A stretch of DNA of 23,033 nucleotides from a virus, in IMG/VR virus record IMGVR_UViG_3300042502_002285, positions 1 through 23,033 of that record; one strand, written 5' to 3'. Below are positions 1 through 23,033 of this stretch, one piece after another. Under the pieces are notes generated by a model, which was not told where the DNA came from, did no database searches, and saw nothing but the letters and a program-made list of their open reading frames with translations. The translations under genes were made by a program, and so were the position numbers. The number at the start of each line of letters is the position of its first letter. Position 1 is the stretch's first letter.

Positions 1-297
1 TTTGGATTGATTTTCAACAAACTCCATTGCATACTCCATGAAGGTGGGCTCTTTCTTTGCCTTCATAGATCGATCACTTAAAATTTCATACTCTGTTTTG
101 ACAATCAACCGTTTCAACTCTTCGTTGATCATTTTGGCCTGCGGGCTACCCTGGATGGATCCCTTTTTGAAGTTTGCAGGCAGCACCTTAAATGGAGTGA
201 TAATATACCGGCGTTCCTGTTGATGGGACACGCGAATGTAGATTGTCTTACGGCCCAGGTTATCCGCCCTGCCCATAAGGGTAGCACTTACTTTCAC
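1..297 (-). CDS. int: Tyrosine recombinase (integrase), N-terminal part, cut by window edge
   Basis: An open minus-strand frame of 99 codons starts at a GTG at 297 and runs off the left edge, so the catalytic C-terminal domain is not visible. It begins V-K-V-S-A-T-L and continues with K-T-I-Y-I-R-V, the pattern of the arm-binding N-terminal domain of Bacteroidota phage and transposon integrases. Near residue 90 the T-F-M-E-Y-A-M-E-F segment resembles the SAM-like core-binding domain. An in-frame TAA at 331-333 limits the start; GTG at 297 fits the family better than the internal ATG eight codons in. Site-specific integration and excision is inferred from the family. The gene points away from the tRNA-like attachment core at 504-524, a usual int/attP arrangement. 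Because R-H-R-Y residues lie outside the window, activity cannot be judged. Confidence 0.82.
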   Translation of the reverse strand, partial: MKVSATLMGRADNLGRKTIYIRVSHQQERRYIITPFKVLPANFKKGSIQGSPQAKMINEELKRLIVKTEYEILSDRSMKAKKEPTFMEYAMEFVENQSK

Positions 298-331
298 AGT
301 CGTTGGTTTGCAAGCGAAAATGGAAAAAATT

Positions 332-434
332 TATTGCATTCCGCATTTTAGCACGCATTTATTTTGTTTGAACCGGTCCGAATCCGCACTTATTGGTATT
401 TATTTGAACGAATTGAATCGAACGAAATGCAATA
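332..434. repeat. Inverted repeat upstream of int (possible arm-type sites)
   Basis: TATTGCATT at 332-340 is matched by its reverse complement AATGCAATA at 426-434; extending inward gives 11 of 12 matching bases. Between and beside them lie several CGCATTT-like words (343-348, 355-360) and two GAACGAA copies (406-412 and 420-426). Short repeats between an integrase start and an attachment core often serve as arm-type binding sites for integrase or as excisionase sites. That role is inferred from position only. Confidence 0.4.
351..363. repeat. 13-bp direct repeat, copy 1 (GCACGCATTTATT)
   Basis: This word recurs exactly at 556-568. The two copies lie on opposite sides of the tRNA-like core at 504-524, about 150 and 30 bp away. 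This placement suits P and P' arm-type integrase sites, but no protein binding can be shown from sequence. Confidence 0.45.
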
Positions 435-461
435 GAATCAAGTGTTTTAGGGCATAAAACA

Positions 462-490
462 ACAAAAGCCGCCATGACAGCGACTTTTGT
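462..490 (-). terminator. Rho-independent terminator hairpin after the left operon
   Basis: On the minus strand ACAAAAGTCGC (490 to 480) pairs with GCGGCTTTTGT (472 to 462) through 11 bp containing one G-U pair, with a 7-base loop, followed by a T-rich tail (TGTTTTAT). On the plus strand the same position would be a C-A mismatch, so the hairpin is better formed in the minus direction. It would end transcription of the operon whose last gene stops at 580. It also lies just downstream of the tRNA 3' piece, so it may be a tRNA terminator carried within the attachment core. Confidence 0.65.
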
Positions 491-503
491 ATTTTTTGCC
501 GAG

Positions 504-524
504 TGATCCGGCTGGGACTCGAAC
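504..524 (-). other. tRNA 3'-end fragment, probable attachment core (att)
   Basis: Read on the minus strand, the segment is G-TTCGAGT-CCCAG-CCGGATC-A. These are T-stem base 53, a canonical T-loop, the T-stem 3' strand, a seven-base acceptor 3' strand and a discriminator A. The bases before it (CATA) cannot pair with the T-stem 3' strand, so the rest of the tRNA is absent and the piece is not a gene. No CCA is encoded. The acceptor implies a tRNA starting GATCCGG; a lysine tRNA is one possibility, not shown. Tyrosine integrases often use the T-loop to 3' end of tRNA genes as core, and int starts 207 bp away. With mobile-element genes on both sides, attP of a free or circularised form is the simplest reading, but a prophage end cannot be excluded. 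Confidence 0.68.
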
Positions 525-555
525 TATGTTCTGTTTTCAGGGGTTTCAGAAGGAT

Positions 556-568
556 GCACGCATTTATT
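556..568. repeat. 13-bp direct repeat, copy 2 (GCACGCATTTATT)
   Basis: Exact second copy of the word at 351-363, placed between the tRNA-like core and the stop codon of the last left-operon gene. See copy 1 for the proposed arm-site role. Confidence 0.45.
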
Positions 569-579
569 CAATCATCTAA

Positions 580-984
580 CTAATCAAACCAAGAAGAGTC
601 AAGATCTTTTTGAGTGAGCTTTTTCCAGTTGATAATTTTTCCATCTGGTGCAATATCAAAAATAATATAATCACCAAAATGTTTATCTGGAAGAAAGTCA
701 GGAACGTAACAATCTTCTATGGTAGCAAGTATTTTTTCTTCACTATCAAGTAAACGATAAATGCCCTCATCACATATTTTCATGTGAATATTATATGTTT
801 CAGGATATTGATTTACAGGCCAATCTTTGATATAGCCGGTTTCGGCATCAATAGTAACTGTCCACTGGTCATTTTCACGGAAAGGAAAATCATTTGGAAT
901 ATCTTCTTCCTCATATCTTACAGGAACACTTACTTGGACATATTTAACGTCAATTTCTACAGTTGCTGGAATGTTGAATTTCAT
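580..984 (-). CDS. Conserved phage hypothetical protein, 134 aa
   Basis: This acidic, cytoplasmic-looking protein has no signal peptide or membrane segment. It alternates short beta-like strands with conserved-looking words: V-R-Y-E-E-E-D near residue 22, a T-I-D-A-E-T-G-Y-I-K-D-W-P segment near 44-56, M-K-I-C-D-E-G-I-Y-R-L-L-D near 68-80, Y-V-P near 93, and G-D-Y-I-I-F-D-I-A-P-D-G-K-I-I near 104-118. From memory this pattern recurs in many phages and mobile elements, without an assigned function. It is the last gene of the left operon, starting 18 bp after the ComM-like gene and followed by the terminator hairpin at 462-490. The function is unknown; the call rests on its coherent protein character and position. 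Confidence 0.8.
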   Translation of the reverse strand: MKFNIPATVEIDVKYVQVSVPVRYEEEDIPNDFPFRENDQWTVTIDAETGYIKDWPVNQYPETYNIHMKICDEGIYRLLDSEEKILATIEDCYVPDFLPDKHFGDYIIFDIAPDGKIINWKKLTQKDLDSSWFD

Positions 985-1002
985 GTTTTTGATTTGCTAA
1001 GT

Positions 1003-1518
1003 TTATATATCAAATGGTATGCGAAGACCAACTGTTTTGTAGCTTTCATCATTTGTACAGGTTCTGTATTGAATTGCTTCTGCGATATGTTCAGCGCGTA
1101 TTTTATCTACACCTTCCATTTGTGCAATTACAGCTGCAAGATCTATAATAATCTGTACATCTGTTACTGAAAACTTTAATCTGTCATAAGCTGTTTTCAG
1201 AATTGCAGTAGAGATTGAGTCAAGCGTCAGATCAGGCTTTTTGTTTTGTTTTGCCTTATCGATTCTTTCCAGAATATCTTTCATTGTTTCTGAATGACTG
1301 TTATTTACAATATCAGAAAAATATGGATGGTGTAAAGAAACTTGAATTTCACCTTTACGATGAAAAGAAACACCTTTGTAAAAATCTCTTATCAATTCTG
1401 CATCTAATCGAGGCGAAAAATATTCTTTGTCAAAATATAATTCAATTGACAACTTTCCAACCGATGCTATTTCATAAGCCCTGGAAAGATTAGGCCATAT
1501 TCCTATTAAATTTTTCAT
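1003..1518 (-). CDS. Orphan ComM / Mg-chelatase C-terminal-like domain protein
   Basis: The C-terminal 60 residues have the pattern of the helical Mg_chelatase_C domain of ComM (YifB)-type AAA+ helicases: L-T-L-D-S-I-S, then A-Y-D-R-L-K-F-S, then I-I-D-L-A-A-V-I-A-Q-M-E-G, ending I-R-A-E-H-I-A-E-A-I-Q-Y-R. Near the start, L-S-R-A-Y-E-I-A echoes a similar helix. No Walker A or B motif exists in the 171 residues, so it cannot be a complete ATPase. ComM acts in branch migration during natural transformation; a phage-borne C-terminal piece might bind an AAA+ partner or DNA, which is inference. Its ATG overlaps the preceding stop as ATGA, indicating coupled translation. Confidence 0.65.
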   Translation of the reverse strand: MKNLIGIWPNLSRAYEIASVGKLSIELYFDKEYFSPRLDAELIRDFYKGVSFHRKGEIQVSLHHPYFSDIVNNSHSETMKDILERIDKAKQNKKPDLTLDSISTAILKTAYDRLKFSVTDVQIIIDLAAVIAQMEGVDKIRAEHIAEAIQYRTCTNDESYKTVGLRIPFDI

Positions 1519-1949
1519 TCTGTCAAAAGTTTAAACTGTGTAGATTCCAATTTTTTCATCACCGATACGCCTGTATGTGGATTGATAGCGTATGCCAAGA
1601 ATACTTCCAATGATGACACTTGTTCCTGAGCAATCATGTCCAGCTGAATTTCAATCCATTCAGCTGTTGTTTTCCAGACGGTGCGTTCAGCCTGGGCTAT
1701 GATGTTCCTACGAGCCACGTCCGTAAGCCTACCTTTATGATTTTTTGCAAGGGTGGCTACATACCTGTCAATACGAACAGGCATTTCAAAAAAGATGGCC
1801 GAGTTATTATGTTCTAACCGGAACTTTATTCCCGATACTTTGCCGTCCTCAAAGCTTTTGGATATGTTGGTAACACCGGCTTTTGCCAGTAGCGTTTCAA
1901 TTTTCAGAATCGATTTCGCTGGTGCTACTGTCGATGTGTAATTTCTCAT
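1515..1949 (-). CDS. Phage hypothetical protein, 144 aa
   Basis: The start is placed at the ATG at 1949, giving M-R-N-Y-T-S-T-V; an upstream in-frame ATG at 1982 would only add overlap with the previous gene. The protein begins with a K-I-E-T-L-L-A-K-A-G-V segment, passes a beta-rich middle (I-K-F-R-L, then I-F-F-E-M-P-V), and has a helical second half with A-E-R-T-V-W-K near residue 95, W-I-E-I-Q-L-D-M-I and S-L-E-V-F-L-A-Y-A. I recognise this layout from hypothetical proteins common in phages and plasmids, with no known function. It overlaps the upstream nuclease gene by about 53 bp and the downstream gene by ATGA. Confidence 0.78.
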   Translation of the reverse strand: MRNYTSTVAPAKSILKIETLLAKAGVTNISKSFEDGKVSGIKFRLEHNNSAIFFEMPVRIDRYVATLAKNHKGRLTDVARRNIIAQAERTVWKTTAEWIEIQLDMIAQEQVSSLEVFLAYAINPHTGVSVMKKLESTQFKLLTE

Positions 1950-2445
1950 TATCTCGTACATTAAAAGGTTCGTAAATTTCATTCAACCGGCCCCTAAGAG
2001 CTAATCTTCTAAGGGCACTGTACATCATCTGCCATTCCGAATCTATGTTTCGATCATGGTCAATCCATTCTTTGCGAGTACCATACTCTTTGACGATTTC
2101 TCGCTGAGGATGAACTATAACTTTTAGCTTGCCATTTCTCTCGTAAATCAATCCCCAACCTTCAGGTAGTTCTTCTGGTTTAATGATGTTGACAGGACAA
2201 CAGTAGTACCGTCTTTTACCCATCCCTTTACCTGGTTGTCGATGGTATTTTTTATGGTCACCTAAAAAGTCTGACCGAGAAACTTTGCATTCAATAAGCA
2301 CACTGTGTCCCCATGAACCAAAGCCTATTACATCTGGAATTTCGTTTCCAGAATTTAAGGTTTTCAGTTCCTTAAATGCAAAGCCACAACTTGCATTGTT
2401 GACAACCCACTTATAAGCCAGTGTAACAAGTTCAGAATGAGTCAT
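1897..2445 (-). CDS. PD-(D/E)XK nuclease-like protein
   Basis: From the ATG at 2445 the protein has 182 residues. It shows E-I-P-D-V-I-G at 35-41, followed after a beta hairpin by L-I-E-C-K-V-S-R-S-D at 50-59, a typical PD...(E)XK catalytic arrangement with D38, E52 and K54. A basic stretch D-H-K-K-Y-H-R and M-G-K-R-R-Y-Y-C follows, then a W-G-L-I-Y strand. Such small PD-(D/E)XK proteins occur in many phages, and some carry misleading database names. A DNA-cleaving role is inferred from the fold; the target is unknown. The start was chosen because the longer frame to 2526 lies deep inside the kinase gene. It overlaps that gene by 14 bp and the next gene by 53 bp. Confidence 0.75.
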   Translation of the reverse strand: MTHSELVTLAYKWVVNNASCGFAFKELKTLNSGNEIPDVIGFGSWGHSVLIECKVSRSDFLGDHKKYHRQPGKGMGKRRYYCCPVNIIKPEELPEGWGLIYERNGKLKVIVHPQREIVKEYGTRKEWIDHDRNIDSEWQMMYSALRRLALRGRLNEIYEPFNVRDNEKLHIDSSTSEIDSEN

Positions 2446-2956
2446 GATAAACTTTAAGACATAAATTTTCAGCAAACACCCAAAGTTTACAGACTTTCTG
2501 GTTGAGATCTTCCAACGTTCCTGCATTGGGAATTATAAAATCAGCTTCTTCCCAAATGTTGATGTTAAACGAGTCTTTTGGCTCTTCCGGTTTACGAGGA
2601 TCATACACGCCAATGATGACATCAAATAATCCTTGTTCTTTGCAGGCTTCGATTTCATCATGTGAGCGCATACCCACGTACATATCAGAAGTTGCTAATA
2701 TCTTTTTTGCGAGTCTGGCTTTATCCGGTGTATTGTAATCACAGATAAGGTCATGCCATTCTGCCCGGTGATTGACACGATCTTTAAAGCATTCCTCTGG
2801 TGTATTATATCCATATACTGGAGCAAGAGCATCGTATAAAAATATACGCGATGCTGCTAGCGAAGATGATTCAAACGTGAAACCGTATCTATCTCTGAGC
2901 ATTTCTGCAACCGTGTCTTTTCCGTGGGTCGCGTGACCGATAACCAAGATGTTCAT
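2432..2956 (-). CDS. Deoxynucleoside monophosphate kinase-like P-loop protein
   Basis: The protein opens with M-N-I-L-V-I-G-H-A-T-H-G-K-D-T at residues 1-15, the modified P-loop typical of phage dNMP kinases related to T4 gene 1. V-A-E-M-L and then F-E-S-S-S-L-A follow, as in enzymes that position a nucleotide monophosphate. M-R-S-H-D-E-I near 96-102 and a late D-P-R-K-P segment fit the LID region. It would phosphorylate dNMPs to dNDPs to feed phage DNA synthesis. The 174-residue length is slightly short for the family. It starts with TAATG directly at the HAD stop and is flanked by other nucleotide-acting enzymes, which supports a nucleotide metabolism cassette. Confidence 0.75.
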   Translation of the reverse strand: MNILVIGHATHGKDTVAEMLRDRYGFTFESSSLAASRIFLYDALAPVYGYNTPEECFKDRVNHRAEWHDLICDYNTPDKARLAKKILATSDMYVGMRSHDEIEACKEQGLFDVIIGVYDPRKPEEPKDSFNINIWEEADFIIPNAGTLEDLNQKVCKLWVFAENLCLKVYHDSF

Positions 2957-3315
2957 TATTTTGATTTTAGATGTTTCTTATGAAGCAATTTTTCAATTTT
3001 TAACCAACAGTCCGGAATACCTCCCAGCTGGCGATCATCGATGTATACATCGGCAAAGATTTTCCGGGTATCATTTTTGAACATTTCTATCGCCCAGTCA
3101 ACATGCTCGTTCAGCTTGTGGTATTTAATTCCATGTTCGGCTAAAAACTGACGACACAATTCCATAGGATGATCCCAGCGGCAGGTCCAAATGATAATTT
3201 CATGTCCTGCATTATACAGTCGGTTGATTACTTCTTTGGCATGAGGCTTTATCTTTCCGCATTCGGGATAGGTATGCTCAGCAATAGTTCCGTCAAAATC
3301 AATTGCTATCACCAT
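2956..3315 (-). CDS. Small HAD-superfamily phosphatase
   Basis: The 119-residue protein shows HAD motif I, D-F-D-G-T at 6-10, with both nucleophile and acid aspartates. A motif II-like strand I-I-I-W-T-C-R lies near 40-46 and a motif IV-like Y-I-D-D-R near 91-95. It lacks a large cap domain, as in short phage and Bacteroides HAD proteins. The enzyme probably hydrolyses a phosphomonoester, perhaps a nucleotide or polynucleotide end; the substrate is inferred only from its neighbours, a PP-loop enzyme upstream (17 bp overlap) and a dNMP kinase downstream (TAATG junction). No signal peptide is seen, so it acts in the cytoplasm. Confidence 0.8.
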   Translation of the reverse strand: MVIAIDFDGTIAEHTYPECGKIKPHAKEVINRLYNAGHEIIIWTCRWDHPMELCRQFLAEHGIKYHKLNEHVDWAIEMFKNDTRKIFADVYIDDRQLGGIPDCWLKIEKLLHKKHLKSK

Positions 3316-4156
3316 TGATTAGGTTTTTGAGTGACCATTTATTTTTGAAAGTGAATCCTGATTGATTTTCCATATCAATCATTTCTTTTAAAAGCTTTGG
3401 ATTGTGGCGAGCACCATTTTGTAAATCGTTCAGGCTTCCGAGAACACAGAACATGCAGCTTACTCTATCATTACCCATAGCATATGCTGGGTGAAAAGCC
3501 CACCATGTTGGTATTGATGATTTTCTTCGGTAATAATCTCTAGCTAAGGATAGTGCAATATTATCCATGTCATAAGTAGCCCATACCTCATCAATGGTGT
3601 AATTGAAAATTGGAAACCATGTCAGGGCCAGTCGTTTTTTGGGATTGTAGTTTTCAATTGCTTGCTCTACAGTCATTCCCTTGTAATAGGTCGATGTGAT
3701 ATTTGGGCGGATCCTGAGCGGTGATTTTTTAGCCCTGGCTGGTGATTCTTCTGCGCGGATTCCTTCACAGGAAATGATAAAATTCTCCCTGCGCCGAAAA
3801 AACTTGTTAATCGGCTCACGCTTTAGATCAGAGGTACAATAACGGTTCTGAGCGCTGCTCCAGAAAGGTTTATTCTCTCCCATGAGCTTGTTCATTCTAC
3901 GGGCCCAGTATGCCAGCAGATCCAGCCCATCGGATCGTTTAACCACTTCCAGGGGAATATTAAGTTCGATGCTTTGCTGGATGCACATGGTAAGGCTTTG
4001 AGGCCATTCTACCCTTCCCAGATCGGCATGGATCATCGCTTCTACAGGGTAACCCCAATTCCGAAGGCTTTTGACCATTGCCTGGCCGTCCTTGCCTCCG
4101 GAAACACTGGCGTATAACTTAGCACCTTTGGTGAGTGCTTTTTGTACTAATTCCAT
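3299..4156 (-). CDS. PAPS reductase / DndC-like PP-loop family protein
   Basis: The N-terminus has the PP-loop motif S-G-G-K-D-G at 19-24, which binds ATP pyrophosphate in adenine nucleotide alpha hydrolases and PAPS reductases. R-Y-C-T-S-D-L-K-R-E-P lies at 105-115, E-G-I-R-A-E-E-S at 131-138, and a C-M-F-C pair at 234-237. With C107 these cysteines could bind a metal or Fe-S cluster, as in DndC-like relatives. Such proteins are frequent in phages. Proposed roles include sulfur metabolism, base or backbone modification, and host modulation; nothing here decides between them, and no dndA, dndB, dndD or dndE homologue is visible. It is the first gene of the left minus-strand operon, and a TAAATTTG promoter element lies 8 bp before its ATG. 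Confidence 0.8.
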   Translation of the reverse strand: MELVQKALTKGAKLYASVSGGKDGQAMVKSLRNWGYPVEAMIHADLGRVEWPQSLTMCIQQSIELNIPLEVVKRSDGLDLLAYWARRMNKLMGENKPFWSSAQNRYCTSDLKREPINKFFRRRENFIISCEGIRAEESPARAKKSPLRIRPNITSTYYKGMTVEQAIENYNPKKRLALTWFPIFNYTIDEVWATYDMDNIALSLARDYYRRKSSIPTWWAFHPAYAMGNDRVSCMFCVLGSLNDLQNGARHNPKLLKEMIDMENQSGFTFKNKWSLKNLINGDSN

Positions 4157-4163
4157 GAATTAA

Positions 4164-4171
4164 CAAATTTA
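4164..4171 (-). promoter_or_regulatory. Bacteroidota-type -7 element (TAAATTTG) for the left operon
   Basis: On the minus strand the octamer TAAATTTG is a full match to the Bacteroidota -7 consensus TAnnTTTG and lies 7 bp before the ATG at 4156. No clear TTTG is found at the usual -33 spacing. The resulting transcript would have a very short or no leader. Confidence 0.5.
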
Positions 4172-4193
4172 GGTGAATAGTATTGGTTTTACT

Positions 4194-4201
4194 TATATTT
4201 G
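4194..4201 (+). promoter_or_regulatory. Bacteroidota-type -7 element (TATATTTG) for the plus-strand gene
   Basis: The octamer TATATTTG matches TAnnTTTG exactly and lies 16 bp before the ATG at 4218. A weak TTTA at 4168-4171 is the only -33-like word. The surrounding 12-mer TTACTTATATTT (4189-4200) recurs on the minus strand at 19971-19982 in another intergenic gap, which supports a regulatory role. Confidence 0.55.
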
Positions 4202-4217
4202 TCTTTCATATAATTTT

Positions 4218-4721
4218 ATGGCCAAAACCAAAGTTCGAAAGGATAAAAAACCGTTCAAGCCTAAGAGCCATGATCAAATCCTAAACGAAAATTTTAAAAT
4301 GAAACAGGAACATCAGGAAAAGCAAATTGCAAAGATTCCACCGCCCGAAAAAGACTTTCAGGAACTACCTTCCTGGGATAAAGCATCATCATTTCAAGTG
4401 ACAGGTGCTGAATTTGATGAGCTTTATGCTTTCTATCAAATGTTCAGCCCCATGCTGAAAACGATTGAGAATATTTTCCATCGCGGTGTTGCTAAAGGGT
4501 TGATTAAACCCATCTATCTCAAACAGGATGGCTCGCATGCCAGCGAAGAAGAAGTAAAAAAATACCAGCAAGAACTTATGGAGTACATGAAGAAAGTTCA
4601 GGAACTCCGCGGGGTAAAACCTTCACCCATTGTAGGCGTCAATGGAGAGGCGCTTTCCTCCGAATCTGAAGCCGAAGACATTCCCGACGAAAAACCCGAA
4701 GCGGAAAAATCCGAAGCGTAA
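4218..4721 (+). CDS. Lone plus-strand gene, charged protein of unknown function, 167 aa
   Basis: This is the only convincing plus-strand gene. The start is ATG at 4218 (M-A-K-T-K-V-R-K-D-K-K), because an earlier in-frame ATG at 4173 would place the promoter element inside the gene. The N-terminal 45 residues are lysine-rich. Then come F-Q-V-T-G-A-E-F-D-E-L-Y-A-F-Y and F-S-P-M-L-K-T-I-E-N-I-F, probably amphipathic helices. A helical E-E-V-K-K-Y-Q-Q segment follows, and the last 30 residues are E/S/P-rich and acidic. The charge pattern, basic head and acidic tail, suggests a disordered nucleic-acid- or protein-binding factor. No family is recognised. It has its own promoter element and a strong terminator, so it is transcribed separately and may be an accessory gene. 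Confidence 0.75.
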   Translation: MAKTKVRKDKKPFKPKSHDQILNENFKMKQEHQEKQIAKIPPPEKDFQELPSWDKASSFQVTGAEFDELYAFYQMFSPMLKTIENIFHRGVAKGLIKPIYLKQDGSHASEEEVKKYQQELMEYMKKVQELRGVKPSPIVGVNGEALSSESEAEDIPDEKPEAEKSEA

Positions 4722-4725
4722 AAAG

Positions 4726-4753
4726 AAACCCCACCAATCGGTGGGGTTTTTTT
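4726..4753. terminator. Strong bidirectional terminator between converging genes
   Basis: AAACCCCACC (4726-4735) pairs perfectly with GGTGGGGTTT (4740-4749) around the loop AATC, followed by TTTT on the plus strand. On the minus strand the stem is followed by TTTCTTTT. It starts 5 bp after the plus-strand stop at 4719-4721, and its T tract runs into the stop of the minus-strand gene at 4752, so one hairpin serves both converging genes. Confidence 0.9.
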
Positions 4754-5192
4754 ATGTAAACAGTTCGCTAACAAATCGTTCATTATACCGGCCTATTTCA
4801 TTGTTTGGGAATCGTATGAATGTTTCCAGCGGTGTTAAGAAAAAGTCCTGCCGTTGCAGCGTGTCAACGATAACAGATTCTTTTTTCATCGGCACCACTA
4901 TTAAACTTCGATAGTTGTCAATAAAACGGCCAACAACATTCCGTGATAACGGATTGCCACTATTTTCGATGCTGTTACCTACTACGGTGTGGCATATGTA
5001 GTGGATAAGCCTGAGAGCATTCAGCGAATTTGGACAGCAGACATCTTTCATAAAGTTGCCGTACAAACATGGGTTCAGATGATTTCTTAGATCATCAAAC
5101 GAAAACTGAATAACTCCCGATGATTGCAAAGATCTGAATTCCTCAACAGCAAGCTCTTTGAGGATTTCATGGTTTAGGGTTTGGAATGACAT
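4752..5192 (-). CDS. Hypothetical protein, 146 aa
   Basis: I do not recognise this protein. It begins M-S-F-Q-T-L-N-H-E-I-L-K-E-L-A-V and appears mainly helical, with three cysteines in the middle (C-L-Y-G, then V-C-C-P-N, then H-Y-I-C-H) and a C-terminal half containing I-V-V-P-M-K-K-E and F-F-L-T-P-L-E-T. No catalytic motif, signal peptide or membrane helix is visible. The gene overlaps its upstream neighbour by 26 bp and is the last gene of the central block, ending at the bidirectional terminator. Its integrity and tight packing support a real gene; its function is unknown. Confidence 0.7.
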   Translation of the reverse strand: MSFQTLNHEILKELAVEEFRSLQSSGVIQFSFDDLRNHLNPCLYGNFMKDVCCPNSLNALRLIHYICHTVVGNSIENSGNPLSRNVVGRFIDNYRSLIVVPMKKESVIVDTLQRQDFFLTPLETFIRFPNNEIGRYNERFVSELFT

Positions 5193-5583
5193 TGTTCAAT
5201 CGGGGTAAGGTTTTTCGCGAATTAAGTATTTCACCAATCACGTATTTGACTAAAATATGGCTTGACGACATATTCAGTATACGCTCTAAATGATCACTTT
5301 CTAGGTCAACCAGGAGGCGATATGTAGCCTCTTCTCTTTTCTCCCATTGCTTTTTTCCGTAAGTGCGCCATAGTAGTTTTGATTTAAGGTCTTTTAAAGA
5401 TGTGTTTTCTGTGATGAAATACGGGATGCATTGGTCATCAATGTTATTAACCATAAGCGAACGGCCACCACAAATAAAGTACATCTTGTTGACTTTTTGG
5501 TCAAAGTATTCGATGTTTTTTGAACATTTTGAGAATAAAACTGTACCATCAGGCGTTTGAAATGCGTTTTGGTAAATCATCAT
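5167..5583 (-). CDS. Conserved phage hypothetical protein, 138 aa
   Basis: The N-terminus M-M-I-Y-Q-N-A-F-Q-T-P-D-G-T-V-L, a following M-Y-F-I-C-G-G-R, and the later R-L-L-V-D-L-E-S-D-H-L-E-R-I-L match, from memory, a hypothetical family widespread in phages and mobile elements (pattern QNA-x2-TPDGT...GG...L-x2-DHI-x2-IL). The function of that family is unknown. The start is taken at the first of two adjacent ATGs, because it overlaps the upstream TGA as ATGA. A proline-rich tail (P-N-P-K-P) overlaps the next gene. No membrane or secretion signal is present. Confidence 0.75.
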   Translation of the reverse strand: MMIYQNAFQTPDGTVLFSKCSKNIEYFDQKVNKMYFICGGRSLMVNNIDDQCIPYFITENTSLKDLKSKLLWRTYGKKQWEKREEATYRLLVDLESDHLERILNMSSSHILVKYVIGEILNSRKTLPRLNNVIPNPKP

Positions 5584-5891
5584 ATCTTGCTTAAAATAGT
5601 CTCTGATCCGGCTAAGTCATTAAAATAAAGAGGCTTATCTTTTTCACACATTTCATATGCTTCCGCAAAAGTTTTCACCGCCGAATTATTTTCAACATTG
5701 CTTTGACTGGTGATAAATTCCATTAATTTGGCATATTTACCTTCAGTGCTGTATTTTATTTCCTCGATCATTTCCGATCCTTCAAATCGGGTTTCTTTGG
5801 ATTTTACCTGTACTTGAATAATCCGACAAAAGGCAGGGTCGTAAAAAACGAGGTAGACCACTTGGCCTACCTCGATGAAATCAATTGGCAT
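5580..5891 (-). CDS. Small hypothetical protein, 103 aa
   Basis: The N-terminal half is beta-rich (I-D-F-I-E-V-G-Q-V-V-Y-L-V-F-Y, then C-R-I-I-Q-V-Q-V) and resembles a small SH3-like or barrel fold. The C-terminal half is helical and acidic (F-A-E-A-Y-E-M-C-E-K-D-K-P-L-Y-F). This layout is seen in several phage early-region hypotheticals, but I cannot name the family. It overlaps the exonuclease gene by 11 bp and the following gene by ATGA, so it is part of the same transcript. The function is unknown. Confidence 0.7.
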   Translation of the reverse strand: MPIDFIEVGQVVYLVFYDPAFCRIIQVQVKSKETRFEGSEMIEEIKYSTEGKYAKLMEFITSQSNVENNSAVKTFAEAYEMCEKDKPLYFNDLAGSETILSKI

Positions 5892-6990
5892 ATAGCTTTA
5901 CCTCAATTTGGTTGTTTTCGTACAATTCCTTGTCAATCCAGACGTTGTTTTCAATATGCCAAAGCATACGGTCAAGGGTTGTCTCCCAGCCTTCCCTGCG
6001 GCCGCGGTGATCATCGTAACCTACACGTTCAACTTCCAGGTCCTCCCAAGAATAAGCGTAGATATACGGCTCATTCAGCGTTTTATCAATGACCACATTG
6101 ATAGGTGGCAAAATCTCATAGCCAGGGAAATTTTGATCTCTCCATGCTTCTACCAGCGGCTTGTAAACGCTGTGCTGAGTACCATAGCCAAAACGCTTGA
6201 TGTCCCCGATAAATGAATTTCTGTGCGCATCCCTGGAAGTTTTAAAGTCTACCTCCCGAACGGTTTTAACGATATGGTCCACCAGAATGATGTCGATGGC
6301 ACCTTTTAGCTGAATTTCCATTGGGTCGGGACAACCAGCTTCAATCAATGCCGGTATCGGATCGTTGAATTTTTTCAGCGGAATAAAAATTTCCTGCTGG
6401 AAAAACAATGAATGACCAGATTCCTGAACAAAATACTTTTTGCTTCGAGGGTGGTTACGGATCATTTCAACTTGGTTGATTGCCTGCAGATTATCTTCGC
6501 TGGAGATAATGGTTTTATTCCCAACTCGTTTGCGCATCTCGAAATAGTCATTTCCTTTCTCGAAAATTTCTTTCAGAATACGCTCATCTTTGTAGCTGCC
6601 TTTACCGTAGTTCACATCCGGACGTTTGGCGATATTGAGAATTTCTTCGTTCAATTCTACCATTGGAATATTTCTTACCTGGCCCATACCAGCAAAACTC
6701 ATTTCTTCCACTGGTGCACAATTTTCTTTGTACAGGGTATCAATAAAATTCTTAATAGCATCCGATGGTATTTTCATTGTATCATCGGCGATAAAGAATC
6801 GTTCTTTCATCAGGTTAGGGCTGAACAAAATAGTATCAACCAGCGAACCGTAGTCGAAATGATCTTCCCGCTTATCCTCAGATTTATTGACAATGTGTTT
6901 TTGATACCATGCCTGAGGGGACATATAGCGGAACTCTTTGATCAAACTTTGGCTGATAGCGAATTTGTTTCTGTAGTCTGTTTGTTGCAT
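5881..6990 (-). CDS. RecE/Cas4-like PD-(D/E)XK exonuclease
   Basis: The 369-residue protein has the motif order of RecB-family nucleases. Helix S-Q-S-L-I-K-E-F (13-20) comes first, then F-D-Y-G-S-L-V-D-T-I-L-F (45-56, like the G...H...L region). G-A-I-D at 230-233 and R-E-V-D-F-K-T-S at 245-252 give D233, D248 and K250. Q-H-S-V-Y at 272-276 matches motif Q-x3-Y. Such enzymes resect double-stranded DNA ends for phage recombination, with RecE and phage Cas4-like proteins as relatives. It is likely the exonuclease partner of the Sak4-like ATPase at 19114-19950, although about 12 kb separate them. The gap to the upstream gene is 2 bp. No Cas4-type cysteine cluster is evident. Confidence 0.78.
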   Translation of the reverse strand: MQQTDYRNKFAISQSLIKEFRYMSPQAWYQKHIVNKSEDKREDHFDYGSLVDTILFSPNLMKERFFIADDTMKIPSDAIKNFIDTLYKENCAPVEEMSFAGMGQVRNIPMVELNEEILNIAKRPDVNYGKGSYKDERILKEIFEKGNDYFEMRKRVGNKTIISSEDNLQAINQVEMIRNHPRSKKYFVQESGHSLFFQQEIFIPLKKFNDPIPALIEAGCPDPMEIQLKGAIDIILVDHIVKTVREVDFKTSRDAHRNSFIGDIKRFGYGTQHSVYKPLVEAWRDQNFPGYEILPPINVVIDKTLNEPYIYAYSWEDLEVERVGYDDHRGRREGWETTLDRMLWHIENNVWIDKELYENNQIEVKLYAN

Positions 6991-6992
6991 AA

Positions 6993-7277
6993 CTATTTTT
7001 TGATTATTTCAACGAATCGAATGTTTGGATTTTGTTTCAAAAATGCTTTGATATACAACCATGTTGTATAATCAGCGTATCCCCTGGGTTGCTGAATCCA
7101 TCCGTTGTATGAGTCTTTGATAGAAAGTTTTTCATCGCGGAAATAAATTTTATCCAGCAGTTTACATCCAAGAATGTTTAGAATTTGATGTAGTTCTCGA
7201 TGCTGACTTTTTTGTGTCTCGGCATTTTCGCTGTTGACAGGAAATACCCATTGTATTTTACACTGATAATGCTTCAT
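6993..7277 (-). CDS. Small protein following ThiF, 94 aa, unknown
   Basis: The ATG at 7277 (M-K-H-Y-Q-C-K-I-Q-W) is preferred to an upstream TTG at 7301. It overlaps the ThiF gene by 20 bp, the same overlap seen between ThiF and the E2-like gene. The protein has a beta start, a helix with H-R-E-L-H-Q-I-L-N-I-L-G, a strand K-L-L-D-K-I-Y-F and a C-terminal helix plus strand. I cannot assign a family. It has no JAMM signature (no E...HxH...D), so it is not the missing peptidase. Its position suggests it may belong functionally to the PRTRC cassette, which is inference. Confidence 0.65.
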   Translation of the reverse strand: MKHYQCKIQWVFPVNSENAETQKSQHRELHQILNILGCKLLDKIYFRDEKLSIKDSYNGWIQQPRGYADYTTWLYIKAFLKQNPNIRFVEIIKK

Positions 7278-8019
7278 GCTTTTTCTTTTTGTAATACCCA
7301 ACGGGCACTTTGACGATTTTCATTGTTTCCAGAGAAAAGAAGAATCCTTGGTAGTCGATTTTCTTTTGGGTAAGTATATCCCATAGCATTGATGAGGCCA
7401 GATCTGCTACAAAGCTGTTGACCAGTATGTGTTGCTTTTTGATAGCTTCTGCAAGGCTGCAGCTGGGAACAGCGATATTGTTTTTGATGTCTCCGAATAT
7501 TTCAAATGCGTTAGGGAGGTAGCTTTTGATTTCTCGTATTTTAGATGAAAGAATAATGTTTCCTGAGTTGAAGTCATTGCCGGTGTCCAGCCAGAAGTAT
7601 GTGCGATTTTCACTAGCAATACGCTCGTAGTTCAGTTTCTTGCGGATCTCTTTGCGGCTTTCGACGTTATCGGTACAGCTGATGATGATGTTGAACCCTC
7701 TGAAGTCTACTTCCGATACTGAGAAAGGAAATGAACGCCAGTTGGTTCCGAAAAATCTGTTCATTCGCTGAATGAGAATATCCGACTTGTACTCTCCTAT
7801 GTCTCCTGGGGTAAAGAGCTGCCTACCCAGGTTTGGCGTATCTACCTTGTCTGGATCACAAAGGCATACCATGAGGTCTTTTTGATGCACTTCGTTGAGT
7901 GTATACGCCAGCCTACCCAGCTTAGTTAATATTTCTGATCCGGTACCACCGGCACCGACCAACAGTATTGAAATCGAATGCCGGGGGTTTTGGAAGTAGT
8001 TAGGAATCTTTAAGAACAT
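7258..8019 (-). CDS. PRTRC-type ThiF family protein (E1-like adenylating enzyme)
   Basis: This is a Rossmann-fold E1-like enzyme of 253 residues. The ATP loop V-G-A-G-G-T-G-S lies at 21-28, C-D-P-D-K-V-D at 54-60 supplies the acidic ATP-ribose contacts, and N-L-G-R-Q at 63-67 carries the conserved Arg. K78 follows in G-E-Y-K, S-C-T-D-N-V-E-S-R spans 114-122, and the candidate catalytic cysteine is C187 in V-P-S-C-S-L-A-E-A. The CxxC zinc pairs of MoeB are absent. The family activates the C-terminal glycine of a ubiquitin-like or sulfur-carrier protein by adenylation. Here the likely client is the Gly-ending protein at 9745-9948. It overlaps the E2-like gene by 20 bp. Confidence 0.88.
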   Translation of the reverse strand: MFLKIPNYFQNPRHSISILLVGAGGTGSEILTKLGRLAYTLNEVHQKDLMVCLCDPDKVDTPNLGRQLFTPGDIGEYKSDILIQRMNRFFGTNWRSFPFSVSEVDFRGFNIIISCTDNVESRKEIRKKLNYERIASENRTYFWLDTGNDFNSGNIILSSKIREIKSYLPNAFEIFGDIKNNIAVPSCSLAEAIKKQHILVNSFVADLASSMLWDILTQKKIDYQGFFFSLETMKIVKVPVGYYKKKKHEALSV

Positions 8020-8680
8020 CTCTTAATTTTTGATTAATGGGAACAAGGTGCTTGGTTGGAAATTCCAATTCGCTATTTCTTAGCTCAGCCATGAGAGAAT
8101 TGTAATTGCGTTTTTGAATGCAATTACTTCCATCATGGGTAAACGTGCTTTCCCAAAACACTGTTTCCAAAAAGTTGATATGTAAGCCAAACTCCATGTT
8201 GATATTCTTTTTGGCGATGTTATACGCTGAGCCAAGGCATACCCATCCTCCAGAATTGATATTTGGAAGAGGAACAGCATACAGCTTTGTATCCATTCTT
8301 TTAAATTCTGTATATGCAAATACTTTTAAGCTAGGATTCAAAACAAAAATTACCCCTGGCATATGGTATTTGCCAGATTTAACGGCTAGATTTTTACTAA
8401 ACTGCAACTCCCGGAAGCGAGGCTCGGACTTCCATATCAGTATCCTTCTCGGAAACTCGTTGTAGTAAATCATATCCTTCGGGATCTCTCCATGCAGGAA
8501 ATCCGTCGATGTTGACAGCGTCCTCGATAAGCCCGAAAGAGCTGACATGCTGAGGGGTATAGCCGGACTCAATGTGCCATCTTTGACCTGCGCGATTTCT
8601 ATGTATGAACTCTGCGTGTCTTCCGAGGTATAAATGGATAAGACTTTGGTAAGATTGAAGGGTTGATTCGCTGTAACCAT
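8000..8680 (-). CDS. PRTRC system protein B (E2-like, Prok-E2 fold)
   Basis: The start is ATG at 8680 (M-V-T-A-N-Q-P-F); a longer frame to 8761 would begin at TTG. Family-like segments include L-S-I-Y-T-S-E, then P-L-S-M-S-A-L-S-G-L, then R-I-L-I-W-K-S-E-P-R-F-R-E-L-Q-F, M-P-G-V-I-F-V, and T-K-L-Y-A-V-P-L. The key stretch P-L-P-N-I-N-S-G-G-W-V-C-L-G mirrors the HPNI...G-x-I/V-C-L active site of ubiquitin-conjugating enzymes, with Cys148 (from this start) as candidate catalytic residue and His replaced by Leu. PRTRC-B has been linked to prokaryotic E2 family D. The first 284 bp are also covered by the frame of the upstream 431-residue gene. Confidence 0.82.
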   Translation of the reverse strand: MVTANQPFNLTKVLSIYTSEDTQSSYIEIAQVKDGTLSPAIPLSMSALSGLSRTLSTSTDFLHGEIPKDMIYYNEFPRRILIWKSEPRFRELQFSKNLAVKSGKYHMPGVIFVLNPSLKVFAYTEFKRMDTKLYAVPLPNINSGGWVCLGSAYNIAKKNINMEFGLHINFLETVFWESTFTHDGSNCIQKRNYNSLMAELRNSELEFPTKHLVPINQKLRDVLKDS

Positions 8681-9692
8681 AAAACTTAAAATTTTGATCT
8701 TTTGGACTGTAGTGAGACAATAATTCAAGCAGTCGAAAATTGTCAATGTTGGTTTTTTCAATACGCCCGTTTGTGTAAAATTTCTTAGTTACTTGAATTA
8801 AGTCATAACCTTCCTGAGCACAAGAATCAAGATATTCTACTATAGCGTCTGGTACATCCCAGCTAATAATAAACTGTGATTGCAAATCTGCTCTAGAATA
8901 GTCACGATCAGGATCTGTTGACTCATAATTAAATACGTGAAACTTTTGCCTATCTAAATAGTCAATAATAGCGGCAAATAAACCTAATGGGGTATTTTTA
9001 TCAATTTCATCGTAGAAGTATTCACTGTTACGATCTGCTGTCGATTCAATCCATTTTTCAACAATATTGGATCTAGTTACTAAATCAGAAAGTTCTGATT
9101 GGTTAGCATGAAAGTTCTCCAATGCTGCGGTTAAGTCTTCTGGATTATGACCTTCGTATTGCTCTTTTATTTCATCTTCCTCCATATCCCCTTCAAGCGC
9201 ATAGTGAAAGACATCAAGATATGTCTCGTAACCCATCTTTGACAGTAAATAATAACCGTAAAAAAGTATATCAAATTCGGGTTTGCCTACTATACCCATA
9301 TGATATTTGTCAATCATATGCCAGTAGCAGTTTATTTCTTCACCATAACTTACTTCAATGTGATCATTCTTAATGATGTAATCTTTCAGCGTGAGTTTTT
9401 CTTCCAATAGTCTCAACCTACGTTCTATGTCGTCAATTGGTAAAAGAGTAGAATCTGCAGGAATGCCATTTAAAGCAGCAATTTTATCTATGGTTAAGAT
9501 CTGCTTTTTTGAAAGGCCTATTTGATTTTTTAAAAATTCACCCCCCGCTATTTTTCGAGTAATGTCGAAAGCTTTTATGGAAGGTGTAAAAGACTTCGGG
9601 GAGTGACCATTCGATTGCGAGTTGTGTCCCGTGAATCTTTGTCTGATATTACCTGGTTCAAGTGCTGGTAAAAGGCCATTAGCTTTTGCCAT
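8397..9692 (-). CDS. Unassigned PRTRC-cassette protein, 431 aa
   Basis: It lies between the Ubl and E2-like genes, where PRTRC loci often carry an extra protein; it might correspond to PRTRC protein F, but I cannot confirm that. The start at 9692 has a purine-rich AAGGAAG just before the ATG. The first 50 residues are polar and probably flexible. The rest looks helical: I-E-R-R-L-R-L-L-E-E-K-L near 90, an acidic G-D-M-E-E-D-E-I-K-E-Q-Y near 170, and aromatic-rich segments afterwards. Residues 338-431 overlap the E2-like gene in another frame and still read as plausible protein (R-W-H-I-E-S-G-Y; F-P-A-W-R-D-P-E-G-Y). It could be the substrate, scaffold or E3-like part of the cassette; that is speculation. 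Confidence 0.75.
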   Translation of the reverse strand: MAKANGLLPALEPGNIRQRFTGHNSQSNGHSPKSFTPSIKAFDITRKIAGGEFLKNQIGLSKKQILTIDKIAALNGIPADSTLLPIDDIERRLRLLEEKLTLKDYIIKNDHIEVSYGEEINCYWHMIDKYHMGIVGKPEFDILFYGYYLLSKMGYETYLDVFHYALEGDMEEDEIKEQYEGHNPEDLTAALENFHANQSELSDLVTRSNIVEKWIESTADRNSEYFYDEIDKNTPLGLFAAIIDYLDRQKFHVFNYESTDPDRDYSRADLQSQFIISWDVPDAIVEYLDSCAQEGYDLIQVTKKFYTNGRIEKTNIDNFRLLELLSHYSPKDQNFKFYGYSESTLQSYQSLIHLYLGRHAEFIHRNRAGQRWHIESGYTPQHVSSFGLIEDAVNIDGFPAWRDPEGYDLLQRVSEKDTDMEVRASLPGVAV

Positions 9693-9712
9693 TCTTCCTT
9701 AGTTTTAACAAG

Positions 9713-9734
9713 GGGCTGAGCGACAGCCCTTTTT
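9713..9734 (+). terminator. Hairpin with T-tract inside the PRTRC cassette (plus-strand sense)
   Basis: GGGCTG (9713-9718) pairs with CAGCCC (9724-9729) around AGCGA and is followed by TTTTTGTTTTATTTTT on the plus strand. No plus-strand gene lies upstream, so it may stop antisense transcription. On the minus strand, the direction of the genes, the hairpin lacks a T tract and lies between the Ubl and the 431-residue gene; it might instead protect or attenuate mRNA there. Confidence 0.45.
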
Positions 9735-9744
9735 GTTTTATTTT

Positions 9745-9948
9745 TCATCCTTTTTCTTTGAAGTCAGATTTTACTTCATAGTTGATCACCCCGTTGGCCA
9801 CTTCTTTTTCCACGATTTTGGCTGTTACCCATTCAGGATATAACCCTGCATAGTGATCAGCAACCTGGCGAAGTGAAAACTCTGGATTAGGGTCTGGATA
9901 TTCTTTATCCTTCCAGTGGAATGTTCGTTTTGCTTTTGAGATTTCCAT
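9745..9948 (-). CDS. PRTRC system protein C (ubiquitin-like, Prok_Ub)
   Basis: The 67-residue protein matches the PRTRC-C pattern: R-T-F-H-W-K-D-K-E-Y-P-D-P-N-P near 8-22, then S-L-R-Q-V-A-D-H-Y-A-G-L-Y-P-E-W near 25-40, strand A-K-I-V, and I-N-Y-E-V before the end. The order strand-turn-strand-helix-strand-strand fits a beta-grasp fold, and this family has been proposed as a prokaryotic ubiquitin-like protein. The chain ends K-E-K-G, so a single glycine is exposed without processing, as an E1-like enzyme would need. It starts within the TAATG junction with protein E, giving coupled translation. Covalent conjugation has not been shown for this family to my knowledge. Confidence 0.85.
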   Translation of the reverse strand: MEISKAKRTFHWKDKEYPDPNPEFSLRQVADHYAGLYPEWVTAKIVEKEVANGVINYEVKSDFKEKG

Positions 9949-10613
9949 TATGCTTCTTGAGTTTGAGCGGTTAATACTTCATTCAGCCTGTTGGTGAATT
10001 TTTCATTCCAGTCTACAGTAGCCAAATCAGCTGCGGTAAGCGCTTTGATTGCATTCTTCTGCAGATACTCAATCATGTCTTCATCTTTGGTATTCTGCGC
10101 TCGGGCAAACAGACCTTCAACATCTGCGATCGCTTTTTTCTGAGCAACGGTAAGAACAGGCTTTGGAGGTTCAGGAGCCGGTTTTTCCTTAACCGGTTCT
10201 TCTTTGGAATCGTCGGTATCATTATCCTCCTCATTATCCTCATCTTTATCCTCTTCATCGTCTTTTTTGGATCCTTTTACCTTGGGAGCCGGGGTTGATT
10301 TTTTCGCGTCCTTGGCTTTTTTGTCCTCTTTCGCTTTCTTTTCTTCCTCAGCTTTCTTTTCTTTCGCAGCGGCAACCATTGAATTTACGTCAATGACTGT
10401 CTGGCGAACTTCCGGAAGTGCTTTGCCAAATTCCTCTAGCAGCTGGGCATCGAGTTCTTCCGCGGTACCGCTGGCTGTTACCGGCAGCAGTGTGCCTTCC
10501 TTATCTTCTTTCAGTACGGGAAGGATGGTAACGGATAGGCCGGTCTTTGTTCGTGTAACAACCATCTTGGCTGTGTCTCCTTCCTGGAGAATATCATTCA
10601 GTTTTGTGAACAT
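9948..10613 (-). CDS. PRTRC system protein E with long charged linker
   Basis: The first 80 residues fit PRTRC protein E: M-F-T-K-L-N-D-I-L-Q-E-G, T-G-L-S-V-T-I-L-P-V-L, then P-V-T-A-S-G-T-A-E-E-L-D and a helix with L-L-E-E-F-G-K-A-L. The family's function is unknown. Residues of about 84-155 form a low-complexity linker, first K/E/A-rich and then D/E-rich with several prolines, which is probably disordered or partly coiled-coil. The C-terminal 60 residues are helical (V-A-Q-K-K-A-I-A-D-V-E-G-L-F-A-R-A). It is the first gene of the PRTRC cassette, 27 bp after the DUF6011 gene. The linker coding stretch is repetitive and would tend to vary in length. Confidence 0.8.
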   Translation of the reverse strand: MFTKLNDILQEGDTAKMVVTRTKTGLSVTILPVLKEDKEGTLLPVTASGTAEELDAQLLEEFGKALPEVRQTVIDVNSMVAAAKEKKAEEEKKAKEDKKAKDAKKSTPAPKVKGSKKDDEEDKDEDNEEDNDTDDSKEEPVKEKPAPEPPKPVLTVAQKKAIADVEGLFARAQNTKDEDMIEYLQKNAIKALTAADLATVDWNEKFTNRLNEVLTAQTQEA

Positions 10614-10640
10614 TGTTTTCTGTTTGAACGTGATGTGATT

Positions 10641-11084
10641 TTACTTTTTGGTACGGCAGATAGGTCCCAATCCAACGCGGATCGATTCGGCATCTGTCAA
10701 AGGGCGACCGCATTTAGCACATATACCCATGTGCCATATTTCCAGATCCAGAATGTTTGATCTCTGAAGCAGCTTATTGAACACGTAGGTAAATGCTACA
10801 ACCGATGGGGATGCCTGATTCAACTCTGATCGATCGGATAGATAAAAAGAAGGCATTAAGCCCTCGTAGATTGTCCCAAAGAATGTGTAATCATTCATAT
10901 TGTTGGGACCAGTAAGAACATAGCAATAATGCTTATGTGGAGTCTTTTCCTGACGTTCTATTTTGTAGGTGAACTGCTTGTCGGTTTTGAGGCTTTTGAA
11001 CGTCAAATAAGCCTGTCCTGCAAGCATAAAGGGAATAACCAGCTCTTGAGCCAGTTGTGCTTTATGTAGGTACTTGGTTTGCAT
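10641..11084 (-). CDS. DUF6011-like zinc-ribbon phage protein
   Basis: The start is ATG at 11084 (M-Q-T-K-Y-L-H-K), preceded by TTAGGAGGG, one of the few strong Shine-Dalgarno-like sites in the window; an upstream frame to 11150 lies inside the previous gene. The C-terminus carries C-A-K-C-G-R-P-L-T at 122-130 and S-I-R-V-G-L-G-P-I-C at 134-143, the DUF6011 signature C-x2-CGR-x-LT...G-x-GP-x-C. This is probably a small zinc-binding module. The N-terminal two thirds contain beta strands (Y-L-T-F-K; Y-C-Y-V-L-T-G) that may form a separate domain. The precise function is unknown. The overlap with the GIY-YIG-like gene is 23 bp. Confidence 0.78.
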   Translation of the reverse strand: MQTKYLHKAQLAQELVIPFMLAGQAYLTFKSLKTDKQFTYKIERQEKTPHKHYCYVLTGPNNMNDYTFFGTIYEGLMPSFYLSDRSELNQASPSVVAFTYVFNKLLQRSNILDLEIWHMGICAKCGRPLTDAESIRVGLGPICRTKK

Positions 11085-11511
11085 GCATATCCCTCCTAAA
11101 GAATTTCCCGAGAATATTGCCGTTGTAACTGCTTTGGGTAAGAACATCATGAAGGATCATATGCTTGAGTTCAGCATAGGCCAAATATTTTTTGGAATAG
11201 CAGATCTCAAGTATCTCCCGTTTAAATGATTCGGTACCCAAAGTAGCTACATCAGCAACTAACTCGTCTGAGCTACCATAGTAGGTGAGCCAGTCCGATT
11301 CCTTGGTTTTGCGTTTAAACGTTTTTCTCGTCTTTGTTTCTGCTTTCTCGCGCTTGCCAATTTTTACTTTGGAAGTGTGAAACAAAGCCTTTTTGCCTAT
11401 GTAAAATTTGCCGGTCACCAGGTTTGTGATTTTATACACAAACCCAACTGCACCTTCATTGTTAGGCAGGCTTTCCAGATAGGATATTGGATTATTTTGG
11501 TAGAACCACAT
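11062..11511 (-). CDS. GIY-YIG-like (SegE-type) phage protein
   Basis: Residues 23-40 contain G-F-V-Y-K-I-T-N and K-F-Y-I-G-K-K, a version of the GIY-YIG nuclease opening. Residues near 74-85 read W-L-T-Y-Y-G-S-S-D-E-L, followed by F-K-R-E-I-L-E-I-C and Y-A-E-L-K-H-M, the layout of T4 SegE-type proteins. True SegE enzymes are homing endonucleases. This 149-residue protein lacks a recognisable DNA-binding extension and is embedded in the operon (TAATG with the upstream gene, 23 bp overlap downstream), which argues for a domesticated role. Whether the catalytic Arg and Glu are intact cannot be settled by eye. Confidence 0.68.
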   Translation of the reverse strand: MWFYQNNPISYLESLPNNEGAVGFVYKITNLVTGKFYIGKKALFHTSKVKIGKREKAETKTRKTFKRKTKESDWLTYYGSSDELVADVATLGTESFKREILEICYSKKYLAYAELKHMILHDVLTQSSYNGNILGKFFRRDMHANQVPT

Positions 11512-12242
11512 TACTGTTCGATTATGGGCAGTTCGTGATTTGTTGCAAAGTAGTTCAGGATGTACTCGTATTTCTTAACCGGAATACTTAATTCCAGTTC
11601 TTTTGCTTGAATACTTACAAGCCAAGCCACAATGGATCCATCTTTCGGCTCAAACTCAATTTCAACATCAAAAGAGTTTTTACCAAGACCTCTGTAAATA
11701 GGCAATTTGAGTTCAAAGTTGAACTCAAGATTGGTTTTACATTTTTCGATCTTTTGGTATGCGATATTTCCTTTGAAGTCATTGGTCTGCGTAAATTCTG
11801 TTTCTGTTTTGGCAGTGAACGATTTTAGTTTTGCCAACACTGCATCATATACCACAGGACTTTCAAAGAATGGCCTGGACTCTTTCAGTTTTTGCGTAAG
11901 GCTTCGGATATCGTATTTAGTGCCTCTGTTGATACCAAAGCTTAAATACATTTTATCCAGTTCCATTGCACCCTTTACAGTAACTGTGTCTTCATGCTGA
12001 GCATTGTACACCAGTTCTACTGTTACAGGCTTTTCTGAAAGAAGATCCTGACGCAGAATGACGTATGAATCATCTACAGCCTCATCAATGAGTTTTTTAC
12101 GGGCAATGGCATACTGTACAGGAGCATCTTCGGTACCTGAAAGATTAAGAGGCTTTACATTAAAAGGTGCTGGTAAGTCTCCGGTCCGAACAATCAACGT
12201 GTTGTTTTTCAATTCCGGAAGTTGAAGTTTCAATTCTTGCAT
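11511..12242 (-). CDS. Hypothetical protein, 243 aa
   Basis: I do not recognise this family. The N-terminal third has short strands and an A-R-K-K-L-I-D-E-A helix. Next comes V-T-V-E-L-V-Y with a charged loop, then L-T-Q-K-L-K-E-S-R-P-F-F. The C-terminal half is strongly beta (N-L-E-F-N-F-E-L-K-L-P-I-Y; F-D-V-E-I-E-F-E-P) and ends in E-Y-I-L-N-Y-F-A-T-N-H. There is no signal peptide or membrane helix. It shares a TAATG junction with the GIY-YIG-like gene and lies 6 bp after the coiled-coil gene, so these proteins are made together. A DNA-metabolism accessory role is suggested only by location. Confidence 0.72.
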   Translation of the reverse strand: MQELKLQLPELKNNTLIVRTGDLPAPFNVKPLNLSGTEDAPVQYAIARKKLIDEAVDDSYVILRQDLLSEKPVTVELVYNAQHEDTVTVKGAMELDKMYLSFGINRGTKYDIRSLTQKLKESRPFFESPVVYDAVLAKLKSFTAKTETEFTQTNDFKGNIAYQKIEKCKTNLEFNFELKLPIYRGLGKNSFDVEIEFEPKDGSIVAWLVSIQAKELELSIPVKKYEYILNYFATNHELPIIEQ

Positions 12243-12248
12243 GATGGT

Positions 12249-12647
12249 TTATTTGTTGTGGAAAAGATTACCCTGGCGTTCATCAAAGGTCATTCGGCGA
12301 TCACCGATTTTCTCTCCGGTTTCGGCATCGATGAAATCAATCATGTGATGATCGTAGTCCGGAACTTGATAAACTTCGCGTTCAACATCAACGTATTGAT
12401 TTTTGATGTCATTGAGCAGCTGTGCATTTTGACGTTTCAAGGGTGCCATTTCTTCAGCATACTCTTTTTTGATTTCTGCAAGTTTTGCCTCTTTAACATC
12501 CAAGCTGTTGAGGTTATCTGCAAGAGCAAGAGATCTGGTGTAGATATCTTCTTTTGTCAGCGGAATGCGTATTTTTTCCTTTGTTTTAGGATACGCCGCA
12601 ATTTGCAGATCGGTCATGGGAATTACTCTTGTTTCTGACATATTCAT
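12249..12647 (-). CDS. Small coiled-coil phage protein, 132 aa
   Basis: Residues of about 30-85 are a continuous charged helix with heptad-like spacing (L-A-L-A-D-N-L-N-S-L-D-V-K-E; K-K-E-Y-A-E-E-M-A-P-L-K-R-Q), probably a coiled coil. The tail has a V-E-R-E-V strand and a D-F-I-D-A-E-T-G-E-K-I...D-R-R-M-T segment. That helix plus 'TGE...R-x-MT' ending is, from memory, common in a phage early-region family with no known function. The ATG at 12647 and one at 12641 are both possible. The 34-bp gap upstream, after the uracil-DNA glycosylase stop, is one of the larger ones and could hold a weak promoter. Confidence 0.72.
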   Translation of the reverse strand: MNMSETRVIPMTDLQIAAYPKTKEKIRIPLTKEDIYTRSLALADNLNSLDVKEAKLAEIKKEYAEEMAPLKRQNAQLLNDIKNQYVDVEREVYQVPDYDHHMIDFIDAETGEKIGDRRMTFDERQGNLFHNK

Positions 12648-12681
12648 GGTTTATGTGTAAAAGTAGTTATTTTACTAATCT

Positions 12682-13407
12682 TTAGACGACAAAATCTGGT
12701 TCTGGCTGCCATGAAAAGCTAAGACCATGTGTTTCCTTCATGATCTTGTCAATGCGGGCAAAAAGGCCATTATGTTCCCAAGTGCCGCCGTTGTAGTTGG
12801 CACTGGATGGATGGGAAGCCGTGAGTACAAAATGCCGGCTTTCCCGAACGAGGGGCATATATCCCTGAGCCTGTTTGCCCAGGAAAACAAAAATCAATCC
12901 CCGGTTGTGGTCATTCAGGAAGTTCAGCAGATATGTGATGAAGGGAGCCCATAACCCTTTATGACCGTTGATAACCCCCAGGTTAGTACTCAGCTCGCTA
13001 TTCAGCATTAGAATACCTTGGGCAGCCCATGGTGTCAGATCTGTTTGTACGGACAATGGAAGGTTTAAGCCGTTGTAAAGGTCATTCTCAATGGCCTTGG
13101 TGATGAATCTTAGCGACTTTGGCTGGGTTTCTTCATCTCGGGCAGAGAATGCTATCCCATCAGCCACATGGCGCTGAGAATTGAACGTATTGACCCCAGA
13201 ATAGGGATCTTGGCCAACCATTACCATTTTGAGTTCTGAATAGGGACATTCCGAGAAAGCCCGGAACATATTTTCAAACGTAGGGGTAATAATGTGGCCT
13301 TGCTGGGCGTACTGCATCAGGGCGGCTCCTATTTTGGCAAATTCAGGCCCGTCAATAAACGGTTTGAGGGGAGTATACCAACTCCCCAGCAGTTGATCAA
13401 TTCTCAT
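12682..13407 (-). CDS. ung: Uracil-DNA glycosylase, family 1
   Basis: The 241-residue enzyme has the water-activating loop G-Q-D-P-Y at 65-69 (D67), a G-I-A-F-S strand at 84-88, G-I-L-M-L-N-S-E-L-S at 131-140 and the DNA-intercalation loop S-H-P-S-S-A at 198-203. Length and motif order agree with family 1 Ung. The residue after GQDPY is Ser rather than the usual His, a small deviation. It removes uracil from DNA to start base excision repair. In a phage this implies a normal thymine genome that must be kept free of uracil. It overlaps the preceding gene by 11 bp and is co-transcribed with the methyltransferase upstream. Confidence 0.93.
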   Translation of the reverse strand: MRIDQLLGSWYTPLKPFIDGPEFAKIGAALMQYAQQGHIITPTFENMFRAFSECPYSELKMVMVGQDPYSGVNTFNSQRHVADGIAFSARDEETQPKSLRFITKAIENDLYNGLNLPLSVQTDLTPWAAQGILMLNSELSTNLGVINGHKGLWAPFITYLLNFLNDHNRGLIFVFLGKQAQGYMPLVRESRHFVLTASHPSSANYNGGTWEHNGLFARIDKIMKETHGLSFSWQPEPDFVV

Positions 13408-13711
13408 TTTTGCGAATTTGAAGTTCTGTTAAGATTACATGAAGCGCAGGTTTTTTCCATTGCTTTGTGCTTTTGCAAAACATGGTATTCTTTCCAGGAT
13501 AAAATTCTACTTGTTCTAAAGGCAGATCGATCAGGTAGCAGTATTTCTTTTCATCATACAGAATGGCTGTTTTTTGCTGGATGAGAGGGAGCCATTCTTC
13601 CTGAAAGCGTTCTTTTTTGAGAGCCCTGTACGATTTTGAAATCAATCCCATTGCTTTTAAATCGTTGTCTTCATGCTCGGCTTTTATCGCGAGGCGTTCT
13701 GATTCTTTCAT
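13397..13711 (-). CDS. Small phage hypothetical protein, 104 aa
   Basis: The N-terminal half is helical and charged (E-R-L-A-I-K-A-E-H-E-D-N-D-L-K). The second half has Y-C-Y-L-I-D-L-P, then V-E-F-Y-P-G-K-N-T-M-F and W-K-K-P-A-L-H-V-I-L. The 'FYPxxN...W-x-KPAL' pattern resembles small proteins I recall from other phage early regions, none with a known function. Its ATG overlaps the previous TGA as ATGA, and its end overlaps ung by 11 bp. No motif suggests an enzymatic role. Confidence 0.7.
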   Translation of the reverse strand: MKESERLAIKAEHEDNDLKAMGLISKSYRALKKERFQEEWLPLIQQKTAILYDEKKYCYLIDLPLEQVEFYPGKNTMFCKSTKQWKKPALHVILTELQIRKNEN

Positions 13712-13920
13712 CTCATTGTTTTTTCGTTGTATGAAACACTAAATCCAATAGGATCATTTTTCTTAAAAAGAGATCCGAGCTTTCGATTTTGGAACGCTTT
13801 CCATAAAAACGGAACGGTAGTTAAATGACCAAACTGTTCTTTTACATCTTGCCAATGATACAGATCTGCATAAAGATCATTCAAATACCTTTCATGCTTA
13901 CCTTTGGTGTATTTACTCAT
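13708..13920 (-). CDS. Small basic hypothetical protein, 70 aa
   Basis: The start is set at ATG 13920 (M-S-K-Y-T-K-G-K-H-E-R-Y), which overlaps the methyltransferase TGA as ATGA; a longer frame upstream lies within that gene. The protein is basic and aromatic-rich (Y-A-D-L-Y-H-W; F-L-W-K-A-F-Q-N-R-K-L) and probably helical. No family is recognised. Its position directly after the DNA methyltransferase might mean a DNA-binding or accessory role, but nothing in the sequence proves it. Confidence 0.65.
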   Translation of the reverse strand: MSKYTKGKHERYLNDLYADLYHWQDVKEQFGHLTTVPFLWKAFQNRKLGSLFKKNDPIGFSVSYNEKTMR

Positions 13921-15680
13921 ACAAGTTCCATTTGAGTTTGATAGCCAAGTTGTTTCACTTCCGGTTTTGGTTCTTCTTTGGGCTGCTTGCTGGCTTTCCA
14001 TGCAGCTTCTTCATCGTAGGGAAGCCATTTTTTAGCGGCACAGGCTCGCATGTTGAATTCCTGCCAGAGCTTATCATCTTTAAACTCCAGATGGATCGTA
14101 CCTTTTTTCCAGAATTTGAAACGGAAAAATGTAGACTCACCGGTGTTATCAAACTTATCTCCAGTTTTGATATTCCCAATACAATGCAATCGATAATCCA
14201 GAGATTTATAAAATGTCTGAATGTCATCCATGCTCCGGCCAGTGATATAACACATTACCTTATCAATGTCAGAGTATTCACTTGACTTTCCATAATGAAT
14301 TTTCATGGTATCACCGTGTGACTTCAATGAATAACCCTGCATATACTCACCATACCGAATACCATCTGGGAGAATGACTTTCTTTTTGACCTTGAATCGA
14401 TCATTGGTTTTCCATCCCTCAATGTGCAGCTGATTGTCTTTGTGGTACTTTGTCAGTAAATCAAAGACTTCCTCTACAGCACGTTCCATAATCGTTTCCT
14501 TGTTGTTGAAAATCATTTCGATAATGGACCAAATGTTATCTTTGGTAAATGCCATTGTACCCTGTCTTTTCTGGAATTCAGCCCAATTTTGCCGTACCGA
14601 ATGTGTAAGGAATTTGTCGATGTCAAAATCAGAGATCAGGCTCAGCTTTTGGAATATCAATCGCCACATATGCCGGCGGACTTCTCCTACAAATTCAGAG
14701 TATTTTTCCGTCAGGCTTCCTCCTTGTGTAGCGATTTCCAGCGCAATTTTGGCGATATCCACATCAGGAAGATATTCTCCCTGATCTGTTTTCTTTGGAA
14801 GCAGGGGATTGCCATAATGGGTAAGTTCCTGCAATAGCCTGGTAAATTCAACAAATTTCTCCTTTACGATATCATACTGACTGCTCATGCTGGCAACAAT
14901 GTCTCGTACCGTAGGTAGATCCCGTAAGTCAGCACCATCAATCTCTCTTTGCTTTTCAGAAGTGATTTCCTCAAAAGTAAAATTGAATTTATCCTTGGGA
15001 ACAGGCTTATGTAGTCTTACCAGTGCAACGTTGACATTTGTTTCCCGCTCAGCCCGGCTGAACACAGGACCTAAATACTCAACAGAGCCATTAGCTTCGA
15101 TGATTTTACTCAACAGTTCCCGGTGGCGCGTATGTGGGTTTTTGACCGTTTCTTCATTCAGCAGGCATACGATATCTCCATGATGAAGTATATCCCAGGC
15201 TTTGAGAAGATGATGCTCACCGCTGGAAAACGGTGGGTTCATAATGATCAGGTCAAAAAGTTCGTCCGGTGTGTACGTCAGAAAGTCATTGGCTACTACT
15301 TTGTAACCTTTGTTCCGAAGAATATGTTGTAGTTCTGGATCTGCTTCGATAGTGTAAATGTCTTTTGCGCTTACCTGCAGTTTCCACATAGCTTCTGGTA
15401 TTTTTTCTACCAAAGCCTGGACATATGGATTTTTGTGAAGCTTTTTACCTTTTCCGGAAAACTTATCTTTGAAGTAGTCATCTTCATTTTCATCGATTCT
15501 GTCAAATACTTTCAACAGATCTCCCTTCCCTGCAGATGGTTCGAGAATAACGGTGCCTTTTTTAAGATACGCGTAATAGTATTTGGGATCATCGTCAGGG
15601 GTTGCTTTACAGTAAGGCAGAAGCATATACCTGGCCACCTCAATAGGTGTTGGGTAAAAGTCTGGATTATCCTGGAACAT
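13917..15680 (-). CDS. N6-adenine DNA methyltransferase fused to DUF4942
   Basis: The 587-residue protein opens with F-Y-P-T-P at 8-12 (motif X). It then has the SAM-binding motif I, I-L-E-P-S-A-G-K-G at 45-53, motif II-like I-E-A-D at 111-114, and the catalytic motif IV, N-P-P-F at 148-151, all intact. Residues from roughly 290 to 560 match the DUF4942 pattern, ending with F-R-F-K-F-W-K-K-G-T-I-H-L-E-F. Such fusions are frequent on phages and ICEs. It likely methylates adenine in DNA, perhaps guarding phage DNA from host restriction; no cognate restriction enzyme is visible nearby. It overlaps the gene before it by 14 bp and the one after by ATGA. Confidence 0.85.
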   Translation of the reverse strand: MFQDNPDFYPTPIEVARYMLLPYCKATPDDDPKYYYAYLKKGTVILEPSAGKGDLLKVFDRIDENEDDYFKDKFSGKGKKLHKNPYVQALVEKIPEAMWKLQVSAKDIYTIEADPELQHILRNKGYKVVANDFLTYTPDELFDLIIMNPPFSSGEHHLLKAWDILHHGDIVCLLNEETVKNPHTRHRELLSKIIEANGSVEYLGPVFSRAERETNVNVALVRLHKPVPKDKFNFTFEEITSEKQREIDGADLRDLPTVRDIVASMSSQYDIVKEKFVEFTRLLQELTHYGNPLLPKKTDQGEYLPDVDIAKIALEIATQGGSLTEKYSEFVGEVRRHMWRLIFQKLSLISDFDIDKFLTHSVRQNWAEFQKRQGTMAFTKDNIWSIIEMIFNNKETIMERAVEEVFDLLTKYHKDNQLHIEGWKTNDRFKVKKKVILPDGIRYGEYMQGYSLKSHGDTMKIHYGKSSEYSDIDKVMCYITGRSMDDIQTFYKSLDYRLHCIGNIKTGDKFDNTGESTFFRFKFWKKGTIHLEFKDDKLWQEFNMRACAAKKWLPYDEEAAWKASKQPKEEPKPEVKQLGYQTQMELV

Positions 15681-15897
15681 AGTTTTCGTTATAGAGACGC
15701 TTTACCAGTGATTCAAAATATGTATTTGCACTGGTAAGCGTCGATTCAAGATTGTTGAATGCAAATCCTAACAAGCCTATAGAGTTGATATTTTCCTTTT
15801 CATCGGGTGTTTCAACCTTCCAGAAATAGCATCTGTGATCAGCATAAACAATCAACTGGGCTTGTCGGTGATTAAGTTTCACTAGTGTATTACTCAT
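15667..15897 (-). CDS. Small hypothetical protein, 76 aa
   Basis: The ATG at 15897 (M-S-N-T-L-V-K-L-N) overlaps the end of the upstream gene by 8 bp and is preferred to an earlier in-frame start inside it. The N-terminus is beta-like (Q-A-Q-L-I-V-Y-A; C-Y-F-W-K-V-E), with a following helix ending Y-F-E-S-L-V-K-R-L-Y. It overlaps the methyltransferase by 14 bp. No known domain is seen and the function is unknown. Confidence 0.65.
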   Translation of the reverse strand: MSNTLVKLNHRQAQLIVYADHRCYFWKVETPDEKENINSIGLLGFAFNNLESTLTSANTYFESLVKRLYNENYVPG

Positions 15898-16468
15898 AGA
15901 AAACTTTTGCTTCGATTCTACCATTGTAGCTGTATATGATTTTTGTAGGTAATTCTGGATCCATTACATTCTCCAGGTTGGCGATGATGGCTTTTGTTAC
16001 TTCAGTCCATTCTTCCAAATCGATTACGCTTTCAGAGCCTAAAATGGTTTCTGTAGCAATAGGTTTGAAAACTTTGTTTGCAGGTCGTTCGGCGATCACA
16101 TCCCAATATTCTTCCGGAAGGAATACATTGCGAAGATTCGCAGCTGCAGTAAACAGCGCCGCCATTGTTTCTACCGAATAACCATCCAGACCCGTTCCAA
16201 AGCTGGAAACGAATATTCGTACATGAGGATTGGCTTTGGCAAAATTCAATATGACATCAATCTGAGGTTGAATTTCATACAGCGGAAGAGTAAGGTTAGA
16301 AATATCTTTGATGATGATAGCCTTTATACGCCTTCTGTATTTATCAGTCAAGCGCCGGGCTTCTTGTGCAGTGCCACTATAAATGGTATCCCCATCATTA
16401 GTGCCATACACATATATGTCGTTTACTTCCAGGCTTTCAATGTGAGCCGGTGTAATTCTTCTTTCCAT
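15890..16468 (-). CDS. A1S_2505-like phage protein (N-terminal nucleotide-binding-like fold)
   Basis: From ATG 16468 the protein reads M-E-R-R-I-T-P-A. It contains I-Y-V-Y-G-T-N, then L-T-L-P-L-Y-E-I, F-A-K-A-N-P-H-V-R-I-F-V-S-S-F-G-T-G-L-D-G-Y, and N-V-F-L-P-E-E-Y-W-D. This is the pattern of phage A1S_2505-type proteins (IFVFGSN...TLPL...F...GxGLxGY...NVxLP). The pattern suggests a macrodomain-like or DprA/LOG-like nucleotide-binding fold, which is inference; the biochemical role is unknown. Beyond residue about 130 it has an extra domain ending in I-I-Y-S-Y-N-G-R. It follows the primase by 11 bp. Confidence 0.72.
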   Translation of the reverse strand: MERRITPAHIESLEVNDIYVYGTNDGDTIYSGTAQEARRLTDKYRRRIKAIIIKDISNLTLPLYEIQPQIDVILNFAKANPHVRIFVSSFGTGLDGYSVETMAALFTAAANLRNVFLPEEYWDVIAERPANKVFKPIATETILGSESVIDLEEWTEVTKAIIANLENVMDPELPTKIIYSYNGRIEAKVFYE

Positions 16469-16479
16469 AAATGATTGAT

Positions 16480-17538
16480 TTATGCAGCAATAAGCGCTGC
16501 TTCTTCCCAAAGATTGAGTTTGTTGTAAGTGTATTCCCTTAATCCTTCAATGGTAAACTGACGAGCAAATTCTGCCGGATCCTTTATTTGAAACTTTTCG
16601 TCCAGCCATAGATGCTTTGGCGTGTTGATGTACCCACAGCCGTATTTGTTGAACTTGGTGCAGTTCTCTACACCGGTATTGTCAGCATCGAACCATATGT
16701 AAATTTTGTCATACCGCTTTTTGAGGTCAGTTAACAACGAACCAAGCAGTGCCCCTTCGCTTTCATTTTGGACAGCCATTACATCCGGCCAAATTTTGCG
16801 CAGCACCATCATATCCTTGCGGCTTTTGGTGATGATCAACGTACTTGACTTATACGGCAGGTCCAGATAACCGTAAGGGTTGGTGTTGGGGTTGTTAGTT
16901 AACCACTTCATATCCCCGCCACTGGGCATATACGCTTTGAAATAATATTTTCCTTGTGAGGCTATGTCTGGAATGACATAAATAAACCAAGGCAATTCTC
17001 CAGGGTTGTAAATGCGTTTTTTGTTGATGAATAATTCCTCAATAGGGTACAGGAAACGATCTGCTTCCAGCTCTTCCTTAGTAAATGAAAAAGGAGTCCA
17101 TATATCTAGGTGTCGTTGCTCCCATGGAAGAATAGTAAACTGAAATATTTTTTCTCGCTTTACATTTTTATCGATCCGGCTGGTATCTTGTTTTTCTCGG
17201 TAGGTCATGGATGCACCCATAAAGGCGTCCTTTACAATACCAAAGTCATTGGCTATTTTTTTCAGCGCATCGCCAAAACCAATTTTATACAACTCCTGAA
17301 CGAAGTCAAAACAGTCAAATGCTTCCTGCCGGGCATGATCGAAATAGGTAAGCTTACCGCTATTATTGTAGAAAAACGAGGTCGATGGGTTACGATCCGG
17401 ACGCAGTACAGAACAATATGTCTTTCCCGGTGAGAAAGATCCGAAGTAATACCCAAATATTTGCTCATCGCTCAATCGCGATAAGATAAAATCTTTTGTA
17501 ATAGTAACCGGGCTTTCTATACCGTCGAAAGTAATCAT
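16480..17538 (-). CDS. DnaG-like primase with atypical TOPRIM domain
   Basis: The N-terminal domain has the DnaG/T7-type pattern Y-Y-F-G-S-F...Y-C-S-V-L-R-P-D-R-N-P-S (41-52), then L-T-Y-F-D-H and F-D-C-F-D-F-V-Q, but without the CHC2 zinc ligands. The TOPRIM domain spans about 232-305. It contains S-T-L-I-I-T-K-S-R-K-D-M at 232-243, N-E-S-E-G at 258-262 and Y-I-W-F-D-A-D-N-T-G at 280-289. The classic catalytic Glu of the first TOPRIM motif is replaced by a T-K-S stretch, while the DxD pair (284, 286) is present. It likely makes RNA primers for phage replication. The gene overlaps the DUF3846 gene by ATGA and lies in the replication block. Confidence 0.82.
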   Translation of the reverse strand: MITFDGIESPVTITKDFILSRLSDEQIFGYYFGSFSPGKTYCSVLRPDRNPSTSFFYNNSGKLTYFDHARQEAFDCFDFVQELYKIGFGDALKKIANDFGIVKDAFMGASMTYREKQDTSRIDKNVKREKIFQFTILPWEQRHLDIWTPFSFTKEELEADRFLYPIEELFINKKRIYNPGELPWFIYVIPDIASQGKYYFKAYMPSGGDMKWLTNNPNTNPYGYLDLPYKSSTLIITKSRKDMMVLRKIWPDVMAVQNESEGALLGSLLTDLKKRYDKIYIWFDADNTGVENCTKFNKYGCGYINTPKHLWLDEKFQIKDPAEFARQFTIEGLREYTYNKLNLWEEAALIAA

Positions 17539-17897
17539 GCGTAATAGTGAATCAGTTCGTTAAGACGTTGTTCCGGAATGAACTTAAACGCTTCCTGAGC
17601 TTCTTTGAGTGTCATTTTGCAATTCTTAGGCTCTCCGGTAGCAAGGTTGGTACCGAGTATCAATACCGGCCCAGCAAGTTCAAAGAAATGACCCCGAGTA
17701 ACAGATGGATAACATACGCCTCCCCTGTCTTTGTACTCGATCCATCCTGATTCATCCACCCAGGCGGTGTCACCATTATCCAGTTCAATAGTTTCTACCA
17801 TGTTGCATTCCAGCTGCCGGTACATATCTTCCAGCGATCCGTCGGATTCAACTTCAATGATTTCCTTGGCCAACGGGTTTATCAGTAGTCCTTTCAT
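17535..17897 (-). CDS. DUF3846 domain protein
   Basis: This 120-residue protein resembles the DUF3846 family. It begins L-L-I-N-P-L-A-K-E-I-I-E-V, has a predicted helix L-E-D-M-Y-R-Q-L-E, then V-E-T-I-E-L-D-N-G-D-T-A-W-V-D-E-S-G (33-50), and ends with G-P-V-L-I-L-G and a T-L-K-E-A-Q-E-A-F helix. DUF3846 proteins are common on phages and conjugative elements and have no established role. It overlaps the previous gene by 44 bp and the primase by ATGA, so its expression is coupled to replication. Confidence 0.78.
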   Translation of the reverse strand: MKGLLINPLAKEIIEVESDGSLEDMYRQLECNMVETIELDNGDTAWVDESGWIEYKDRGGVCYPSVTRGHFFELAGPVLILGTNLATGEPKNCKMTLKEAQEAFKFIPEQRLNELIHYYA

Positions 17898-18156
17898 TTT
17901 TGAAAAGTTTAATAGCGATCCTACAATCGTAGTGATGTGAATAAATGCTTTTTGTGCCTCCTTCCAGCATCAGGTGAATTTGTCCTCTTGCTGTGTTGTT
18001 TCCTCCCTTGGACATAGTGCCGGTCATTCGGTGCAGGCTTTCCAGTTTAAGAAACTCAGTATAACAGGAAAATTCACCTAATAGCAATCCTTTTGATTTC
18101 GATTTGTAAATTCTAATCGGACGGCCTGTCCAATCTACTCTTACGTTTACTCGCAT
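17854..18156 (-). CDS. Small basic hypothetical protein, 100 aa
   Basis: The start is ATG 18156 (M-R-V-N-V-R-V-D-W-T-G-R-P), because an upstream in-frame start at 18183 would lie inside the terminator hairpin. The protein is basic and beta-rich early on (P-I-R-I-Y-K-S-K-S-K-G-L-L-L-G), has M-S-K-G-G-N-N-T-A-R-G-Q-I-H in the middle, and a polar tail. No family is recognised. It is the first gene after the hairpin, 14 bp downstream, so it may depend on readthrough or a hidden promoter. Confidence 0.6.
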   Translation of the reverse strand: MRVNVRVDWTGRPIRIYKSKSKGLLLGEFSCYTEFLKLESLHRMTGTMSKGGNNTARGQIHLMLEGGTKSIYSHHYDCRIAIKLFKNERTTDKPVGQGNH

Positions 18157-18169
18157 AGTTAAAAGTGTA

Positions 18170-18198
18170 AAAAGCCCCGCCATAGAGACGAGGCTTTT
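18170..18198 (-). terminator. Rho-independent terminator within the replication block
   Basis: On the minus strand AAAAGCCTCG pairs with CGGGGCTTTT (10 bp, one G-U) around a 9-base loop, with a further T after the stem. It sits 5 bp after the stop of the SSB-like gene. It would terminate or attenuate transcription between the recombination genes and the primase group. Confidence 0.8.
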
Positions 18199-18202
18199 GG
18201 GT

Positions 18203-18847
18203 TTAGTTTACAGCACTTTCCCATGGCGCTTTTGCTACAGCACCGCCTACTGCTCCGTTGAGTACGGGTGCAGAAGTAGCACTTACCAGCTGGCCGGCTT
18301 TCGTTGTCTTCTTTTTGGTGACAGCTTTTTTGTAAGCCTCACTGTCCTTTACGTAAGGACCTTCAACAAACTGAGCCTTTTCGCCTTTGAAGATAAAGTC
18401 TACAAAACCTAAACGGCTGTATACTTTACCATCTTCCTGCTCTTCGCCATTTACCAACAGGTAGATAGGAGGGCATTTTTTGCTCAAAAGCTTTGCTTCA
18501 AAGTAATCAACCAGTTCATCAAATTTGATAAACGATTCGGTGATTTTACCACCAAATACGGCTTCGTGAAAGTATTGAAGACGACCCAGCATGGTCTTTG
18601 ACTTTGAAGCATCTTCTCCGGCCAGGTAGAAAGTTTCCGTCAGGTCTTTACCGTCACGGGTAGTGAAAACGACAACCATTGTAGGCTTAGCCGTTTTTTT
18701 AGTGTCCTTCGGCGTCTTGGTTTCATACTTCACCTCTTTGACAGCTACTTCGTACATACCAGGCTCGAGGTAGTTTATCGATGGGACATCGATATCTGCC
18801 ATGTTAATAGGTCCAGTGGGCATCAGCGTTCCTTGTTCTTGTGACAT
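18203..18847 (-). CDS. SSB-like (OB-fold) DNA-binding protein
   Basis: The 214-residue protein has the layout of phage single-strand-binding or DUF669-type proteins: a short leader, then Y-L-E-P-G-M-Y-E-V-A-V-K-E-V-K-Y (25-40), a strand pair P-T-M-V-V-V-F-T-T-R-D-G-K-D (54-67), and T-F-Y-L with a following helix L-G-R-L-Q-Y-F. Further strands include I-Y-L-L-V-N-G. The C-terminal 60 residues are flexible, Ala/Lys/Val-rich, and end in W-E-S-A-V-N rather than the typical acidic SSB tip. It would coat single-stranded DNA during replication and recombination. Proximity to the Sak4-like ATPase, which in other phages works with SSB, supports the call. A terminator follows directly. Confidence 0.68.
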   Translation of the reverse strand: MSQEQGTLMPTGPINMADIDVPSINYLEPGMYEVAVKEVKYETKTPKDTKKTAKPTMVVVFTTRDGKDLTETFYLAGEDASKSKTMLGRLQYFHEAVFGGKITESFIKFDELVDYFEAKLLSKKCPPIYLLVNGEEQEDGKVYSRLGFVDFIFKGEKAQFVEGPYVKDSEAYKKAVTKKKTTKAGQLVSATSAPVLNGAVGGAVAKAPWESAVN

Positions 18848-18904
18848 CTGTTTTACTTTTTTCAGTGTTGTCTCGCGATCCTTGCGGCAATAGTTCTGTA
18901 AAAC

Positions 18905-19114
18905 TTATGTTTGGCCTTGAGCGCTTGTTCCAAAGAAATACAATACACTGTCGAATATTATTTCCATGTTTGGATCATGAGTTTTCATGGTATGACATTG
19001 AAATAATGGGAGATCAGTTGAATTGGTAATTGAAAGCAAATACGCATCAGGCAGGTCTTTAATTGAGGCTTTGAACCCCATGGTTGTAATTACTTCAATG
19101 ATCAGCTCTTTCAT
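18905..19114 (-). CDS. Small hypothetical protein, 69 aa
   Basis: The gene begins at the TAATG junction with the Sak4-like gene, a good sign that it is translated. It encodes M-K-E-L-I-I-E-V-I-T-T-M-G-F, followed by two strand-like segments and a Y-F-F-G-T-S tail. No motif is recognised. A 57-bp gap separates it from the SSB-like gene; that gap holds no obvious hairpin or promoter. Confidence 0.62.
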   Translation of the reverse strand: MKELIIEVITTMGFKASIKDLPDAYLLSITNSTDLPLFQCHTMKTHDPNMEIIFDSVLYFFGTSAQGQT

Positions 19115-19950
19115 TAGATACGCTCAAACTTGCGGATCCGATCGATAACATCCTGAAGGTTGTTAGGAACGTACAGTTCTGTTTCCGGATCGTGTACGTT
19201 GGAGCGAGCATCGTAGTGATCATGTTTGCGGGTAATGAACTTAAACCGATCAGCGTATTTGGCTGTTTTATCCTCATCCTCTTCCACGAAGTAGGAACAA
19301 AGGAAAATGTCAAAATAGCTGTCGGGCAGAAACTTTTCACTCAGCATCTTTCCACCGGGTGTGAAAATCTTATACTTCCGCGATGCATCATCAAACTGAA
19401 GATGAAACTCAATCACTTGGATAAGATCTCTGCGTGTGCTGCGAGCACTTTTGAAAAATGTTTTGAATGTGTCTGCGGCCAAGTCCACGTACCGCTCATA
19501 GTATTCCGATGTCTTACCCCGGGCTCTAAAGAAATCGTCCGTAAGGGTGTCGGTAATAAAGTGGGTGAAGTCAGGAACGATCACCACTTTGATTTGAGGC
19601 ATAAACAGGCTCACAAATTTGAGCCACACTTCGGCCTGAAGAATATTTTCTACAACAACAAAGTTACCGCGCACATCGATCGAAGGAGAGGGCTTATTTG
19701 CCAAACTGTTGTTGACAAGTGCCGCTGCCAGTTCTACAGGATGTGTAAGGTTCCAAGCCTTTAGCGTTTCTTCCGGTGATGTATGTTTACTTGCTTTCAT
19801 TTCCAACGGATCCACCGGTGAGCCGTCGGGTTTTTTGAGATAAATGGATTTGGTGTTACAGGTAATAACCACTGCCTGTTCTGTTAAGAAACTACGGGAA
19901 AAGCTTTTGCCTGTGTTCTGATTACCACCAAGTCCGAGTAAATAACCCAT
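19114..19950 (-). CDS. Sak4-like (RecA-fold) recombination ATPase
   Basis: The P-loop G-G-N-Q-N-T-G-K-S is at 8-16. A Walker B-like strand K-V-V-I-V-P-D lies at 121-127, followed by F-T-H-F-I-T-D-T. After a helical F-K-T-F-F-K-S-A-R comes Q-V-I-E-F-H (178-183), where Sak4/AAA_24 proteins have their sensor His. F-T-P-G-G-K-M-L at 196-203 matches the region before the Sak4 C-terminal strands, and F-K-F-I-T-R-K closes the core. Sak4 proteins anneal single strands in phage recombination together with SSB. The 278-residue length is a little long, and the region 40-90 carries an insertion. Thymidylate-kinase-like or other P-loop ATPases are alternatives. Confidence 0.62.
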   Translation of the reverse strand: MGYLLGLGGNQNTGKSFSRSFLTEQAVVITCNTKSIYLKKPDGSPVDPLEMKASKHTSPEETLKAWNLTHPVELAAALVNNSLANKPSPSIDVRGNFVVVENILQAEVWLKFVSLFMPQIKVVIVPDFTHFITDTLTDDFFRARGKTSEYYERYVDLAADTFKTFFKSARSTRRDLIQVIEFHLQFDDASRKYKIFTPGGKMLSEKFLPDSYFDIFLCSYFVEEDEDKTAKYADRFKFITRKHDHYDARSNVHDPETELYVPNNLQDVIDRIRKFERI

Positions 19951-19970
19951 ACTGTGTTTTTTGGGGGATT

Positions 19971-19982
19971 AAATATAAGTAA
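19971..19982 (-). promoter_or_regulatory. TTACTTATATTT element, candidate internal promoter
   Basis: This 12-mer is identical to the one at the plus-strand promoter (4189-4200) and lies in the 43-bp gap before the Sak4-like gene. It contains TATATTTA, one base off TAnnTTTG. A TTTG at 19990-19993 is closer than the usual -33 spacing. It may drive the recombination block. Confidence 0.42.
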
Positions 19983-19993
19983 TATTAGTCAAA

Positions 19994-21163
19994 CTACGAA
20001 CCTATGAGGCCCGCAAATGGAGCGAAAGTATCATCACTGATATTTCCGACCAGTCCGCGCCGATCTTCCAGCGCACGCACATACGAATACAGCTTGTCCA
20101 GGTCTTTTTTCTCCGGCATCTGAGAAAAGTCTTCAGTCAGGCCATCAAAGAATAGGCCGATATCTACTGGTGCTTCGCCTACGTTGGAGGCAATGACTCG
20201 TAGATGGCGATAGAAGTCCTTCATAATGTTCACGTTGCAGCCAAAAGCACTACCATCGGCTATATGGTGACGATAGGGAGAGAATAAGCCCATAATGACG
20301 TGTGCGGTCTGTCCGGTGGCTTTGTTGTCTCCCAGGCCAGCAATAGAGGGCATAACCTTTTCTACGATCAACTGACCATTGTTGGCATACTGATGCGATG
20401 TGGATGCCGGTGCTTGCTGTTGGATATCGATGACGGTAACGCCAAAGAAGTTACAAAGCCAGGTTCGTACATAGTACTCCGTCCATTCGTCAATTGCAGC
20501 CCTGGGGGTAGAATGTTTATCTTCCTGTTCAATGTTTTGAACGTTATCCACTACAAGAACAAAATGGGTACCCGTTTTATTTACATAACGAGCAGGCTTT
20601 TTGATTTGATTTTCGCCTTCTCCAATGGTTTCGTACTCGATTTCACCATGCTGCATCAGAATGTGATGGAGATACCTGTAAATCAGTTTTGGCTGCCGAA
20701 TAGTGTCCATGATGATAATATCATTCATGATTTCCTCGATGTATAATTCAGATTCTTTAATGTACTCAATCATTATATCATTTAGTCGAAGATGCTCACC
20801 CATGCTGGATAGATCCTCCACTGTTATTTCAATAGTGTGGGTATTTCGTAAAAAATCACAGATCAACATTTTTAAAACCCTGTCCTTACTATCTTCCAAC
20901 GGTAGGTAGATGAATTTTGCCTTGTATCCTTTTGCTTTAGCCCAAGCTGCAGGTTTCAGGATAAACATTTGCCGGCAAAACTTACTCTTTCCAATTTTAG
21001 TATCTGCAGTGATCAGGTAGTGCAAACCAGGAACAATTCCGGGCACTACCCTATTCAACTTTGGAATATGAAAAGGAATTGAGTTGTATTCACCTCTTTT
21101 ACGGCGCTCGTAGTTTCCGATGATCTGACCAAGTACTCTTTGGATATCGCTTTTCTCTGCCAT
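19994..21163 (-). CDS. DnaB-like replicative helicase (RecA-fold ATPase)
   Basis: The 389-residue protein has Walker A A-D-T-K-I-G-K-S-K at 53-61. Y-L-P-L-E-D-S follows at 86-92 with the likely catalytic Glu90, then Walker B F-V-L-V-V-D-N at 201-207, and V-I-D-I-Q-Q-Q at 244-250 as the nucleotide sensor. A late S-I-A-G-L-G-D-N-K motif resembles the DnaB loop that contacts DNA. There is no N-terminal DnaB helical domain; only about 30 residues precede the core, as in short phage helicases. It would unwind DNA at the fork together with the primase at 16480-17538. The gap to the preceding gene is 9 bp. Confidence 0.78.
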   Translation of the reverse strand: MAEKSDIQRVLGQIIGNYERRKRGEYNSIPFHIPKLNRVVPGIVPGLHYLITADTKIGKSKFCRQMFILKPAAWAKAKGYKAKFIYLPLEDSKDRVLKMLICDFLRNTHTIEITVEDLSSMGEHLRLNDIMIEYIKESELYIEEIMNDIIIMDTIRQPKLIYRYLHHILMQHGEIEYETIGEGENQIKKPARYVNKTGTHFVLVVDNVQNIEQEDKHSTPRAAIDEWTEYYVRTWLCNFFGVTVIDIQQQAPASTSHQYANNGQLIVEKVMPSIAGLGDNKATGQTAHVIMGLFSPYRHHIADGSAFGCNVNIMKDFYRHLRVIASNVGEAPVDIGLFFDGLTEDFSQMPEKKDLDKLYSYVRALEDRRGLVGNISDDTFAPFAGLIGS

Positions 21164-21172
21164 GGGTGGAAA

Positions 21173-21862
21173 TTATAATCGTTTAACACTGACTTCTTTA
21201 CTTTGGAATCCTGAATTGTCCTGTGGGGTCCGCAGACGCTGGCACCAGGATGATAGTTCACTCAGCTGGTTCTTTCCTTCATTCTTTCGGATGAAGTTAT
21301 GCGCCAGCATAGTGTACTGCCATTGAGCTTTGTACTTTGTCATTAGGTATCCGTTGACGGTAGCGATGAATATTTCATCTTTGGTAAAGCCGGTTTCCCG
21401 AACCCCTTTGATGTATCCATATTCCCGAACAAACCACTTCATTTTCTCCATACAGGCTTTGGGCGTGCAGCGGACTAGCTTACCGGCAGACGTAACAGAA
21501 GCCGGCCATTTCTCACACCAATCCTTTAACCAAGTTTCTACCTCTTTCACTTCCGGCGGATCTTCTTTTTTGACTTTCGCCTTTGGAGGCTTAGCCAGAA
21601 AATAGGTAATAAAAACATTACCCTTCTCTGTCATTTGATACTCGAACTTGTTATCCACCGTTATAAAGCCTTTTGCCAGCATGTAATTGGGCAGCGGGCT
21701 ACCAGCGGGGAATAACTTATACAGCGTATCGTAGTCAGAATGTTTTAAAGCCACAAGCACCAGCATCATAGATCCCAGCAAGGCAGGGTTTTCACCGCTG
21801 TCACAGATGGTAATGATATTTGGCAGGTACAGTTTTAGGAAGATGTCTTTGGTGTGGGGCAT
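21173..21862 (-). CDS. Unknown protein in replication operon, DnaD-like or helicase-accessory candidate
   Basis: The first 80 residues look like a winged-helix or small helical domain (M-L-V-L-V-A-L-K; L-A-K-G-F-I-T-V-D-N-K-F-E-Y; M-T-E-K-G-N-V-F-I). A K/E-rich linker P-P-K-A-K-V-K-K-E-D-P-P follows. The C-terminal half has F-T-K-D-E-I-F-I-A-T-V-N-G-Y (162-175), then Y-T-M-L-A-H-N-F-I-R-K-N-E-G-K-N-Q-L-S-E-L, similar in form to segments in phage DnaD-like or replisome organiser proteins. I cannot assign a family. It lies between the two helicases with a 28-bp overlap upstream, so a helicase-loading or DNA-binding role is reasonable but unproven. Confidence 0.72.
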   Translation of the reverse strand: MPHTKDIFLKLYLPNIITICDSGENPALLGSMMLVLVALKHSDYDTLYKLFPAGSPLPNYMLAKGFITVDNKFEYQMTEKGNVFITYFLAKPPKAKVKKEDPPEVKEVETWLKDWCEKWPASVTSAGKLVRCTPKACMEKMKWFVREYGYIKGVRETGFTKDEIFIATVNGYLMTKYKAQWQYTMLAHNFIRKNEGKNQLSELSSWCQRLRTPQDNSGFQSKEVSVKRL

Positions 21863-22977
21863 GGTATTGTAAAGTTTTCAATGAATGTTAGATCGATTTT
21901 CTCCGTTGCTTCATCAAACCATTTGGCTACTACCGTTTCCTTCAGTTTGCCATTGACCGTTATATAAAAAGGAATCAGGTAGTAGCAATGTAAAAACTGG
22001 TCTTTGGCTAATCGCTTACCTCTCCCTGAGCGCTGGATCATCCGGCTTGATGTCCGGTTGAACGTTTCATAGATGATGGTATTTACCTCTTCCAGATTTG
22101 CACCGCGATCGAGTTTACCAATAACACCAAGGAAGTTGATTTCCCGCTTTTCAAACTTCTCCAGCCAGCCTAGCTTTTCATTTCCCTGATAGTGTGTCCA
22201 AGGCATGATGAAATTTAACTGGGTGCTGAATGATGAATACACAAGAGCCCGGGTACTTGGTACATTGTTGTGCAGGTAGGCGATTAATGATTTACAGATT
22301 TCCCGCGAGCTTGTCAGATTCTTTAAGAAATTGGTCCTTGCTCTGGTGATCCGCTCAAACACTATCGGGTTTCGTTTCTCTTCTGGCATCATGTAATAGT
22401 CTTCAAACTTTTCATGGAATTTTAGGTATATCTCATTTTCAAGCGGCGACAGCTGATAAGGAACGATCCGGTGAAGTGACTTATTAATGATCCCTGATTG
22501 CTCCGCTTCCCAAGTTTCCAGCTCATATACAATCGGTGCGATGTAAGTACCCCATTCTCTTTTGTAACCGTCAAGGGTTGCTGAGAATAGGATCTTATGC
22601 GTAAACGTATTGTTGGCGTAGAATTTCACATACTCAGGTGTGAGCATATAGTCAAATTCATCCGCCAGCCAGACTACGTAGTGATTTCCTGTAAACTTGT
22701 ATGTTGCGGCGTAGCATTCTCGCTGCACTCTTCCCAGGAGATGTCCTCCACCCCATTTCTCAAGTTCGCGCGGGAAGTCAACGTCTCTGAGTCGGGTGTT
22801 GTCACAGGTATAGATGATGTTTCCTTCGGGATATCGCTCTGCAAGGGCGATAAGTCGTCGGATGGCAACTCTGGATTTTCCTGTTCCTGTTGGGAGTATA
22901 ACAACCCCATTATCTCCTGCTCGCTCAAGGGACTCTTCCGCTTCTTTTTGAATCTGCTCACGTTTTGGGTCCAGCAT
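21835..22977 (-). CDS. SF2 DEAD/DEAH-type DNA helicase
   Basis: The 380-residue protein has the SF2 motifs in order: an N-terminal Q-like region, motif I L-P-T-G-T-G-K-S at 28-35, motif II A-D-E-F-D at 105-109 (DEFD in place of DEAD/H), and motif III F-S-A-T-L at 131-135. Motif V is D-R-G-A-N-L at 290-295 and motif VI is M-I-Q-R-S-G-R-G-K-R at 313-322. It is a short, single-core helicase like T4 UvsW or phage resolvases of branched DNA. It is the rightmost gene seen, and its ATG is at 22977. In-frame codons further right meet a stop within 45 bp, so the start is well supported. Its role in replication initiation or fork restart is inferred. Confidence 0.88.
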   Translation of the reverse strand: MLDPKREQIQKEAEESLERAGDNGVVILPTGTGKSRVAIRRLIALAERYPEGNIIYTCDNTRLRDVDFPRELEKWGGGHLLGRVQRECYAATYKFTGNHYVVWLADEFDYMLTPEYVKFYANNTFTHKILFSATLDGYKREWGTYIAPIVYELETWEAEQSGIINKSLHRIVPYQLSPLENEIYLKFHEKFEDYYMMPEEKRNPIVFERITRARTNFLKNLTSSREICKSLIAYLHNNVPSTRALVYSSFSTQLNFIMPWTHYQGNEKLGWLEKFEKREINFLGVIGKLDRGANLEEVNTIIYETFNRTSSRMIQRSGRGKRLAKDQFLHCYYLIPFYITVNGKLKETVVAKWFDEATEKIDLTFIENFTIPCPTPKTSS

Positions 22978-23033
22978 GATATGTCGATTGAAGGTGAATA
23001 ATAATAGGCAATGTTCTCAATGAACCTGTGAAT

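Follow-up and report, generated by a model that had tools for sequence, protein, structure and literature searches.

Gene content and phage setting of the locus

The window analysed here, meaning the whole stretch of DNA at its full length, is the complete IMG/VR record of 23,033 bases, most likely a phage genome fragment. Nearly all of its genes lie on the minus strand, as do all features given with coordinates below. Read along this strand, the genes begin with a DEAD/ResIII-type helicase, a DnaB-like replicative helicase (19994–21163; phrog_19/239; blastp 4.6e-33 to cr106_1), a Sak4-like ATPase, an SSB-like protein (18203–18847) assigned from a weak DUF669 match and a Toprim DNA primase (16480–17538; phrog_12622 9e-38; crAss-like/Flavobacterium phage matches). 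The primase is followed by a DUF4942 methyltransferase, a uracil-DNA glycosylase (UDG; 12682–13407; PF03167 9.4e-8; tblastn to crAss-like phages; blastp 1e-35), a GIY-YIG nuclease and a DUF6011 protein. The cassette comes next, in the order PRTRC-E, C, X, F, B and ThiF, and leads to a PD-(D/E)XK exonuclease (exonuclease VIII/DUF3799; 5881–6990; phrog_412 2.8e-18; blastp 1e-26 to cr111_1) and a PAPS-reductase-like protein.

Both flanking replication genes, UDG upstream and the exonuclease downstream, have phage counterparts, in crAss-like phages and in Steigviridae, respectively. In a comparison with three Steigviridae genomes, the DnaB-like helicase (5e-33), the primase (2e-18), UDG (1e-35) and the exonuclease (1e-26) proved homologous and kept their order, and tblastn searches with the primase and UDG retrieved matches in crAss-like, Flavobacterium and Bacteroides phages. 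The cassette lies between UDG and the exonuclease in a replication module akin to that of crAss-like phages, which bears out the linkage to phage replication genes proposed in the initial annotation. No structural genes of the Crassvirales capsid, portal or terminase kind were recognised within the 23,033-base fragment, and the element, known here from its replication genes, is most likely a phage of Bacteroidota type with crAss-like viruses as relatives. The cassette has a single close relative, locus L002, which encodes a ThiF 64% identical to that of the window in a matching neighbourhood and carries a tyrosine integrase. Among the window proteins scanned, which cover the 23,033-base fragment only, none matched JAB. 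A PRTRC ParB was not found beside the cassette either; the genes upstream are those for the DUF6011 and GIY-YIG proteins, at the position where annotated plasmids have ParB.

Components of the ubiquitin-like cassette

Matches to Pfam and NCBIfam models place the genes for PRTRC-E, PRTRC-C, PRTRC-B and ThiF where the initial annotation had located them, and family matches to Prok_Ub, TIGR03736 and Prok-E2_D support its assignment of ubiquitin-like, E1-like and E2-like proteins. PRTRC-E (221 aa; 9948–10613), which matches TIGR03741 (2e-12; 47 bits, cut-off 37.95), has an acidic/lysine-rich C-terminal half and lies upstream of C, with its stop codon overlapping the start of C (TAATG). PRTRC-C, the ubiquitin-like modifier of 67 aa (9745–9948), matches both families expected for it, Prok_Ub (PF14454; 4.3e-14; 52.5 bits, cut-off 25) and PRTRC_C (4.3e-11; 42.8 bits, slightly below the cut-off of 45.95). 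Its C-terminus reads FKEKG, with Lys-Gly as the final residues and no tail. PRTRC-ThiF, an E1-like adenylyltransferase of 253 aa (7258–8019; TIGR03736 1.7e-56; ThiF PF00899 4.6e-16), scores 191 bits against TIGR03736, above the curated cut-off of 144.75, and contains a GAGGTGS nucleotide loop and an invariant PSCS cysteine (C187). In a comparison of the ThiF profile with the PDB, the best matches were eukaryotic E1s, and Cap2 was listed too, as were ThiF, MoeB and MccB relatives.

PRTRC-B, the E2-like component (Prok-E2_D), counts 226 aa from its ATG (8000–8680) and matches PF14460 (3.1e-20; 73 bits, cut-off 25); against TIGR03737 it reaches 72.7 bits, under the cut-off of 131.45. Its mechanical ORF begins at a TTG at 8761, from which residues are numbered here. 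Across 55 divergent B proteins, Trp110, Pro135, Pro164, Asn167, Cys175 and Gly177 are invariant, and the motif N167-x7-C175-x-G177, present in the window as PNINSGGWVCLG, has the same Asn-Cys spacing as the HPN...C of UBE2D, whose counterpart reads HPNINSNGSICLD. The predicted model of B is confident (pLDDT 84). A Foldseek search of this model against the PDB found nothing at E <= 0.001, none of its 50 best matches is an E2, and the B sequence profile matched no solved E2 in the PDB. Among the proteins of a viral library, B has a match in Acinetobacter phage ME3. The reading of 8000–8680 as an E2 therefore stands in part, on the Prok-E2_D match and the active-site motif, and not on a fold recovered by structure search; B is E2-like by its active-site motif rather than by a demonstrated fold.

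Between C and B lies a mechanical ORF of 431 aa (8397–9692), whose true start is uncertain and which overlaps X. The product is divergent and gave no family match in profile searches, and its AF2 model is mostly helical and of low confidence (mean pLDDT 45). The L002 counterpart is recognised by blastp (9e-21), and the profile match to proteobacterial F is weak (E 6e-4, probability 28%). Position and size both fit F: at 144 loci a protein is encoded in this interval from C to B, as PRTRC-F is on annotated plasmids. The 431-aa protein, initially left unassigned, is by position the probable F component rather than a foreign protein.

JAB and the C-terminus of the modifier

The general observation that is new here comes from a comparison over about 235 loci and couples the presence of JAB to a tail on C. 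HMMs built in this analysis were used to score the 233 loci that have both B and ThiF and whose C could be read. All 127 JAB-less C proteins end at the conserved Gly position (KG 122, LG 3, NG 1, KA 1) without a single tail, and three further JAB-less loci, the hand-read plasmid loci L007 and L180 and the locus L326 from Deinococcus gobiensis, agree, giving 130 with none tailed. At JAB-positive loci, a tail, between 1 and about 97 residues long, follows the Gly in 101 of 106 cases and is missing from the other five. Some contigs had been fetched twice, and the distinct C proteins number 109 (JAB-less) and 86 (JAB-positive); representatives at 75% ThiF identity comprise 76 JAB-less loci, all tailless, and 23 tailed and 4 tailless JAB-positive loci. 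The HSHG...S..D metal motif is kept in all 118 JAB proteins.

Shared ancestry accounts for much of the raw JAB/tail count. Well-supported branches of a tree of ThiF and B carry at least three changes of JAB state, and in the independent pairs the tail state never runs against them. A tree-aware sign test returns p 0.25 with three pairs, a sample of independent changes too small for the test to reach significance. A perfect rule, seen first in 80 loci, was weakened by the larger set with its five tailless JAB-positive loci. The claim of coupling relies as much on the exact junction at the Gly, and on the tail being found as a free ORF, as on the counts. The junction between C and tail is always at the Gly, and fused tails start after GTKG. 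Most JAB-positive loci with little or no tail encode a homologue of the tail in an ORF of its own, and the most likely role of JAB is therefore to mature C from a fusion with its tail. An earlier report of the coupling was not found in the literature searched, a scope that excluded subscription journals and preprints.

A small gene downstream of C

Directly after C, the window holds a 57-aa ORF, X (9575–9748), which was absent from the first gene assignments. Its ATG overlaps the C stop codon (AAA GGA TGA) and its product ends in TPRSLLHLP. A small ORF lies directly 3′ of C also at JAB-positive loci whose tail counts 0 or 1–3 residues, and 9 of the 11 distinct free ORFs compared are homologues of tails fused to C in relatives, with blastp values to 3e-21 and identities reaching 64% across almost the full length. 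The exceptions, without homology to fused tails, are at L177 and at L065, a locus with a 7-residue tail. That the same segment is found both fused after GTKG and free fits a product normally released by cleavage after the Gly.

At JAB-less loci, a small ORF begins no more than 60 bases after C in 123 of 129 cases, and the C stop codon falls within an ATGA overlap in 43, the window included. The reading frame of X is under purifying selection at these loci, with pN/pS of 0.435 vs 1.04 and 0.97 in the other frames. Homology of JAB-less X to JAB-positive tails was considered and withdrawn: hhalign gave a probability of 0.4, HMM matches were barely above those of shuffled sequence, and the two are alike in their place after C and in a hydrophobic C-terminus. 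That X has one origin across JAB-less and JAB-positive loci is accordingly put forward as a hypothesis.

Distribution of the JAB-less cassette

ThiF relatives were found on 215 viral contigs, at least 560 genomic stretches and 385 plasmids. The genomic relatives were recovered with an alignment of close relatives as the query; a single-protein scan of genome contigs with the window ThiF found nothing. The JAB-less order E-C-F-B-ThiF is present at 119 JAB-less loci and is the rule among the Bacteroidota loci examined. PRTRC_A was absent genome-wide from 39 of 39 cassette-bearing Bacteroidota genomes and was detected in a Polaromonas control. The same JAB-less order is carried by plasmids of Pseudomonas, Azotobacter, Vibrio, Shewanella, Aeromonas and Deinococcus. 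Pseudomonas contributes 141 of the 385 plasmid ThiF records; JAB relatives occur in 109 plasmid records, and there it falls outside the ten commonest organisms. In the ThiF and B tree, the window groups with L002 on a separate deep branch inside the JAB-less clade.

The initial annotation had regarded the locus as a trimmed phage form. JAB is indeed absent from the fragment, but the JAB-less order is usual in Bacteroidota and common on plasmids. Public data already include phages with PRTRC cassettes; one of them, the Burkholderia phage BgVeeders33, is an isolate and has kept JAB. Conjugative elements were considered as a source of the viral records and rejected, with TraG-D_C absent from 50 records and terminase (PF03237) found in 10.

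Proposed mechanism and alternative explanations

On balance, we favour the view that the window cassette is a JAB-less PRTRC-type (type 6d) system for ubiquitin-like conjugation, placed in a phage replication region, in which a pre-cut C is relayed by ThiF and B to a target. ThiF would adenylate the terminal Gly of C and then take C onto its own conserved cysteine; B would receive C on Cys175 as a thioester, and C would finally be attached to a target, with F and E possibly serving as target-recognition or scaffold parts. The position of the operon suggests replication or recombination proteins as targets. In JAB-containing relatives, C would be translated with a C-terminal segment fused to it, and JAB, cutting after the Gly, would free C from this C-X precursor. 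It probably deconjugates too, given that a tail to be removed is missing at some JAB-positive loci. In the window phage, C is encoded already ending at Gly, and a separate X follows via a stop/start overlap (GGATGA), so a protease would be unneeded and the tag is probably not removed. The precursor step would thus have moved to the gene level, with deconjugation likely absent. The always pre-cut C of the JAB-less form hints at the usual role of the protease.

The E1-like half of this scheme could also serve another chemistry, in which C is activated to serve as a sulfur carrier of the ThiS/MoaD kind or in another small-molecule reaction and B is a partner enzyme rather than an E2. ThiF, MoeB and MccB relatives are within the PDB list of the ThiF profile, and B has no E2-like fold match. 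We nevertheless consider this unlikely: eukaryotic E1s head the PDB list, which includes Cap2 as well, the cysteines are invariant in both ThiF and B, the Asn-x7-Cys-x-Gly of B resembles the HPN...C of E2s, relatives have JAB partners, and the cassette itself lacks sulfur or cofactor genes. A different doubt concerns placement, as the cassette could be host-derived cargo, or a defence or anti-defence module unrelated to replication that merely lies among replication genes. Such an origin, which would agree with the weak PADLOC E1-E2 matches of ThiF alone and with PRTRC cassettes being common both on plasmids and in bacterial chromosomes, seems fairly improbable to us given the identical placement in L002, the sole near relative, and the E1 genes of plasmids and crAss-like phages, which likewise adjoin replication genes. 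Identity with a known defence system was rejected, as the PADLOC matches of ThiF are weak and partial and no whole-protein match to BIL/CBASS models was obtained.

The coupling itself might reflect shared ancestry, with JAB-less lineages descending from tailless ancestors and JAB solely deconjugating. Against this, the tail ranges from 0 to 97 residues in JAB-positive rows and never occurs in the 76 JAB-less representatives; three JAB-less groups that are separate from one another, Deinococcus and gammaproteobacterial plasmids among them, lack it; the junction is invariably at the Gly; and most tailless JAB-positive loci bear a homologous free X. The approximately three changes on the tree favour ancestry as the explanation, as do the five tailless JAB-positive loci, where JAB must be kept for something other than tail removal, and we judge it rather unlikely overall.

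Conjugation of a pre-cut C, the reading we prefer, can be extended to the family in a tentative way that we hold possible, though less likely than not. PRTRC modifiers would arise as two-part precursors, a ubiquitin-like protein with a conserved C-terminal partner X, like ubiquitin–ribosomal protein fusions, and evolution would alternate between cleavage by JAB and two genes divided at the Gly codon by an overlapping stop and start (GGATGA). On this view X would be an overlooked sixth component common to the system, possibly an adaptor or first substrate, and phages like that of the window would use a protease-free, presumably irreversible version during DNA replication.

Comparison with known systems

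Operon type 6d was defined by a ubiquitin-like protein whose C-terminal glycine is highly conserved, E1-like, E2-like and JAB proteins and a rapidly diverging alpha-helical protein, with carriers including Bacteroides thetaiotaomicron (Iyer, Burroughs and Aravind 2006, PMC1779556). The window cassette corresponds to this type, and its kind is therefore already known. Although PRTRC cassettes have been noted since 2006, no tested function was found in the literature searched. The likeness to type 6d/PRTRC (TIGR03736/37/38/41) extends from the Gly-ending ubiquitin-like protein, the Cys-bearing E2-like protein, ThiF and the putative helical F protein to the gene order of annotated plasmids. The window differs in that JAB (PRTRC-A) and an adjoining ParB were not found, C ends at the Gly, X is separate and the surroundings are a phage replication module. 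It belongs to the JAB-less branch of the PRTRC/type 6d family and is not a complete PRTRC system. With the JAB-less cassettes of Bacteroidota and of Pseudomonas/Vibrio-type plasmids it shares the order E-C-F-B-ThiF, the missing JAB and the Gly-ending C, whereas the window and L002 stand apart from them as a separate deep branch. BgVeeders33 (OK665841) likewise has a PRTRC cassette in an isolated phage, but retains JAB and a C tail of 62 residues.

BilABCD and the Cap2/Cap3 proteins of type II CBASS are also bacterial E1/E2 conjugation systems, and the JAB protein BilC matures BilA, exposing its Gly (PMC11354881). They differ from the JAB-less window cassette in their protein families and fusions and in acting in host defence. 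In Steigviridae (Crassvirales), JAB and ThiF genes are known, for instance in cr111_1, where primase and UDG flank the E1-like gene within a replication module homologous to that of the window; these phages have JAB and no C or B homologue by HMM, and their ThiF is about 33% identical over half its length. Gut crAss-like members carry JAB and E1-like genes of their own in a module homologous to the one in which a related phage has placed a ubiquitin-like cassette. For biochemistry, the JAB-less C offers a natural pre-activated modifier, and the coupling gives a simple prediction for the role of JAB, cleavage after GTKG, with an exact cut site. In sum, the window cassette belongs to a known family, as a variant lacking JAB that is carried by an uncommon kind of host element. 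Its general interest lies in the coupling of JAB to the C-terminus of C and in X, a small gene omitted by annotation or hidden within the tail of C.

Variation in cassette composition

The Vibrio rotiferianus plasmid pAM7 (L174) encodes two different B-like proteins (L174:1129-1860 and L174:5213-5962) close to a single ThiF, and no C was recognised in this locus by the HMM. F-like, B and ThiF proteins are present in the viral loci L084 and L323, from which recognisable C and JAB, the PRTRC-A peptidase, are both absent. The C protein of locus L044 ends in Ala (GTKA) instead of Gly, the sole such case among JAB-less C proteins, and this ending could reflect either a sequencing error or an inactive modifier. 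The human faecal phage scaffold MT839883 (L005) carries a PRTRC set with ThiF split across two ORFs (L005:2710-3275), and an integrase-core transposase-like ORF lies farther downstream on the opposite strand.

Neighbouring genes and related phage proteins

The only clear gene opposite to the rest of the window's genes is found at 4173-4721 on the plus strand; it had no Pfam match, and its counterpart in the nearest relative (L002) is likely the minus-strand gene at L002:13065-13457. PAPS-reductase family genes occur less than 10 kb from PRTRC cassettes in the window phage (3299-4156) and two plasmids (L007:10171-12660 and L178:11382-12500), a proximity that may be coincidental. DUF4942 proteins near PRTRC cassettes are common to the window phage (13917-15680) and an Azotobacter plasmid (L181:7924-9684).

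Acinetobacter phage vB_AbaM_ME3 (H12) encodes a ThiF similar to that of the window, and the predicted fold of one of its proteins (BFVD A0A172Q0C7) matches the model of the window's PRTRC-B. In Steigviridae crAss-like phages (L170, L171 and L172), the primase-UDG interval encodes a protein of 426 aa, a JAB protein that has an HSH motif and matches Prok-JAB at 7e-4, a ThiF and an unknown protein of 224/249 aa, the group spanning L170:6412-10313 in cr111_1. This JAB/ThiF group is possibly another ubiquitin-like cassette within the same replication module.
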